From the NCBI RefSeq assembly GCF_014218255.1, contig NZ_AP021872.1:1674001-1738000 (forward strand): a stretch of 64,000 nucleotides of DNA, written 5' to 3'. Positions 1-64,000 of this stretch are shown in pieces. Below the pieces are notes generated by a model. The model did not search any database. It was not told the DNA's origin and was given only the letters and a program-made list of their open reading frames with translations. The stretch comes from Mycoavidus sp. B2-EB (lineage in GTDB: Bacteria; Pseudomonadota; Gammaproteobacteria; Burkholderiales; Burkholderiaceae). The stretch's first letter is position 1; every line of letters starts with the position of its first letter. Both the position numbers and the translations under genes were made by a program.

Positions 1-132
1 TTGGGTGGCGCAGTCATTTTAGCCGTCTTCTCAATAATTATTTTTCAGCAACTACCGACGCTCGCCCGTATGCTTGCACAAGGCGTTAGCCTTGCATGGA
101 TCTGGAAATTGCAAACCAATAGGCGCTCATAA
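1..132 (+). CDS. virB6: VirB6-family T4SS membrane protein, C-terminal end (partial)
   Basis: The frame is open from base 1 to a TAA at 130-132 and gives 43 residues. They start with a hydrophobic stretch (AVILAVFSIIIF) and end in a basic tail (WKLQTNRRS). The stop overlaps the ATG of the following lipoprotein gene by one base, as in a tightly coupled operon. VirB6 is the polytopic inner-membrane channel component of type IV secretion systems and often directly precedes virB7/virB8. The name therefore rests on position plus a membrane-protein tail. The gene starts outside the window. Confidence 0.6.
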   Translation: MGGAVILAVFSIIIFQQLPTLARMLAQGVSLAWIWKLQTNRRS

Positions 133-281
133 TGCATTTAAAACAGATTCTCTCTCTAGGCTTGTTGAGCATTTTATTCGCTTGCTCATCCATTCCCAAA
201 AAGCCTAAGTCCGCCGACGAAAGCAACCGAGTTCGCATCAATCAAACGATCCCAGAAGAAATTAAAAGTGGGATTAAATAA
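132..281 (+). CDS. virB7: Small VirB7-like lipoprotein of the type IV secretion system
   Basis: A 49-residue protein with a short hydrophobic signal ending in a lipobox (LFAC, Cys18) and a polar Ser/Lys-rich mature part. VirB7 proteins are small outer-membrane lipoproteins that stabilise VirB9 in the outer-membrane core complex. The start overlaps the virB6 stop by one base (TAATG). The stop likewise overlaps the virB8 ATG by one base, so translational coupling is likely. Size, lipobox and position support the call; the sequence itself is too short to assign by similarity. Confidence 0.7.
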   Translation: MHLKQILSLGLLSILFACSSIPKKPKSADESNRVRINQTIPEEIKSGIK

Positions 282-973
282 TGGACTACAGACCCATTGA
301 GAGCCAAAAAATCGCGCACTATTTGGCGGAAAGCCGAGGCCTAGAACGCGACTATATTGGCGAAATTTTAAATTCGCGCAAATGGGCCTGGATGATCGCC
401 GGCATCTTTGGCGTACTGGCTTTATTAGGCTTAAGCGCCGGCATCATGGGGATTCAGCGCGAAGTGCCGCCTCCGGTTGTGCTGCGGGTCGACAACGCCA
501 CAGGTGCGGTGGATGGGGTGCAAACCATGGCCGAAAAAGAAGCGACTTACGGTGAAATAACCGATCAATATTGGCTGAATCAATATGTCTTAAATCGTGA
601 AAGTTACGATTACAACACGATTCAAAAATCATACGAAGCAACCGGCTTAATGAGTACACCAGAAGTAGCACACCAATACCAAGCTTTATTTCGCGGCCCC
701 AACGCCCGCGACCAAGTATTAGGCAAATATGCGCGCATTGCTGTCACCGTCCGCTCGATCGTGCCTGATGTTGAGATGGGTATTGGCAGCGTGCGCTTTA
801 CGACACAACAGATTAATTCGAATGGAACAAAAAAAGCCTCGCGCAATTGGATTGCTACCGTGCGCTACCATTATTTACGTAAAGCCGCCATGAAATCTGA
901 AGCACGGCGCATCAACCTGCTGGGTTTTCAAGTCAGCAGCTATCGGATAGACCCAGAAACTCTCGCTGAATAA
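281..973 (+). CDS. virB8: Type IV secretion protein VirB8
   Basis: 230 residues. There is a short cytoplasmic N-terminus, one membrane segment at about 36-58 (WMIAGIFGVLALLGLSAG) and a periplasmic VirB8-like domain. Family features are the stretch around TYGEITDQYWLNQYVLNRESYDY and the C-terminal NPxG-like region with LLGFQVSSYRID. VirB8 is the bitopic inner-membrane assembly factor that contacts VirB9 and VirB10. It sits between virB7 and virB9 as expected, and its start overlaps the virB7 stop. Confidence 0.9.
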   Translation: MDYRPIESQKIAHYLAESRGLERDYIGEILNSRKWAWMIAGIFGVLALLGLSAGIMGIQREVPPPVVLRVDNATGAVDGVQTMAEKEATYGEITDQYWLNQYVLNRESYDYNTIQKSYEATGLMSTPEVAHQYQALFRGPNARDQVLGKYARIAVTVRSIVPDVEMGIGSVRFTTQQINSNGTKKASRNWIATVRYHYLRKAAMKSEARRINLLGFQVSSYRIDPETLAE

Positions 974-979
974 CCTCCC

Positions 980-1813
980 ATGGCGCTCACTCACCTCACC
1001 CTGTTACATAAGGTCTTACGACTGACTTTTTACTTGGCCTTAGCCTTACTGTCAAACCAATCTATATACGCCCTCAGTGCCCCCGAACGCTCCAGTTACG
1101 ATCACCGGATTCGTTACACCAACTACAACCCCGCCGATGTGGTGCAAATTGATAGCGTCATTGGAATTGCCACCCATATCATGCTAGAAGAAGGTGAAAC
1201 CTATCTCACACATGCTTTTGGCGATGCAAGTGCTTGGTCTTTTGTGGCTGAAAAAAACCATATTTTCATTAAACCCAAAGCAGAAAATGCAGATACGAAT
1301 CTGATTCTGATCACCAACCGACGCAGTTATAATTTTCGCCTAAGTTATCAACCTTCACGCTCAGCCGCAGCGGTTTATCAGCTCGTTTTTCGTTATCCAG
1401 ATACCGCTACGCTTAAGCTACAAGCGCAACAAGAAACGTTAGCGCTAGCACAAAGCTTTAAAGTTCCGCCAGGCGGCTATAACTTAGCTTATGAGATGAG
1501 CGGCGATCTGGAAATCGCACCGATCAACGTATGGGATAACGGCCGCTTTACTTATTTTAAATTTCCCGGTAATCGAGATCTTCCAGCGATTTATAAAGTA
1601 GATACGCAAGCCGATGAAAGCATTGTCAATCGCCATATAAAAGGTTCTGCCAACCATCTTATCGTGGTTGAAACCGTCAACCCTAAATGGATCCTCCGAC
1701 TGGGTGAACAAACCCTCGCCATCTATAACGAAGCGTTCAATCCGAGCGGCATTGCCAACCAAACTGGCACCGCCTCCCCGGCTGTGCGGCGGATTATTAA
1801 GGAGCCACGCTAA
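980..1813 (+). CDS. virB9: Type IV secretion protein VirB9
   Basis: 277 residues with an N-terminal signal peptide (about 1-31) and an N-terminal VirB9 domain (DHRIRYTNYNPADVVQID). The C-terminal VirB9 region includes PINVWDNGRFTYFKFPGNRD and the VNPKWILRLG block near the end. VirB9 forms the outer-membrane core ring with VirB7 and VirB10. The gene starts 6 bases after virB8, and its last base is shared with the virB10 ATG (TAATG). All typical VirB9 landmarks are present. Confidence 0.93.
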   Translation: MALTHLTLLHKVLRLTFYLALALLSNQSIYALSAPERSSYDHRIRYTNYNPADVVQIDSVIGIATHIMLEEGETYLTHAFGDASAWSFVAEKNHIFIKPKAENADTNLILITNRRSYNFRLSYQPSRSAAAVYQLVFRYPDTATLKLQAQQETLALAQSFKVPPGGYNLAYEMSGDLEIAPINVWDNGRFTYFKFPGNRDLPAIYKVDTQADESIVNRHIKGSANHLIVVETVNPKWILRLGEQTLAIYNEAFNPSGIANQTGTASPAVRRIIKEPR

Positions 1814-2961
1814 TGTTCAATGCGGTAGATAAAACCAAACAGGATGCACATGCCGTAGAAAGTTTTCAACCCGCACAAATTAGTGGCGAGCGAGGCAGCG
1901 CCGAGTTAGATACCCAACGCCCTCTATCGCTTCCTGGTGCGCGCCTCTTATTCATTATCATTATTATTTGTGCCACCACGATTGGCTTACTCTTCATGCG
2001 CCAAGCCTCGCAGCTACGCAGCCCCCCCTCCAAGCAACCCATGCAACAAACCGTATCGTTGCAAAATCCGTTACCCCCGTTGCAATCAAAAGCGCTTCCA
2101 ACACAAAAGGAAACGCCTCTAGAACCGCCACTGCCTCCTCTTCCGCAGGTTTCGCCTACGCTTGACAATGAATCGCCCTCGGCCCAGCCCCCTCCTCAAA
2201 TGCAACTGCGTGAGCGACGTTTACGCGCGGGCTTAACAGATATGCCCCAACCTGCGCCACCGTCGGACAAACCAGACCAGCTAACCGACCCGGCTCATCT
2301 TAAGACAGGCAACTCAAACGAGTTGTCCAGTAAATTAGAACCCGTAATGCTCAGTCCAGCCACCGCTGGCCGTTTTAGCGATCTCAATTTTCTGCTGACC
2401 CAAGGCACGATTATTAACTGTGTGCTGACCACTAAGATTATTAGTAGTCAGCCAGGCATGACGGTTTGCAACTTAACTCAAGATATCTATTCGGCTAATG
2501 GCCAAGTGGTATTACTTGATCGCGGTTCAAAGGTGGTCGGCTTTTATCAAAGCGGCATCGCCCAAGGACAGGCACGTATTTTTGTACAGTGGTCTCGCGT
2601 GGAAACACCCCAAGGGGTGATCATCAACCTGGCCTCGCCTGGAGCTGGCCCGCTTGGCGAAGCGGGTTTAAGCGGCTGGGTTGATCAGCATTTTGGGGAG
2701 CGCTTCGGCGGCACCATTATGTTGAGTTTAATTGGCGATTTAGGAGAATGGGCGCAGGCCCAAAGCCGGCGTGAAAAAACCAACTCCATTCAGTTCGGCA
2801 ACTCTCTCCAAGGGCTAGAACAAGCCGCCACTGAAGCATTACGCAACTCCATCAATATTGCGCCAACGCTCTACAAAAACCAAGGCGAACGCATTTCAAT
2901 CCTAGTCGCGCGCGATTTAGATTTTAGTAGCGTTTATGGGCTCCAGCACCCTGCACAATGA
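1813..2961 (+). CDS. virB10: Type IV secretion protein VirB10
   Basis: 382 residues. A cytoplasmic N-terminus is followed by one membrane segment at about 43-65 (LLFIIIIICATTIGLLF), a long proline-rich periplasmic linker at about 75-160, and a C-terminal TrbI/VirB10 beta-barrel domain. The barrel is recognisable from QGTIINCVLTTKIISSQPG and AGLSGWVDQHFGERFGGTI. VirB10 spans both membranes and couples ATPase energy to the outer-membrane pore. The ORF overlaps virB9 by one base and virB11 by about 26 bases. Confidence 0.95.
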   Translation: MFNAVDKTKQDAHAVESFQPAQISGERGSAELDTQRPLSLPGARLLFIIIIICATTIGLLFMRQASQLRSPPSKQPMQQTVSLQNPLPPLQSKALPTQKETPLEPPLPPLPQVSPTLDNESPSAQPPPQMQLRERRLRAGLTDMPQPAPPSDKPDQLTDPAHLKTGNSNELSSKLEPVMLSPATAGRFSDLNFLLTQGTIINCVLTTKIISSQPGMTVCNLTQDIYSANGQVVLLDRGSKVVGFYQSGIAQGQARIFVQWSRVETPQGVIINLASPGAGPLGEAGLSGWVDQHFGERFGGTIMLSLIGDLGEWAQAQSRREKTNSIQFGNSLQGLEQAATEALRNSINIAPTLYKNQGERISILVARDLDFSSVYGLQHPAQ

Positions 2962-4054
2962 AGTTATTTCGGCACCTATCGCTTTGCTACAAACGCCCGA
3001 CTTAAACGCCATGCCCCAACCTGCTGCAAAAGACTCAGCGCTTTTGCAGCTATTGCGACCCTTTAAGCGTTTTCTTGACGATCCAACTGTAAGCGAGCTC
3101 GCCATGAACCGCGCGCTTGAAGTGCTAACCCGCACCCGCATAGGCTGGCTTGCACACCCGATGCCAGAGCTTACAGCGAGTTATATGCAAGCCCTGATTA
3201 CCGCAATTGTGGTCTATAACGGCCTGCCTATGAAAAGCCTAATGTATGCGATTTTGCCCGGCGGACAGCGCGTGACGATTGGCTTACCGCCTGCCGTCAT
3301 TGATCATTCATTGATGTTTCTGATCCGCAAACATACCCCTACCGTCAAGACTCTGATTGAACTCGAAGCCGAAGGGACATTCGACCAGGCCATCGATGTG
3401 AGTTTCCATCAACCCAACTCAGCAACTTGCACAGAGCAATTAACCGCGCCTGACTTCAATCGGCTTGAACCGTTTGAAGTAGAGTTGCTAGAACTCAAAC
3501 GCAACAACACAATCCGCAAATTTCTCGAAGTAAGCGTTCAATACCAGCGCAACATTATCATCGCCGGCAAAACGGGCTCAGGGAAAACCACCTTTGCGCG
3601 CTCCCTCATCGAGAAAGTGCCCACTAGCGAACGCATTGCCACGATTGAAGATGTGCATGAGCTGTTTTTGCCTCATCATCCAAATGTCATTGCGTTACTT
3701 TACGGTCAAGGCACAGGACGCGTCTCGGCTGATGAATGTATTGCCGCTTGTATGCGAGCGACTCCAGATCGAATCTTTTTAGCCGAGTTGCGTGGCGATG
3801 AAGCATGGGAATATCTCATGTCGCTTAACACCGGCCACCCAGGCGCAATTACCACGACCCACGCCAACGGCGCACTCCAAACCTTTGAGCGCATTGCAAC
3901 TTTAATTAAAAAATCCCGCGCCGGCCAATCTATTGGCATGGAAATGATCAAGCAAGTCCTTTATACCACGATCGATATTGTGCTTTTTTTAAAAGATCGC
4001 AAGCTCACTGAAATTTTCTACGATCCAATTTTTGCTAAGACGAAAAGGGTTTAA
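2936..4054 (+). CDS. virB11: Type IV secretion ATPase VirB11
   Basis: 372 residues of the secretion ATPase family. The Walker A motif is GKTGSGKTT at about 211-219. An Asp box follows (IATIEDVHELFL), then a Walker B-like RIFLAELRGDEAWEYL and the His box GHPGAITTTHAN near 300-311. VirB11 is the hexameric cytoplasmic ATPase that powers pilus assembly and substrate transfer. The chosen ATG lies inside virB10; an internal Met at about residue 26 is an alternative start. This is the last gene of the operon; no tra, relaxase or coupling-protein gene follows in the window. Confidence 0.95.
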   Translation: MGSSTLHNEVISAPIALLQTPDLNAMPQPAAKDSALLQLLRPFKRFLDDPTVSELAMNRALEVLTRTRIGWLAHPMPELTASYMQALITAIVVYNGLPMKSLMYAILPGGQRVTIGLPPAVIDHSLMFLIRKHTPTVKTLIELEAEGTFDQAIDVSFHQPNSATCTEQLTAPDFNRLEPFEVELLELKRNNTIRKFLEVSVQYQRNIIIAGKTGSGKTTFARSLIEKVPTSERIATIEDVHELFLPHHPNVIALLYGQGTGRVSADECIAACMRATPDRIFLAELRGDEAWEYLMSLNTGHPGAITTTHANGALQTFERIATLIKKSRAGQSIGMEMIKQVLYTTIDIVLFLKDRKLTEIFYDPIFAKTKRV

Positions 4055-4092
4055 ACGGCCGCTCTTGCTTGCATCTGGGGAGGTCGTAAAGA

Positions 4093-4183
4093 TAAAAAAA
4101 AGCCCAAACCTAAGTTTGGGCTGAATCCACCAAAGGAGGAGGGTGGAGGAGACACTGTTTGGCTGTCTTCATCAACAACCGAT
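4093..4183 (-). ncRNA. Candidate trans-acting small RNA, three hairpins, anti-Shine-Dalgarno loop
   Basis: No family name is assigned. On - an ideal -10 leads to a predicted start near 4183 and a transcript of about 90 nt. Hairpin 1 is GGTTGT/ACAGCC (4161-4180, 8-nt loop). Hairpin 2 is TCCACC/GGTGGA (4126-4147) and its 10-nt loop reads CTCCTCCTTT, complementary to Shine-Dalgarno sequences. A second unpaired CTCC-type motif (TCTCCTCC) lies just before it. Hairpin 3 is a perfect 9-bp terminator AGCCCAAAC/GTTTGGGCT (4101-4122, TTAG loop) followed by seven T. The layout is that of an Hfq-type regulator acting on ribosome binding sites. Expression and targets are inferred. Confidence 0.72.
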
Positions 4184-4190
4184 GAAAAGG

Positions 4191-4219
4191 ATTATAGCGA
4201 AAACTCTTGTGCAATGCAA
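4191..4219 (-). promoter_or_regulatory. Sigma70-type promoter of the small RNA
   Basis: On the minus strand there is a perfect -10 hexamer TATAAT (4191-4196). Exactly 17 bases upstream lies TTGCAT (4214-4219) as a weak -35. The -10 is 8 bases before the predicted first base of the small RNA. No ORF begins just downstream, so the promoter makes sense only for a non-coding transcript. Confidence 0.6.
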
Positions 4220-4574
4220 TGGAATTTATAATATAAAATTATTTTTTACATTATGAAAAATTAGTGAGGTTCCTACTCATTTTTAAAATACTTATTTTTC
4301 AATAAGTTAGAGTTTTTACTCGAAATTGATAACACTATTTTAGCAAAAATGAGGAAACTATTTGGTTGTTACTTCAGGCAATTTCGCATCAAAATCGATT
4401 TGCTGCGCAGCACAAATAGTTTTGAACAATTGATCCGTGCGGAGGTGCAGGTGACCGCCCGTCACCTGTGCATCGAGCTGTGATGCAAGCGCTTAATTGG
4501 AAAACGTATAGAAGAAAAGAAAGACTGAAAAGGTTTTAACCCCAGCACATAACGGGGCCTAACTATAATGAAAA
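4220..4574. other. AT-rich gap with a possible gene relic
   Basis: No credible intact gene. On - an open stretch ends with TAG at about 4361 and reads back to a stop near 4495 without an ATG. Its translation includes GGHLHLRTDQLFKTICAAQQ and looks protein-like, so it may be the decayed 3' end of a gene. A perfect 8-bp inverted repeat CAGGTGAC/GTCACCTG (4448-4468, loop CGCCC) lies in the same place. Just downstream of rnpB on -, a CCCC/GGGG hairpin near 4541-4558 may be its weak terminator. The left part (4220-4370) is very AT-rich and holds nothing I can name. Confidence 0.4.
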
Positions 4575-4968
<394 letters not shown>

Positions 4969-4995
4969 TCACTTGAGTGTAACATGCTTATTCAA

Positions 4996-6084
4996 TTAAG
5001 ACAGTCGCCACTCAATGGTTTCACCCGCACCGAGCGGCACCAATATGTGTTCGCCGGCCGCCAACTCAGATGGCAACGCCCATGGCTCGCGCCGCAGCGT
5101 CACGGTTCCCAAATTGCGCTCCAGCCCATAAAACGCAGCGCCATGAGCGCTCGCAAAGCCCTCCAACTGCGCTAACGCACCCGCCCTATCGAAAACCTGC
5201 GCATAGAGTTCAAGCGCATGGAGTGCCGTATAACACCCTGCGCAACCACAATCATGTTCTTTCGCCCCCTTGGGGTGCGGCGCACTATCCGTCCCCAAGA
5301 AAAAGCGGGGGTTACCGGAAGTAGCGGCTTTCACTAACGCCAACCGATGCTGCTCGCGCTTTAAGACTGGTAAGCAATAATAATGTGGCCGCAGTCCTTT
5401 TTGAAAAAGCGCATTGCGGTTATACAATAGATGATGCGCAGTAATCGTTGCCCCCAACCTGCCGGGCGCCGCCTCTGCGTCGCGCACATAGTCAGCCGCC
5501 TCTTGCGTCGTAATATGCTCAAAAACCACCTTTAAAGCGGGAAACGCGCGTCGCACAGGCTCCAGCACTTGATCAATAAAGATTTTTTCACGGTCGAATA
5601 TATCCACCGACGCATCCGTGACTTCGCCATGCACCAGCAGCGGCAACCCCACTTCTTGCATCACTTCTAACGCTTTTGCACAATGCCTAAGATCCGTCAC
5701 ACCCGCATCTGAATGCGTGGTTGCCCCTGCCGGATAAAGCTTAACCGCCTGCACTCTACCTGACTCGTGCGCACGGCGAATCTCATCTGCAGGTGTGTTG
5801 TCAGTCAAATAAAGCGTCATTAACGGCTCAAACTCTGCGCCCTCTGGCAAGGCAGCCATAATGCGTTGGCGATAAGCCAGCGCTTGAGCCGTAGTGGTTA
5901 CGGGCGGCTTCAGATTAGGCATCACAATCGCGCGTCCGAACTGGCGCGCAGTATGCGGCAGCACCGCGGCTAACATCGCGCCATCACGCAGATGCAGATG
6001 CAGATCATCGGGACGCGTAATCGTTAGAGAATCGATTGGTGCGGCTTGGGGTTTAATGTGGGCTTGCTGAAAATGCTTTTCCAT
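4996..6084 (-). CDS. pyrC: Dihydroorotase, class II
   Basis: Cyclises carbamoyl-aspartate to dihydroorotate in pyrimidine synthesis, in the cytoplasm. The metal-binding HLHLRDG motif is near residue 29, and VKLYPAGATTHSDAGV carries the lysine that is carboxylated to bridge the two zinc ions. VFEHITT, a second His-containing strand (ATITAHHLLYNRNA) and FLGTDSAPH follow. The start at 6084 gives 362 residues. In-frame TTG (6153) and ATG (6123) lie upstream, but the 6123 ATG is embedded in a TATAAT (6122-6127, -) that looks like the -10 box, so the downstream ATG is preferred. No clear ribosome binding site decides this. Confidence 0.93.
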   Translation of the reverse strand: MEKHFQQAHIKPQAAPIDSLTITRPDDLHLHLRDGAMLAAVLPHTARQFGRAIVMPNLKPPVTTTAQALAYRQRIMAALPEGAEFEPLMTLYLTDNTPADEIRRAHESGRVQAVKLYPAGATTHSDAGVTDLRHCAKALEVMQEVGLPLLVHGEVTDASVDIFDREKIFIDQVLEPVRRAFPALKVVFEHITTQEAADYVRDAEAAPGRLGATITAHHLLYNRNALFQKGLRPHYYCLPVLKREQHRLALVKAATSGNPRFFLGTDSAPHPKGAKEHDCGCAGCYTALHALELYAQVFDRAGALAQLEGFASAHGAAFYGLERNLGTVTLRREPWALPSELAAGEHILVPLGAGETIEWRLS

Positions 6085-6556
6085 GAATTTGAGCAACTTA
6101 TAAGTCAGTTTTACTGGATTCATTATAAGCTGGTGTTGGCCCTCTTGCGCCAACCAATAATTGAATGAGGCAAAATATACTTCAGCAATCTAAACGCTAT
6201 CAACGCTCAACTCACTCCCAAGCCACCTTATTAAAAAGTAGCTCTTAACACTGATGTAGGAATTGCTGAGCCCATCCGACCAATTTTCGCATCTACTTTA
6301 AACTGACACGGGGGCAAGATCAAATTTGTATAATCCTCTAAGCGGATTAATAAGGCCGCAAGGTCTGTCATGCAAATCAACTATGGTTTGATTAATATTC
6401 CAACGGCGGGTTCGCATAATGAAAAAATGCCGACGGGTCTCGGGTCAAATTCGGCGGCAGATCCGGCAGGTGTTCGTTGGCAAATGCTGCGTTATAGGAG
6501 CCTGTCATTATTTTTTGCGTACGCGGAGGCTACACTCAAAAATTCGGATAGGCTCA
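6085..6556. other. Gap between livF and pyrC with possible remnants
   Basis: No convincing gene. On - an ATG at 6508 opens 38 codons to a stop at 6392; the translation has natural-looking composition (EHLPDLPPNLTRDPSAFFHY) but no ribosome binding site. An overlapping + strand frame from about 6370 is rich in Arg and Cys and looks like a shadow. A TATAAT-like box occurs on + near 6330. Both sides border genes pointing left, so the area may be the remains of a gene lost from the liv-pyrC interval. Confidence 0.35.
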
Positions 6557-7270
6557 TCACTCCCCCAAATAAGCCGCCCTCACCTTCGGATCTCCCAGCA
6601 ACTGTTTTGCCTCCCCAGACATAGAGATCAAACCCGACTCCATCACATAGGCCCGATGCGCCGCTTGCAGCGCCAGCCGTGCATTTTGCTCAACCAACAA
6701 GATCGTCAACCCCTGTGCCGAAATTTCACGCACGACTTCAAAAATGCGCTCCACCATCAACGGCGAAAGGCCCATTGAAGGCTCATCCAGTAGCAGTAAT
6801 TTAGGCCGCCCCAGTAACGCGCGCGCCATCGCCAACATCTGCTGCTCCCCACCCGAGAGCGTGCCGGCAAGCTGCGCGGCGCGTTCCTGCAAACGCGGAA
6901 AATAAGCAAACATCCGCTCAATATCTTGCTTAATGCCATTTACGTCATGACGCAAATAAGCGCCCATGCGCAGGTTTTCAAGAATCGTCATGCGTGCAAA
7001 AATACCGCGCCCTTCCGGAACCATAGCGAGCCCGCGTTTAAGTAATTCATGCGGCGGAACGTTTCTGAGCAATTCGCCCTGATACTCAATCAAACCGGCA
7101 GCGCAAGCTTTTAAACCGCAAATTGACTTCATGGTGGTTGTTTTGCCAGCGCCATTCGCCCCAATTAACGTAACCAACTCGCCTTCAAAAATGTCTAAAT
7201 CAATTCCTTTAACGGCTTGAATGCCGCCATAAGCAAGTTGCAATCCTCTGATTTTTAAGAGTGCTGACAT
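6557..7270 (-). CDS. livF: Branched-chain amino acid ABC transporter ATPase LivF
   Basis: 237-residue ATP-binding subunit of a LIV-type importer. Walker A is GANGAGKTT at 37-45. The signature LSGGEQQ, Walker B LLLLDEPSMGLSP and the switch His in LLVEQNARLAL follow in order. The C-terminus RAAYLGE is typical of LivF. The start shares base 7270 with the stop of livG, and the gene is last in the livHMGF run. No periplasmic binding protein (livJ/livK) lies next to it, so substrate choice (Leu/Ile/Val or another amino acid or urea-type solute) is inferred. Confidence 0.93.
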   Translation of the reverse strand: MSALLKIRGLQLAYGGIQAVKGIDLDIFEGELVTLIGANGAGKTTTMKSICGLKACAAGLIEYQGELLRNVPPHELLKRGLAMVPEGRGIFARMTILENLRMGAYLRHDVNGIKQDIERMFAYFPRLQERAAQLAGTLSGGEQQMLAMARALLGRPKLLLLDEPSMGLSPLMVERIFEVVREISAQGLTILLVEQNARLALQAAHRAYVMESGLISMSGEAKQLLGDPKVRAAYLGE

Positions 7271-8052
7271 TAGCTGCCTCCTGCGCCCAAATAGGCTTCA
7301 ATAACTTTAGGGTTCTTCTGAACCTCCTGCGGCAAGCCCACAGCAATCACTTTGCCATAATCGAGCACCGTCATCCGGTCACATAGACCCATCACAAGTT
7401 TTACATCGTGTTCGATCAATAAGATGGTTTTGCCATCGTTGCGAATTTTTTCGAGTAACTGGCGCAAATCTATTTTTTCAGTTGCATTCATGCCAGCGGC
7501 AGGCTCATCGAGGGCCAGTAGCTTCGGCTCTGTCGCCAATGCGCGCGCAATCTCAAGCCGACGTTGGTGACCGTACGACAAATTGCGCGCCGTGTAACCC
7601 GCATATTGTCCGATCTCCACATAATCAAGTAAGGCGCGGGCATGCTCTACAATTTCTTTTTCTTCACGCCGTTCCGCCGGCGTGCGTAAGACCGCGCCTA
7701 ATAATCCTTGGCGGGTGCGCACATGACGCCCGACCATGACATTTTCAAGTGCGGTCATACCACCAAATAAACGAATATTTTGGAAAGTGCGCGCGATGCC
7801 GGTACGCGCCACTTCATGCACGGCGGTTGGCTCATACGATTGGCCATCCAGTATAAAAGTACCGGCATCCGGCTCATATAAACCCGTTATTACATTAAAA
7901 AAAGTCGTTTTGCCTGCCCCGTTAGGGCCAATCAAGCCATAAATATGGCCACGGGCAATGTCTAAACTCACATCATGGAGTGCCTGCAAGCCGCCAAAAC
8001 TTTTATTGACGCCTTTGACCGACAAAAGAATAGGTTGAGTTTGTGCTATCAA
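7270..8052 (-). CDS. livG: Branched-chain amino acid ABC transporter ATPase LivG
   Basis: 260 residues, the second ATPase of the importer. Walker A is GPNGAGKTT at 42-50, the signature is LSYGHQRRLEIARAL, Walker B is LLALDEPAAGMN, and the H-loop is ILLIEHDVKLVMGLCDRMTV. The LivG-type C-terminus (PKVIEAYLGAG) is present. It overlaps livF by one base; a 113-base gap without a recognisable gene separates it from livM upstream. With LivF it forms the cytoplasmic heterodimer that drives LivHM. Confidence 0.93.
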   Translation of the reverse strand: MIAQTQPILLSVKGVNKSFGGLQALHDVSLDIARGHIYGLIGPNGAGKTTFFNVITGLYEPDAGTFILDGQSYEPTAVHEVARTGIARTFQNIRLFGGMTALENVMVGRHVRTRQGLLGAVLRTPAERREEKEIVEHARALLDYVEIGQYAGYTARNLSYGHQRRLEIARALATEPKLLALDEPAAGMNATEKIDLRQLLEKIRNDGKTILLIEHDVKLVMGLCDRMTVLDYGKVIAVGLPQEVQKNPKVIEAYLGAGGS

Positions 8053-8165
8053 TCACGGCCTCTTTCATCTGACAGCCCGTGGTCTTTTATGGATTGAGCC
8101 TCGGGCTGAAGTAAACAATATCCGACTTGCTGGCTAGCAAGACGACGCAGTTCTTATACGCTGAA

Positions 8166-9296
8166 TTAATTGCGCTTAGTTTTTTTAGCCATTCGATCTT
8201 CATGCTTAGCCGCGGGCCATAAGCCAGCTGGCCGGTAGAGCATAATAATAATCATGGTCAAACCATAAAATAGTTGACGAATGGCTTCTACAGCGAAAAT
8301 CTCACGGCCGAATAATGCATCCTGCAATGGTCCCATAGTTGAGCGCAAGAACTCAGGAAAGATCAAGAGCAGCAGCGCGCCCAAAATCACCCCGGGAATA
8401 TGTCCCATGCCACCCAGTACAACGCACGCTAGCACCACAATAGATTCTGAAAAGGTGAATGACTCAGGTGAAACAAAACCTTGAAAAGCCGCAAACATCG
8501 CCCCTGACACACCGCCAAACGAAGCCCCCATCGCAAATGCGAGCAACTTCATATTACGCGTATTGATACCCATTGCTTTAGCCGCCGTTTCATCTTCGCG
8601 GATGGCAGCCCAAGCCCGACCAATACGCGAATGTTGCAGTCGGATGCAAATAAAGATCACACCTAACGCAAGCGCCGCGAATAGATAGTAATATAAATAG
8701 ACAGAGGGGAAATCTATTCCGAACAAGCGATGTGTTTTCGATAAATCAAAGCCAAATAAAGTGACTGGCGCAATATTCGCAATCCCTTGTGGGCCGTTAG
8801 TCAGATTAAGCGGCCGGTCAAGATTGTTCATGAAAATCCGCACAATCTCACCAAAACCCAGCGTCACGATAGCCAAATAATCACCGCGCAAACGCAGCGT
8901 GGGCGCACCCAACAAGACACCAAACAGCGCCGCCATGGCCAGCGCAATCGGCAAGATTAACCAAATCGTGAGGTGTGGCCCGGCCGGCAGTAATTGAGCA
9001 ATCCAGTCAAATTGCTGCGCTAGATGAGGGGAAGACAAAAGCGCCGCGATATATGCGCCTACTGCATAAAAGGCGATATAGCCCAGATCAAGCAAACCCG
9101 CAAAACCAACAACTATATTCAACCCCAATGCCAACATTACATAGAGCATGGCGAAATCCAGCACCCGCACCCAATAATTTCCACCCACCGCCCCGATCAC
9201 CAGCGGAGCTAAAAGTAGGGTTAGCGCGAGCAGTGCCATACCTGCATAGGCTGTCACTGATTTTTTCGTAGTAAACACTATCATGTATTTAAGCAA
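8166..9296 (-). CDS. livM: Branched-chain amino acid ABC transporter permease LivM
   Basis: 376 residues with multiple membrane helices. It has the family loop that contacts the ATPases (ARPIGRAWAAIREDETAAKAMGI region) and the NIVVGFAGLLDLGYIAFYAVGA block near the N-terminus. Inner-membrane half of the LivHM channel. The start at residue 1 (MLKYMIVF) is used; Met5 is also possible. It lies 44 bases downstream of livH on the same strand. Confidence 0.93.
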   Translation of the reverse strand: MLKYMIVFTTKKSVTAYAGMALLALTLLLAPLVIGAVGGNYWVRVLDFAMLYVMLALGLNIVVGFAGLLDLGYIAFYAVGAYIAALLSSPHLAQQFDWIAQLLPAGPHLTIWLILPIALAMAALFGVLLGAPTLRLRGDYLAIVTLGFGEIVRIFMNNLDRPLNLTNGPQGIANIAPVTLFGFDLSKTHRLFGIDFPSVYLYYYLFAALALGVIFICIRLQHSRIGRAWAAIREDETAAKAMGINTRNMKLLAFAMGASFGGVSGAMFAAFQGFVSPESFTFSESIVVLACVVLGGMGHIPGVILGALLLLIFPEFLRSTMGPLQDALFGREIFAVEAIRQLFYGLTMIIIMLYRPAGLWPAAKHEDRMAKKTKRN

Positions 9297-9340
9297 AACC
9301 TTATACAGTAGTTGGAGTAAAGTGCGTTCGCCTTAGGTCT

Positions 9341-10291
9341 TTATGCGCGATCGCTAACCCGCTCGCCTAACAAGCCAGAAGGCCGCAGCACCAAGACGAC
9401 AATGAGTACGATAAAAGCAAATACATCTTGGTAATTACTACCGAATACCCCGCCCGTTAAATCACCAATATAGCCTGCACCCAGTTGCTCGATAATCCCC
9501 AGCAAGATGCCGCCTACCATCGCGCCACCTAAATTGCCAATCCCACCTAACACCGCCGCAGTAAATGCTTTAATGCCTGGAATAAAGCCCATATCGAAAC
9601 GCGCATTGCCATATTCAGAGGCAATCATCACCCCCGCCAGCGCAGCTAACGCGGCGCCAATCATAAACGTAGCGCAAATCACAAAATTGGGATTCACTCC
9701 CATTAAGCTCGCTAGCGCTCGGTTTTCTGCTGTGGCGCGCATCGCGCGACCAAGCCGCGTCTTATGCACGAGCCACAATAGCCCCCCCATGGTGACAAAC
9801 GCGACCACCACGATAATAATTTCAGTCATCGAAATCACCGCGCCGGGGTGATCTCCTTGAGGCGCAATAACGTTGATTGGATCGGTTGGCAACAATTGTG
9901 GAAACATCAATGGCGCGCGCGAAAAGATCATCATGGCGAGCGTTTGCAGTAGAATCGAGACGCCAATTGCCGTGATCAGGGGCGCCAGCCGCGGCGCATT
10001 ACGTAACGGCCGGTATGCCACCCGCTCAATCAAGTAGGCAAGCAAAGCACAAGCGCAGGCGGCCGCCATCAACGCAATAAATAGCGTCAGTATCGGGTCT
10101 AACTGCGGGAAATAGGTTTGGATCAGCTTAATCACGGAAAGCGCAATCAGCGCGCCTACCATTAACACATCACCATGCGCAAAATTGATAATGCCTAGAA
10201 TGCCATACACCATCGTGTAGCCTAGTGCGATCAGCGCATAAACACTACCCAGCACCAAACCATTCAGAATTTGCTGGATAAAAATATCCAT
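9341..10291 (-). CDS. livH: Branched-chain amino acid ABC transporter permease LivH
   Basis: 316 residues, very hydrophobic, starting MDIFIQQILNGLVLGSVYAL, which is characteristic of LivH. The LGIINFAHGDVLMVGA block and the ATPase-contact loop (KTRLGRAMRATAENRALASLMG) are present. It partners LivM. The gene starts 19 bases after the ispH stop, so it is probably read through from the fkpB-ispH promoter. Confidence 0.93.
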   Translation of the reverse strand: MDIFIQQILNGLVLGSVYALIALGYTMVYGILGIINFAHGDVLMVGALIALSVIKLIQTYFPQLDPILTLFIALMAAACACALLAYLIERVAYRPLRNAPRLAPLITAIGVSILLQTLAMMIFSRAPLMFPQLLPTDPINVIAPQGDHPGAVISMTEIIIVVVAFVTMGGLLWLVHKTRLGRAMRATAENRALASLMGVNPNFVICATFMIGAALAALAGVMIASEYGNARFDMGFIPGIKAFTAAVLGGIGNLGGAMVGGILLGIIEQLGAGYIGDLTGGVFGSNYQDVFAFIVLIVVLVLRPSGLLGERVSDRA

Positions 10292-10310
10292 TTGCCCCCC
10301 TCAATTTAGC

Positions 10311-11291
10311 TTACTTTAATTTTTTGGGCTTACCGACTAATGCGCTGAGCTCTCGCGGCAGTGGGAAAGACACGTTTTCATCTACCCCCTCTAAGGTGCG
10401 CACCTTCGCTACCCCAAGCTCGCGCAAGCGGTCAATCACCGATTGCGCCAAGGCTTCCGGCGCCGATGCGCCAGCGGTAACGCCAATCCGGCGCTTACCC
10501 ACCAGCCAAGCCGGATCAATCTGCGCTGGCTCATCCACCATATAAGCTGAAATACCCAGCTTTTGCGCAACCTCACGCAGACGATTCGAATTTGAACTAT
10601 TCGGGCTTCCCACGACAATTACCAGGTCGCATTGCGGCGCCATTAATTTGACCGCATCTTGCCGGTTTTGCGTGGCATAACAAATATCTTGTTTCTTGGG
10701 TCCTAGAATCGTCGGGAAACGCTTCTTTAAAGCCTCAATCACTTGTGCGGCATCGTCAACTGACAAAGTTGTTTGCGTCACATAAGCCAGTTTTTGCGGA
10801 TCAGCCACGTGTAACTGCTCAACATCAGACACCGTTTCTACTAAGTGCATTCTATCGGGCACTTGTCCCATGGTACCTTCAACTTCGGGATGACCTATGT
10901 GCCCAATCATCACGATTTCATATCCACTGGCCCACATTTTAGCCACTTCGACATGCACTTTTGTCACTAACGGGCAGGTTGCATCGAAAATGTGCAAACC
11001 CAGCTGCTGAGCTTGTTGGTGCACTTCTTTGGCCACCCCATGCGCACTAAAGATCACGGTACTGCCGGCTGGCACTTGCTCAAGCGATTCGACAAAAACC
11101 GCACCTTTTTGGCGCAAATCGCGCACCACATAAGCATTATGAACAATTTCATGGCGCACATAAACCGGTGCGCCAAAACGTGCCAAAGCGCGCTCGACAA
11201 TTTCAATCGCGCGATCGACTCCAGCGCAAAATCCACGCGGCTGGGCGAGTAAAATCTCAGCTTCATTCTCAGTTAAAGCAGCGTGCGCCAT
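10311..11291 (-). CDS. ispH: 4-hydroxy-3-methylbut-2-enyl diphosphate reductase
   Basis: 326 residues. The last enzyme of the non-mevalonate isoprenoid pathway, making IPP and DMAPP from HMBPP with a [4Fe-4S] cluster. The cluster cysteines are visible: [12 protein letters not shown] (about Cys22), [11 protein letters not shown] and the C of [10 protein letters not shown]. The catalytic THC-like and SSNSNRL elements are in the expected order. Length is that of the family. It lies 9 bases downstream of fkpB in the same direction, the usual lspA/fkpB/ispH type pairing. Confidence 0.95.
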
Positions 11292-11300
11292 GATCCGTCT

Positions 11301-11756
11301 CTATAAAATACCAATAATCTGCACCTCAAAAGAAAGTGCCTGCCCCGCTAACGGGTGATTAAAATCAAAGAGCGCTCCGCTGGCGTCAATTTCTTTTAAG
11401 ACACCCGCATAACGCCCACCGCTGGGGGCATTGAATTCAATCAAATCTCCCGGCACAAACTCATCGCTACTCACGCCATGGTCACGCAAAGCGGCCAACG
11501 TTACTTTTTGAATCAGCTCCGGATTGCGCACCCCAAAAGCCTGCTCCGGCATTAGCCGAAAGGTAGAGTGGCTTCCTGCCTTCATTCTAAGCAAAATAGC
11601 CTCAAGCGGTGGTGCGATCTGACCAGCTCCTAATAATAAAGTAGCCGGCCGATCACCGAAAGTATTCACGATATCCGCACCATCCGCTAACGAGAGGCGA
11701 TAATGCAACGTAACGTGCGAGCCTTGCTTCACTTCAGAAAGATTAATTAGGGTCAT
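11301..11756 (-). CDS. fkpB: FKBP-type peptidyl-prolyl isomerase, SlpA/FkpB type
   Basis: 151 residues. A small cytoplasmic FKBP with an inserted IF (chaperone) domain, as in SlpA. It starts with V(T/K)LHYRLSLADGADIVNTFGDRPATLLLG and ends with DFNHPLAGQALSFEVQIIGIL, the hallmark FNHPLAGxxLxF stretch. It accelerates proline isomerisation during folding. It is the first gene of the fkpB-ispH-livHMGF run and is divergent from radC. Confidence 0.92.
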   Translation of the reverse strand: MTLINLSEVKQGSHVTLHYRLSLADGADIVNTFGDRPATLLLGAGQIAPPLEAILLRMKAGSHSTFRLMPEQAFGVRNPELIQKVTLAALRDHGVSSDEFVPGDLIEFNAPSGGRYAGVLKEIDASGALFDFNHPLAGQALSFEVQIIGIL

Positions 11757-11845
11757 GCGATGCTAAATCAATATTTATCAAACCGGCGGCCCAAAAACAG
11801 CGCCGTAAAACACAAAAAAACGGTATTGTAAGCGACTTAGCTCAG

Positions 11846-12547
11846 ATGAGACAGTTAACCTCCCAAAGGGGGCACGCCATCCGCACTTGGCCCAATAGCG
11901 AGCGTCCGCGCGAAAAACTCGCTCACGCCGGTCCCGCCGCTTTGTCTGATGCCGAGCTGCTCGCCATTTTTTTACGCGTTGGAGTCACCGGACAAAGTGC
12001 GGTTGACCTTGGCCACACATTAATTCGTCATTTTGGTTCGCTACGCGCTTTATTAAACGCTTCACGCACAGATCTTGAAGCCGTGCACGGAATGGGTCCC
12101 GCCAAAATTGCTCAACTTCATGCCATCAGCGAGCTCATCCAACGCGCGTTAGCCGAGCAATTACGAAATAACACCTATCTTGAGTCGCCTACGGCCGTAC
12201 GAAATTATTTAAAATTGCTGATCGGCGCACGTCCTTATGAAGTTTTTGTTTGCTTATATCTTGATGCACGCCATCGGCTGATTCGGGCGGAAGAATCCGC
12301 CCGCGGCACGTTAACCCAGACCGTTGTCTATCCACGTGAAATCGCCAAACAAGCATTGCTATTAAACGCAGCGTCGTTGATCGTAGCGCATAACCACCCA
12401 TCAGGCACTGTAGCCGCAAGCCCGGCCGACCAGCACTTGACTCAACAACTACAAACCGTGTTGGCGCTATTTGATATAAAATTGCTGGATCACTTTATCG
12501 TCGCCTCTAATGCGATTTTATCGTTTTCTGAAAAAGGCTGGATATGA
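11846..12547 (+). CDS. radC: RadC-family JAB/MPN protein
   Basis: 233 residues. An N-terminal helix-hairpin-helix region (LEAVHGMGPAKIAQLHAI) is followed by the JAMM metalloprotease-like fold with the EVFVCLYLDARHRLI and VAHNHPSG motifs (HNHPSG at 182-187) and downstream Asp. The family was once linked to DNA repair, but its biochemical role is not settled. Single copy here, divergent from fkpB, upstream of rpmB. This neighbourhood is standard for Burkholderiales. Confidence 0.92.
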   Translation: MRQLTSQRGHAIRTWPNSERPREKLAHAGPAALSDAELLAIFLRVGVTGQSAVDLGHTLIRHFGSLRALLNASRTDLEAVHGMGPAKIAQLHAISELIQRALAEQLRNNTYLESPTAVRNYLKLLIGARPYEVFVCLYLDARHRLIRAEESARGTLTQTVVYPREIAKQALLLNAASLIVAHNHPSGTVAASPADQHLTQQLQTVLALFDIKLLDHFIVASNAILSFSEKGWI

Positions 12548-12572
12548 CTCTCTCTTTTTCCATGTAATGACT

Positions 12573-12676
12573 AGCAAGATCCAGCTCTTGCAGCCCAAAA
12601 TCTCAACCTGTAGTAGCAAAATCCAAACTCGTAACCGCAAAATTCAGATTTTGTATGCTAGAATCCGGCCTTTCGA
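12573..12676 (+). repeat. Degenerate tandem repeats of about 21 bp upstream of rpmB
   Basis: Five imperfect units with the core GCAAAATCCAAACTCGTA-like begin near 12574, 12593, 12616, 12637 and 12657, a spacing of 19-23 bases. The best pair is AGCAAAATCCAAACTCG and CGCAAAATTCAGATTTTG. They run from just after radC to the -10-like TAGAAT just before the rpmB leader. The spacing of about two helical turns would put all copies on one face of DNA. A regulatory role is only inferred. Confidence 0.35.
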
Positions 12677-12741
12677 TTTTTATTTTGCAACACGCTGTAG
12701 CGATTGTTACCGCGTAGAATCTAGCGTACCAGGAGTGCTCA

Positions 12742-12975
12742 ATGGCACGAAAATGTAAGGTAACTGGGAAAGGGCCAATGGTTGGCAACAACGTTTCCCA
12801 TGCCAATAATAGAACAAAACGCCGCTATTTACCGAATTTGCAGTATCGCCGCATCTGGGTAGAAAGCGAGAATCGCGAAGTGCGACTGCGCATCTCGAAT
12901 GCCGCATTACGCCTGATCGACAAGAAAGGAATTGATGTCGTGCTCGCTGATTTACGCGCACGTGGCGAAATTTAA
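12742..12975 (+). CDS. rpmB: 50S ribosomal protein L28
   Basis: 77 residues starting [20 protein letters not shown], the normal L28 N-terminus, with the conserved [12 protein letters not shown] and [16 protein letters not shown] blocks. Structural protein of the large subunit. It is followed 10 bases later by rpmG, the conserved rpmB-rpmG operon. Confidence 0.97.
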
Positions 12976-12985
12976 AGGATAAATC

Positions 12986-13153
12986 ATGGCTAAAGGCGGA
13001 CGCGAAAAGATTAAGCTGGCATCATCGGCCGGCACAGGTCATTTTTATACCACGACAAAGAACAAACGCACAAAACCAGGAAAGATCGAACTCATGAAAT
13101 TCGATCCTGTCGTGCGCAAGCATGTTTCTTATACAGAAACTAAGCTGAAATAG
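12986..13153 (+). CDS. rpmG: 50S ribosomal protein L33
   Basis: 55 residues: starts [20 protein letters not shown] and ends VSYTETKLK, the normal L33 form. The ATG is preceded by AAAGGAT, a good ribosome binding site. This is the zinc-free type, with no CxxC pairs. Second gene of the rpmB-rpmG operon, followed by a terminator. Confidence 0.97.
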
Positions 13154-13180
13154 ACGGTTTCAGACGACCTGATATACCCA

Positions 13181-13233
13181 AACCCCGCCCAGCGCTGCTT
13201 AGATTCTTTTGTAGTGGCTGTGCGGGGTTTTTG
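13181..13233 (+). terminator. Rho-independent terminator of rpmB-rpmG
   Basis: Inverted repeat AACCCCGC (13181-13188) with GCGGGGTT (13222-13229), a loop of 33 bases and a short T run. It is 28 bases after the rpmG stop. The long loop makes it weaker than usual. Confidence 0.6.
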
Positions 13234-13250
13234 CTGCAAGTGGCTGGCAG

Positions 13251-14879
13251 ATGTCAAACCGCGAAAAATCTTCCAACCCATTAAATTTCGATGTTGTCAT
13301 CGTAGGCAGCGGCTTGGCTGGCTTAAGTGCAGCCCTGAAGCTCGCCGATACTTTGCGTGTTGCGGTCATCGCTAAACGCTCGCTACACGATAGCGCGAGC
13401 GACTGGGCGCAAGGCGGGATTGCCGCTGCGCTGGATTCCGCGGATAGTATCGAAAACCACGTACAAGACACGCTGATTGCCGGCGGTGGCCTATGTAATG
13501 AAAACCTTACCCGCTTTATCCTCGAACGGGGCGAATTAGCCATCAAATGGCTGCTCGAACAAGGCGTGCCTTTTACACGCGATGTGACCAGCGAGCTGGG
13601 CTTTCACTTAACGCGCGAAGGCGGCCATAGCCACCGAAGAATTATGCACGCCGCAGATGCAACCGGCCATGCGGTCGTGTCCACTCTGGCTCAGCGGGTA
13701 CGGACACATCCTAATATAACGCTACTTGAAGAACATTTTGCGATTGACATCATTACTTCCGCCCCGTTTGGCGCACCTGGGCGGCGTTGTGATGGCCTAT
13801 ACGTACTCGATATACGCAATGGACACACGCTCACCCTACAAGCGCGGCATACCGTGCTCGCCACGGGTGGCGCAGGCAAAGTCTATCTTTATACCACCAA
13901 CCCTGACACAGCAACCGGCGACGGCATCGCCATCGCCTGGCGGGCAGGCTGCCGGGTTGCCAATATGGAATTTATCCAGTTCCATCCCACCTGCTTGTAT
14001 CACCCCTATGCAAAGTCATTTTTAATTAGCGAGGCCGTGCGCGGCGAAGGGGGGGTGCTTAAACTCCCCGCCCATGACGGCAACGGTCTACGCTTTATGC
14101 CCAAGCACGATGCGCGCGCAGAACTTGCGCCACGCGATATTGTGGCACGCGCCATTGATTTTGAAATTAAAAAACACGGCATCGACTATGTTCATCTCGA
14201 TATTAGCCACCAGCCCCCCGAATTTTTACGCGCGCATTTTCCAACCATTCTCTCGCGCTGCCTAGAATTTGGCATCGACATTACACATCAACCCATTCCA
14301 GTGGTGCCGGCGGCGCATTACACATGTGGCGGCGTCGTTACGGATGCCTTTGGACGCACCGATATTGCTGGGCTTTTTGCCGTGGGAGAAACCGCTTACA
14401 CGGGTTTACATGGCGCTAACCGGCTAGCGAGCAACTCTCTACTGGAATGCGTCGTCATGGCTCACTCCAGCGCATCTGCAATTCAAGCGGATTTTGTTGA
14501 CCATGCATACCATCCCAATACTCCCTTACCGACCTGGGATGAAAGCCGCGTGACAGATCCAGATGAAGAAGTGGTGATTACCCATAACTGGGACGAATTA
14601 CGCCGACTGATGTGGAACTATGTTGGGATCGTCCGCACAGATAAACGTTTATCGCGCGCCAAGCATAGAATTGCGCTATTGCGCAGTGAAATTGATGAAT
14701 ACTATGCTAATTTCCGCATTAGCCGGGACTTGCTCGAATTACGCAACCTCGTCGAGGTCGCTGCGCTGATTGTAGAAAGTGCGTGCTTGCGGCGCGAAAG
14801 CCGCGGCCTACATTTTAGCCGCGATTGGCCTGAGCAGTTAGCTGAAGCACTACCAACGACATTAGTGCGGCAGCGTTGA
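13251..14879 (+). CDS. nadB: L-aspartate oxidase
   Basis: 542 residues. The flavoenzyme oxidises L-aspartate to iminoaspartate, the first step of de novo NAD synthesis; NadA uses the product. The FAD-binding Rossmann motif VIVGSGLAGLSAALKL is at about 16-31. Conserved SDWAQGGIAA, GGHSHRRIMHAADATG, EFIQFHPT, HYTCGGVVTD and GLHGANRLASNSLLE blocks follow, with the succinate dehydrogenase-like C-terminal helix bundle. It is convergent with the two unknown genes that separate it from nadC. Confidence 0.96.
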   Translation: MSNREKSSNPLNFDVVIVGSGLAGLSAALKLADTLRVAVIAKRSLHDSASDWAQGGIAAALDSADSIENHVQDTLIAGGGLCNENLTRFILERGELAIKWLLEQGVPFTRDVTSELGFHLTREGGHSHRRIMHAADATGHAVVSTLAQRVRTHPNITLLEEHFAIDIITSAPFGAPGRRCDGLYVLDIRNGHTLTLQARHTVLATGGAGKVYLYTTNPDTATGDGIAIAWRAGCRVANMEFIQFHPTCLYHPYAKSFLISEAVRGEGGVLKLPAHDGNGLRFMPKHDARAELAPRDIVARAIDFEIKKHGIDYVHLDISHQPPEFLRAHFPTILSRCLEFGIDITHQPIPVVPAAHYTCGGVVTDAFGRTDIAGLFAVGETAYTGLHGANRLASNSLLECVVMAHSSASAIQADFVDHAYHPNTPLPTWDESRVTDPDEEVVITHNWDELRRLMWNYVGIVRTDKRLSRAKHRIALLRSEIDEYYANFRISRDLLELRNLVEVAALIVESACLRRESRGLHFSRDWPEQLAEALPTTLVRQR

Positions 14880-14926
14880 CACAATATAAATTTGTGTTTT
14901 AATTAAATAAAATATGTGGCATTCCG

Positions 14927-15385
14927 CTAGCCATTCCCCGCGCTAGCTGATAACCTCATATATTGCCGTTCTAATTGATTAATTTCCTCAACATCCTTTT
15001 TGATTATACTTTCCCTTTCTTTAATCTTGCTTGCATGAAGATCAATACCTCTATTCAGATCATTCATATAATTCTTTGCATGGACGTATTTTAGCAATTT
15101 ATTCTCACCAAATAATTTGGGTAGGCTACCGACGACTGCATCAAGCTTCCTCTCCCCCCAGACCATCCTAGATGAATGCTTTTTCAAGGCAGCCTTATCT
15201 TTTCTTATCTTACTGTCAAGACCTCTTATATCCTTTTCTATTTTTTTAAGATTTTCCAAGATTCCGGCATTTGCTTTCTGAGAAACTCTCCCCCCATGAA
15301 GGTTATGCCGTTGATTTATTTCTCCAGCATTAACGATATTGGAAGAAGATATTTCGCCGCGTAAGCCTACTCCACGAATAGTCAT
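14927..15385 (-). CDS. Unrecognised coiled-coil protein, paralogue A of a tandem pair
   Basis: 152 residues, no family recognised. The N-terminal part carries SSSNIVNAGEINQRH, shared with the neighbour (IVNxGExNQRH). The middle and C-terminal parts are Lys/Glu-rich and heptad-like (about 42-75 and 108-145), so a coiled coil is likely. SLPKLFGENKLLKYVHAKNY and QLERQYMRLSAS are also shared with paralogue B. There is no signal peptide or membrane segment. The gene is AT-rich against its neighbours and lies between nadB and nadC, consistent with acquisition. Cytoplasmic, structural or secreted-effector roles are all open. Confidence 0.75.
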   Translation of the reverse strand: MTIRGVGLRGEISSSNIVNAGEINQRHNLHGGRVSQKANAGILENLKKIEKDIRGLDSKIRKDKAALKKHSSRMVWGERKLDAVVGSLPKLFGENKLLKYVHAKNYMNDLNRGIDLHASKIKERESIIKKDVEEINQLERQYMRLSASAGNG

Positions 15386-15473
15386 AAATAGCCACCCAAA
15401 TTAAAGTTAAGTTAATGATTCATGATTTTTACATGTTCGATTTGATTAGAAGGTATTGAAGCGAAATTCGCCT

Positions 15474-15502
15474 ATATTTTCCGTAGCCATCTTCTGACTC
15501 AA
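15474..15502 (-). promoter_or_regulatory. Promoter of paralogue A, duplicated with that of paralogue B
   Basis: TTGAGT (15497-15502) and AAATAT (15474-15479) are separated by 17 bases on the minus strand, about 90 bases upstream of the ATG. Exactly the same two hexamers with the same spacing precede paralogue B. Conservation through the leader (around GCGAAATTCGCCTATATTTT here) supports a shared regulatory region. Confidence 0.5.
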
Positions 15503-15563
15503 GCCCATTTTTATTTTTACATCATGTCGCTTGCGCTGTTGCAGCTAGATGGAAGAGCGCCTA

Positions 15564-16031
15564 CTAGCCACTCTTCATGCTACCTGCTGATAGCCGTATA
15601 TATTGTTGTTTTAATTGATTCCTTTCCTCCACATTCTGTTTAATCGTTTGCCGCATATCTCTAATCTCGTTCGAATAAGCACTAACCTCCTCGTTCAGAT
15701 TACTCAAATAGCTCTTTGAAAGAACGTATTTTCGCAATTCATTCCCACCAAATAACTTTGGTAATTTACTGGAGACTTCATAAGAATCCTCTTTTGAAGT
15801 CTCCATATTTAATAAATCTGCTCTCAAGACTTTTCTAGTTTCTTTTATTTCATTACTAAGATGTTCGATACGATTTCTTAATAATTCTTTAAGACCTGCC
15901 AAAGCTCCAACCCCTGTTTCCTCAGGAGTACCGCTCACATTGGCAATATGTCGTTGATTTACTTCTCCAGTATTAACAATACTGGGATTGGGAATTTCGC
16001 AACGCAAATTATTTTCTGTACGAGTAGCCAT
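15564..16031 (-). CDS. Unrecognised coiled-coil protein, paralogue B of a tandem pair
   Basis: 155 residues, about the same length as paralogue A and alignable along its length. Shared blocks are LRxEI..SIVNTGEVNQRH near 9-27, LPKLFGGNELRKYVLSKSYL at about 89-108 and ERNQLKQQYIRLSAGS at the C-terminus. The region between is charged and helical, consistent with a coiled coil. There is no Cys, no signal peptide and no membrane helix. It is transcribed in the same direction as A but has its own promoter region. I do not recognise the family. Confidence 0.75.
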   Translation of the reverse strand: MATRTENNLRCEIPNPSIVNTGEVNQRHIANVSGTPEETGVGALAGLKELLRNRIEHLSNEIKETRKVLRADLLNMETSKEDSYEVSSKLPKLFGGNELRKYVLSKSYLSNLNEEVSAYSNEIRDMRQTIKQNVEERNQLKQQYIRLSAGSMKSG

Positions 16032-16117
16032 AAATGATCGCCTAGATTAAGTTAAATAACTATTCGTCATTTTTACACGGAAAATTTGATGAGCAGGTAT
16101 GAACACGAAATCCGCGT

Positions 16118-16146
16118 ATATTTTCCGAAATTATCTTCCTACTCAA
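16118..16146 (-). promoter_or_regulatory. Promoter of paralogue B, duplicated with that of paralogue A
   Basis: TTGAGT (16141-16146) and AAATAT (16118-16123) lie 17 bases apart on -, the same arrangement as before paralogue A. The leader between here and the ATG at 16031 resembles that of A over about 100 bases. Confidence 0.5.
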
Positions 16147-16227
16147 TCCCACTCTCTGTTTTTAATCATATTGTTGCTTGAGAGAGGCATGTTTACGCAG
16201 CGAAAGTACCCTTATACCTCACTAGAT

Positions 16228-17097
16228 TTACACAGCGCCAATAACCCGTAAAGAGTAGTCCGTTGCCTGCAAATGCTTTGTCAATGCACCGATTGAAATG
16301 CGATCAACCCCTATTTCCGCAATCGCGCGCACGGTATCTAAATCCACCCCGCCCGATACCTCTAGCACAGCACGGCCAGCATTGACGAGCACGGCTTCAT
16401 GCAGTTCATCGAGGGTAAAGTTATCCAACAAAATTAACCGCGCTTGTGCGCCCAGTGCCTCTGCCAGTTGCGCCAATGTTTCAACTTCAATTTGAACCGG
16501 CACGGGCAGCTGCAACGCACGGGCGGCAGCAAGCGCCTGGGTGATGCCGCCTGCTGCGGCAATATGATTTTCTTTAATTAGGATACCGTCATATAATGCC
16601 AGCCGCTGGTTCTCGCCCCCGCCAACCCGGACTGCATATTTTTGCGCAAGCCGTAGGCCTGGTAGCGTTTTACGCGTATCAAAAATACGTGCTCGCGTAC
16701 CGACAATAGCGTTAACATACTGCCGTGTCGCGCTGGCAACGCCTGAGAGCAACTGCAAAAAATTGAGCGCAGCTCGTTCGCCCGTGAGTAATGCGCGCAG
16801 CGGTCCGCGTACTATGCAAACCTCATCATTAGCCCGCATCAGTTCACCTTCCTGATAACGCCATTCGAGCTTGATATTTGGATCAAGCTGGCGCATCACT
16901 TCTACAAACCAGGGAGTACCGCACAGTACCGCGGCTTCACGCACAATAATGCGCGCTACGCCAAGCTGCTGAGCATCAAGTAAAAGGCCGGTTTGATCTT
17001 GAGGGCCAATGTCCTCTTGCAACGCATTGGCCACATTGTGTACCAACGCCTGCTCAAATAATTCACCATATTCGGTACGGATTGCGTCTGGCGTCAT
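16228..17097 (-). CDS. nadC: Nicotinate-nucleotide pyrophosphorylase (quinolinate phosphoribosyltransferase)
   Basis: 289 residues. Converts quinolinate and PRPP to nicotinate mononucleotide. Family motifs: EDIGPQDQTG near 30, ALNFLQLLSGVASATRQYV, DTRKTLPGLRLAQKYAVRVGGGENQRLALYDGILIKENH (read in parts), VEVETLAQL-like and the C-terminal EVSGGVDLDTVRAIAE with ISIGALTKH. It follows nadA on the same strand with a 56-base gap, so nadA-nadC form one unit. Normally nadB would adjoin; here two foreign-looking genes intervene. Confidence 0.96.
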   Translation of the reverse strand: MTPDAIRTEYGELFEQALVHNVANALQEDIGPQDQTGLLLDAQQLGVARIIVREAAVLCGTPWFVEVMRQLDPNIKLEWRYQEGELMRANDEVCIVRGPLRALLTGERAALNFLQLLSGVASATRQYVNAIVGTRARIFDTRKTLPGLRLAQKYAVRVGGGENQRLALYDGILIKENHIAAAGGITQALAAARALQLPVPVQIEVETLAQLAEALGAQARLILLDNFTLDELHEAVLVNAGRAVLEVSGGVDLDTVRAIAEIGVDRISIGALTKHLQATDYSLRVIGAV

Positions 17098-17153
17098 GTT
17101 GCAAAGGAAAAGGGGGGCATTGCGCCTAAAAGAGGATTTTTGTAGCAGATGAC

Positions 17154-18302
17154 TTAGGCCGGCCCAACCTGAGCGAATAACTCACCATCACGCGCGAGAT
17201 CGCCGCTAGCGCGCACGGTGCTCTGGCGGCGCGCGGCAAAATCAAGCATACGATCAATTGGCAAGCGCGCGCGCGCAGCAATCTCGACTTCAACATGAAT
17301 TTCGTTATGTCCATGCTCAAGCACATCGGCCAAATTGGCAAGCCCATTCATTGCCATCCACGGGCAATGGGCACAACTTTTGCAGGTTGCACTATGGCCC
17401 GCTGTAGGCGCCGCAATAAAATGCTTCATAGGGGCTGCTGCGCGCATTTTATGCAAAATGCCTAAATCAGTAGCCACGATAAATTCAGTTGCATCAAGCT
17501 TTTGAGCCGCAGCAATTAATTGCGTTGTCGAGCCGACCACATCAGCCTGCGCCACGACTGCCGCGGGCGACTCTGGATGCACGAGGACTTTAGCCTGCGG
17601 GTATTCAGCGCGTAGCAGTTCTAACTCAACGCCTTTAAATTCGTCATGCACCACGCATGAGCCTTGCCAAAGCAACATATCAGCGCCGGTTTTTTGCTGG
17701 ATATATTGACCCAGATGGCGATCCGGCGCCCACAGAATTTTTTCTCCTTGACGATGCAACTCAGCGACGATGTCTAAGCCAATGGATGAGGTCACCATCC
17801 AATCCGCGCGCGCTTTAACCGCAGCGCTCGTATTAGCGTACACCACTACTGTGCGCTCTGGGTGAGTTGCGCAAAAAGCTGAGAATTCATCTGCTGGGCA
17901 ACCCAAATCTAGCGAACAGGTTGCATCCAGATCAGGCATCAGTACGCGCTTGTCTGGGCTTAAGATCTTAGCCGTTTCACCCATAAAACGTACCCCAGCT
18001 ACGACTAAAGTACGCGCCGGATGGTCGCGGCCAAAACGAGCCATTTCCAGTGAATCCGCCACACAGCCACCGGTTTCGTCAGCCAACTCCTGCAATTGAG
18101 CATCCACATAATAATGCGCAACCAACACCGCTTGCTCGCGCACCAGTAAGGCACGGATCCGCTCTTTTAACGCGCGTTGCTCAGCCGGGGTAGGCGTGGC
18201 AGGCAAGCGCGCCCACGCTTGCCCTGTGCCACAAACGGCGCCTTGCATGTGTGGGTGATCAAAATCAACGGCCTTAATGGCTTGCGGTGATGAAGAGTGC
18301 AT
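17154..18302 (-). CDS. nadA: Quinolinate synthase
   Basis: 382 residues. Condenses iminoaspartate with dihydroxyacetone phosphate to quinolinate, with a [4Fe-4S] cluster. Visible elements are [61 protein letters not shown] and the Cys-rich [15 protein letters not shown] near the C-terminus. It starts just 2 bases after the desaturase stop, so the two are co-transcribed. It acts directly after NadB. Confidence 0.96.
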
Positions 18303-18304
18303 TT

Positions 18305-19498
18305 CTATGAATAACTGCGTAGGCGTAGCGAAAAATCGTGTAAAGCTTGAATGCCGCTTCCTTCAGCCCGGCGACACCAAGTTTGTAGCTGCTGTAAAAG
18401 TTGCTCGCGGGAAGCATTGGAGCGCTCCCAAATCGCCGCCAGCTCGCTTTGCAATTCATGAAATGTACGCAAGGCATTGCTATGCGCCAAAATTTGCGGC
18501 AACTCTTTTTGAAGTTTTTCAAGGCGCGCACCCTCATCATGAAACCATTTACGCGCACTTTTAACCAATAAGTATTTTTCTTTAGCGCCAAACTCTTTAA
18601 GGTACGCCAATTCATGCCGGTAAGCGCGCTTTATCACCTGGGCGTAACGCGCCATCACGTCATAGCGATTGGCCAAGACGGCATGCAAAGTTTCAAGGTC
18701 CAGCGCTGGTTTGCCCCGTTTAAGTTTAGGAACAGGCGCCACTTTTTTGACTTTAGCTAACCGCAACGCAGACAGGATACGAATATACATCCAGCCAATG
18801 TCAAACTCATACCATTTATTAGAGAGTTTAGCCGAGGTAGCAAAAGTATGATGATTGTTATGCAATTCTTCACCGCCAATAATGATCCCTAATGGGAAGA
18901 TATTGGTGCTTGCATCAGCGCAATCGAAATTACGATAGCCCCAATAGTGAGCCAGTCCATTGACCACGCCCGCGGCCCAAAACGGCACCCAAATCATCTG
19001 CACCGCCCACACCGACACACCCACCACGCCAAAAAGCGCAATATTGATCATCATCATCAATGAAACGCCCAGCACTGAATGCTTTGCATAGATATTGCGC
19101 TCGAGCCAATCATTTGGCGTGCCATGGCTATATTTGCTCACCGTTTCTTGATTTTTTGCTTCCGCTCGGTACAACTCAGCGCCTTCTAGCAACACTTTCC
19201 AGATACCGCGCCGTTGCGGGCTGTGCGGATCTTCATCGGTTTCACATTTGGCATGATGTTTACGGTGAATCGCGGCCCATTGGCCGGTCACCATACCTGT
19301 CGTGAGCCATAACCAGCAACGGAAAAAATGGCTCACGATTGGGTGTAGGTCAAGCGCGCGGTGGGCTTGGCAACGGTGCAGGTAAACTGTCACCCCGATA
19401 ATGGTTATATGCGTGACAACCAATGCATAAGCAGCAATCTGCCAATACGACCAACGCAATAGACCGTGAGAGAAAAAATCAAGCAAAGCGTGCAACAA
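18305..19498 (-). CDS. Membrane fatty acid (delta-9 type) desaturase
   Basis: 397 residues. An integral-membrane di-iron desaturase that introduces a double bond into acyl chains. The three His boxes are present: HRCQAH near 41, HRKHH near 79 and HNNHH near 215. Several hydrophobic segments occur in the first 200 residues. A long charged, helical C-terminal extension (about 260-397) is seen in the Burkholderiales version next to nadA. Substrate (acyl-CoA or phospholipid acyl chain) cannot be told from sequence. First gene of the desaturase-nadA-nadC unit. Confidence 0.9.
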
Positions 19499-19762
19499 AA
19501 TGGCCGCCTCCCATTAAAAAATAAAAAACACTCGCTCAGCGCTACCCAAAATTCAACGGCTAAAACCCCGCTAAAGCGGCGCGACCGGCGTATTCTATCC
19601 TATCTGGCAGGTGTGCCGTTCACCTAAGCTAGACACGCCTAGATGTAAGCTGAGGTCCTATATCAGTAGCATATCCTCAGTCTATGAAGATCGCTGCGTA
19701 GAACTTCGTCTGAACTCCCGCTTCCGAATGATTAGAGGAGAAACTCAGCCAGCCGTTCTTGA

Positions 19763-20020
19763 TTACGCCCCTTTTTGCGCCACCAATTTATGATATTTCT
19801 CAAGTAACTGTGCGCGCGTTTCAGTATATTCAGGGTTCAGTGGAATACATTCCACCGGGCATACTTGTTGACACTGCGGTTCGTCAAAGTGTCCGACGCA
19901 TTCAGTGCATTTGTTCGGGTCGATCACGTAGATCTCGGTTCCCATTGAAATCGCATTATTTGGACATTCTGGCTCGCAAACATCGCAATTAATACATTCT
20001 TCAGTAATCTTTAACGCCAT
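19763..20020 (-). CDS. YfhL-type 2[4Fe-4S] ferredoxin
   Basis: 85 residues from the ATG at 20020 ([20 protein letters not shown]). The upstream extension of the frame overlaps coaD and is not used. Cluster 1 cysteines are [12 protein letters not shown]; cluster 2 has the longer CTEC-x8-CxxxCP spacing ([18 protein letters not shown]), the mark of the YfhL/Alvin-type ferredoxins. A low-potential electron carrier in the cytoplasm. It lies 22 bases after coaD as the last gene of the M16-rsmD-coaD unit, an arrangement common in beta-proteobacteria. Confidence 0.93.
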
Positions 20021-20042
20021 AAACTTATCCACGCGCCAGTTG

Positions 20043-20552
20043 CTACTGGCTATTGCAATCCACCTCGGTCGCCAGCCTAGCCACCTTGTCTTTGATCCAT
20101 TTTTCAACAGATGGAAAAACAAATTTGCTAATATCACCACCCAATTGCGCTATTTCACGCACAATCGTGCCGGAAATAAACTGATATTGATCGGCTGGCG
20201 TCATAAACATCATCTCAATATCAGGCATTAAGTATCGATTCATGCCCGCCATTTGAAACTCATACTCAAAATCTGACACCGCCCGCAAGCCGCGCACAAT
20301 CACACGCGCTCCGTGACTGCGCACAAAATCTTTGAGTAAGCCCTTAAAGCTTTTGACCTGCACATTAGAGTAATGCCCCAACACTTCATGCGCAATCGCT
20401 AAGCGCTCTTCTAGCGTGAAAAAAGGCTGTTTATTGCGGCTATCGGCAACTCCGATAATGAGTTTATCAAAAATACTAGAGGCACGACGCACAATATCCT
20501 CGTGGCCGCGCGTGAACGGGTCAAAAGTCCCCGGATAAACTGCAACGATCAT
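20043..20552 (-). CDS. coaD: Phosphopantetheine adenylyltransferase
   Basis: 169 residues. Transfers AMP from ATP to 4'-phosphopantetheine, the penultimate step of coenzyme A synthesis. The nucleotidyltransferase motif [13 protein letters not shown] (T/HxGH) is at the N-terminus, with [19 protein letters not shown] and [20 protein letters not shown] (ISSTxxR type) further on. The start overlaps the rsmD stop by 4 bases (ATGA). Confidence 0.96.
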
Positions 20553-21241
20553 GCCGCGCCCCCCTCAAAAGGCAAAATATCCCCGGCCTGGCTAGCCAGA
20601 TAACGCAATAAATGATAATGCACAGCCCCTGCCCTACCGCGTCGCACAACACTCCACCCGCGCTGCACGGGCTCTGACGCAGGTAGGTTACCTGCCGCTT
20701 TAGCTTCCGTTTGCAATATCAATTGTTTACCCTGGGCTAACGGCTTAGAAGATTCAATATAGATTGCGCCCCCTTGCCGCACCAGCGGCAAACACACATT
20801 TAATGCGGGCTCAAGTAAATTCGTGGCGAACGGAGGATCAAGGAAAATTAGATCAAAACTACCTGCAGCAAGTCCGCGCGCAAATTTAAGCGCGTCAGCA
20901 TGTACAATTTCCACGGTATGAGCCGCCAGTTTCTCTTGATTGCGCCGTAGTTGCTGCACAATCCGCCGTTGCCGCTCGATCATCAGCACGCGCGCTGCGC
21001 CGCGCGAAGCCGCCTCAAAACCTAATGCGCCGCTACCCGCGAATAAATCCAAACACACCAACCCATCCAACGCCTGGCCCAGCCAATTGAATAACGTTTC
21101 CCGCACCCGGTCGGGGGTTGGCCGTAATTCGTTCAGATCCAGCACCGGCAAATGCGTGCGCTTCCAAGCCCCGCCAATGATGCGCACCGAATGCGCTGCG
21201 GGGCGCGCAGCCCCACTAGAAAATTCAGATGAAATAACCAT
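20549..21241 (-). CDS. rsmD: 16S rRNA (guanine966-N2)-methyltransferase
   Basis: 230 residues. SAM-dependent methyltransferase modifying G966 of 16S rRNA. It opens with [17 protein letters not shown], followed by [16 protein letters not shown], the SAM motif [20 protein letters not shown] and the catalytic DPPF in DLIFLDPPF. Neighbour coaD overlaps it, the standard rsmD-coaD pair. The N-terminus has a short extension before the conserved RIIGG. Confidence 0.95.
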
Positions 21242-21261
21242 GCTAGCTCAATTTTAGCGCA

Positions 21262-22605
21262 CTACTCTGGTGCGCCTACTAATACTGTCACCATCTTGTC
21301 TAAATTGACATGTTTGGCGAATACGGCTTGTGCTTCCTCACGCGTCACCGCGTTCACACGCGCGGTCCAGGTGTTCAAATAATCCAGCGGCAACCCATAA
21401 AAACCTATGGTCGCCACAATTCCCAAGCGTTTTCCATTACTGTCAAGTTGCAGTGGGAAGCTGTTGACCAAGTAATTTTTGGCGGCCTCTAATTCTGCTT
21501 GCGTAGGCCCTTGGGCAATAAATTTTGCGAGTGTTGCACGCACCACTGCCAGCGCCTCAGGCACCTGATCTTTCTGCGTTTGCAAGCTAATCTGGAAGCG
21601 GCCAGGCTGCGCTGCTGGCACAAAAGTACTATATACGCCATAGGATAAACCACGCTGCTCGCGCACTTCATGCCCAAGTCGAGAGATTAAGGTACCGCCA
21701 CCCAACACTTGGTTCGCCACGAGCAGCGCAAAATAATCTGGGTCGCCCCGCGCTATAGCTGGCGCTCCAAGCAAAATATGCGCTTGCAAGGCTGAATTCG
21801 GCACTTTAATTTCGCGCGGGCTCGCCAACGGAACCACTGGGGGCAGCACTGCTCTTGGCGCGCCAGGCGGTAACGCGCGCATCAGTTGCTCCGCGATGCG
21901 CTCAGCTTGTAACCGGTCACAGTCGCCCACAATGCTTAAGACTGCATGCTGAGCGTCATAATGCGTTCGATAAAACGCGGACAAAGCTGCCGGCGTTAGG
22001 GTTGAGATACCTTTGGGATCAGGCGATGCGCCATATGGGTGCGCCCCAAATACTGCTGCGCTGAAGGTTTTTTCAGCTTGCACTTGCGGGCGACTTGACC
22101 GTTCCTTAAGAACCGTAATAATCCGCTGCTTTTCACGCGCCAGTTTTTTTTCCGGAAAAGACGGACATTGCAAGAGTGCCGCAAAAGTCGCTAGCGCAGC
22201 ATCGCGCTTGGGTGCAATCGATAACGTGCGCAGACGCAAAGCCGCGCTATCTTCATCTACTGTATCCGAGACCACGCCACCTAGATCGGCAAAATGATTT
22301 TCAATCTGAGCTTCCGTTAAGCCTAAGCACCCTTGCGTCGCGCGCGTACCCGTACGCAAGATGCGCGCCGTCATTGCAGCTAGACCGCTACGACTAGGCG
22401 GATCATAACGGCTGCCCGCATCAAAATTGACTTGAATATCCAGCATTGGGATCGCATGATCTTCAACCAGCAGCACTTTCGCTCCTGACGTGGTGCGCCA
22501 TTGTTGAATCAATGGCTCAGCCAACACCGCGGAAGGTCGCCCCAGCATAATGGCGGCCAAAAAGGTCGCAAAAGCTAAATATAAGAATTGAGTTCTGATC
22601 CGCAT
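21262..22605 (-). CDS. M16-family peptidase homologue, non-catalytic partner
   Basis: 447 residues with an N-terminal signal peptide (about 1-29, ending VLAEP) and two M16 modules. The zinc motif HxxEH is absent: the equivalent place reads SGLAAMTARILRTGT. The C-terminal module retains the R/Y pair region (EVREQRGLSYGVYSTF). In M16B proteases one subunit carries zinc and the other is inactive, so this is probably the partner of the upstream gene, 14 bases away. Periplasmic location is expected. Confidence 0.9.
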   Translation of the reverse strand: MRIRTQFLYLAFATFLAAIMLGRPSAVLAEPLIQQWRTTSGAKVLLVEDHAIPMLDIQVNFDAGSRYDPPSRSGLAAMTARILRTGTRATQGCLGLTEAQIENHFADLGGVVSDTVDEDSAALRLRTLSIAPKRDAALATFAALLQCPSFPEKKLAREKQRIITVLKERSSRPQVQAEKTFSAAVFGAHPYGASPDPKGISTLTPAALSAFYRTHYDAQHAVLSIVGDCDRLQAERIAEQLMRALPPGAPRAVLPPVVPLASPREIKVPNSALQAHILLGAPAIARGDPDYFALLVANQVLGGGTLISRLGHEVREQRGLSYGVYSTFVPAAQPGRFQISLQTQKDQVPEALAVVRATLAKFIAQGPTQAELEAAKNYLVNSFPLQLDSNGKRLGIVATIGFYGLPLDYLNTWTARVNAVTREEAQAVFAKHVNLDKMVTVLVGAPE

Positions 22606-22619
22606 CCTGATTCACTCCA

Positions 22620-24107
22620 TTAGTTTTTCTGCGTCAGGTTTTTCAGGTGCGTGACAGAGCGCACTGGTTGCGGCACAAGCGTCGCCACCGTCAACTGGTC
22701 ATCTGTGAAATAGCGCGCCGCGACGGCTTGCACCTCCTGCGCCGTCACCGCATTTAAGGCTTCGTCCATGTGCTCGATGGTGCGCCATGAATGCCCGGCC
22801 ATTTCCGTTAAACCCATCTCCATGACTTGGCTAAATACGGAATCTCGCTCGTATACACGCGCCGCATACAATTGCGTTTTGACACGTTGCAATTCCTCCG
22901 CACCAACGCCATTTTGGGCAATCTTCTTTAACTCACTACGCAAAGCCGCCTCTAATTCTTTGACCGATTTACCCTGCGCTGGCAGCGCGCTGAGGGTAAA
23001 TAATTGTGGCCCACGCGCTACCATGCTGTAAGAGGCATCGACCCCATCAGCCAGACGTTGTTCGCGCACCAGATGTTTTTCAAGCCGCGCATTCGGATAG
23101 CCGTCAAGCACTGCGGCTAACACACTAAGAGCGTAAGCATCGTGCTTGGCCGTAGGATTTTCTTCTAATGGGACGGTCTTAAATGCCAAGGTGACACGCG
23201 GCACACTGACTGAAGCCTTAAGCACGATCCGCTTTAAGCCATGCTGTGGCGGTTCATTCTGCGGTTTGCGCAGAGGTAATGGCCGCGCCGGAATCGCCCC
23301 AAACCAACGCTCAGCTTGCGCGCGAACGGAAGCCGGATCGACATCTCCTGCCACCACCAACAAGGCATTGTTCGGCGCGTACCAGCGCTCATACCAGGCA
23401 CGAGCATCCAGCCAGGTCATATGATGTAAATCATCCTGCCAGCCAATCACTGGCCAACGCGCCGGCGACGCACTATATGCGGTTGCCCGCAAGGCTTCAG
23501 CCAGCAACGCTTCGGGTTTATCCTCCACGGATAAACGCCGCTCTTCCATCACTACCCGAATTTCGCGATCAAAGGTTTCTCTGGTAAGAGCGAGATTGTG
23601 CATTCGATCTGCTTCGAGCTCCATAATGTCAGGCAGGTGCGATTTTTCTATGCGCGTGAAATACGCGGTACAGTCTTGCATTGTAAACGCATTCTCACTA
23701 CCACCAAGAGCCGCTACGCGCCGCGAAAATTCACCTGGCCCAACCTGCTGGGTCCCACGAAACATCATATGCTCAAGGACATGCGCAACCCCAGTGGTGC
23801 CACTCAGCTCATCGAGCGAACCGGCTTTATAAAAAAGCATCTGCATTACCGTTGGGGCGCGGTGATCTTCCCGCACAATAACTCTTAACCCGTTAGCTAA
23901 AGCAAATTCCGTCGTAGGCAACGTGTATCGGACCTCGGCTGCAGCTTCAGCTTTCAAGTCAGCAGCAGATACGCTAGCGACGCATACTAACGTCGCAATA
24001 CCGATGCCGCTCGGTAAGCCATAAGCGCGCATAGAAGAGAGCGCCCTCAAGCATAATGGCCTAACGATTTTCAATACGCTTTTCAAGGTATTCTTTTTCA
24101 GAGACAT
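22620..24107 (-). CDS. M16-family zinc metallopeptidase, catalytic subunit
   Basis: 495 residues. A hydrophobic N-terminal segment ends near residue 48 (VSAAD). The catalytic HVLEH motif is at 109-113 (GVAHVLEHMMFRGT), with the second zinc Glu about 75 residues on (IRVVMEERRLSVEDKPEALL), and a C-terminal M16 module with YSMVARGPQLF. It degrades peptides in the periplasm. First gene of the run M16a-M16b-rsmD-coaD-fdx. Divergent from ftsY. Confidence 0.92.
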   Translation of the reverse strand: MSLKKNTLKSVLKIVRPLCLRALSSMRAYGLPSGIGIATLVCVASVSAADLKAEAAAEVRYTLPTTEFALANGLRVIVREDHRAPTVMQMLFYKAGSLDELSGTTGVAHVLEHMMFRGTQQVGPGEFSRRVAALGGSENAFTMQDCTAYFTRIEKSHLPDIMELEADRMHNLALTRETFDREIRVVMEERRLSVEDKPEALLAEALRATAYSASPARWPVIGWQDDLHHMTWLDARAWYERWYAPNNALLVVAGDVDPASVRAQAERWFGAIPARPLPLRKPQNEPPQHGLKRIVLKASVSVPRVTLAFKTVPLEENPTAKHDAYALSVLAAVLDGYPNARLEKHLVREQRLADGVDASYSMVARGPQLFTLSALPAQGKSVKELEAALRSELKKIAQNGVGAEELQRVKTQLYAARVYERDSVFSQVMEMGLTEMAGHSWRTIEHMDEALNAVTAQEVQAVAARYFTDDQLTVATLVPQPVRSVTHLKNLTQKN

Positions 24108-24300
24108 AGATTCATTTAATTCAACGTTGATTCAGCAACAGTGCAGCAACGGACGGCCCGACACATTGTGCGAATGCCCCAAACAGTGGTTAATACCGGC
24201 CCCAGACGGAGGGCGCTTTCCCTTCCATCTGCTAAAATACCCCCTTTCGTTTACATCCACTCTCAGCTTTTTCCAAGTCACATCCTTCAAACTATAAACC

Positions 24301-25326
24301 ATGTTTAGCTTCTTCAAAAAGCTTCATAAGAGCTCAACATCAGCCCCCGAACCTGCTGAGGCAGAGCATAAAACAAAAAACGACACTCAGGATAAAAATC
24401 CTTCCGCTCCAGCGCTGACTCCAGATCGTCCAACCTCCTGGGTCAACCGGCTAAAATCTGGTTTGGCGAAAACCCGCAACAACTTTACAAACCTTTTTAC
24501 CAACGTCAAGATCGATGAGGACTTTTTTGAAGAACTGGAAGCTGCGCTTTTAATGGCCGACACGGGGCTTGAGGCAAGCCAATTCTTGCTGAATGCTCTG
24601 CGCCAAAAAGTCCTTGCGGAACGGCTTAATGACGGTGAAGCCGTTAAAGCAGCACTGCGCTCCTTATTAGCGGATTTATTAAAACCTCTTGAACACACAT
24701 TAGTGCTTGACCGTGCGCAACCCTTAGTGATGATGATCACCGGCGTGAACGGCGCCGGCAAAACCACTAGCATTGGCAAACTCGCCCAACATTTACAACG
24801 GCATGGACAATCTGTATTGCTTGCCGCGGGCGACACTTTTCGCGCCGCCGCGCACGAACAGCTTGCGCTATGGGGGGAACGTAATCAGATTAATGTCATC
24901 TCACAGCAAAGCGGAGACCCCGCCGCAGTCATTTTCGACGCCCTCAACGCGGCACGCGCACGTAAGCTAGACATCCTGATGGCGGACACCGCCGGGCGCC
25001 TGCCAACGCAATTGCATTTGATGGAGGAGTTGAAAAAAATCAAACGCGTGATTGCTAAAGCCATGGCTGATGCTCCGCATGAGGTACTGCTAGTGATTGA
25101 CGCAAACACTGGGCAGAATGCCTTGGCGCAAGTCAAGGCTTTTGATGATGCGCTTGGCCTAACCGGATTGATTGTAACCAAGCTCGATGGCACTGCGAAA
25201 GGCGGCATCCTTGCCGCCATTGCGCGACAGCGGCCGATCCCCGTGTACTTCATCGGCGTAGGGGAACACATTGATGATTTACAGCCATTTTGCGCCGAAG
25301 AGTTTGCCAACGCGCTGCTGAACTAA
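24301..25326 (+). CDS. ftsY: Signal recognition particle receptor FtsY
   Basis: 341 residues. The GTPase receptor that docks SRP-ribosome complexes at the inner membrane. A short charged A domain (1-45) is followed by the N helical bundle and the G domain: GVNGAGKTTSIGKLA (P-loop), DTFRAAAHEQL, DTAGRLPTQLHLMEELKKI, TKLDGTAKGG and YFIGVGEHIDDLQPF. The acidic A domain is shorter than in E. coli, which is normal for this order. Single gene, divergent from the M16 unit and convergent with a kdsB paralogue. Confidence 0.97.
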   Translation: MFSFFKKLHKSSTSAPEPAEAEHKTKNDTQDKNPSAPALTPDRPTSWVNRLKSGLAKTRNNFTNLFTNVKIDEDFFEELEAALLMADTGLEASQFLLNALRQKVLAERLNDGEAVKAALRSLLADLLKPLEHTLVLDRAQPLVMMITGVNGAGKTTSIGKLAQHLQRHGQSVLLAAGDTFRAAAHEQLALWGERNQINVISQQSGDPAAVIFDALNAARARKLDILMADTAGRLPTQLHLMEELKKIKRVIAKAMADAPHEVLLVIDANTGQNALAQVKAFDDALGLTGLIVTKLDGTAKGGILAAIARQRPIPVYFIGVGEHIDDLQPFCAEEFANALLN

Positions 25327-25412
25327 GGTCCAACTGATTCATTATAGGAAGCTTCCCCATAACGGTTTCATTACTCTCCAGAGGCCAGAACCCGGTGGAC
25401 GCTTGTGTCAAG

Positions 25413-26234
25413 CTAGAGTTCCTCTGTGCTTAAAAAAGCACGTACACGTTCTAAATCAGCAGCAGTATCTACGCCTGCGATAGGCGCTTTGTCCGTTACA
25501 TACATAGCAATAGATTCGCCATGCCACAGAGCGCGCAATTGCTCGAGTGCTTCCACGCCTTCCAAAGGGGACGGCGTTAAAGTGGCGAAGCGGCGCAAAA
25601 AAGAAGCTCGATACGCATATATGCCAATGTGGCGGTACACCGGCTGCTTGCTTTGGTCAAGTGTGCTATTAGTACTAGCTGCTTGGCTAATAGAAAAACC
25701 ATTTTCTCCCATCACACCCTGCCACACATCACGCGCCCAAGGAATAGGTGCGCGGGAGAAGTACAATGCATATCCTCGGGCGTCGAGTACCACTTTAACC
25801 ACATTGGGATTAAAAATTTCTTCGATGCTCTTAATGGGGTGCGCAGCGCTCGCTAATGCGCAGCTAGGGTGTGTCGCCAAATGGGCTGCCATTGCTTGAA
25901 TCAATGTAGGATCGATTAACGGTTCATCGCCTTGCACATTTACTATGATCTGGTCATCTGCCCAGTCCAGCTGGGTCGCAAGCTCGGCCAGCCGGTCGGT
26001 CCCACAGGCATGACTCTCTGCCGTCAACATAACCTCTATATTATATTGACCGGCGCACTCGACAATACGTGGAGAATCCGTCGCAATTATTGTACGTTGC
26101 GCGCCAGATTTCTGAGCGCGCAACGCCACATGTATAACCATGGGCTTATCGTCAATTTGGGCTAACGCTTTTTCAGGCAGTCGAGTAGACTGAAGACGAG
26201 CGGGGATTGCTACATCAAAATTTATAGTATTCAT
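25413..26234 (-). CDS. kdsB: CMP-Kdo synthetase paralogue (second kdsB-like gene)
   Basis: 273 residues. A nucleotidyltransferase that would activate Kdo with CTP. IPARLQSTRLPEKALAQIDD at the N-terminus, [52 protein letters not shown] and [13 protein letters not shown] are all present. It is clearly related to the kdsB at 56023 but differs in the loop after PWARD (WQGVMGENGFS here against [11 protein letters not shown]) and at the N-terminus. It stands alone between ftsY and an FAH gene, outside the lpxK-kdsB-adk cluster. It may be a duplicate, a Kdo-capsule or variant-sugar enzyme, or a transferred copy. Confidence 0.9.
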   Translation of the reverse strand: MNTINFDVAIPARLQSTRLPEKALAQIDDKPMVIHVALRAQKSGAQRTIIATDSPRIVECAGQYNIEVMLTAESHACGTDRLAELATQLDWADDQIIVNVQGDEPLIDPTLIQAMAAHLATHPSCALASAAHPIKSIEEIFNPNVVKVVLDARGYALYFSRAPIPWARDVWQGVMGENGFSISQAASTNSTLDQSKQPVYRHIGIYAYRASFLRRFATLTPSPLEGVEALEQLRALWHGESIAMYVTDKAPIAGVDTAADLERVRAFLSTEEL

Positions 26235-26655
26235 ATAATAATTCCTGCACCAGAAGAGCTTGATAATAGTAGATTAAACATGATCCCATGCAACTTTTGC
26301 CTATTCAGGGTACCGAATTGTTGCGCTTTAAGGACTAATTTCATTTCACATCTTTTATAAGACCCTTACCATCGGCAGGCCAATTCGATAAATTGCCTCT
26401 CCATGCTTCCCTCTCCGCCCTCGACTCTCCAACGGTTAAATATCATGTCCCCAGCTGTCAAACAGCGCTCCAACGTCAGCGAAGATAAAATAGTGTTTAG
26501 TAGAGCACTGCGCTCCTTGCAGATTGCCCTGAAGGACGGCAGCAGCATAGGAAGTAAATCAGGGTATGAATTCGATAAAAACCCAACCAGCACGCGGCTG
26601 CCGCCTCCCCAAAACTAGTTTACTTCCCATCTTTATATTCTTTCCATAAAAGCAT
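26235..26655. other. Gap between kdsB paralogue and FAH gene, possible remnant
   Basis: No firm gene. On - a GTG-started frame of 75 codons (26366-26593) and on + an ATG-started frame of 71 codons (26403-26618) overlap each other; neither has a good ribosome binding site. The minus frame includes TILSSLTLERCLTAGDMIF, faintly like the C-terminal dimerisation segment of hAT transposases, but it lacks one residue of that spacing. The part next to kdsB is AT-rich and should hold its promoter. Confidence 0.3.
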
Positions 26656-27354
26656 CTAAGTCACCTTAACCGCCAATTCGCCTAAACCGTCAATACCTGC
26701 CGTCATCAGGTCCCCCCTCACGATCGACCCTACGCCGCCGGGCGTCCCGGTATAAACCAAGTCTCCTGGCGCGAGCTCAGATAAGGTTGACAGATAAGAT
26801 ATAACATATGCAATCGACCAAATAAGCTGCGCCACATCAGCACGTTGCCGCTCAACCCCATTCACTTTGAGCCAAATTGCGCCCTGCTGACAATGGCCAA
26901 CCTCCTCTACGCGATGGATCGGGCCCAGCGGCGCTGAAGCATCAAAAGCTTTGGCGCTTTCCCATGGATAGCCTTGCCGTTTCATTTCTGCTTGCAGATC
27001 GCGGCGCGTCATATCCAGACCCACTGCATAGCCAAACACATAATCAAGCGCGCGCTCAACCGGAATATCGCGGCCACGCTTACCCAGCGCGACCACCAGC
27101 TCCACTTCATGATGCACGTTATTTGAACCCGGCGGATAAGGAAATTGCCCGACTTTGCCTGGCGCCACATACAAGATAGCGTCAGCCGGTTTATGAAAAA
27201 ATACTAAAGATGAAGACGGCGACACATGCCCCATCTCACGCGCGTGCTCTAGATAATTGCGGCCAATGCAGTAAATGCGGCGCACCGCGAAAGAGTCATT
27301 TGAATGCGCAATCGGCACAGTGATTAGCGGTGCTGCTGCAAATATTTCACTCAT
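26656..27354 (-). CDS. Fumarylacetoacetate hydrolase-family protein
   Basis: 232 residues. A FAH-fold metal-dependent hydrolase or decarboxylase acting on acylpyruvates or oxaloacetate-like substrates. Motifs: RRIYCIGRNYLEHAREMGH, FFHKPADAI, HHEVELVVALGKRGRDI (the HxE metal site), GYAVGLDMTRRDLQ and TGTPGGVGSI. The length fits the short single-domain group, such as acylpyruvase. The exact substrate is unknown. It is divergent from rpoH. Confidence 0.9.
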   Translation of the reverse strand: MSEIFAAAPLITVPIAHSNDSFAVRRIYCIGRNYLEHAREMGHVSPSSSLVFFHKPADAILYVAPGKVGQFPYPPGSNNVHHEVELVVALGKRGRDIPVERALDYVFGYAVGLDMTRRDLQAEMKRQGYPWESAKAFDASAPLGPIHRVEEVGHCQQGAIWLKVNGVERQRADVAQLIWSIAYVISYLSTLSELAPGDLVYTGTPGGVGSIVRGDLMTAGIDGLGELAVKVT

Positions 27355-27585
27355 TATAATTTCTCAGCCTTATACGGATTGGTTGGCTCGACCTCGGCAT
27401 ATTATAGGTCTCTCGGCATTATAATTCACCCCCCTATCTCAATAGACTTAGGCCTTGCCTGAATCACTCAGGCAGCATAAAACTTCTGGCTAGATCTAGC
27501 GCCCCTAAAAATCCAAACCCGACCTTGCAGAAAAAAATTTCGCGAATAAAAACGCCCGCTCATAGAAAGACTTCTCTGGGGCAAA

Positions 27586-27612
27586 TTAGCACTCTATGCA
27601 GAAGAGTGCTAA
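27586..27612 (+). promoter_or_regulatory. CIRCE operator (HrcA binding site) upstream of rpoH
   Basis: A perfect inverted repeat TTAGCACTC (27586-27594), nine bases, GAGTGCTAA (27604-27612), identical to the CIRCE consensus. It ends 33 bases before the rpoH ATG, and a TATTAT box follows directly. HrcA binds CIRCE and represses heat-shock genes, usually groESL, dnaK or hrcA. Here it would place the sigma32 gene under HrcA control. Confidence 0.93.
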
Positions 27613-27645
27613 TATTATAAAAAATACCTCTCTTAAGGAGCGTAA

Positions 27646-28560
27646 ATGAATACAAAATCTGAATTAAAAAGATCCGAAGTAGGCGGGGCGCTGACTCTTG
27701 CTCCGACGATGCCAGTACTTGGCCAGCTAGGTGATCTTAATGCCTATATCCAAGCGGTTAGCCGTATTCCAATGCTGCACGTGGAGGAAGAGCAACAGCT
27801 CGCTACCGATTATCGTGAGCATGGTACGCTTGAATCAGCTCGCAAGCTGGTTTTATCCCATCTGCGCTTGGTTGTCTCAATCGCCCGCGGCTACTTAGGC
27901 TATGGATTGCCACATGCCGACCTGATTCAAGAAGGCAATATTGGTCTAATGAAAGCCGTAAAACGCTTTGATCCGCAGCAAAATGTACGGCTCGTCTCCT
28001 ATGCCATTCACTGGATTAAAGCCGAGATTCATGAATATATCCTGCGCAACTGGCGGATTGTAAAAGTTGCCACCACCAAAGCTCAGCGCAAACTTTTTTT
28101 CAATTTACGCAGCCGTAAACGAAGCGCGCAAACGCTGACCTCGAGTGAAATTGACGCTTTAGCTAAAGCGCTGAACGTCAAGCACACTGACGTAGCGGAG
28201 ATGGAAACCCGTATGACGGGCGGAGATGTCGCGCTAGAAGGACAAATTGAAGATGGCGAAGAATCCTTTGCGCCGATTGCCTATCTCACCGACACTCAAC
28301 ATGAGCCAACCGAGGTGCTGGCGAATCGCCAGTTTGACCGTTTACAAAGCGATGGCTTAGCCAGTGCGCTGGATACGCTTGATGCACGTAGCCGCCGGAT
28401 TGTTGAGGCGCGCTGGTTAGATGTTGACGAAAATGGTTCTGGCGGTGCAACGCTGCATCATCTGGCAGCGGAATTCGGTGTCTCGGCCGAGCGTATTCGC
28501 CAAATTGAAGTCAGTGCTATGAAAAAGATGCGCAGTGCATTAACTGCTTATGCAGCTTGA
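27646..28560 (+). CDS. rpoH: RNA polymerase heat-shock sigma factor RpoH (sigma32)
   Basis: 304 residues. Region 2 includes KLVLSHLRLVVSIARGYLGY, LIQEGNIGLMKAVKRFDPQ and RLVSYAIHWIKAEIHEYILR. The RpoH box QRKLFFNLR follows at about 146, which sets sigma32 apart from other group 3 sigmas. Region 4 is a helix-turn-helix (LAAEFGVSAERIRQIEVSAM). A good ribosome binding site (AAGGAGCG) precedes the ATG. The CIRCE upstream predicts transcriptional control by HrcA. Convergent with clpA, itself a likely sigma32 target. Confidence 0.96.
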   Translation: MNTKSELKRSEVGGALTLAPTMPVLGQLGDLNAYIQAVSRIPMLHVEEEQQLATDYREHGTLESARKLVLSHLRLVVSIARGYLGYGLPHADLIQEGNIGLMKAVKRFDPQQNVRLVSYAIHWIKAEIHEYILRNWRIVKVATTKAQRKLFFNLRSRKRSAQTLTSSEIDALAKALNVKHTDVAEMETRMTGGDVALEGQIEDGEESFAPIAYLTDTQHEPTEVLANRQFDRLQSDGLASALDTLDARSRRIVEARWLDVDENGSGGATLHHLAAEFGVSAERIRQIEVSAMKKMRSALTAYAA

Positions 28561-28652
28561 CGTCCTTGGCCTAAAAAGGGCCTTGGCCGCTTGATCAAAA
28601 TCGCTCTAAATTATATTAATCTATTCTAATCTATCTGATATGAGCAGATTGG

Positions 28653-28688
28653 GCAGCACAGAGAGACGAGACAGGCTCTCTGTGCTGC
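28653..28688. other. Stable 13-bp hairpin between rpoH and clpA
   Basis: GCAGCACAGAGAG (28653-28665) pairs perfectly with CTCTCTGTGCTGC (28676-28688), loop of 10 bases. No T run follows on either strand, so it is not a classical terminator. It lies between two convergent genes and could block RNA decay or act with Rho. The rest of 28561-28845 shows no gene. Confidence 0.5.
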
Positions 28689-28845
28689 TTCATAACGCAC
28701 AGCCATCAACGACTCCCAATCGGATGCCTGATCGTTGAGGCTGTCCCTATTTTAAACGCCTAAATGCCAGCCCCCTCCCTCTTTGAGAATTATGAAAGCC
28801 GTTAAGCCACAGCTTCCAATGCATGCGAATCCCCCCCTTAAACCA

Positions 28846-31143
28846 TCAGTCAATCTCCGCCGTTTCAGGGTTCGTATTATGTGACTCGCCATTTTCATCA
28901 AAAATAAGTTGCACTTTGTTCTGCTCGTCCACATCAACCTTAACGCGCCCCCCATTTGACAACTTACCAAATAGCAACTCATCCGCCAAGGCACGCCGGA
29001 TAGCGTTTTGAATCAAGCGTTGCATCGGCCGCGCGCCCATGAGTGGATCGAAACCGCTGCTCGCAAGGTATTTGCGCAGCTTATCCGTAAAGATAACCTC
29101 CACCTTCTTTTCGTGGAGTTGATCTTCCAGCTGGATTAAGAACTTATCAACCACACGCAGAATAATTTCTGCGTTGAGTGAGTGGAAGTTAATGGTTGCG
29201 TCTAACCGATTACGAAACTCAGGGGTGAAGGTCTTTTTAATTTCGGCCATTTCATCCCCCGCTTCGTTACGTGTAGTAAAGCCAATCTTGGTTTTTTGCA
29301 GTGCTTCAGCGCCCGCGTTGGTGGTCATAATGAGAATCACATTACGAAAATCGGCTTTACGGCCATTGTTATCCGTCAATGTGCCATGATCCATGACTTG
29401 CAGCAAAATATTATAAATATCTGGATGCGCTTTTTCGATTTCATCCAGTAGCAACACGCAATGCGGCTTTTTCGTGATCGCCTCGGTCAAGAGGCCACCT
29501 TGATCAAAACCAACATAACCCGGCGGCGCACCGATTAAACGGCTGACCGCATGACGCTCCATATATTCAGACATATCAAAACGCGTCAGCTCGATGCCCA
29601 AGGTGAAAGCAAGTTGACGGGCGACTTCAGTTTTACCAACGCCGGTTGGGCCTGAGAATAGAAACGCGCCAATGGGTTTACCAATTTGACCCAATCCGGC
29701 ACGCGCCATTTTGATTGCAGAGGCCAAGGCTTCAATCGCGGGGTCTTGTCCAAAGACCACGCTTTTGAGGTCGCGCTCAAGGGTCTGCAATTTGCTGCGA
29801 TCGTCGAGTGAAACGCTTTGTGCTGGCACACGAGCGATTTTTGCAATAATTTCCTCGATCTCTGCTTTACCGACGATCTTTTTTTGTTTCGATTTAGGTA
29901 ATACGCGTTGCGCTGCACCCGCTTCATCCAGCACATCAATCGCTTTATCCGGCAAATGCCGATCCGTAATAAAACGAGCCGATAATTCAGCTGCCGCAGA
30001 TAACGCGGCACCAGAATATTTAAGACTGTGGTGTTCCTCAAGGCGCGACTTCAGCCCACGCAAAATCGCAATGGTTTGGGCTACCGTTGGCTCAGAAACA
30101 TCGATTTTTTGGAAGCGCCGCGACAGCGCGGCATCTTTATCAAAAATCCCACGATATTCGGTAAAAGTAGTCGCTCCAATGCATTTTATTTGTCCAGACG
30201 AAAGCGCTGGTTTTAATAAGTTTGAGGCGTCCAGCGTCCCGCCTGAGGCAGCGCCTGCACCAATCAAGGTATGAATTTCATCGATAAAAAGTATCGCATG
30301 AGGGCGCTCTTTTAATTCTTTAAGCACGATTTTTAAACGTTGTTCAAAATCGCCACGGTATTTAGTACCGGCCAGCAAAGCGCCCATATCCAGCGAATAA
30401 ACCACTGAATTCGCCAATATATCCGGCACTTCGCCACGCGTGAGCCGCCAGGCAAGCCCTTCCGCGATAGCCGTTTTACCGACGCCCGCTTCCCCGACTA
30501 AGAGCGGATTGTTTTTCCGGCGCCGACACAAAATTTGCACCACGCGTTCAACTTCGAGCTCCCGCCCAATCAATGGATCAATCCGCCCTTCTTTAGCGAG
30601 TTGATTCAAGTTCTGCGTAAATTGCGCCAGCGGCGTTTCTTTTTGCCCTGCCGCTCCGTCCTGATCTGCGCTTGCATCAGCCGATTTGGTGGATTCACTC
30701 TCGCCGGTTTTAGCGATTCCGTGCGCAATAAAATTGACCACATCTAAACGCGCAATCCCTTGTTGCTGCAAGCAATAAACCGCGTGCGACTCTTTTTCTC
30801 CAAAAATCGCCACCAGTACATTTGCACCGGTCACTTCTTTCTTGCCATTTGAAGCCGATTGGACATGCATAATCGCACGCTGAATCACCCGCTGAAAGCC
30901 TAATGTAGGCTGCGTATCAGCGTCTATCGAACCCGGTACGACCGGGGTGTTATCGTGAATAAAATGGTGCAGATTATGTCGCAAGTCATCAATGTTGGCC
31001 GCGCAAGCACGCAACACCTCAACCGCCGTCGGATTATCTAACAACGCTAGCAGCAGATGCTCTACCGTAATAAATTCATGCCGGGCTTGGCGCGCTTCCA
31101 TAAACGCCATATGCAAGCTAACCTCTAGTTCTTGAGCGATCAT
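28846..31143 (-). CDS. clpA: ATP-dependent Clp protease ATPase subunit ClpA
   Basis: 765 residues from the ATG at 31143, which overlaps the clpS stop as ATGA and has GGAGAG upstream. An in-frame ATG at 31161 is less likely. The N domain begins [23 protein letters not shown]1 has [10 protein letters not shown] and [17 protein letters not shown]2 has [15 protein letters not shown] and [15 protein letters not shown]. The IGF loop that binds ClpP (KTKIGFTT) is present. It unfolds substrates for ClpP. clpP is not in the window. Confidence 0.97.
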
Positions 31144-31454
31144 GTTCTCTCCATAACGCACTGCAGCGGATGACCGGCTTGCTTTGCATGGGTGGTTACC
31201 TGCTTCACTTTGGTCATTGCCACATCACGCGTATAAACCCCACAAATTGCTCTACCTTCGCAATGTACCTTCAGCATAATCTCAATTGAGGCCTTTTGGT
31301 CTTTTCTAAAGTATTTTTGAAGAATCATGACGACAAACCCCATCGGCGTAAAGTCATCATTGAGCAACACGACTTGATACATGGGTGGCGGTTTTATTGT
31401 TTGCTTTTGCCGCTCAACCACAACGTTATCTTCGAGACTCAAGGAAATAGCCAT
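31140..31454 (-). CDS. clpS: ATP-dependent Clp protease adapter ClpS
   Basis: 104 residues from the ATG at 31454; the upstream TTG of the same frame is not needed. [21 protein letters not shown] is the N-degron binding face, and [20 protein letters not shown] follows. ClpS delivers N-end-rule substrates to ClpA. The stop overlaps the clpA start by 4 bases, the usual clpS-clpA pair. Confidence 0.96.
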
Positions 31455-31562
31455 ACTCTTTATTTTAAACAAGTTGCCTGCACTTGCATTGCGGTTGGGC
31501 GGATTAGAAGCAAGACCCTCACCTCGTGAAGCTTGCTTGGCGAGAGCGCCATGGAACGACCA

Positions 31563-32681
31563 TCAGCTTGATCGAACCTCAATTTTTTCGCCTTCGACAT
31601 AGGTTGTCTGCACCCTCAGTTGGCGATCCAGCACCACTAAATCTGCCCAAGCACCCACTACAAGTCGACCCCGTTGTACTAAACCCAGATAATCCGCCGC
31701 ATAGCGTGACAAGCGATGGGAAACTTCAGCTAACGGCAAACCTAGCGCAACTAAATTACGCAGCGCTTGATCCATCGTCAAGGTGCTCCCGGCCAACGTG
31801 CCATCCGCCAAGCGCACGCCATTCACGCATTTAATCACCGTCTGACTCCCCAACGGATAAGCGCCATCTGGCATCCCCGCTGCCGCCGTGCTATCAGTCA
31901 CGCAGTAGAGCCTAGGAATCGCGCGCAGTGCCGTATAAATCGCCCCTGGATGCACGTGCAATAAATCTGGGATGAGTTCCGCATACTCAGCATGTGCAAG
32001 CGCCGCGCCCACCATGCCTGGCGCACGATGGTGCAAGCCCGTCATAGCGTTAAATAGATGGGTAAAACCTGTGGCCCCCTGCTTAAGCGCGTCCACCCCC
32101 TCCTCATAACTGCCTAACGTATGGCCAAGCTGTACGCGTATCCCGCGCGCAGCGAGATCGGCTATGACCGTTAAATGGCCAGCCAGCTCCGGCGCCAGCG
32201 TCACCACCCGCAGCGGAGCAAGCTCCGAATAATAGAGCACTTCATCCAGTGCCACGAGCGCGGTTGCAGAAGGTTGCGCACCCAGTTTGCCAGGATTAAT
32301 ATACGGCCCTTCAAGGTGCACGCCGAGGATGCGGGCGCAACCCGGTGCGCGCTGCCGCACCTCAGGCGCAAGCGCCATTAGCACTGCGGCCAGCTCATCA
32401 CGCGGCGCCGTCATGGTGGTGGCCAATAGGCTTGTGGTGCCATAACGCGCATGCATACGGGCCATGGTTTGAGCCGCAGCACCGCCTTCCATCACATCCG
32501 CCCCGCCGCCGCCATGCACATGCAGGTCAATAAAACCGGGCAAGAGGTAAGGTTCGTGGTTTGTCGCCGGTTCGCTGGGTGCGCCATTGAGCGCCACAAT
32601 CCGCCCCCCCTCAAACGTTATATGACCCAGTCGCCAGCCTTCGGGGGTTAAAATATTTCCGCACAACTTTAGGCTCTTCAT
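31563..32681 (-). CDS. nagA: N-acetylglucosamine-6-phosphate deacetylase
   Basis: 372 residues of the amidohydrolase fold. Removes acetyl from GlcNAc-6-phosphate in amino-sugar and cell-wall recycling. Motifs: LPGFIDLHVHGGGGADVMEG (metal site near 50), ILGVHLEGPYINPGKLGAQ, LGHTLGSYEEG, THLFNAMTGLHHRAPG and the catalytic Asp in LYCVTDSTAAAGMPDG. No nagB or PTS gene adjoins. It stands between clpS and the oxidase block. Confidence 0.94.
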   Translation of the reverse strand: MKSLKLCGNILTPEGWRLGHITFEGGRIVALNGAPSEPATNHEPYLLPGFIDLHVHGGGGADVMEGGAAAQTMARMHARYGTTSLLATTMTAPRDELAAVLMALAPEVRQRAPGCARILGVHLEGPYINPGKLGAQPSATALVALDEVLYYSELAPLRVVTLAPELAGHLTVIADLAARGIRVQLGHTLGSYEEGVDALKQGATGFTHLFNAMTGLHHRAPGMVGAALAHAEYAELIPDLLHVHPGAIYTALRAIPRLYCVTDSTAAAGMPDGAYPLGSQTVIKCVNGVRLADGTLAGSTLTMDQALRNLVALGLPLAEVSHRLSRYAADYLGLVQRGRLVVGAWADLVVLDRQLRVQTTYVEGEKIEVRSS

Positions 32682-32698
32682 GGGCTACTCTTGAGCGC

Positions 32699-33325
32699 TT
32701 AATTCAGCAATATCTTTAAATCATGCACCCACGGCTCAGGCCCTTGCCCATCACGCGCAAAAAGGCGCAGTGTGCCGCTGGCATCAAATACATAGCCCGC
32801 CGCTGTATGATCCATAGTATAGGCGTCGGCGGTGGGAGTTTTGGCCATTTCGTCTACGCTTGCGGACTCTCGCGCAAAAAACACTCGAAAATCTTGCGTC
32901 ACCTTTTTAAGCTGCGCTTCATTCGCTGGCCGCAAACCGATAAAGCTGGGATCAAAAGCCGGGACATAGCGCGCCAGCGAAGACAGCGTATCCCGCGCTG
33001 GATCGACAGTAACAAATAATACCTGCACCCGCTTTGCCTTGTTCCCCAATTGTTTTAGGGCTTGCGCAAGCGTTGCAAGCGTCATGGGACAAATGTCAGG
33101 ACAATGCGTATAGCCGAACAACAGCACCACCACTTTGCCTTTAAAGTCAGCCAAAGTACGCATCTGACCCGCGGTGTCCGGCAGTGTAAAATCCGTGCCA
33201 AAACTTGGATTGCCAGTCAAATCGGTATTTTTGAACGCCGGCGTGCGCGTGCAACCTGCCACCCCTATCAGTAGGCACAATAAGCAGGCTGTAAATTTAG
33301 ACGCTGCTGCGGTAAATTTGTACAT
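32699..33325 (-). CDS. SCO1/SenC-family copper chaperone for cytochrome oxidase
   Basis: 208 residues from the ATG at 33325. The N-terminus is a lipoprotein signal (LLIGVAGC lipobox near residue 25). The thioredoxin fold carries the copper-binding CxxxC in [18 protein letters not shown] and the distal His in [14 protein letters not shown]. It delivers copper to the CuA site of subunit II. It overlaps the 3' end of cyoE by 29 bases and closes the oxidase assembly block. Confidence 0.93.
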
Positions 33326-34205
33326 AATGGTCAGCCAGTAATGCTGCAAACAGCAACGACAGATAAATAATTGAATATCGAAACAGCCCGCGCGCTAGCG
33401 TATCCGAATAAGCGCGCCAGATACGCCAAGCATAAGCCAGAAAAATGATGCCCAGCACAATCGCCGCGGCTAGATAGACTATCCCACTCATGCGCGAAGC
33501 AAATGGCAACAACGATACGCCAAATAGAACGATGGTATAAAGCAAAATCTGTAAGCGTGTAAATTGCTCACCATGTGTAATTGGCAACATCGGCAAACCC
33601 GCTTGCGCATAATCTTGTCGACGGTATAGCGCAAGCGCCCAAAAATGCGGCGGCGTCCATACAAAAATAATCAAGACAAGCAGCCACGCATCAGCCGGCA
33701 CCGCTCCAGTTGCCGCGGCCCACCCAAGCGCCGGCGGCATCGCCCCAGCGGCACCGCCAATCACGATATTTTGCGGCGTCCGCGGCTTTAAGATCAGCGT
33801 ATAAATAATTGCATAGCCAATGAAAGTGGCCAGCGTGAGCCACATTGCTAATGCATTGGTGAAGGCGCAGAGCATCCACATCCCAAGCCCACCTAGTAGC
33901 GCTGAAAATAAAAGAATCTGGAGGGAGGTTAAATCACCGCGAGCGGATGGCCGCCATGCCGTGCGACGCATTAATGTATCTATTTTGCGCTCAAACAAAC
34001 AATTGATCGCAAAAGCGGCGCTGGCTAATAACCAGATTCCTGCTGCGCCACCCAGCACAATCGACCAGGGGACACTGCCAGGAGTTGACAAGAGCATGCC
34101 GATCATCGCGCAAAACACTGCGAGCTGCGTAACACGAGGTTTAGTCAGTGCCCAGTATTGGGAGATGCGGCTGCTAATAGAGGGGCAAAAAGCGGTGCTT
34201 TCCAT
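33297..34205 (-). CDS. cyoE: Protoheme IX farnesyltransferase (heme O synthase)
   Basis: 302 residues from the ATG at 34205, 4 bases after the ctaA stop. Also called ctaB. A polytopic prenyltransferase that adds farnesyl to heme B. Motifs: [19 protein letters not shown] (NxxxDxxxDRxMxRTxxRP type, here D-TLMRRT), [46 protein letters not shown]. Works with ctaA to make heme A for the aa3 oxidase. Upstream frame extension to 34238 overlaps ctaA and is unlikely. Confidence 0.95.
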
Positions 34206-34209
34206 GAAT

Positions 34210-35298
34210 TCAGACCTTAGTTGCGGTGCGCCGCACACTTTGTCTGTTAATTGCGATACGGTAGTTTAGCATGATGAGCAACAACAAGAGTAATGCCGCG
34301 CCGCCATTGTGCACTAGCGCAATCAGCAAAGGCCACTGCAATAGAATATTGGCTATGCCAGTTAAACCCTGCAATGCGACCAACGCCATTAAGCCATTCG
34401 CTAAAGGGCGCAACGCGTTAAATTGGCGCAAGCGTAAGCCCAGCCCAAGCAACCAGACACTAACAAGCCAGGCAAAATTGCGATGCGTCCAATGGATTGC
34501 CACCAGCGCATCTTGGGTAATAAAGTCTCCGGCTTTAGTTTGACCTAGCGCACGCCACAGTTGAAAGCCTTGCGCAAAATCCATCGGCGGCAACCAAGCA
34601 CCATGGCATGTCGGAAAATCGGTACAGGCTAACACCGCGTAATTCGCGCTCACCCACCCCCCTAGGGCGATTTGTACGACAAGTAGCGCCAGCCCAATCC
34701 ATACTGCCCACCGCCAACGAGTCGCCGCAGGCTCAGGGGCAACCGAAGGCGTGCAACGCATCGCCAACCAAGCCAATGCACCCAGTAACGTCAACCCCAG
34801 CAGTAAGTGGATCGTAACGATGATCGGCTGTAATTTTAGAGTGACGGTCCAAGCGCCAAACGCGCCCTGCACGCAAATTAATATAAGTAATGCAACCGGC
34901 CACCAGGGCGACACTGGTAACACTTTACGGCTACGCCACGCCACCACCACCTGCGCAATCATCAACACGCCCAGCGCCAAGGCCAGATAGCGATGCATCA
35001 TTTCAATCCAAGCCTTGACCATAGTGACAGGGCCACTGGGTAATGCAGCTTGTGCCGCTTGAATCGCTTCATGTGCAATAAAGGGCGAGGCGGCACCATA
35101 ACAGCCGGGCCAATCAGGGCAGCCTAGGCCCGAATCTGTGAGACGCGTAAAGCTGCCAAATAACACTAGATCAAAGGTGAGTATCGTCGTGACCCAGACC
35201 AATTGACCAAATCGATCCGCACCACTGCGCAGCCACACCCAACCCAGCGGGATGAGCGCGATGCAAATGCCAATCAAGCTAAGCTGCAAAATAAACAC
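34210..35298 (-). CDS. ctaA: Heme A synthase
   Basis: 362 residues with about eight membrane helices. Oxidises the heme O methyl group to make heme A. Family landmarks: [21 protein letters not shown] (conserved Cys pair), [16 protein letters not shown] (heme His), [26 protein letters not shown], a second Cys pair at [12 protein letters not shown] and [13 protein letters not shown]. Co-directional with cyoE downstream. Confidence 0.95.
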
Positions 35299-35317
35299 TG
35301 AGATGCCCTAAAAGAGT

Positions 35318-35908
35318 TTAGCCAATGCTCGACCATTTCAACAATTTGCTGAGGTCCTTTTTGATTTTGCCAGGGTCCGGAGCAGGGGGGAAACGCATGA
35401 TGAGATTACCGCTTGGATCCACTAAATAAATATAGTCTGCGAGCTGCATCCCACCCTCAACCGGCAACCATTTGGCAAGAGCCGTAGCATTGGCACTTAA
35501 GAAACGCATCTCGGGATACGCTTGCTGCACTACAGGCGACACTGGAGCGTTATCCGTGCGCAGCCAGACGGTTGCCACACGCTCCCGCTCAATGCCCTGC
35601 GCCACCCGTACTTGCCTCATAAAATAGAGCTTCTTTACACAGTTCTCAGAGCATGTGCTCGCATCGACTGCAAGCAATAACCATTTGCCTTTTAAAGTTT
35701 GGAAGGGGATTACCTCCCCATTTTCTGCTTGCACCCCTAAACTAGGCGGAATAGGCTGCGCTGGCTCGATTAATTTACCGTAATTCACCACCCCACCAGC
35801 CGGTTTGAAAACATAATAGGAGAGGTAAGATGCAATGACGGGCGCCAAACACACCAGCACCACTAACAACAACGTTTTCCGATTCGAATTTTTGTGACTT
35901 GCATGCAT
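35318..35908 (-). CDS. Membrane-anchored Sco-like/thioredoxin-fold protein of the oxidase locus
   Basis: 196 residues. One membrane segment at about 13-33 (LLLVVLVCLAPVIASYLSYY), then a thioredoxin-like domain. DASTCSENCVKKLYFMRQ has a CxxxC as in Sco proteins, and DYIYLVDPSGNLIMRFP matches the C-terminal strand. The distal His that Sco uses to bind copper is not seen. Homologues lie between SURF1 and ctaA in many Burkholderiales. A role in oxidase assembly is inferred from position; it may bind copper differently or act as a thiol partner. Confidence 0.8.
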   Translation of the reverse strand: MHASHKNSNRKTLLLVVLVCLAPVIASYLSYYVFKPAGGVVNYGKLIEPAQPIPPSLGVQAENGEVIPFQTLKGKWLLLAVDASTCSENCVKKLYFMRQVRVAQGIERERVATVWLRTDNAPVSPVVQQAYPEMRFLSANATALAKWLPVEGGMQLADYIYLVDPSGNLIMRFPPAPDPGKIKKDLSKLLKWSSIG

Positions 35909-35973
35909 ATTAAATACGGCTCGCGCCTTTGTTCCTAATTTGATGGCTTTTAATTGCGGCTCTAAAATAAATG

Positions 35974-36684
35974 CTATTTAACCGCATTTAGCGCAGCGCG
36001 GCGGGCCGCATATAAGCCTGATAGTAATATAGCGGCAGCGATCCCCCACCATTGCAGCATGTAACCATAGTTACGCTCTACCCCAGTTAAAATGTTCGGC
36101 CAGGCACGCACCAGTTGGTCATTGATCTGGTTTGTCTGCCAGATAACGAATGGCTGCAAAGGCAACCCTGTCTCTAACTGGTACGCCGCCAGATCCAAAT
36201 TCTGCCGCACCCGCAAATGCGCGGCTGAACCGCCTGCACCCAGTTCAAATGCCTGCCCCGGATCAGCGCGGGCAATGCCCTCTATGACAACGCTATCCGT
36301 CGGTGTGGAATAAGGCGCAAGCACCGTGCGATCTTGCATATTACAGGGTATCCAACCCCGATTGATTAGGACATACGTCCCCTCTTCCAGCGCTAACGGC
36401 ATGAGCACATGAAAGCCAGGTCGGGCGTCGTAAGGGCGGTTATCAAGATACACCACACGCTCTGGCATAAAACGCCCACGCGCCTGTACTCGATGATACT
36501 CGGCCTCTTTGAGCGGCAACCATGACGAACCGAGCGGGATTGGCGTACTATTCTGATAGCGTATCAGTTGGGCAGCAAGCGCTTCTTTTTGGTGTGCGCG
36601 GTCGCGCTGCCAAAAACCTAAGCGTACCGCTAACGCGGCCGCAATGAGTATCGCTAATAACGGCCAGAAACGAATTTTGAGCAT
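35974..36684 (-). CDS. SURF1-family cytochrome oxidase assembly protein
   Basis: 236 residues. Two membrane helices at the ends (about 4-22 and 210-230) flank a periplasmic domain. Motifs: RLGFWQRDRAHQKEAL at the N-terminus, RVYLDNRPYDARPGFHVLMPL, LINRGWIP and NYGYMLQWWGIAAAILLSGLY at the end. SURF1 helps insert heme A into subunit I. Lies between the Sco-like gene and the DUF2909 gene. Confidence 0.93.
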   Translation of the reverse strand: MLKIRFWPLLAILIAAALAVRLGFWQRDRAHQKEALAAQLIRYQNSTPIPLGSSWLPLKEAEYHRVQARGRFMPERVVYLDNRPYDARPGFHVLMPLALEEGTYVLINRGWIPCNMQDRTVLAPYSTPTDSVVIEGIARADPGQAFELGAGGSAAHLRVRQNLDLAAYQLETGLPLQPFVIWQTNQINDQLVRAWPNILTGVERNYGYMLQWWGIAAAILLSGLYAARRAALNAVK

Positions 36685-36776
36685 CGCTATTTGACCGCGC
36701 AGGAGAGAATTGTTAATGCGATAATAGCCGGGCTTACGCCGCTTTTTTGAAATTTTGCTGATTTATTTCTACCCAT

Positions 36777-36986
36777 ATGTCTGTTTTTATTGCCTTTGCT
36801 TTTCTCCTAATTGGCGCAAGCCTAGTCTGTGCCTTGTATTTTATGATGCACGACCGAGGCACAACGAAGCGAATGGTCTATTCACTCATGGCCCGCGTTG
36901 GGCTTTCAATCGGGCTTTTCTTGTTTATCTTATTTGCCTATTGGATGGGATGGATTCAAAGTACCGGCATTCCTTATAGCAATTAA
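36777..36986 (+). CDS. Twin transmembrane protein (DUF2909 type)
   Basis: 69 residues, two hydrophobic helices (about 2-22 and 38-58) joined by a short polar loop (MMHDRGTTKRMVYSLMARVG). Such small proteins sit between coxC and SURF1 in Burkholderiales. It is encoded on the strand opposite to its neighbours. Function is unknown; a link to oxidase assembly is by location only. Confidence 0.8.
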   Translation: MSVFIAFAFLLIGASLVCALYFMMHDRGTTKRMVYSLMARVGLSIGLFLFILFAYWMGWIQSTGIPYSN

Positions 36987-37049
36987 AGAAAATCACGCAG
37001 CGCCTAGAATTCTCTCAGTCTTCTAAGCGCTGCGAAACCACCCAAACGA

Positions 37050-37907
37050 CTAAAGCCAATACACCACAACGTATAAACCAAGCCAGACCACATCCACAAA
37101 ATGCCAATACCAAGCTGCCCCTTCAAAAGCAAAATGATGATCTGCGCTAAAATGCCCACGCATTAGGCGCGCCAGCACGACACTCAGCATGAGTGTTCCC
37201 ATCATCACATGGAAGCCATGAAAACCTGTGAGCAGGAAAAAGGTCGAGCCGTACATGCCGGAAGTCAGCTTAAGGTTAAGCTCACGGTAAGCGTGGATAT
37301 ACTCATAGCCTTGCATAAATAGAAACACTGCGCCAAGCAACACGGTTGCAGCCAGCCAAATCATCGCTGGTTTGCGGTGATTATCCCGTAAAGCATGGTG
37401 CGCAACAGTTAACGTAGCGCCTGAAGTCAACAGCAAAGCCGTGTTGATGGTAGGGATTGGCCACGCCGTCATGGCTTTAAAATGTGGCACTAAGTCGGCC
37501 GGCCCAACATTCGGCCAAGCCGCCATGAAATCCGGCCACAACACCCTATGATTGAGATCGCCAAGCAGCGGGCTAGCAAATGAGCGAGCATAAAATAGCG
37601 CCCCGAAGAACGCGGCAAAAAACATGACTTCGGAAAAAATGAACCAACTCATGCTCCAGCGATACGATGTATCGACGCGCTTACCGTACTTTCCCCCTTC
37701 AGATTCAGCAATTGACTCGCCAAACCAACGCCACAATACAAATAACAACCAGGCTAAACTGACAGCAAAGGCCAAAGGCCCCCAGCTTTGATCATTCAGC
37801 CAGGCCGTGAGCGAAAGCATTATGCCGAGCAAACCTAATGCCGCCAAAATGGGGTGCTGCGATGGACTCGGCACAAAATAATAAGGTTTTTGATCTTGAC
37901 TACTCAT
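37050..37907 (-). CDS. ctaE: Cytochrome c oxidase subunit III
   Basis: 285 residues, seven predicted membrane helices. Ends with the classic HFVDVVWLGLYVVVYWL. Other features: YYFVPSPSQHPILAALGL at the start, SWFIFSEVMFFAAFFGALFY and LLTGFHGFHVMMGTLML. Subunit III stabilises the proton-pumping core. It starts 91 bases after the coxA stop; in related genomes ctaG and a DUF2970 gene lie in this gap, but here there is room only for a hairpin (CATCCAT/ATGGATG, 37972-37988). Confidence 0.96.
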   Translation of the reverse strand: MSSQDQKPYYFVPSPSQHPILAALGLLGIMLSLTAWLNDQSWGPLAFAVSLAWLLFVLWRWFGESIAESEGGKYGKRVDTSYRWSMSWFIFSEVMFFAAFFGALFYARSFASPLLGDLNHRVLWPDFMAAWPNVGPADLVPHFKAMTAWPIPTINTALLLTSGATLTVAHHALRDNHRKPAMIWLAATVLLGAVFLFMQGYEYIHAYRELNLKLTSGMYGSTFFLLTGFHGFHVMMGTLMLSVVLARLMRGHFSADHHFAFEGAAWYWHFVDVVWLGLYVVVYWL

Positions 37908-37998
37908 CGTTGTAGTTCCATTTCAAACGTCTATTTCGCTATTTCCGTGGTTTTTGTTATAGGACAAAACGCATCCATTTAATGGATGAGTCATGCCA

Positions 37999-39594
37999 TT
38001 ATTCAACCACAGGAGGGGTTTCAAAAGTATGAAAAGGAGCTGGGCTAGGAATCGTCCATTCAAGCCCTTGAGCGCCTTCCCAAGGTTTAGCCGGAGCGGG
38101 TGCGCAGCGTTTGCCAAAATACGTCGGCAAAGCAACCCAAAACAAAAAGTACACCTGCATTAAACCAAAACCAAATGCACCAATCGTCGCGAGCTGGTTA
38201 TAGTCAGTAAATTGCGCTGAGTAATCCACCACGCGCCGCGGCATTCCAGATAAGCCCAGAAAGTGCATTGGGAAGAAAGTGATATTAAACGAGATCAAAG
38301 ACCCCCAAAAATGAATCCGGCCCCGGGCCTCGTTATACATATAGCCGGTCCATTTGGGCGCCCAATAATACCAACCTGCATACAGCGAAAATAGCGAGCC
38401 CGCAACCAACACATAATGGAAATGCGCAACCACATAATACGTTCCGTGTGCCGCCACATTCAGCGGCGCCATCGCCAAGATCAAGCCGGAAAAGCCGCCG
38501 ATTGTAAAGACCAGCAAAAAGCCTATGGCGAATAACATTGGCGTCTCGAACGTGAGCGCGCCGCGCCACATCGTCGCAACCCAATTGAATACTTTAACCC
38601 CGGTTGGCACAGCAATCAGCATCGTTGCATACATGAAAAAAAGCTGGCCGCTCACCACCATGCCCGTGACAAACATATGATGCGCCCATACCATGAAAGA
38701 CAAGATAGCAATGGATGCCGTGGCATAAACCATCGAATGATAACCAAACAAGGGCTTGCGCGAGAAAGCCGGAATCACCTGCGAGATCATGCCAAAAGCC
38801 GGCAAAATCATGATGTAAACTTCTGGATGGCCGAAGAACCAAAAAATATGTTGATATAGAACGGGGTCTCCGCCGCCCGCTGCATTAAAAAACGAGGTAC
38901 CAAAATGGCGATCGAAAAGCAGCATCGTCACAGCACCGGCCAACACCGGCATGACGGCAATCAGCAAATAAGCCGTGATCAGCCAAGTCCACGCAAACAT
39001 TGGCATTTTCATCAGCGTCATGCCAGGAGCGCGCATATTCAAAATGGTAACCACAATATTAATAGCGCCCATAATTGAAGAGGCGCCCATAATATGCACC
39101 GCAAAAATAGCCAAATCCATGCCAGGCCCCATTTGCACTGACAGCGGTGCATAGAGTGTCCAGCCTGCGGCCGTAGCGCCCCCTGGCACAAAAAATGATG
39201 CGGTCAAGAGCAACGCAGCTGGGGGCAACAACCAGAAACTAAAGTTATTCATGCGCGCGAATGCCATATCCGATGCCCCAATTTGCAAAGGCAACATCCA
39301 ATTAGCAAACCCCACAAACGCCGGCATGATTGCGCCAAACACCATGACGATGCCGTGCATCGTAGTGAGCTGATTGAAAAATTCAGGGCGCATAATTTGC
39401 AAGCCAGGCTCAAATAGCTCCGCCCGGATCAACAGCGCCAGCACACCACCAGACAAAAACATAATGAACGAAAACAGCAAATACAAAGTACCAATATCTT
39501 TATGGTTTGTCGCGAGTAACCAGCGCCGCCATCCAGATGGACGTTCATGCGTATGATCGTGCTGCGCTACCTGGCCGTGTCCGATCGTGGTCAT
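37999..39594 (-). CDS. ctaD: Cytochrome c oxidase subunit I
   Basis: 531 residues with 12 membrane helices. Holds heme a and the heme a3-CuB centre. HPEVYIMILPAFG carries the His-Tyr cross-link; HHMFVTG has the two CuB histidines; YYVVAHFHYVLVAG supplies the a3 and a ligands; TMHGIVMVFG holds the other heme a His. Proton-channel residues are conserved. Transcribed from coxB through coxC. Copper insertion here would usually need CtaG, not found in the window. Confidence 0.97.
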   Translation of the reverse strand: MTTIGHGQVAQHDHTHERPSGWRRWLLATNHKDIGTLYLLFSFIMFLSGGVLALLIRAELFEPGLQIMRPEFFNQLTTMHGIVMVFGAIMPAFVGFANWMLPLQIGASDMAFARMNNFSFWLLPPAALLLTASFFVPGGATAAGWTLYAPLSVQMGPGMDLAIFAVHIMGASSIMGAINIVVTILNMRAPGMTLMKMPMFAWTWLITAYLLIAVMPVLAGAVTMLLFDRHFGTSFFNAAGGGDPVLYQHIFWFFGHPEVYIMILPAFGMISQVIPAFSRKPLFGYHSMVYATASIAILSFMVWAHHMFVTGMVVSGQLFFMYATMLIAVPTGVKVFNWVATMWRGALTFETPMLFAIGFLLVFTIGGFSGLILAMAPLNVAAHGTYYVVAHFHYVLVAGSLFSLYAGWYYWAPKWTGYMYNEARGRIHFWGSLISFNITFFPMHFLGLSGMPRRVVDYSAQFTDYNQLATIGAFGFGLMQVYFLFWVALPTYFGKRCAPAPAKPWEGAQGLEWTIPSPAPFHTFETPPVVE

Positions 39595-39631
39595 AAAAAC
39601 TTTCCTTATTTGTTTGGTTTGACGGGACAGA

Positions 39632-40915
39632 TTATGCGGCTGAATCTGCGGTGAGCATTTGACTCAATTTTGGCGTTTTATCTACTGCCGCGGCAGCTTT
39701 GCGAGCTGCCTGAGATTTTTCAACAGGCGCGACTTGCGCTTGGTGAGCGGCGTTGCGTAACGCTTGATCGGCGCGCGCAACGGCCACTTGGCGCGGTTGG
39801 ACTAAGTCCCCCGTGCGGTTGCCCCACGCATTACGTTGGTAAGTCACAACCGCGGCAAGATCAATGTCATTTAGCGTGGTCGCCCACGGCGGCATTTGTG
39901 CTTTGCCGTGCAGCACAAGATTCAGATGACTGGCTAATGGACCATTGGTCACCGGACCGCCATCCAGTGCGGGAAATGGGCCAATGCCTTTGCCGTTGGT
40001 ATTATGGCAAACAGCGCAATGGGCGGCATAAATTTGCTCCCCATGCACTTTAAGTTCGCTCATGGTCCAAGTTTTATCCAGCGCAGCGCCCATTGGCGTG
40101 TTTTTTACCCGCTCGGCCACCCATTGCGCGTAATCCGGCTCGGACAGAACTTTAACCACCACTGGCATATAGGCATGATCTTTGCCGCATAACTCAGTGC
40201 AAAAACCACGATAAGTCCCTACTTTTTCGGCTTTGAACCAAGTATCACGCACAAAACCAGGAATCGCATCCTGTTTTACGCCAAAAGCGGGCACGGACCA
40301 TGAGTGCACCACATCATTTGCAGTAGTAATAATGCGAATCTTTTTATTCACCGGCACCACCAGCGGGTGGTCAACTTCCTGCAAATACGTATCGGAAATC
40401 GGCTCGCGCCCATTGATTTGATCGCGCGGCGTGGTAATCGTGGATAAGAAACCAATTCCCGCGCCTGGGCCATTAATATAGTCGTAACCCCACTTCCATT
40501 GATAGCCCGTAACTTTTACCGTGACATCGGCATTGCTGGTGTCTTTCATCGCAATCACCATCTTGGTCGCAGGCCAAGCCATTAAGATTACGATCAAAAA
40601 TGGCACGACGGTCCAAATCACTTCCACCGTGGTGCTTTCATGAAAATGCGCCGGCTGATGCCCTTTAGACTTACGGTGGGCAAAGATCGAATAAAACATC
40701 ACCCCAAAGACACCGACTAGGATCACTAGACAGATAATCAGCATCATCGTATGCAACCCATATAGCCCCTCAGCTATCTTGGTCACCGGCGTTTGAAAGT
40801 TATGCCCATTGACGATTGGGCCGCCAGGCATGTCATTCACCGCATGGGCCACGTCCGCTAGCAATAATCCCCTACCTGCTAGCGCCCCTATTAGGATTCG
40901 CTTAATCGTTTTCAT
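39632..40915 (-). CDS. ctaC: Cytochrome c oxidase subunit II with fused cytochrome c domain (caa3 type)
   Basis: 427 residues. Signal peptide (1-25), two membrane helices (about 57-79 and 98-120), then the CuA domain with CTELCGKDHAYM at 239-250 and DVVHSWSVPAFGVK. A C-terminal class I cytochrome c domain follows, with CAVCH at 300-304 and Met in KAQMPPWATTL. It accepts electrons and passes them to subunit I. An Ala/Lys-rich tail after the cytochrome domain (about 370-427) has no known role. First gene of the cox unit. Confidence 0.95.
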   Translation of the reverse strand: MKTIKRILIGALAGRGLLLADVAHAVNDMPGGPIVNGHNFQTPVTKIAEGLYGLHTMMLIICLVILVGVFGVMFYSIFAHRKSKGHQPAHFHESTTVEVIWTVVPFLIVILMAWPATKMVIAMKDTSNADVTVKVTGYQWKWGYDYINGPGAGIGFLSTITTPRDQINGREPISDTYLQEVDHPLVVPVNKKIRIITTANDVVHSWSVPAFGVKQDAIPGFVRDTWFKAEKVGTYRGFCTELCGKDHAYMPVVVKVLSEPDYAQWVAERVKNTPMGAALDKTWTMSELKVHGEQIYAAHCAVCHNTNGKGIGPFPALDGGPVTNGPLASHLNLVLHGKAQMPPWATTLNDIDLAAVVTYQRNAWGNRTGDLVQPRQVAVARADQALRNAAHQAQVAPVEKSQAARKAAAAVDKTPKLSQMLTADSAA

Positions 40916-41009
40916 CGGCGTTTTTATCTGAGTGCTATCTACGAATCAGGCGCAATACGCCTTTTTCATTTTAAAATCGAATCAAACGGAGCATTATAAT
41001 TCCGTTTTC

Positions 41010-41996
41010 CTACTTTTGCTTTGCCGCTTTAGTAATTTCATCAGGACGCACAATCGCATAGCCTTCTGCAGTGGTTCTCTCAGCCGCTTTCCAGGCATGG
41101 CCATAAATAATTTCAAAGGTGAGGGGAATTGCGCCATCAGCGCGCCGCTGCGCCTCTAGCCCCCTTATCAGCGCTTGTTGCAAGCGACGGCTCGTCAGTC
41201 CTGGCGGACGTCGCCCCTCAGTGAACGGATAAGCCCCCCAGCGCCGCACATCATTTAATAAAGCTGCCGGCGAAGGATAAGTAATCGTGAGTTTTTCCAT
41301 CTCCATCACAGGTATCTCAAAACCGCTCGCCGCCAGCATATCGCCAAAGTCATGCATATCCGTAAAGTCCAGCACGCGCGCATGCGGCGTTTGCGCATCT
41401 GCATGGCGCCAAGCGGCGCGCAACTCACATAATGAATCAGGCCCGAGCAAACTAAACATTAAAAGACCACCGGTTTTTAAGACACGCCGCCATTCCGGTA
41501 AAACTTGATCGGGCCGAGTATGCCAATGCAATGCCAGATTTGACCAAAATAAATCAAAAGTACTTGCGGCAAAAGGAAGGCTTGCAAAATCGGCTTGCAC
41601 AGTCTGCCGCGGGCGGGGCTGAAAAAGCTTTCTTAATTTGCTGACAAAAGGAAGGTTAAAACGCCGTTTCCGATATAAAGCATCCGTTACATACCCACGC
41701 CAACCGAGCCGTGGCACGCCAGTGGCGGCCAAGGCCCGCACCAACATCTGATGAGAAACGTCCAGTCCATATATTTGCGCAGACTCAAACCGCGCTTGCA
41801 GCGCCAGCAAATCATCGCCCCCCCCGCAGCCCGCGTCTAAGATGCGCTGCGGCGTCAGTTTCACGCACTTGAGGCGCTCATGCATACGTTGCGCAACCTC
41901 GCGTGGCAAGAAATTCACCGCAGCAAAAGCATCTGCGCGCCGATCGAAAATTTGTTGTAATCGCTGAAGATTGACGGTAGGCTGAGAAGAGTCCAC
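41010..41996 (-). CDS. bioC: SAM-dependent methyltransferase, BioC-like
   Basis: 328 residues. Class I methyltransferase with the SAM motif ILDAGCGGGDDLLALQARF near 52-70, followed by YGLDVSHQML, LPFAASTFDLFWSNLALHW and GGLLMFSLLGPDSLCELR. These match BioC (malonyl-ACP O-methyltransferase, biotin synthesis) and the related mitochondrial NDUFAF5 group. An insert at about 105-130 (RKRRFNLPFVSKLRKLFQ) is longer than in E. coli BioC. Other biotin genes do not adjoin. The BioC reaction is therefore likely but not proven. Confidence 0.75.
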   Translation of the reverse strand: MDSSQPTVNLQRLQQIFDRRADAFAAVNFLPREVAQRMHERLKCVKLTPQRILDAGCGGGDDLLALQARFESAQIYGLDVSHQMLVRALAATGVPRLGWRGYVTDALYRKRRFNLPFVSKLRKLFQPRPRQTVQADFASLPFAASTFDLFWSNLALHWHTRPDQVLPEWRRVLKTGGLLMFSLLGPDSLCELRAAWRHADAQTPHARVLDFTDMHDFGDMLAASGFEIPVMEMEKLTITYPSPAALLNDVRRWGAYPFTEGRRPPGLTSRRLQQALIRGLEAQRRADGAIPLTFEIIYGHAWKAAERTTAEGYAIVRPDEITKAAKQK

Positions 41997-42504
41997 GGAT
42001 GCAGCAAATATGACTGTGAGTAAAGTAGGAATTATCCTACATTCCGCTCCCTATACTGATTTTTTAGAGGATAAAATAATCCTTATATATCAATGAGTTG
42101 GATTTCTCGCTGAAAAATAGCAAGGAACAACAAGCCTGAAAATCAAACTTTTGGGAGTGAATAAGTGGCTCGCTAGCTGTATAACCCTCAAAGAACACAA
42201 TAAATAAGTCCTTTATCGATAACTTACAATTCTGTTTTTGAAGCGGGGGGAGGAGCGAAATATAGGAGCTAATGTGTGTTTCTGCCCAAATTCTGCGGCC
42301 CCCCTATTTAAAAATGAAGCTGATCTCCTTGAACATATTATAGCGGCGCGATGTGTTCACAACTGTAATTAAACAAACATCTCTTTTTTTACAAGATTGA
42401 GGACGTGAGTAGCAACATATAGAAATTATGAGTACACTTGCCTACTGAAGGAACAAGGCTTAAAGATTCAAAAAATTAAGGTAAATTTTCCTTACATCTT
42501 GCCT
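41997..42504. other. AT-rich gap between bioC-like gene and comF
   Basis: About 500 bases with no standard gene, well above the usual spacing in this window. Contents: several AT-rich blocks, a possible 23-codon ORF with a ribosome binding site at 42272, and a near-palindrome just before comF (AAGGTAAATTTTCCTT). No tRNA or terminator with T run is visible. It may be decayed DNA or carry regulatory RNA. Confidence 0.35.
42272..42343 (+). CDS. Possible 23-residue peptide
   Basis: ATG at 42272 preceded by TAGGAG with 4 bases of spacing, running to TAG at 42341. The peptide is partly hydrophobic (LKMKLISLNIL at the end). No family, and short enough to be chance. The ribosome binding site is the only support. 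Confidence 0.2.
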   Translation: MCVSAQILRPPYLKMKLISLNIL

Positions 42505-43287
42505 ATGGCGCATTCATTTTTGACGGTTACCGCATTTGCCCAGCATACATTCAAACGATGCAAGGCCTTGATGCAGCTCGCGCTACCGTGCCGTTGCGCA
42601 ATCTGCGGCAGTTTGTCGCCGCACGCTATCTGCAACGGCTGTGACAGCGCTTATTGGCAAACCCATGATGACCGCTGCCCGCGTTGTGCATTGCCGTTAA
42701 ACCCTCACCACACGGACCCCAATCATCCACCCTCTCGGCTCTGCGACCACTGTATTGCCACGCCGCCGGCCTTTGATGCAACGCTCACACTGGCTCACTA
42801 CGCCGCCCCTATTGATCAGCTTGCACTTGCATTAAAATTTAATGCGCAACTCACCGTCGCCGCAACCTTTGCTGAACGTCTCGCGCACTTAGTAGAGCAA
42901 ACCTATGCTCATGACAAACTGAGTTGGCCCAGTCTGATTATGCCCGTACCGCTTTCTGCAGCTCGGCTTGCAACGCGTGGCTATAATCAAGCCTGGGAAA
43001 TTGCCCGCCCCTTGGCTCGGATGCTCCAGATTCCGGCGCAAGCTAGATGGGTTAAGCGAGTGCTTGATACGCCACCACAAACCCAGCTCAGCCAACTCCA
43101 GGAAAGACGACGCAATATGCGTGGCGCATTCATAGCCACACCACAATTAGCCAGCGTGCGCGGCCAACATATTGCATTGGTGGATGATGTCATGACTTCT
43201 GGCGCAACGCTTGCAGCCGTCGCTCGTGTCTTAAAAAACGCTGGCGCAGCACGCATTACCAATTGGGTTGCACTCCGCACGCCATAA
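42505..43287 (+). CDS. comF: ComF-family phosphoribosyltransferase-like protein
   Basis: 260 residues from the ATG at 42505 (an upstream in-frame TTG is less likely). The N-terminal zinc finger has paired Cys: CRCAICG, CNGC, CPRCALPL, CDHC. The C-terminal PRTase domain has the PRPP motif IALVDDVMTSGATL. ComF homologues act in DNA uptake in competent bacteria and may have other roles. Here it is next to trmL, as in many Burkholderiales. No other competence gene is present. Confidence 0.92.
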   Translation: MAHSFLTVTAFAQHTFKRCKALMQLALPCRCAICGSLSPHAICNGCDSAYWQTHDDRCPRCALPLNPHHTDPNHPPSRLCDHCIATPPAFDATLTLAHYAAPIDQLALALKFNAQLTVAATFAERLAHLVEQTYAHDKLSWPSLIMPVPLSAARLATRGYNQAWEIARPLARMLQIPAQARWVKRVLDTPPQTQLSQLQERRRNMRGAFIATPQLASVRGQHIALVDDVMTSGATLAAVARVLKNAGAARITNWVALRTP

Positions 43288-43363
43288 ATTTGCCACTGAG
43301 TGGGGTTAATGCGCTCGGTCAGGCTATAATCTGCGCGCTATACACCGCTGAGCCGTCTTTTTT

Positions 43364-43834
43364 ATGTTTAACGTTGTTCTGGTCGAACCCGAAATCCCAT
43401 CTAATACAGGCAATATCATTCGCTTATGCGCGAATGCTGGCGCTCAACTGCATCTGATTGAGCCGCTTGGCTTTAAGCTCAATGATGCCAAAATGCGCCG
43501 CGCTGGGCTTGATTATCATGAATTTGTTTCGCTGCGGGTGCATCGCAGTTGGGACGATTTTATCGCCCATGAGACCCCTCCCGCCACGCGCATGTTCGCC
43601 TTCACTACGCGGGGCGCAAGCCACTTACACCACCACGCTTTCGCCCAAGATGACTGGTTTATCTTCGGTCCGGAAACGCGGGGACTCAGCGCCGAGCTCC
43701 TCGCGCAATTCCAACCGGAGCAACGCGTACGGCTACCGATGAGACCTGGCAATCGAAGCCTTAATTTGTCAAATGCAGTGGCGATTACGGTCTTCGAAGG
43801 CTGGCGGCAACAAGACTTCGCAGGTGGCTTGTAA
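43364..43834 (+). CDS. trmL: tRNA (cytidine/uridine-34 2'-O)-methyltransferase TrmL
   Basis: 156 residues, a minimal SPOUT methyltransferase acting on the tRNA-Leu wobble base. Motifs: VLVEPEIPSNTGNIIRLCAN, HLIEPLGFKLNDAKMRRAGLDY, FGPETRGLSAELL and the knot region RLPMRPGNRSLNLSNAVAI. A TATAAT-like box near 43325 lies in the gap after comF. Convergent with gpsA. Confidence 0.95.
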   Translation: MFNVVLVEPEIPSNTGNIIRLCANAGAQLHLIEPLGFKLNDAKMRRAGLDYHEFVSLRVHRSWDDFIAHETPPATRMFAFTTRGASHLHHHAFAQDDWFIFGPETRGLSAELLAQFQPEQRVRLPMRPGNRSLNLSNAVAITVFEGWRQQDFAGGL

Positions 43835-43883
43835 GGCATCCATACCCGCGCCAAGAAAGTTCAATCAAAGGTAGATGTGAGAA

Positions 43884-44900
43884 TTACGCGCTAGCCAAGC
43901 TCGCTTCTACTTTGGCGGCCCTCTGTAACAGCGCCTCAGCCGCCTCGCGCGGCGCGCAGCCGGCAAATAACACCGAGCATACCGCTTGCGTTACCGGCAT
44001 TTCAACCGCCTGCGCTTGTGCCAATGCCAATACCTCTGGCGCGCAACGCACGCCTTCTGCAACATGGCCCAGCGACGCTAGAATTTGAGCCAATGAGCGC
44101 CCTTGCGCCAACTGTAAGCCCACTGTGCGGTTACGAGATAAATCACCGGTTGCCGTTAGAATTAAATCGCCAAGGCCCGTCAGCCCCATAAAGGTCTCCG
44201 CCCGAGCACCTAGAGCCACGCCTAACCGCGTCATTTCAGCCAGACCACGCGTGATTAATGCAGCCCGTGCATTGAAGCCAAACGCAAGCCCATCAGCAAT
44301 GCCAGCCGCAATCGCCAAGACATTTTTAACTGCTCCGCCAATTTCGACACCGGTCACATCATCCGCCGTATAGATCCGCATTGCGGCATGGTGGAACGCG
44401 CGCACTGCCGCATCACGACAAGCCGCAGATTGGCTAGCAATCGTTAATGCCACCGGCAATCCTTGCGCCACCTCACGCGCAAAGCTCGGGCCAGATAAAG
44501 CTCCGCAGCTGCGATGCTCGCCTAACTCAGCTGCCACCACTTGATGCGGCAGACAGCGTGTAGCCGCCTCAAATCCTTTACATAACCAGATGAGGCGAGC
44601 AGGAATGCAGTTAAGCTCGCGCATGGTTTTACATACCGCGCGCAGGCCAGCAACGGGGGTCGCAATAATGCATAATGCATCGTCCGCAACCGCATGCTTT
44701 AAGCCCGCCGCCAGATCCGCTTCATAACGTAAATCACTCGCCAGGCGCACGCCCGGCAAATAAACCTTATTGTGCTGTTCACGCGTTAATTGCTCAACGA
44801 GTGCCGGAGCACGCGCCCAGAGCAAAGTAGAGTGGCGGCTGGCCAGATGATGGGCCAGCGCAGTCCCCCAAGCCCCCGCGCCTAGAACCGTAATATTCAT
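43884..44900 (-). CDS. gpsA: Glycerol-3-phosphate dehydrogenase [NAD(P)+]
   Basis: 338 residues. Reduces dihydroxyacetone phosphate to sn-glycerol-3-phosphate for phospholipids. NAD(P) motif [16 protein letters not shown] at the N-terminus, [16 protein letters not shown] in the middle and the substrate-binding [18 protein letters not shown] with [11 protein letters not shown]. Starts downstream of secB, the conserved secB-gpsA order. A strong hairpin ends one base before its ATG. Confidence 0.96.
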
Positions 44901-44901
44901 C

Positions 44902-44931
44902 AGATCAAGGGCCGAGAGAGGGCCTTGATCT
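44902..44931 (-). promoter_or_regulatory. Hairpin directly upstream of the gpsA start
   Basis: On - the arms AGATCAAGGCC (44921-44931) and GGGCCCTTGATCT-type (44902-44913) form 11 base pairs with one bulged G and a loop of about 7 bases. It leaves one base before the gpsA ATG, so any ribosome binding site would be buried in it. No T run follows. It may tune gpsA translation or mark an RNA processing site between secB and gpsA. Confidence 0.45.
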
Positions 44932-44994
44932 CTTCAAAACGGCCAATATGCGTCAGTCTGAAGAGAATTTTTGCGTCATGCAATACTAAGTCGA

Positions 44995-45552
44995 TCATGC
45001 GCGAGGTAGGGGTGGCCGCTTCAGATTATTCACGAAAGCGGAACTCGCGCCATTGCCTTCCATGGCTTTGGGGTTTTGCACTGGCGCTTCCTTTTTAGCT
45101 TGCGCCTGCTGCGCCAAGCGGTGCTCATAGAGCGACTGAAAATTAATTTCAGCGAGATGAATCGGCGGAAAACCCGCGCGCGTGACCGCATCGGCCAAAT
45201 TTGCCCGCAAATAAGGGAAAACGATTGAAGGACAGGCAATATTGAGCAACGGCTCCATCTGTTCTTCTTTGATATTGCGTACCTCGAATAGACCCGCCTG
45301 TTTCGCTTCGATTAAAAGGACAACTTTATCTTTAAGTTTAGCCGTCACCACGGTCGAAACAACGCTCTCATAGATCTCCCCTGAAACTTTGTCCGCTTTG
45401 AGACTCACTTCTATCTCAATCGTCGGTGCTTGTTTTTCAAGTTCAGCTAGGATAGCGGGCGAATTAGGCTGCTCAAGCGACAAATCTTTGAGATAGAGGC
45501 GCTGAATATTAAAAACAGGCTGCGCATTTTGCTGAGTAGTTTCGTTTGCCAT
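44995..45552 (-). CDS. secB: Protein-export chaperone SecB
   Basis: 185 residues from the second of two adjacent ATGs, which is better spaced from AAGGA. Conserved [29 protein letters not shown] and [33 protein letters not shown]. It holds preproteins unfolded for SecA. A C-terminal extension of about 30 residues ([18 protein letters not shown] and on) is longer than in E. coli but usual for beta-proteobacteria. Downstream of grxC. Confidence 0.95.
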
Positions 45553-45596
45553 CATATTCCTTACAATTTTTAGTTTAACTTCAAGCGTTCTTCGAC

Positions 45597-45860
45597 CTAC
45601 ACATTTCCCGCAAGTAAAGCCGTTAGTTCGCCATTACGATCAAGCGCAGCTAATTTATCATAACCACCAATATGGGTTTCGCCGATAAAAATCTGCGGCA
45701 CCGTGCGTAAACCGGTACGCTGAATCATTTCATCCCGCTTAGCTGGGTCACTATCGATCGTGATTTTTTCTATATGTTCGATGCCGCGCGCCTTTAGCAA
45801 ACGCTCAGCCATGTCGCAATACGGACATATCTGTTTACTATACATGAGCACTTTTTTCAT
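45597..45860 (-). CDS. grxC: Glutaredoxin 3
   Basis: 87 residues from the ATG at 45860 ([20 protein letters not shown]); upstream frame extension enters the rhodanese gene. Active site CPYC at about residues 11-14, with the [18 protein letters not shown] glutathione-binding region. A glutathione-dependent disulfide reductase. It follows the rhodanese gene by 8 bases, the conserved rhodanese-grxC-secB-gpsA run. Confidence 0.95.
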
Positions 45861-45868
45861 GACGACCT

Positions 45869-46276
45869 TTATTGTGTGACGGGCATCCCAGCCTGTTGCC
45901 ACGCGGTTAAACCACCTTGTAAAACAAACACTTCGGTATAGCCTGCTTGACGCAAAATAACTTGCGCTTTATGCGCGCGCCGACCCGTCTGGCAAATTAA
46001 CAGGATGGGATGCGCTTTGTTTTTCGCCACCTGCATGACTTTTGCGGGCAGCGCATCGAAGGCCAAATGACGCGCTTGCGGCAAACGACCTCGACCATAC
46101 TCCTCGGCGCTTCTGAGGTCGATCACCGTAGCATTACGGTGGTTAATCAATTGTGTCGCCTGTTGCGTGGATAAGTCGCGGCCGCGCCGCATCAAATTCG
46201 GCCAGAGCAACAACCCGCTCGAAATCAGAGCGGCCAACATGAACCCAAGATTGGTGTAATCAGCAAAAAATTTCAC
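45869..46276 (-). CDS. Membrane-anchored rhodanese-like sulfurtransferase
   Basis: 135 residues. An N-terminal membrane segment (about 8-26) precedes one rhodanese domain with VIDLRSAEEYGRGRLPQARHLAFDAL and the active-site loop ILLICQTGRRAHKAQ (catalytic Cys). Resembles YibN of E. coli, which also sits upstream of grxC-secB-gpsA. Substrate not known. Confidence 0.92.
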   Translation of the reverse strand: MKFFADYTNLGFMLAALISSGLLLWPNLMRRGRDLSTQQATQLINHRNATVIDLRSAEEYGRGRLPQARHLAFDALPAKVMQVAKNKAHPILLICQTGRRAHKAQVILRQAGYTEVFVLQGGLTAWQQAGMPVTQ

Positions 46277-46329
46277 GAGAATTTCTTCAATTTTAAAAAA
46301 ATGACCTTCACATTATATAAAATAAACGC

Positions 46330-46358
46330 TTGACGGTTACTGAATCTGGCTCGATTAT
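46330..46358 (+). promoter_or_regulatory. Likely promoter of gpmA
   Basis: TTGACG (46330-46335), 17 bases, GATTAT (46353-46358), in the divergent gap between the rhodanese gene and gpmA. It leaves a leader of about 60 bases before the gpmA ATG. Confidence 0.45.
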
Positions 46359-46424
46359 TCAAAACCTTGATGTAAGCTGTCTGTTTGCGTTGGTTTCTGT
46401 ACTTTCTTACGGCCCTTATTTTAC

Positions 46425-47171
46425 ATGTATAAACTTGCCCTCATCCGCCACGGCGAATCGACGTGGAATAAAGAGAATCGTTTCACAGGTTGGATGGATG
46501 TCGACCTCACTGAGCAGGGAATAAACGAAGCGCGTCAAGCTGGACAGCAGCTACGAGATGCAGGCTACACCTTCGATATTGCTTACACTTCAGTTTTAAA
46601 GCGCGCAATCCGCACGCTGTGGCATATTCAAGACGAAATGGATCTGCTCTATCTACCCGTGACTCACTCATGGCGTCTTAATGAGCGTCACTACGGCGCA
46701 CTCACGGGTTTAAACAAAGCCGAGACGATCGCGCAATATGGCGCAGAACAAGTCTTGCAATGGCGGCGTAGCTATGAGACACCGCCACCGGCGCTGGCCC
46801 CTGCGGATCCACGCGCCCCCCATCATGATCCGCGTTACGCACAGGTCCCGCCGAGTGAGTTACCGCTTGCCGAATGCTTGAAAGACACGGTGGCACGGGT
46901 TTTGCCTTTGTGGAACGAATCGATTGCACCCGCCATCAAAACCGGGCAACGCATTATTCTTGCCGCGCATGGCAACTCTTTGCGAGCCCTTATCAAATAT
47001 CTTGAAGGTATTTCTGATCAAGATATTGTTGGCGTCAACATTCCAAATGGCGTGCCGCTGATTTATGAACTGGATGCACAGCTCAAGCCAATCGCGCGTG
47101 GTTATCTAGGCACAGACCTGCAACCAGCAGGCCAAGCCACAGTCAGTCATGGGACGCGCAGTGTAAGCTAA
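46425..47171 (+). CDS. gpmA: 2,3-bisphosphoglycerate-dependent phosphoglycerate mutase
   Basis: 248 residues. Interconverts 3- and 2-phosphoglycerate in glycolysis and gluconeogenesis. The phosphohistidine site [18 protein letters not shown] is at the N-terminus, the catalytic Glu is in [15 protein letters not shown], and [19 protein letters not shown] carries the second His. Upstream of ctpA, a common pairing. Confidence 0.96.
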
Positions 47172-47251
47172 TTAATCCTGGCCAATTGGCATTTGGATTA
47201 AAAAATGTGCCACAATTAAACCCATTTTGATAGATCTTAGCCCTATTTTTC

Positions 47252-48757
47252 ATGCGTAAACATTTCAAATATATCAGTCTCATTGCCCTTGGTTTGATCA
47301 CGGGAGTACTGGCTACACTGCAGTTTTCCGCGGCAGCGCAAAATAATCCAATTGGACCACTGCCATTAGATCAGTTACGGCTTTTAGCTGAAGTGTTTGG
47401 GCAAGTCAAACATGACTATGTCGAGACCGTTGAGGACAAAAAGCTAATCACCGCTGCAATTAAAGGCATGGTCTCAAGCTTGGATCCGCATTCATCCTAT
47501 CTTGATCAAAAAGAATATAAAGAGCTCCAAGAACAAACGCGGGGACGCTTCGCCGGCCTAGGCATCGAGATTTCTCAAGAAGACGGGCTAATCAAGATTA
47601 TTTCGCCGATTGAAGATACCCCCGCATTTCGGGCTGGCATCCAACCTGGCGACCTCATCACGCGCATTGATGACAAACCCGTGCGCGGCATGACGCTTGA
47701 TCAAGCAGTTAAGCTGATGCGAGGTAAAGCCGGCACCTCTGTGACGCTGACGATTTATCGCAAAAGCACCAATCGGATGTATCCGATGACCATCACCCGC
47801 GCCGAAATCCATGTCCAAAGCGTCAAGACAAAGATCGTCGAGCCCGGCTATGCGTGGGTCCGCATCACCAGTTTTCAGGAACGCACGGTCGCTGATCTTG
47901 CAACCAAACTTGAAGAACTTGTCAAAAAACAGCCCTCCAAGCAACCCCTAAAAGGTCTAGTTTTGGATTTGCGTAATAATGGCGGCGGCTTATTGCAAAG
48001 CGCGGTAGGCATCTCCAGCGCTTTCTTGCCGCCCAACGCTACGATCGTTTCAACCAATGGCCAAGAAGTTCATACCAAAGAAACTTACCGCGGCGCGTTT
48101 GAGAACTATCGTCTGCCTTCATTCAACTCCGACCCATTAAAGAATTTGCCGCCCATTTTCAAAACGCTGCCAATGGTCGTCTTAACCAATGCTTATTCGG
48201 CCTCAGCCTCTGAAATTGTCGCGGGCGCGTTACAAAGCCATCAACGCGCATTGATTATGGGCCAAGCAACATTTGGCAAAGGCTCGGTGCAAACCGTGCG
48301 CCCCCTCACGACGGATACCGCCTTACGCTTAACCACGGCCTACTATTACACGCCAAACGGCCGGTCCATTCAAAACAAAGGCATTGTGCCTGACATCCCG
48401 CTTGACCAATACGCCGAAGGCGATCCCAACGATGTCTTCGTCACACGTGAAGTGGATTATTCAAACCACCTCGCCAACGTACAGGACCCGAACGAGAAAA
48501 AAGAGCAAGAGCTCCGCGAGCAGCAACGTATCGAACAATTACGAGAGCTTGAAAAAGACAATGCGAAAAAAACGCCTGAGCAACGTGAAAAAGATCGAGA
48601 GCGCATACCGCCTACTTTTGGCAGCGCAGAAGACTTTATGTTGCAACAAGCTTTGCATCAACTAAAAGGCGAGCCGGTACAGCGATCTAAATCTAAACTC
48701 GAGCGCACCATGGCGGTCAACCAGCCTGCTCGCCCAGCAGCGACGCCAGCCAACTAA
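47252..48757 (+). CDS. C-terminal processing peptidase, S41 family
   Basis: 501 residues. A signal peptide or anchor (1-30), the S41 N-terminal helical region, a PDZ domain (about 85-175; FAGLGIEISQEDGLIKI) and the protease domain. The catalytic Ser is in NAYSASASEIVAGAL and the Lys in FGKGSVQTVRPL. CtpA-type enzymes cut C-termini of periplasmic proteins. The C-terminal part (about 410-501) is highly charged and probably disordered or coiled. Followed 24 bases later by moeB. Confidence 0.94.
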   Translation: MRKHFKYISLIALGLITGVLATLQFSAAAQNNPIGPLPLDQLRLLAEVFGQVKHDYVETVEDKKLITAAIKGMVSSLDPHSSYLDQKEYKELQEQTRGRFAGLGIEISQEDGLIKIISPIEDTPAFRAGIQPGDLITRIDDKPVRGMTLDQAVKLMRGKAGTSVTLTIYRKSTNRMYPMTITRAEIHVQSVKTKIVEPGYAWVRITSFQERTVADLATKLEELVKKQPSKQPLKGLVLDLRNNGGGLLQSAVGISSAFLPPNATIVSTNGQEVHTKETYRGAFENYRLPSFNSDPLKNLPPIFKTLPMVVLTNAYSASASEIVAGALQSHQRALIMGQATFGKGSVQTVRPLTTDTALRLTTAYYYTPNGRSIQNKGIVPDIPLDQYAEGDPNDVFVTREVDYSNHLANVQDPNEKKEQELREQQRIEQLRELEKDNAKKTPEQREKDRERIPPTFGSAEDFMLQQALHQLKGEPVQRSKSKLERTMAVNQPARPAATPAN

Positions 48758-48781
48758 TCCAGCAGCCCGCCGGGAGCGGCA

Positions 48782-49534
48782 ATGAACGACAAGCAACTAT
48801 TACGCTACTCCCGGCATATTTTTCTAGATGAGCTGGGGATTGAAGCGCAGCAGCTTTTCCTGGATGCTCACATCTTAATGATTGGCGCTGGCGGGCTTGG
48901 CGCGCCAGCAGCGCTTTACCTTGCCGCCGCAGGCATTGGTACGTTGACACTGGTTGATGCCGATACGGTTGATCTTACCAACTTACAACGGCAAATTATT
49001 TACGCCACGGAAACCGTAGGCCAAGCCAAAGTATCTGCTGCGCGCGCCGCACTATTGCGCCTTAATCCAGAAATCCGCGTCAATGCGCTAGCCGTACACG
49101 CCGATGCAGCCCTGCTTGACGAATGGGTTGCCCGCGCCAGCGTTGTGCTTGATTGCACGGATGATTTCGCGACTCGACATAGTATTAATCAAGCCTGCAT
49201 TACGCATCGTAAACCGCTCGTATCGGGTGCCGCATTGCGCTTTGATGGACAAATTAGTACCTTTAATCTACGTACAGCAGATTCCCCTTGTTATGCATGC
49301 TTGTTCCCAGCAGAACCGATGCCAGAAGAAATGGGCTGCTCTAGAGCTGGGGTATTTGCACCGCTGGTCGGCATGATTGGCTCTATGCAAGCCGCGGAGG
49401 CTCTACGGCTTATCGCACACGCAGGCGCTCCTCTGAGCGGCCGGCTGTTATTGCTAGATGCGTTACACATGAATTGGCGTCTATTACACATCACTCGGCA
49501 GCCTGATTGCGCCGCATGCGGCACCGTTATTTAG
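48782..49534 (+). CDS. Adenylyltransferase of the MoeB/ThiF family
   Basis: 250 residues. An E1-like enzyme that adenylates the C-terminus of MoaD or ThiS (molybdopterin or thiamine synthesis). LRYSRHIFLDELGIEAQQ is at the N-terminus, then IGAGGLGAPAALYLAAAGIG (ATP), DADTVDLTNLQRQIIY (Asp and Arg finger), the zinc pairs CYAC and CAAC, and the catalytic-Cys region MGCSRAGVFAPLVG. Which of the two pathways it serves cannot be told, as no moa or thi gene adjoins. Confidence 0.92.
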   Translation: MNDKQLLRYSRHIFLDELGIEAQQLFLDAHILMIGAGGLGAPAALYLAAAGIGTLTLVDADTVDLTNLQRQIIYATETVGQAKVSAARAALLRLNPEIRVNALAVHADAALLDEWVARASVVLDCTDDFATRHSINQACITHRKPLVSGAALRFDGQISTFNLRTADSPCYACLFPAEPMPEEMGCSRAGVFAPLVGMIGSMQAAEALRLIAHAGAPLSGRLLLLDALHMNWRLLHITRQPDCAACGTVI

Positions 49535-49565
49535 GATTAAAACTGTGCCGCCCTCAAAATAAAGC

Positions 49566-49594
49566 TTGACATATGCAGCAAGAGCGCCAACAAT
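49566..49594 (+). promoter_or_regulatory. Candidate promoter of cspA
   Basis: A consensus -35 TTGACA (49566-49571), 17 bases, and AACAAT (49589-49594) as a fair -10. It lies inside the stem region of the moeB terminator. Start would be near 49601, giving a leader of about 120 bases, typical for cold-shock genes. Confidence 0.45.
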
Positions 49595-49612
49595 CAGGGT
49601 GGCGCGTTTTTT
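49584..49612 (+). terminator. Rho-independent terminator after the moeB-type gene
   Basis: GCGCCA (49584-49589) and TGGCGC (49600-49605), loop of 10, then GTTTTTT. It is 50 bases after the stop codon. Confidence 0.7.
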
Positions 49613-49721
49613 ATAAAAGAAGCGCCGAGGTGAGCTTAAGTGAGGAGGGAGCGGCGTAAGCCGTCTAGCTTTTCGAACCGCGCTCGTGGTTGAAGTAACA
49701 AGAGTAGAAGGAAAGTTGTAT

Positions 49722-49949
49722 ATGTCAATTGATCAGAACGCAGATCGCTGCCTAGGCACCGTCAAGTGGTTTAACGACGGTAAAGGCTTCGGCTTTATCA
49801 CGTCTGACACAGGTGGGGAAGATCTTTTCGCCCATTTTTCAGCAATTCAATCTAATGGTTTTAAATCATTAGCTGAAGGTGATAGAGTTAGCTTTAACAT
49901 CGTAGACGGACCTAAGGGAAAACAGGCTTCAAATATCCAAAAAGTATAA
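49722..49949 (+). CDS. Cold-shock domain protein (CspA family)
   Basis: 75 residues from the ATG at 49722 (upstream frame extension lacks a ribosome binding site; GAAGGA precedes this ATG). A single OB-fold with the RNA-binding motifs KGFGFIT (RNP1) and DLFAHFS (RNP2). The N-terminus [17 protein letters not shown] is about 8 residues longer than in most CspA proteins. Binds single-stranded RNA and DNA as a chaperone. The long leader (about 120 bases) containing an AGCGGCGTAAGCCGT hairpin suggests temperature-dependent control. Confidence 0.94.
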
Positions 49950-49981
49950 AGCCTGTTTAAGTAGATCCTTGCATTAAAGAG

Positions 49982-50012
49982 CGGCCGCATTTTAAATGCG
50001 GCCGTTTCTTTT
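49982..50012. terminator. Strong terminator between cspA and icd
   Basis: CGGCCGCATTT and AAATGCGGCCG form 11 base pairs (49982-50004), followed on + by TTTCTTTT. It ends cspA transcription. It is also 10-20 bases past the icd stop on -, so it could serve both convergent genes. Confidence 0.75.
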
Positions 50013-50021
50013 GCACCTGAC

Positions 50022-51281
50022 CTACTGTCCCATATTCTCAATTAAAACTCGACCAAAACCTGAGCAAGAAACTTGCGTCGCCCCTTCAAGCAAGCGCGCA
50101 AAATCATACGTGACACGCTTTTGCAGAATCGACTTTTCCATTGCTGAAATAATAATATCAGCGGCCTCAAACCAGCCAAGGTGGCGCAGCATCATCTCAG
50201 CGGAAAGAATCTCTGAGCCTGGATTCACATAGTCTTTACCCGCATATTTAGGTGCGGTGCCATGCGTAGCCTCAAACATAGCCACCGAATCGGATAAGTT
50301 CGCGCCAGGCGCAATGCCAATTCCGCCCACTTGGGCAGCCAGTGCATCCGAAACATAATCTCCATTCAGATTCAGCGTCGCAATCACATCATATTCAGCC
50401 GGGCGCAACAAAATTTGTTGTAAAAATGCATCCGCAATCACATCTTTAAGAAGGATGTCACGACCTGTTTTAGGATTTTTTAAGCTGGCCCAGGGACCAC
50501 CATCAATCAACTGCGCGCCAAATTCTTTCTGCGCCAACGCATAACCCCAGTCACGAAATGCCCCTTCGGTATATTTCATGATATTGCCTTTATGCACCAA
50601 TGTTACTGATTGACGATCGTTATCGATTGCATATTGGATCGCTTTACGCACCAGCCGCTCAGTCCCCTCGCGGGACACTGGCTTGATGCCAATTCCGGAG
50701 GTATGTGGAAAGCGAATTTTCGTTACACCCATTTCCTCTTGTAAAAACCGAATGACCTTTTTCGCTTGCTCAGAATCCGCAGCCCATTCAATGCCCGCAT
50801 AAATATCTTCTGAATTTTCTCGAAAAATCACCATATTGGTCTTTTCTGGTTCGCGCAACGGTGAAGGCACTCCGTTAAAATAGCGCACCGGACGCAAACA
50901 AACGTACAAATCAAGCTCCTGACGTAGCGCCACATTCAGAGAACGGATACCGCCTCCGATCGGCGTCGTCAACGGCCCTTTGATCGAAACACTATATTCT
51001 TTTATGGCGGCCAATGTCTCTGTCGGCAGCCAAACATCCGCCCCATAGATTTTGGTTGATTTTTCACCTGCAAAGACTTCCATCCAATTAATCTTTCTTT
51101 TACTGCCATAAGCTTTACGAACTGCTGCATCAACCACTTCGATCATAACCGGCGTAATGTCGGCGCCAATCCCATCCCCTTCAATGTAAGGAATGATCGG
51201 TTGATCAGGAACATGAATTGAGAAATCCGCATTGACGATAATTTTGTCGCCAGATGGAACGTTGATATGTTGGTATGGCAT
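50022..51281 (-). CDS. icd: Isocitrate dehydrogenase (NADP+)
   Basis: 419 residues from the ATG at 51281 ([16 protein letters not shown]). The upstream in-frame ATG at 51341 adds 20 unconserved residues. TCA cycle: isocitrate to 2-oxoglutarate and CO2. Motifs: [17 protein letters not shown], the phosphorylatable [23 protein letters not shown] (read in parts; Ser in GGGIRSLN), [19 protein letters not shown] and [19 protein letters not shown]. Length like the E. coli enzyme (416). Confidence 0.96.
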
Positions 51282-51735
51282 AACTGACTCCAATAGAAGG
51301 CTCGGCTGGATAGCCGTAAGAGACCCAAGAAACTTCGTCAACTCTTATATAAGACATAAGAATTATACTCGATTATTTTCCAGTATGGGCTTGTAAGCTC
51401 AAACATGCGGAATTTTCCTGCTGCTGTCAAAAAAAGAGCGCTAAGCTCAAAGTACCCAAGAAACAGAAAAACGGCTTAATTTTCCTGTTTTGCATGCAGG
51501 CGCACTAAAGCCTACTACTTATGCGAAATTATCAAGCGGGGCCCTGACGACATCGAGGCGGGATATTTATCTGCCACTGACCGGCACAACTCGCTCCGGT
51601 TTGGGCTTGGAACCCCAATATTTAATTTTCCCTAAATTTGGGACGAATTGCTGTCAACCGAATACTTCATCACTCGTTTATATACATGACTCAAGATCGA
51701 GTCTTTGACGAGTACCCAACCTTACGAGGATAAAA
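51282..51735. other. Gap between icd and the small secreted-protein gene
   Basis: About 450 bases with no convincing gene; a + frame at 51490 lacks a ribosome binding site and any recognisable motif. The short direct repeats TAAGCTCAAA (twice) and AATTTTCCTG (twice) occur around 51395-51480. The last 60 bases should carry the promoter of the gene at 51736 (TATATA near 51680). Confidence 0.35.
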
Positions 51736-51969
51736 ATGAGCAAACTGATCACTGTTTTGGCTGCCGGCTTCTTGATGAGCTCAACTGCTTTCGCCGCTGG
51801 CGAATATTCAGCTACCGCCCCAGCAGCGGATGCTGCTACCCCGACAGCATCAACTGCTGTCGTTGCTCCTGCTACACCAACAACCAGCAAAAAAGTAACC
51901 CATGCTGGCAAACATGCTGGCAAAAAAGTAAAAAGCGAGGCAAGCACTAGCGGCACCAAGACCGAGTAA
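51736..51969 (+). CDS. Small secreted Ala/Thr/Lys-rich protein, unknown function
   Basis: 77 residues. A clear signal peptide (1-20, cleavage after TAFA), then an Ala/Thr/Pro-rich stretch (about 22-50) and a basic tail with the repeat HAGKHAGKK. ACGAGGAT upstream gives a good ribosome binding site. Small Lys/His-rich periplasmic proteins of this type are common in Burkholderia, but their role is unknown; acid or envelope stress is a guess from the basic tail. It has its own terminator. Confidence 0.75.
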   Translation: MSKLITVLAAGFLMSSTAFAAGEYSATAPAADAATPTASTAVVAPATPTTSKKVTHAGKHAGKKVKSEASTSGTKTE

Positions 51970-52067
51970 GAGAACGCTCAAATTTGGCAAACATACCATA
52001 GAGCCTCGTCCGGCGGGACCTTTGGGCGGCTCCCAAAAAGCTAAACCACTCCTAATTAACCGCCTTT

Positions 52068-52099
52068 AAGGCAGATCATCATTGTATGATCTGCCTTTT
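52068..52099 (+). terminator. Rho-independent terminator after the small secreted-protein gene
   Basis: A perfect 12-bp stem, AAGGCAGATCAT (52068-52079) with ATGATCTGCCTT (52086-52097), loop CATTGT, then TTATTT. Because it spans 52086, the long frame starting there cannot be the real start of the next gene. Confidence 0.85.
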
Positions 52100-52163
52100 A
52101 TTTATGCTGCTCGGTTTTTTCTTTATACTGATGCGACCATGGTTTTGTCTAAGGAGTTCTCTC

Positions 52164-52676
52164 GTGCACTTTTTGTCACGCCCTTTATTTCTGGCTGCGC
52201 TCACTACACTGGCGCTCGCTCTCGTAAGTATCAGCGGCCTGGCGCTGTTTCCTAGGCTCGCGCACGCTCAGCTCAGCGCACTCAAACAGCACGGTAAACT
52301 CCCCATCACAACACTCACAATCGGCTTATATTCGGTGCAGGCTGAGGTTGCGAGTCGAGAGGCTGACCGCCAACAAGGTTTAATGCATCGCACAAGCCTT
52401 GGGCCTAATGATGGGATGCTCTTTATCTTTGATGAAAACGCGCAGCATTGCTTCTGGATGAAAAATACCCCGCTCGCTCTCTCGATTGCCTTTATTAATG
52501 AGTCTGGCATCATCACGGATATTACTGAAATGAAGCCAGAAACCACACAAAACCACTGCCCGCAACACGCTGGCCGCTATGCCCTTGAGATGAATCAGGG
52601 ATGGTTTGCCGCAAAAGGAATCAAGCCTGGCATGGCTATGGGTGGCTTGCCATTATGGCAAGAAACTTCTCGCTAA
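52164..52676 (+). CDS. DUF192-family secreted protein
   Basis: 170 residues from the GTG at 52164, which has AAGGAG 7 bases upstream. The longer frame from 52086 begins inside a terminator. A signal peptide (1-36) ends in RLAHA. The DUF192 domain follows: QQGLMHRTSLGPNDGMLFIF, HCFWMKNTPLALSIAFIN and HAGRYALEMNQGWFAAKGI. Family function is unknown; members are periplasmic or extracellular. Confidence 0.9.
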   Translation: MHFLSRPLFLAALTTLALALVSISGLALFPRLAHAQLSALKQHGKLPITTLTIGLYSVQAEVASREADRQQGLMHRTSLGPNDGMLFIFDENAQHCFWMKNTPLALSIAFINESGIITDITEMKPETTQNHCPQHAGRYALEMNQGWFAAKGIKPGMAMGGLPLWQETSR

Positions 52677-52721
52677 GGCTTAACGCCCGCATCCGCTTCT
52701 TGCCAGTCAGATAGAGCCCAA

Positions 52722-53303
52722 TTAAGCCGCGAAGTTGTTCGCCGCAAAATTCCAATTCACGATTTGCCAAAATGCATCTATAAATTTTGGCCGCGCATTG
52801 CGATAGTCGATGTAATAGGCATGCTCCCAAACATCCAGTGTCAACAGCGGCTTTGCGCCTGTTGTCAACGGTGTCACGGCATTACTCGTGGAGACGATAT
52901 CGAGCGCACCATCCGCCTTTTTAACCAGCCAGGCCCAACCAGAACCAAAAGTGCCGATTGCAACCTTGGTGAAAGCTTCTTTAAATTGCGCATAGCTACC
53001 CCATTGGCGATCAATCGCTTCAGCCAGCGCCCCTGCTGGCTGCCCGCCTCCTTGTGGCGATAAACTGTGCCAGAAAAACGTATGATTCCAGATTTGCGCA
53101 GCATTATTAAAAATCGGGCCAGAAGACTTTTTGATAATCTCTTCAAGCGACAGGTTTTCAAATTCTGTGCCCTTAATCAAGTTATTGAGGTTCGTAACAT
53201 AAGTTTGATGGTGCTTGCCATAGTGAAATTCAAGCGTTTCTTCTGACATATGCGGTACCAGGGCATTTCTTGCATAGGGCAGAGCAGGAAGAGTGTGTTC
53301 CAT
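52722..53303 (-). CDS. sodB: Superoxide dismutase (Fe)
   Basis: 193 residues. [36 protein letters not shown] (read in parts) holds the first two metal His. [11 protein letters not shown] and [20 protein letters not shown] hold the other ligands. The [20 protein letters not shown] region and a Gln at the second-sphere position of the N-terminal half fit the iron type. Cytoplasmic defence against superoxide. Its neighbour upstream on the same strand is xseA. Confidence 0.95.
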
Positions 53304-53428
53304 GTGTAAATTCCTTTTTTTGTATCAAGTACTGACTCAGCAGGATTAAGTCAATTTGAAGGCTGAGCCATTCATTTTAGGCGACTTGGCATACGCTAGC
53401 AATGGCCGCCATCGAGCCATGCGGATTA

Positions 53429-54673
53429 TCAGAACTCCGTCTGTGAGCGCACCTGCACCTGAGCCAGCTCGACCTCCGCGCTCCCCTGCGCCAAATGAAC
53501 CACAATTCGAGGCGTTACCGCTAACACAGCCGGTGAGCGTAGCGCTTGCTGATTGACGGGGTTCAATACCGCCGCATAACCCCGCTCAAGCGTGCGCTGC
53601 GGGCTTAACAGATCAAGCTTGGCTGCCGCTTCACGTAGCGTTGCACCGCGGCGTTCATATAACCGTGTAAATACCGTAGTTAGGCTTGTAGCGTGTTGCT
53701 GTAATTGAATTTTCTGTCGCATTAAGCGCTCGGCGGGGCTTAATAAGCCGCGTGCCAACCCGTCTAGCTGCTGTGCATGACGCTCCATTAAACGCGTACA
53801 CGCTCGTCTAAGTTGTTGCTGAGATTGCTCAAGCGCGCGCACCAACATTTCATAAGCCGGACTCACTAACTCAGCCGCCCCAGTTGGCGTCGGCGCGCGT
53901 AAATCCGCTACAAAATCGACCATCGTGAAATCCGTTTCATGCCCCACTCCGCTGACCACCGGCAAGTGGCTAGCCGCTACCGCGCGCGCTAATTTTTCTT
54001 CATTAAAGGCCCACAGATCTTCCAACGAACCGCCACCGCGGCAAATGATCAGAAGCTCAACCTCAGCGCGCCGATTCGCGCATTCGATCATTTCCGCCAG
54101 CTTGCCCGCTGCCTCGACACCCTGCACGGGTGCTGGATATACAACCACGGAGAGATGGGGTGCGCGGCGCCTGAGCGTGGTTAAAACATCTTGCAACGCC
54201 ACCGCTTGCAGCGAGGTCACGATACCGACAACACGCGGGTAAGCCGGCAATGCACGTTTTCTTGCTGGCGCAAATAACCCTTCGCTTTCGAGCTTTTGCT
54301 TAAGCCGCAAAAAAGCTTCATACAGCTGCCCTTGTCCCGTACGGCGAATATATTCAAGCTTTAATTGAACTTCACCTCTTGGCTCATAGATTGTGACCAC
54401 CGCGCGCACGTCAATTCGATCGCCATTCGCCGGCACAAACTGCATGGCCTGCGCGCGCGTGCGAAACATCACACAACGTATCTGGGCAGTGCTATCTTTC
54501 AAAGAGAAATACCAATGACCGCTTGCGGCGCAAGTAAAGTTCGATACCTCACCGGCAACCCAGATGAGCGGGAAAGTCCGCTCAAGGGTTGTACTGATCG
54601 CGTAATTTAAAGCTGACACTGAAACAACCGTCTCGCTGTTACTCGCTATGGGCCAATTAGCTTTTATTTCCAT
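53429..54673 (-). CDS. xseA: Exodeoxyribonuclease VII large subunit
   Basis: 414 residues. N-terminal OB-fold (VSALNYAISTTLERTFPLIW, GEVSNFTCAASGHWYFSLKD) and the nuclease domain (VGIVTSLQAVALQDVLTTL, GGGSLEDLWAFNEE, SGVGHETDFTMVDFVADLRAPTP in parts), then the helical tail with LERGYAAV. Degrades single-stranded DNA with XseB. xseB is not adjacent. Upstream of sodB, the common order here. Confidence 0.94.
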   Translation of the reverse strand: MEIKANWPIASNSETVVSVSALNYAISTTLERTFPLIWVAGEVSNFTCAASGHWYFSLKDSTAQIRCVMFRTRAQAMQFVPANGDRIDVRAVVTIYEPRGEVQLKLEYIRRTGQGQLYEAFLRLKQKLESEGLFAPARKRALPAYPRVVGIVTSLQAVALQDVLTTLRRRAPHLSVVVYPAPVQGVEAAGKLAEMIECANRRAEVELLIICRGGGSLEDLWAFNEEKLARAVAASHLPVVSGVGHETDFTMVDFVADLRAPTPTGAAELVSPAYEMLVRALEQSQQQLRRACTRLMERHAQQLDGLARGLLSPAERLMRQKIQLQQHATSLTTVFTRLYERRGATLREAAAKLDLLSPQRTLERGYAAVLNPVNQQALRSPAVLAVTPRIVVHLAQGSAEVELAQVQVRSQTEF

Positions 54674-54803
54674 TTACCTTACATTCGCTTAAAACTATTT
54701 TGTTGCAAATTTTATCTAATTGCCCGTAAAAAATGTTCTTTTAGGACATAATCAAGCGCTATCTTAATCCGCCCACAGCAATTAAAGTACTTCAGTCTCA
54801 AAT

Positions 54804-55826
54804 ATGTTCAAACCCTGGAAGTTGCATCTCGAACATTTTTTATCGCGTGAATGGCAACGTCGGGGCGTATTTGCGTGGGGCCTGCTACCTTTCTCTCTGG
54901 TGTTCGGCCTAGTCACAGCATTGCGCTATGCCAGTTTTGCTTTTGGCTTGCGCCGAGTTGAGTCTGTTTCAGTGCCCGTTATTATCGTTGGCAATGTGAC
55001 TGTCGGCGGTACCGGCAAAACACCGACTGTCATTGCTTTGATCGAAGGATTGCGCCAGGCAGGATTTTGTCCTGGCGTTATTTCAAGAGGCTATGGCGCG
55101 CAGATTAAAGCGCCCCGCGCAGTCACTGCGCAATCCGCCGCCACTGCAGTTGGCGATGAACCCCTTTTAATTGCACAGCGCACCGGTGCGCCGGTTTGGG
55201 TTTGCCCCAATAGGGTCGCCGCGGCGCGCGCGCTCTGCGCACAGCACCCAGACGTAGATCTTATTATCAGTGATGATGGTTTACAACACTATCGGCTAGC
55301 GCGCGCAGTCGAATTGGTGGTTTTCGATGATCGGCTTGGCGGGAATGGGTTACTCCTGCCCGCGGGTCCATTGCGTGAACCGCTCTGGCGTCGACGCGAC
55401 GCAACTTTGATTAACTGCCCGGCCCCTTATACGCTACCAAATTGGCCAAATACTTTTGCCTTAAAGCTAACCGCCAGCACCGCTTGGCATTTAGAGCATC
55501 CTGCGGTGCGCCGTCCATTAAGCCAATTTATTGGCAAACGCATCCTGGCTGCTGCGGGCATCGGCGCGCCTGAACGTTTCTTTTCAACTTTGCGCGCACA
55601 AGGTCTAACTTTAATGGCGACACGTGCGCTACCTGATCATTTCGCGTATGCAACCCATCCGTTTATCGATACCTGCGCTGAAATCATTCTAATTACCGAA
55701 AAGGATGCAGTAAAATGTCAGGATTGGCGTGATGCTCGACTCTGGGTTGTACCCGCTGAGACTACGCTTGATGCGCACCTACTGACCCTTATTACAGAGA
55801 AAGTCCGTGGACACTCGCTTACTTGA
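54804..55826 (+). CDS. lpxK: Tetraacyldisaccharide 4'-kinase
   Basis: 340 residues. Phosphorylates the lipid A disaccharide at the inner membrane. N-terminal membrane anchor, P-loop [20 protein letters not shown] at about 57-76, [42 protein letters not shown] and the late LPDHFAY. It overlaps trm112 by 20 bases and starts the lpxK-trm112-kdsB-adk cluster. Confidence 0.95.
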
Positions 55827-56010
55827 AATTTTGGTGTGCCCTTTGTGCAAAGGCGCATTGACTCATGATCGCACTGCAGATGAATTAATTTGCCAGGTCG
55901 ATAAGCTCGCTTATCCAATTCAAGACGGCATTCCCGTGCTGTTGGTTGAGCGCGCGCGCCAAACCGTCGCAGGCAAATTGCTGGAGCCGGCCGACGGCAA
56001 ACCAGAATAA
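55807..56010 (+). CDS. Trm112/YcaR-family small protein
   Basis: 67 residues. [20 protein letters not shown] at the N-terminus and [10 protein letters not shown] at the end. Only the first CxxC pair remains, as in the YcaR group. Trm112-type proteins activate methyltransferases; the bacterial role is not clear. Overlaps lpxK and is 12 bases before kdsB. Confidence 0.93.
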
Positions 56011-56022
56011 ATTAACCCACTC

Positions 56023-56871
56023 TTGCAAATGTGTGATCATCCTGCTTCTAGCGCACTTAATGCGCCCGCCCCTCCGCCTTTTATCGCTGTGATCCCAGCC
56101 CGCCTGGCTTCATCTCGCTTGCCAGGCAAAACGTTGTTGGAGATTGATGGACAACCTATGGTGGTGCATGTGGCACAGCGCGCACGCGCAGCCGGGGCGC
56201 AGCACGTCATTATCGCAACCGATGCGCAAGCCATTATGGACGCTGCACATCAATATGGCTTTGCGGCCGTACTCACGCGCCAAACGCATCTATCTGGCAC
56301 GGATCGGCTCGCTGAAGTGGTTGAGCAGTTTGGTTGGAGTGACGATACAATCGTGGTCAATGCGCAAGGCGACGAGCCGCTATTAGAGCCTAAATTGATC
56401 CAAAGCGTCGTCGCCCATCTAGCCCAGCAAAAAGCGTGCGCAATCGCCACCGCAGCATATCCAATCACGGCAGCCGCCGAGATCTTTGACCCGAATGTGG
56501 TAAAAACGGTACTCGATAAAAATGGCCACGCCCTGTATTTCTCGCGCGCGCCGATTCCATGGGCGCGCGATGCGTACCCGCCCTGGCCTAATCTGCCAAC
56601 CCTGCCCGCCCCACCCTGCACCGTATATCGACATATCGGTTTATATGCATACCGCGCCGCCTTTTTGCGCCGCTTTCCAGATTTAGCTGCGGCGCCGCTT
56701 GAGGAAACCGAGGCCCTGGAACAGTTACGCGCACTTTGGCATGGTGAACGTATCGCGGTACTGATTACCAAACAAATCCCCGTAGCAGGCGTCGATGTGC
56801 CGGCCGATCTGGCACGCGTACGCCAGCACTTTGAAGCGCTGGCCCAAGGCCGGCGCTCGGAAAAAACATAA
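56023..56871 (+). CDS. kdsB: 3-deoxy-manno-octulosonate cytidylyltransferase
   Basis: 282 residues. Makes CMP-Kdo for lipopolysaccharide core. [20 protein letters not shown] near 27-46, [65 protein letters not shown] and [15 protein letters not shown]. Sits in the standard lpxK-trm112-kdsB-adk cluster, so this is the main copy. A paralogue lies at 25413. Confidence 0.96.
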
Positions 56872-56950
56872 ACCAAGCAACCATGGCATAATCAGTCATA
56901 TTTAAAATGTTGCTTAGTGCGATAAATCACCCTATTCGGAGAATCACATC

Positions 56951-57625
56951 ATGCGTTTGATCCTGCTCGGCCCCCCTGGCGCAGGCAAGGGTACCCAGGC
57001 AAACTTTATCCGAGAAAAATTTGGCATCCCGCAAATTTCGACCGGCGATATGCTGCGTTCCGCAATCAATACGGGAGCTCCGCTCGGTCTCAAAGCGCGC
57101 ACCTTCATGGACGCTGGGGAGCTGGTGCCAGATGAATTAATTATTAGTTTGGTCAAAGAGCGCTTACAGCAGCCCGACTGCGCAAACGGCTATCTGTTTG
57201 ACGGTTTTCCACGCACCTTGCCCCAAGCGGATGCACTGCGGCAGGCTGGCGTGGCGCTTGACTATGTGATAGAAATTGATGTCCCGTTTGATGAAGTGAT
57301 CTTGCGCATCAGCGGCCGGCGGGTACATCCCGCTTCAGGCCGGAGCTACCATATCCAATTTCACCCGCCCAAAGTCAAAGACCGAGACGATATGACTGGC
57401 GAGGCGCTGATTCAGCGCAAAGATGACGAAGAAGAAACCGTACGCAAACGACTTGCTGTCTATCAAGAGCAAACCAAGCCGTTAGTTGATTACTACGCAA
57501 ATTGGGCAAACCAAGGCAGCGCAGACGGCAACCGCGATACGACTACGCCCGCCCGCTATCGGCGCATTAGCGGACAGGGGAGCGTCGACGAAATTCGCCA
57601 GCGCATCTTTGATGCTCTGCAATAA
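56951..57625 (+). CDS. adk: Adenylate kinase
   Basis: 224 residues. AMP plus ATP to two ADP. P-loop [10 protein letters not shown] at 7-16, [25 protein letters not shown] and the long-type lid with [20 protein letters not shown] (Cys-free lid) and [11 protein letters not shown]. Preceded by GGAGAAT as ribosome binding site. The last gene of the kdsB cluster; convergent with murJ. Confidence 0.97.
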
Positions 57626-57663
57626 GTACTAGAACCACCGCTCCCATGCAGACGCGGCATCCA

Positions 57664-59214
57664 TCACCGCGTCTGGCGCTTAAACCAAGCATATTTGAAT
57701 CCTAACAACCACAATGTCGCAAAATAAACGGCGGCCGCAAGCAACAAACTAGCGGCCAGCAGCAGCATTCTGATGATGGGCGACGCGCCAAGCTCAAGCC
57801 AGTCGAAATGCTGGCGGAACGCCCACAGCACCATCGCCAATACGGAGCAGGCAAAAGTAAGCTGCACAAAAAAGCGCCTCCAACCCGGCGATGGCTGATA
57901 AATACCTTTTTTATATAAACCGACAAAAAGCAAAAGCGCATTAATGCAAGCGCCAATCCCAATCGACAAAGATAGCCCCATGTGGGCAAAAAACGGCACA
58001 AAAATGTAATTACACAGTTGCGTTATGGCTAACACCGCCAAGGCAATTTTGACCGGCGTTTTGATATCCTGTTTTGCATAAAAACCTGGGGCGAGAATTT
58101 TAACTAAAATGAGCCCGACCAAACCAATCCCATAGGCACTTAACGCATGGCTCACCATCGCCACATCAAGCGCACTAAAACGACCGTAATGATATAAGGT
58201 TGCAATCAGCGGCTCAGCATAAATCAACAGCGCGATGGCGCTAGGTGCTGCGAGCAAAAATGTCAGCCTTAAGCCCCAGTCAAGCAACCCCGAATATTCA
58301 GCCGCATTCGCTTCTGCATGGGCTTGCGCCAAACTTGGCAACAAAATAGTACCGAGCGCAACCCCTAACAACGCGCTAGGAAACTCCATTAAACGATCCG
58401 CATACGACAACCACGATACGCTGCCAGCCGTGAGTCTTGATGCAATATTGGTATTAATAATCAGGCTCAGTTGCGCCACCGATACCGCGAAAGTAGCCGG
58501 CACCATCTTCGCCAAGACTCGCTTAACACCAGGATGGGCAAACGCCTTAAACGGACGAGCACTGATTTTGGGCAACATGCCAAGCTTTGCCAGCGCAGGC
58601 AATTGCACGGCAAGCTGCAACACCCCCCCGGCGATTACGGCAAAAGCCAACGCGTAAATCGGGGTGTCTAAATAGGGGGCAACCCACAAGGATGCAATGA
58701 TAAAGCTCAAATTAAGCAAAACCGGGGCCGCTGCGGGCAGCGCAAAATGACGGTAGGTATTCAATACACCTGAAGCCAACGAGGCGAGCGAGACCAACGC
58801 AATATAAGGAAACATAACGCGCGTCATAAACACCGCGGAGGAAAAAGCCTGAGCATCCGCTTGCAACCCCGTGGCGACCCCCCAAATAACCCATGAAGCG
58901 CCACTCACCCCTGCGACTGACAACAGCACAAGGATCCATGCCAATACCGTAGCGCTTGCATCGACCAGCGCTTTCGTCGACACCTGGCCATGTTGATTTT
59001 TGAATTCGCCTAAGATCGGCACAAAGGCTTGCGAGAATGCCCCTTCGGCCCATAAACGGCGCAGTAAGTTCGGAATTCTGAAAGCAATATTAAAGGCATC
59101 GGTATATAGGCTAGTCCCAAATGCGCGGGCGAACAGCATCTCACGAACTAGGCCAGTGATCCTCGATAGCAGAGTAAATCCGCTCACCGTGAAAAGCGTT
59201 TTAAGTAGATTCAT
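57664..59214 (-). CDS. murJ: Lipid II flippase MurJ
   Basis: 516 residues with about 14 membrane helices. Moves lipid II across the inner membrane for peptidoglycan synthesis. Family marks: SRITGLVREMLFARAFGTS, DAFNIAFRIPNLLRRLWAEGAFSQAFVPIL (in parts) and LMEFPSALLGVALGTILLPSL. Divergent from rpsT, the usual murJ-rpsT pair. Confidence 0.96.
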   Translation of the reverse strand: MNLLKTLFTVSGFTLLSRITGLVREMLFARAFGTSLYTDAFNIAFRIPNLLRRLWAEGAFSQAFVPILGEFKNQHGQVSTKALVDASATVLAWILVLLSVAGVSGASWVIWGVATGLQADAQAFSSAVFMTRVMFPYIALVSLASLASGVLNTYRHFALPAAAPVLLNLSFIIASLWVAPYLDTPIYALAFAVIAGGVLQLAVQLPALAKLGMLPKISARPFKAFAHPGVKRVLAKMVPATFAVSVAQLSLIINTNIASRLTAGSVSWLSYADRLMEFPSALLGVALGTILLPSLAQAHAEANAAEYSGLLDWGLRLTFLLAAPSAIALLIYAEPLIATLYHYGRFSALDVAMVSHALSAYGIGLVGLILVKILAPGFYAKQDIKTPVKIALAVLAITQLCNYIFVPFFAHMGLSLSIGIGACINALLLFVGLYKKGIYQPSPGWRRFFVQLTFACSVLAMVLWAFRQHFDWLELGASPIIRMLLLAASLLLAAAVYFATLWLLGFKYAWFKRQTR

Positions 59215-59257
59215 GCAGCAATATTATACGTAGACTCGCGTGCCGATTTGGGCAAAT

Positions 59258-59287
59258 TTGCTACTTTTATGCGAGCCCTGTTATAAT
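59258..59287 (+). promoter_or_regulatory. Promoter of rpsT
   Basis: TTGCTA (59258-59263), 18 bases and a perfect TATAAT (59282-59287). The leader to the rpsT ATG is about 80 bases. Confidence 0.65.
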
Positions 59288-59375
59288 CCCAAGTCGTAAG
59301 AATTTCCGTCATTTTCCGATTCCATTTGTTTGCGTCGGAAATCATGACCGTTGAACAGACAAAAAAGGAATTGTC

Positions 59376-59660
59376 ATGGCTAACTCCGCACAAGCTCGCA
59401 AGCGTGCTCGCCAAGCCGCTAAGGCGAATGCGCATAACTCGGCGCTACGCTCAAAATTTCGTACAGCGATTAAAGCTGTTCGTAAGGCGATTGCCGCCGG
59501 CGACGTAGCACAAGCGAATGAAGTATTTAAACAATCTGCAAAAACTCTTGATGTTATTGCCGACAAAAAACTCGTGCATAAAAACAAAACGGCTCGTCAC
59601 AAAAGCCGTCTTGCTGCCGCAGTAAAAAGCTTATCCGTACCCGCGGTTGCTGCTGAATAA
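59376..59660 (+). CDS. rpsT: 30S ribosomal protein S20
   Basis: 94 residues, very basic: [33 protein letters not shown] and [19 protein letters not shown] are diagnostic. Binds 16S rRNA early in 30S assembly. Good ribosome binding site (AAAGGAA). Slightly longer than in E. coli by a short Ala-rich tail. Confidence 0.97.
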
Positions 59661-59728
59661 CGAGAAGATAAATCAAGCCGCTCTAAAAAATCGGAGCGCG
59701 CTGCAACGAATCAACTTATTTAGTCATT

Positions 59729-59752
59729 AGGCGAGAACTTAAAATCTCGCCT
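59729..59752. terminator. Hairpin between rpsT and the DUF3579 gene
   Basis: AGGCGAGA (59729-59736) pairs with TCTCGCCT (59745-59752), loop of 8. No long T run follows on either strand, so it is a possible weak terminator for two convergent genes. Confidence 0.4.
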
Positions 59753-59790
59753 TGCTCTGCATGGCATTCGCGCCCCGCTTCAGGTGTAGG

Positions 59791-60120
59791 TTATACGGGA
59801 AAATCGGGTAACGAACACGCTTGCGTCACAATAAGTTGATTATCCTTTGCAAAATTCATGACGAAGTCGAATGCTGCCGGTTCAAGCGTGCGTAGCCGTT
59901 CATCCACAGCTACGCATTTTAAATCGCCCACCATAACCGGCCGCACATAGAAAGAATATTTAAGCCGCGCGTTCGGCCCGCTTGCGCCTGGCCCAAATGA
60001 CGACATCACCCCGCATAAACGTTCCGGCCAATCACTCGGCCGAAACCTCTGCCCGCTTTCGGTTACGCCCTGGATAAAATATTCGCTCGGTAAAGCTTTG
60101 GTCATGGAAAGAACTGGCAA
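59791..60120 (-). CDS. DUF3579-family protein
   Basis: 109 residues. EYFIQGVTESGQRFRPSDWPERLCGVMSSFG (in parts) and YSFYVRPVMVGDLKCVAVDERL are typical of DUF3579, found in beta-proteobacteria between rpsT and argF. No signal peptide. Function unknown. Divergent from argF. Confidence 0.88.
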   Translation of the reverse strand: MPVLSMTKALPSEYFIQGVTESGQRFRPSDWPERLCGVMSSFGPGASGPNARLKYSFYVRPVMVGDLKCVAVDERLRTLEPAAFDFVMNFAKDNQLIVTQACSLPDFPV

Positions 60121-60256
60121 ATTTCAGTGTAAAGCATTTGCAATTATAGCGTAGAAGCAAGCCGCGCCGTTGCCGGTCTTCAACCACGAAGACTCGTCAA
60201 ACACCCGCGAATCCTTTATGCTTTAGTATGCTTCTCAAAAAAACGGCTCTGTCGAT

Positions 60257-60272
60257 ACCGCGCTAACGCGGT
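60257..60272 (+). promoter_or_regulatory. Hairpin in the argF leader
   Basis: ACCGCG (60257-60262) and CGCGGT (60267-60272) with loop CTAA, 14 bases before the argF ATG. It could affect translation. I see no clear ARG box (ArgR site) here. Confidence 0.3.
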
Positions 60273-60286
60273 AAGCAGGCGGCCAT

Positions 60287-61225
60287 ATGTGCTCTATGAA
60301 CTCGAAAAAAATTCGTCATTACCTGCAATTTAAAGATTTTTCGCACGATGAATACATTTACGTGCTTGAACGCGCCCGCTATTTGAAACAAAAATTCAAA
60401 AATTACGAAACCTACCATCCGTTGCATGATTGCACGCTGGCAATGATTTTTGAAAAAAATTCGACTCGTACCCGACTTTCATTTGAAGCCGGCATTCATC
60501 AGTTAGGCGGTCATGCGGTCTTTATGAGCACGAAAGACACCCAATTAGGCCGTGGCGAACCCATTGAAGATGCCGCTCAGGTTATTTCGCGGATGGTAGA
60601 TATCATCATGATCCGCACTTTCGGCCAGGATGTGTTACAACGTTTTGCCGATCACTCGCGGGTACCCGTCATTAACGGATTGACCAACGAATACCATCCA
60701 TGTCAGGTTTTAGCTGACATTTTTACTTATTATGAACGGCGCACACCGATTTCCGGCAAAACCGTGGCATGGATTGGCGATGCCAATAATATGGCTTATA
60801 CCTGGGCTGAAGCAGCTCAAATTCTTGGTTTTAAACTCCATATTTCTACCCCACCGGGCTACCCATTTGAGCGCGCGCGCCTGAGCCCCGAGGCACTGCA
60901 TTGGATTGAAGAATATGAGGATCCACGCGCGGCCTGTGCAGGGGCTGATCTAGTGACTACGGACGTTTGGACCAGCATGGGTTTTGAGGCAGAAAATGAA
61001 GCCCGCCAACGTGCATTCGCCAACTGGTGCGTGAATGCAGAGATGATGGCACAGGCTCACCCAGATGCGCTTTTTATGCATTGCCTACCCGCCCATCGCG
61101 GTGAGGAAGTCACCGCTGAAGTGATTGACGGCCCGCAAAGTGTGGTTTGGGAAGAAGCGGAAAATCGCCTGCACGTGCAAAAGGCTTTGATGGAATTTCT
61201 CTTACTCGGCCGTATTGGCCATTAA
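60287..61225 (+). CDS. argF: Ornithine carbamoyltransferase
   Basis: 312 residues. Makes citrulline from ornithine and carbamoyl phosphate. STRTRLSFEAG (carbamoyl phosphate site), GLTNEYHPCQVLADIFTYYE (HPCQ), DANNMAYTWAEAAQ, DVWTSMGFEAENE (SMG loop) and FMHCLPAHRGEEV. An ATG 9 bases in (60296) is an alternative start. Directly followed by argG. Confidence 0.96.
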   Translation: MCSMNSKKIRHYLQFKDFSHDEYIYVLERARYLKQKFKNYETYHPLHDCTLAMIFEKNSTRTRLSFEAGIHQLGGHAVFMSTKDTQLGRGEPIEDAAQVISRMVDIIMIRTFGQDVLQRFADHSRVPVINGLTNEYHPCQVLADIFTYYERRTPISGKTVAWIGDANNMAYTWAEAAQILGFKLHISTPPGYPFERARLSPEALHWIEEYEDPRAACAGADLVTTDVWTSMGFEAENEARQRAFANWCVNAEMMAQAHPDALFMHCLPAHRGEEVTAEVIDGPQSVVWEEAENRLHVQKALMEFLLLGRIGH

Positions 61226-61243
61226 TCTATCTCTAGATCAATC

Positions 61244-62473
61244 ATGAGCACTCATCCGAAAGTTGTACTCGCCTATTCAGGCGGCCTTGATACTTCCGTC
61301 ATCCTTAAATGGTTGCAAGACAACTATCAGGCCGAAGTGATTACATTCACCGCCGACATCGGCCAAGGCGAAGAACTGGAGCCTGCGCGTCAAAAAGCCA
61401 TCCAGCTGGGCATTAAGCCCGAGAATATTTTTATCGACGATCTACGCGAGGAATTCGTCCGCGATTTTGTGTTTCCGATGTTTCGCTGCAATACCCTGTA
61501 CGAAGGCGAGTACCTATTAGGCACTTCAATTGCGCGGCCCCTTATCGCCAAACGACAAATTGAAATCGCGCGCCAAACCGCAGCACAAGCAGTCTCCCAC
61601 GGCGCTACCGGCAAAGGCAATGATCAAGTGCGTTTTGAGCTAGGCTATTATGCGCTTGAACCCAATATTAAAGTGATTGCGCCCTGGCGCGAATGGGATC
61701 TGCTCTCGCGTGAAAAGCTTCTCGTCTATGCGGAACAAGCCGGCATTCCAATTGAAATGAAGCATAAACAAGGCGGCGCACCGTATTCAATGGACGCCAA
61801 TCTGCTGCACATCTCTTACGAAGGCCGTCACCTTGAAGACCCTAAAGCACAAGCCGAAGCTGAAATGTGGCGTTGGACTGTGGCTCCTGAGCAGGCCCCT
61901 GAGCAACCTTGCTACCTAGAGCTTGAATATGAGCAGGGTGACCCCATTGCGCTGAATGGCCAACGCTTAACCCCCGCCCAAATGCTCACCGCGCTCAACC
62001 AGATCGGGGGCGAGCATGGCGTTGGCCGCTTGGATCTAGTCGAAAACCGCTATGTTGGCATGAAGTCCCGCGGTTGCTATGAAACTCCGGGCGGCACAAT
62101 TCTGTTAAAAGCCCATCGCGGCATTGAATCTATTACCTTAGATCGTGAAGTCGCGCATCTAAAAGATGACCTAATGGCCCGTTATGCCACCCTAATTTAC
62201 AATGGTTACTGGTGGAGCCCCGAGCGCCGCGCATTGCAAGTATTGATCGACCATACGCAGCAAAACGTGAATGGCTGGGTCCGCCTCAAGCTCTATAAAG
62301 GCAATGTTAGCGTGGTGGCGCGCGATTCAAAAAACAGCCTATTCGATCAAACGATTGCAACTTTTGATGATGACGGCGGCGCCTATAATCAGGCCGATGC
62401 GGGTGGTTTTATCAAACTCAACGCGTTACGCATGAGAATTGCAGAAAATACGCGGCGGCGGCGCGCGTCATAA
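61244..62473 (+). CDS. argG: Argininosuccinate synthase
   Basis: 409 residues. Joins citrulline and aspartate with [22 protein letters not shown] (PP-loop), [40 protein letters not shown] and [20 protein letters not shown] are in order. 18 bases after argF, so the two form an operon. argH is not in the window. Convergent with murB; stops 5 bases apart. Confidence 0.96.
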
Positions 62474-62478
62474 AACGC

Positions 62479-63504
62479 TTATATCACGGCGGGCTCCAAT
62501 TCAAGCTGCACGCCGAACCGCGCCTGTACATCGCGTTGAATTGCGCCCGCTAACGCAAGGATGTCTGCCCCATTGGCGTGTCCTTGATTGATCAAGACTA
62601 ACGCATGTTGCGCGTGCACTGCCGCCCGCCCCAAGCGGCCCCCTTTCCAACCACACTGCTCAATCAGCCAGCCTGCGGCGAGCTTTACGCGCCGGTCGGG
62701 TTGGCGATAGGCGACTAGATTCGGTTCATGAGCCAGCAGTAAATCAAACTCTTCAGCGCTGATCACGGGATTTTTAAAAAAGCTGCCCACATTGCCAATC
62801 TCCGCCGGATCGGGAAGTTTAGCGCGACGGATCGCTACCACCGCCTGAAAAATTTCGTGCGGCGCCGGTTTAGCGCACGGCAGATCCGCCCCCGAGAATT
62901 GCCGCGCAAGTTCCGCATAATCACAACGCGGCCGCCACGCTTTGGGCAGACGAAAAGTGACGGAGATAATCACAAAACGCCCACGCCCCTGCTGCTTAAA
63001 AAAGCTATCACGATAAGCAAAACCGCAATCACCTTTATCAAACACCCTGGTTGCGCCAGTTGCGATCTCAATTGCAGTCAGACGCACAAAATATTCGGCG
63101 ACCTCTAAACCATATGCACCAATATTTTGGATTGGCGCGGCGCCCACTACACCTGGAATCAACGCCAGATTTTCTAAACCCGGCCAACCCTGGTCAAGCG
63201 TCCAAGCGACAAATTCATGCCAATTTTCACCCGCGCCAGCCTCTACAAACCAAGCATGCTCATCTTCATAGGTTAGATGCCGACCTTTAATGCCAATTAA
63301 CCAAGCGACTCCAGCAAAATCGCCGGTTAATACGATATTACTGCCGCCCCCTAAGACTAAACGCGGCAAGTGTGCCGTGCGCGGATCAACTAACGCCGCT
63401 CTCAGCATAGCCTCGTTTTCAATGCATTGCGCATAGCGCGCACGCGCATTAAAGCCGAACGTGTTATGCGCCTGCAAAGCGTAATCGGTCATCAATTCAG
63501 ACAT
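62479..63504 (-). CDS. murB: UDP-N-acetylenolpyruvoylglucosamine reductase
   Basis: 341 residues. Second committed step of peptidoglycan precursor synthesis, FAD and NADPH dependent. [39 protein letters not shown] (with Tyr), [12 protein letters not shown] and the late [14 protein letters not shown] with [13 protein letters not shown]. Type I by its length and C-terminal part. Divergent from yajQ. Confidence 0.95.
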
Positions 63505-63683
63505 TATTTTTTAAATATAGAGCAGCGAAATTTGAGCAAAATGAGCGGTCTCGGTAGAATGATGCTTTATCTAGATTGGTTGCTTGATAAACTACCGCAT
63601 ATTTTGCGAACAGGTGATTATAAAAGCTGATCTACTTGCTGTGGCTAACGCTACAGTTTATACACATTTTCTCGGAGAAAATC

Positions 63684-64000
63684 ATGCCAACATTTGATGT
63701 GGTAAGCGAAGCTAATTTGATTGAAGTTAAAAACGCGGTGGATCAAACAAACAAAGAAATTTCCACGCGCTTCGATTTTAAAGGCTCTGATGCACGGATT
63801 GAGCAAAAAGAACGCGAACTCACCGCTTATGCGGATGATGATTTTAAACTGAGCCAGCTCAAAGACATTTTAATTTCCAAAATGGCCAAGCGCCAAGTCG
63901 ATGTGCGCTTTCTAGATTACGGCAAAATCGAAAAAATTGGCGGCGACAAAATCAAACAGCTGATTACGGTTAAAAACGGGGTAACCGGCGAGCTGGCTAA
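63684..64000 (+). CDS. YajQ-family nucleotide-binding protein (partial)
   Basis: 105 residues visible; the frame runs off the right edge. [37 protein letters not shown] and [20 protein letters not shown] are characteristic. Members bind RNA or cyclic di-GMP. CGGAGAAA precedes the ATG. Confidence 0.93.

Follow-up and report, generated by a model that had tools for sequence, protein, structure and literature searches.

A predicted small RNA gene lies downstream of rnpB

Is the interval between rnpB and virB11 in Mycoavidus a stand-alone small RNA (sRNA) gene and, if so, to which known RNAs is it related, what controls it and which mRNAs would it pair with? A preliminary description of the window (the 64,000-nucleotide stretch of Mycoavidus DNA analyzed here) had claimed such a gene, with a TTGCAT-N17-TATAAT promoter, an RNA of about 90 nt with three hairpins, and a 9-bp terminator followed by seven T. 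The features considered below are, in window coordinates:

4093..4183, minus strand: predicted sRNA transcript of ~91 nt, putative NcS27 orthologue and probably that of S17 as well (sequence; fold z -3.5; ends inferred)
4094..4154, minus strand: RF02278 core, approximately the expected processed form (Rfam, 72.3 bits; processing inferred from S17/NcS27)
4145..4154, minus strand: Site 1, UGUCUCCUCC, a mostly single-stranded 5' seed with its last three bases inside the hairpin 2 stem
4161..4180, minus strand: hairpin 1, the 5' leader (both-side changes in four of seven pairs)
4126..4147, minus strand: hairpin 2, stem UCCACC/GGUGGA (fold, pair changes)
4132..4141, minus strand: loop CUCCUCCUUU, Site 2 (fold; conservation below that of Site 1)
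4094..4122, minus strand: intrinsic terminator, 9-bp stem 4122-4101 plus seven T (fold, terminator scan)
4191..4196, minus strand: -10 box TATAAT (sequence)
4207..4219, minus strand: TTGCATTGCACAA, an element overlapping the -35 and common to many RF02278 promoters, whose core fits PhaR operators (sole window match of TTGCRNYGCACMA)
4226..4266, minus strand: AT-rich, partly palindromic block, a possible second operator (95% identical within the genus)
4574..4966, minus strand: rnpB (RNase P RNA, class A), syntenic neighbor (RF00010, 305.6 bits)
4996..6153, minus strand: pyrC, dihydroorotase, syntenic neighbor (TIGR00856, 454.7 bits)
2936..4054, plus strand: virB11 (T4SS ATPase), converging on the sRNA (TIGR02788, 279.7 bits)

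The promoter reads on the minus strand as TTGCAT (4219-4214), a 17-nt spacer and TATAAT (4196-4191); its -10 box is perfect, its -35 agrees with TTGACA in three of six positions, and it is absent from the output of a consensus promoter scan of the window. Transcription is predicted to start near A4183, which would yield a 91-nt RNA extending to 4093. Folding of this RNA gives three hairpins with an energy of -31.7 kcal/mol, compared to -20.05 ± 3.33 kcal/mol in 200 shuffled sequences (z = -3.5; none of the 200 equaled it). In this fold, UCUCCUCC reaches the hairpin 2 stem and enters it, CUCCUCCUUU forms the loop, and the terminator consists of nine pairs followed by seven T. As the terminator scan found one terminator, compared to 1.2 in shuffles, the terminator by itself is weak proof. 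The predicted promoter, RNA and terminator thus agree with the preliminary description, and a stand-alone sRNA gene is supported by the sequence.

The RNA belongs to the RF02278 family

The preliminary description had left open whether this RNA is a homologue of the CU-rich sRNAs of Burkholderiales. A cmscan search of the whole window against Rfam 15 gave two above-threshold matches, rnpB and RF02278 (Betaproteobacteria toxic sRNA), the latter at 4154-4094 on the minus strand (72.3 bits, gathering score 50, E = 1.2e-12 for the whole window, model positions 1-64). The window RNA has the double hairpin, the CU-rich single-stranded 5' end and the terminator that characterize this family, so the answer is yes, and several of its orthologues have been studied. 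Lower-scoring assignments were rejected: NmsRb (RF02877; 39 bits, gathering score 52), anti-hemB (RF02837; 29.4 bits, gathering score 49.5) and SorY (32.3 bits, below its gathering score). Cuckoo RNAs (CcsR, NfeR1 and kin) are proteobacterial sRNAs with CU-rich loops, defined by CUCCUCCC in those loops; this assignment was likewise rejected, as the window RNA has only CUCCUCCA and CUCCUCCU. We conclude that the feature is real, functional-looking and of a known kind.

Mycoavidus are endosymbionts of Mortierella-type fungi, and the source genome (1,876,900 bases in one contig) contains one RF02278 copy. The two sister genomes (G018 and G039) have one match each, and rnpB adjoins the sRNA in all three. 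Among 200 sampled genomes of the same taxonomic family, 187 have an RF02278 match at E <= 0.001 (182 above the cut-off), compared to 0 of 14 control genomes; matches with E up to 0.1 were disregarded because 6 of the 14 control genomes then gave matches. Genomes of this family of 4 Mb or more have at least 2-9 matches each, the counts being lower bounds from 24 candidates scored per genome, and of the 13 family genomes that lack a match at E <= 0.001, 9 are no larger than 1.2 Mb. The sRNA pattern was also matched on a contig labeled as an Oscillospiraceae MAG (JAFTTH010000010.1; L145), perhaps through a binning error.

Both hairpins show compensating changes

According to the preliminary description, a functional RNA should show compensating base changes in hairpins 1 and 2 among relatives, and such changes are present in both. 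We used two alignments: A1, comprising 22 of 27 orthologues tried (L132, L118, L107, L123 and L063 were omitted for long or missing leaders), in which all 22 rows were kept before the count and identical rows were then merged to leave 19 distinct ones; and A2, comprising 27 hand-chosen members. In hairpin 1, four of the seven pairs changed on both sides among the A1 orthologues, some rows being misaligned there, and the clearest contrast is that between the window (GGUUGUU/GACAGCC) and G039 (GGUUACC/GGUAACC). When folded singly, all 22 leaders form a hairpin (-7.2 to -14.7 kcal/mol). The covariation score of the whole structure was 0.113 compared to 0.071 ± 0.008 in shuffles (0 of 500 as high), a difference that relatedness alone can inflate. 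RNAalifold reported 8 pairs and no covariation on A1, a null result that we attribute to misplacement of hairpin 1 by MAFFT in some rows and to insertions in the terminator; for this reason, pairs were counted on the structure of the window RNA and rows were folded singly. Misalignment and insertions also lowered the paired fraction of the A1 terminator helix, which was 62% of cells.

Hairpin 2 showed no compensating change among the 22 A1 orthologues, in which its 5' arm was fixed by the search pattern. Across the 27 members of A2, pair 5 is CG in 16 and UA in 11, and pair 6 is CG in 15, GU in 9, AU in 1 and unpaired in 2, with the outer four pairs near-invariant and three of those four inside Site 1. 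Site 1 itself is invariant in A1, where the search pattern fixed it, and is conserved in most of the 27 A2 members (L161, L169 and L171 differ). The core, the promoter element and the terminator are intact in all three Mycoavidus species. In the best-scoring paralogues (L002-L031), UGUCUCCUCC occurs twice, once free and once in a loop (UGUCUCCUCCAUGUCUCCUCCUGAUAUGGA).

Synteny points to the NcS27 and S17 locus

Named relatives were obtained by a pattern scan of genome contigs (at least 120 loci); OsmC was identified by PF02566 and NF008009, and rnpB was sought near the loci by blastn with the window rnpB, which gives a lower bound. Among the matches listed, a divergent osmC lies within 1.7 kb upstream in 75 of the 88 loci with enough flank, coq7 lies upstream in 51 of 88 and rnpB in at least 21 of 88; 79 of 88 have osmC, coq7 or rnpB upstream and 9 have none of them. 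On the other side, rplM is found within 1.3 kb downstream in 52 and missing in 49 of the 101 listed loci whose downstream sequence is long enough, and 7 of the 70 listed loci with both flanks lack all four genes. The order pyrC, rnpB, osmC (divergent), sRNA, rplM, rpsI is typical of Burkholderia, Paraburkholderia, Pandoraea, Cupriavidus and Ralstonia loci; coq7, osmC, sRNA, rplM, rpsI is typical of Rhodocyclales and Herbaspirillum loci; and osmC, coq7, sRNA is typical of Bordetella and Achromobacter loci.

The window retains rnpB from the 5' arrangement of rnpB (or coq7) and osmC; osmC has been lost, with no osmC remnant between the sRNA and rnpB. On the 3' side, where many relatives have rplM-rpsI, the window has virB11, the last gene of a VirB8-VirB11 run (281-4054, plus strand) that converges on the sRNA; virB11 was found in 0 of the 120 named loci among the matches listed. 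Because rplM accompanies just 52 of 101 listed loci, the rplM-rpsI side does not define membership. We regard an OsmC-like match inside virB11 (E = 0.03, 24% identity) as coincidental. In G039 (L152), a virB11-like 3' end adjoins the sRNA; tblastn found neither virB11 nor pyrC within 1.5 kb on either side of the sRNA in that genome. Among 15 small-genome copies above the cut-off (L154-L168, drawn from 32 genomes picked by hand), rplM is present in 13, of which 12 have osmC as well, so the copy retained in small genomes is mostly this same locus.

In Burkholderia cenocepacia, the 92-nt NcS27 is flanked by BCAL3348a and BCAL3349, both of which are encoded on the other strand, and the published coordinates give BCAL3349 140 codons plus a stop from its corrected start (PMC4603805). 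The OsmC beside the sRNA in B. aenigmatica (L061) has the same length as BCAL3349, and the L061 locus has the same layout. S17 of Bordetella pertussis adjoins coq7 (PMC11722255), and coq7 stands beside the sRNA in Bordetella, Achromobacter and Herbaspirillum loci. By synteny, the window locus would be the NcS27 locus and, we infer, the S17 locus as well; the osmC and coq7 neighbors of NcS27, S17 and related loci suggest one ancestral locus, so that S17 and NcS27 would be the same gene in two genera. The S17 preprint compares S17 with a "bdhR1" of RF02278 and names NcS27 only among its references (PMC11722255). Since bdhR1 may or may not be NcS27, the link between S17 and NcS27 may be partly in print.

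The position next to rnpB, which the preliminary description had named, stands as adjacency. A coupling to RNase P does not: coq7 takes the place of rnpB in other genera, so the adjacency is shared synteny, and we rejected an rnpB-linked function. It is extremely improbable that the feature lacks independence as a gene and represents read-through from rnpB, as its terminator or a 3' fragment. The sRNA is on the rnpB strand, ~390 nt downstream of rnpB, as such a reading would have it, but its orthologues retain the promoter, the sRNA remains where coq7 substitutes for rnpB, and NcS27 has its own mapped start (PMC5688073, PMC4603805).

Site 1 is the likely seed and its target motif is scarce in Mycoavidus

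The preliminary description had recognized that the CU-rich stretches are complementary to ribosome binding sites, and this anti-Shine-Dalgarno potential is supported by our analysis. It had also spoken of an anti-Shine-Dalgarno loop; the loop is probably not the main seed. In three small-genome relatives (L165-L167), the loop lacks CUCC (CCCAAACAU[A/C]GG) and the 5' UGUCUCCUCC is kept; these loci and L171, all from small genomes of genus g13, have AAACAU in place of the CU-rich loop, with Site 1 kept apart from one change in L171. S17 represses BP2158 via Site 1: changes in Site 1 disrupt repression, and compensating mutations restore it (PMC11722255). On these two grounds, the main seed is likely the free 5' UGUCUCCUCC rather than the loop, and it would pair with GGAGACA ribosome sites. 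An Hfq gene is present in the Mycoavidus genome (104 bits).

We counted GGAGACA 3-10 nt before ATG, using one permuted pattern (GGAGCAA) and a reversed pattern as controls. The three Mycoavidus genomes contain 9 (source genome), 13 and 18 such sites, compared to 34-284 in 14 hand-chosen other family genomes, the numbers being striking in larger Burkholderiaceae genomes ("larger-genome" refers to the observed size of these 14). In the source genome, 35 GGAGCAA sites stand against the 9 GGAGACA sites. As a share of all GGAG...ATG, GGAGACA makes up 0.7-1.3% in Mycoavidus compared to 1.5-4.5% in the 14 genomes, and GGAGCAA makes up 3.1-3.3% compared to 1.1-2.6%. The pooled GGAGACA:GGAGCAA counts are 40:139 in Mycoavidus and 1862:897 in the 14 genomes (Fisher p = 6e-33, sites treated as independent). 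Per genome, the ratio is 0.22-0.39 in Mycoavidus (n = 3) and 0.57-3.92 in the 14 family genomes (median 2.01), with a median of 1.36 for the order (6 other genomes) and of 0.64 for the class (43 genomes); Mycoavidus is at or below the class genomes (p = 0.04) and the 14 family genomes are above them (p = 8e-7). As some of the ~150 remaining genomes of the sample, from the same phylum and outside these ratios, are equally high (53 vs 12 in G365 and 63 vs 28 in G227), enrichment is no proof of selection by the sRNA and may have other causes. A small-genome family member, G012, has 14 GGAGACA and 36 GGAGCAA sites.

Of the nine sites in the source genome, one opens iscX, seven precede frames no longer than 40 codons, and one opens a 153-aa frame that by eye looks internal to methionine aminopeptidase. 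The suggestion that this RNA could regulate many mRNAs is thus doubtful in the source genome, where one of nine sites is at an identified gene. The iscX start carries GGAGACA in both the source genome and G039 (TIGR03412; duplexes of -11.9 and -12.1 kcal/mol), and GGAGACA is also found at the start of a c-type cytochrome in G018 and G039, whose family scores do not reach the cut-off. For 55 ORFs of the window (at least 150 aa, overlaps kept, start taken as the first ATG, accessibility ignored), the two best Site 1 duplexes are at LivF-like (-12.3 kcal/mol) and LivH-like (-11.5 kcal/mol) genes of branched-chain amino-acid transport, whose NCBIfam scores are below the equivalog cut-offs; we treat this possible pairing as a lead only. 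As GGAGACA is common in larger-genome relatives and rare in Mycoavidus, the target set seems to have eroded.

Taken together, these data make it very probable that the window carries the single Mycoavidus copy of an ancestral betaproteobacterial trans-acting sRNA (RF02278; the NcS27 locus and, by synteny, the S17 locus) whose target set seems to have shrunk. Weighing against this explanation are the scarcity of the Site 1 motif, the modest effect of S17S on growth in E. coli despite the family name (PMC11722255), the 9 of 88 listed loci without osmC, coq7 or rnpB, and the 49 of 101 without rplM downstream. By analogy with its relatives, a sigma-70-type promoter would produce the 91-nt RNA with its 5' hairpin, and RNase E would remove that hairpin to leave a stable core of ~61 nt. 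A cut in S17, probably made by RNase E, yields a stable 67-nt form, and S17 levels are Hfq-dependent (PMC11722255), and NcS27 can be processed as well (PMC5688073); the S17 cut falls within GU/GU, and GUGU is also present at the expected cleavage point of the window sRNA. The free 5' UGUCUCCUCC, aided by the CUCCUCC loop and Hfq, would then pair with GGAGACA ribosome sites and block translation; in relatives, the genes so blocked would mainly be those for nutrient uptake and catabolism. S17 has 70 candidate targets with matching sites, and the candidates include 32 transporter-related genes or operons (PMC11722255). NcS27 affects amino-acid and sugar genes and their use (reviewed in PMC10987360), its overexpression slows and its silencing speeds growth (PMC5688073), and a transposon study counts ncS03 and ncS27 in its set of 14 core detrimental fitness genes (PMC12013268).

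The same scarcity of target sites could mean that the sRNA is a relic, perhaps still made, that has lost its targets and is disappearing as it has in more reduced relatives. Consistent with this, the target motif is at or below background in Mycoavidus, 9 of the 13 family genomes without an RF02278 match (E <= 0.001) are 1.2 Mb or smaller, and in the window osmC is gone and the rplM side replaced. We nevertheless consider a relic unlikely, as the core, promoter element and terminator are undamaged in three Mycoavidus species, hairpin 1 is maintained through compensating changes despite its differing sequence, and Mycoavidus species share 95% identity in the block that precedes the promoter.

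Still less probable, in our judgment, is a general translation damper, in which the CU-rich stretches mask many Shine-Dalgarno sites unspecifically, hence the name "toxic sRNA". Growth inhibition has been reported in E. coli and B. cenocepacia (PMC5688073, PMC11722255), and in the source genome GGAGGAG...ATG occurs 17 times compared to 3 for the reversed pattern; the sister genomes differ in this respect (25 vs 26 and 11 vs 7). Against such a damper, S17S is barely toxic in E. coli BL21 despite the family name (PMC11722255), the conserved UGUC of Site 1 reaches beyond the anti-Shine-Dalgarno part, and GGAGACA is over-used relative to GGAGCAA in larger-genome relatives.

A promoter element with a possible PhaR operator

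The pattern TTGCRNYGCACMA has one match in the window (0.29 expected), over the sRNA promoter. Among the matches listed, it occurs 49 times in 29,386 bases upstream of the sRNAs (48 of 120 loci), whereas the other 889,389 bases of these loci contain none, an upstream count that is not independent because the pattern was derived from these same promoters. The looser TGCRNYGCA has 115 upstream and 154 other matches, and TGCNNNGCA has 129 and 625, among the matches listed. Three out-of-place matches beyond the named loci are at weak-hit loci (L172, L175 and L180), and the window also contains TGCATCGCACAA inside an ORF at 52384 and another match at 39095.

For the 114 listed loci that remain after removing 6 of 120 with too little upstream sequence, TTGC-N3-GCA is found within 250 nt upstream in 72, compared to 4.4 expected from shuffles, and on the opposite strand in 12; it is present in 26 of 30 ATG-type paralogues (0.8 expected) and in all 3 Mycoavidus loci. 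TGC-N3-GCA occurs in 94 of these 114 listed loci, compared to 1-9 of 114 for seven permuted or respaced controls. Across 90 aligned sites, conservation exceeds the -35 and is palindromic, with T at -3 (0.93), A at +11 (0.98) and R/Y flanking the center. The adjacent block at 4226-4266 is 48% identical to 19 other Burkholderiaceae loci, compared to 31 ± 4% in shuffles. In several Paraburkholderia loci this block is ATTTCGCAATGCAAAT, whose complementary strand contains TGC-ATT-GCG, so the block may be a second operator that has degenerated.

Which regulator might read this element? The footprint-confirmed operator of the Herbaspirillum seropedicae PhaR protein PhbF is TG[N]TGC[N]3GCAA (PMC3206438), and Sinorhizobium meliloti PhaR, whose sites (for example TTTTATTGCATTGCACACTGA) have the core YGCRNYGCR, has the promoter of the mmgR sRNA among its binding targets (PMC12542648). 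The window has this core (YGCRNYGCR / TGC-N3-GCA) as TGCATTGCA at 4218-4210. In the surrounding TTCCATTGCATTGCACAAGAG (CAT-TGC-ATT-GCA-CAAGAG), the core fits fully and the arms partially: the H. seropedicae flanks are absent, and the arms of the S. meliloti consensus have 8 constrained positions, of which 4 fit by eye. In glucose medium, the B. cenocepacia family members ncS03, ncS05 and ncS27 rise 8.0-, 6.9- and 4.3-fold (PMC5688073), as predicted if a PHB-sensing repressor were relieved; ncS06, ncS25 and ncS35, which are outside the family, also rise 3.6-, 2.1- and 3.5-fold (PMC5688073).

On this basis, we tentatively propose that RF02278 sRNAs across Betaproteobacteria may belong to the PhaR regulon, as a brake on uptake set by the carbon store, of which Mycoavidus would keep the control arm with its targets nearly gone. 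Nascent polyhydroxybutyrate would pull PhaR from the TGC-N3-GCA operator over the -35, RF02278 sRNAs would rise, and carbon and amino-acid uptake would shut down; in Mycoavidus, the last sRNA copy would remain under PhaR control while the ribosome-site signature of its targets has almost vanished. This proposal, which we rate as slightly less likely than not, is weakened by the partial fit of the operator flanks and by the glucose response of ncS27, whose close relatives lack the element at this locus. The element is absent from the sRNA promoter in 6 of 22 Burkholderiaceae orthologues (L061, L127, L040, L054, L132 and L118).

Whether TTGCRNYGCACMA marks a mere unusual -35 or another regulator's site, and no PhaR operator, is in our estimate evenly balanced. 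The element does overlap the -35, and the literal H. seropedicae form is rare, TGNTGCN3GCA being found in 23 and TTGCN3GCAA in 5 of 114 listed loci and neither in Mycoavidus. One of the six orthologues without TGC-N3-GCA is L061, from the NcS27 group, although ncS27 itself increases 4.3-fold in glucose, and three sRNAs from outside the family increase there too (PMC5688073). The PhaR sites of R. eutropha and P. denitrificans are described as unrelated (PMC3206438). In favor of a PhaR operator, conservation of the element is palindromic and extends beyond the hexamer, its core fits S. meliloti YGCRNYGCR (PMC12542648), and it fits the TGC/GCA triplets of H. seropedicae and R. sphaeroides (PMC3206438).

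Sass 2017 noted that three of the four homologues have an upstream motif in common and described the controller of these sRNAs as yet unknown, and the S17 preprint postulates an unnamed repressor (PMC11722255). PhaR, PHB and phasin are absent from the main texts of PMC5688073, PMC11722255 and PMC10987360, and PHB appears in PMC7011215 only in a reference. From these texts and from literature searches on PhaR alone, the link between PhaR and these sRNAs is likely new in print.

Implications

Because membership in RF02278 is well founded, the locus can be named at once. The toxic sRNA, NcS27 and S17 appear to be names of one ancestral locus, and results from Bordetella and Burkholderia can accordingly be pooled. 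The sRNA itself is already known from relatives; the PhaR reading is the new, testable part, and the shared promoter element is a concrete candidate answer to what controls RF02278 sRNAs. If PhaR is the regulator, carbon storage would be wired to translational control of uptake across a bacterial class. The endosymbiont also provides a natural example in which an sRNA is conserved while its regulon has apparently become smaller.

Comparison with known systems

NcS27 of B. cenocepacia J2315 (RF02278) resembles the window RNA in family score, double hairpin with 5' leader, length (~92 nt), genomic place (the osmC side) and CU-rich sites. B. cenocepacia has four family copies, whereas Mycoavidus has one, with rearranged flanks and a rare target motif. 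The TTGC...GCACAA element is retained in Mycoavidus and missing from the Burkholderia loci L061 (B. aenigmatica), L127 and L040. S17/S17S is alike in its CU-rich Sites 1 and 2, its TTGCAT -35 with 17-nt spacer and its terminator, and its synteny on the coq7 side recurs in related loci. It differs in that S17L is 190 nt long with a putative 32-residue ORF, compared to 91 nt in Mycoavidus, and the link of S17 to Bvg mode is irrelevant here.

More distant sRNAs share single traits. Cuckoo RNAs are likewise sRNAs with CU-rich loops, and differ by the exact CUCCUCCC that the window RNA lacks. NmsRA and NmsRB of Neisseria also have two anti-Shine-Dalgarno stretches and metabolic targets, with weak similarity (39 bits), but they are tandem siblings under the stringent response (PMC5362039). 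MmgR of S. meliloti, likened here by description, has a TGC-N3-GCA PhaR site in its promoter that is bound by PhaR (PMC12542648); it is outside RF02278 by name, and it fine-tunes phasin expression and PHB.
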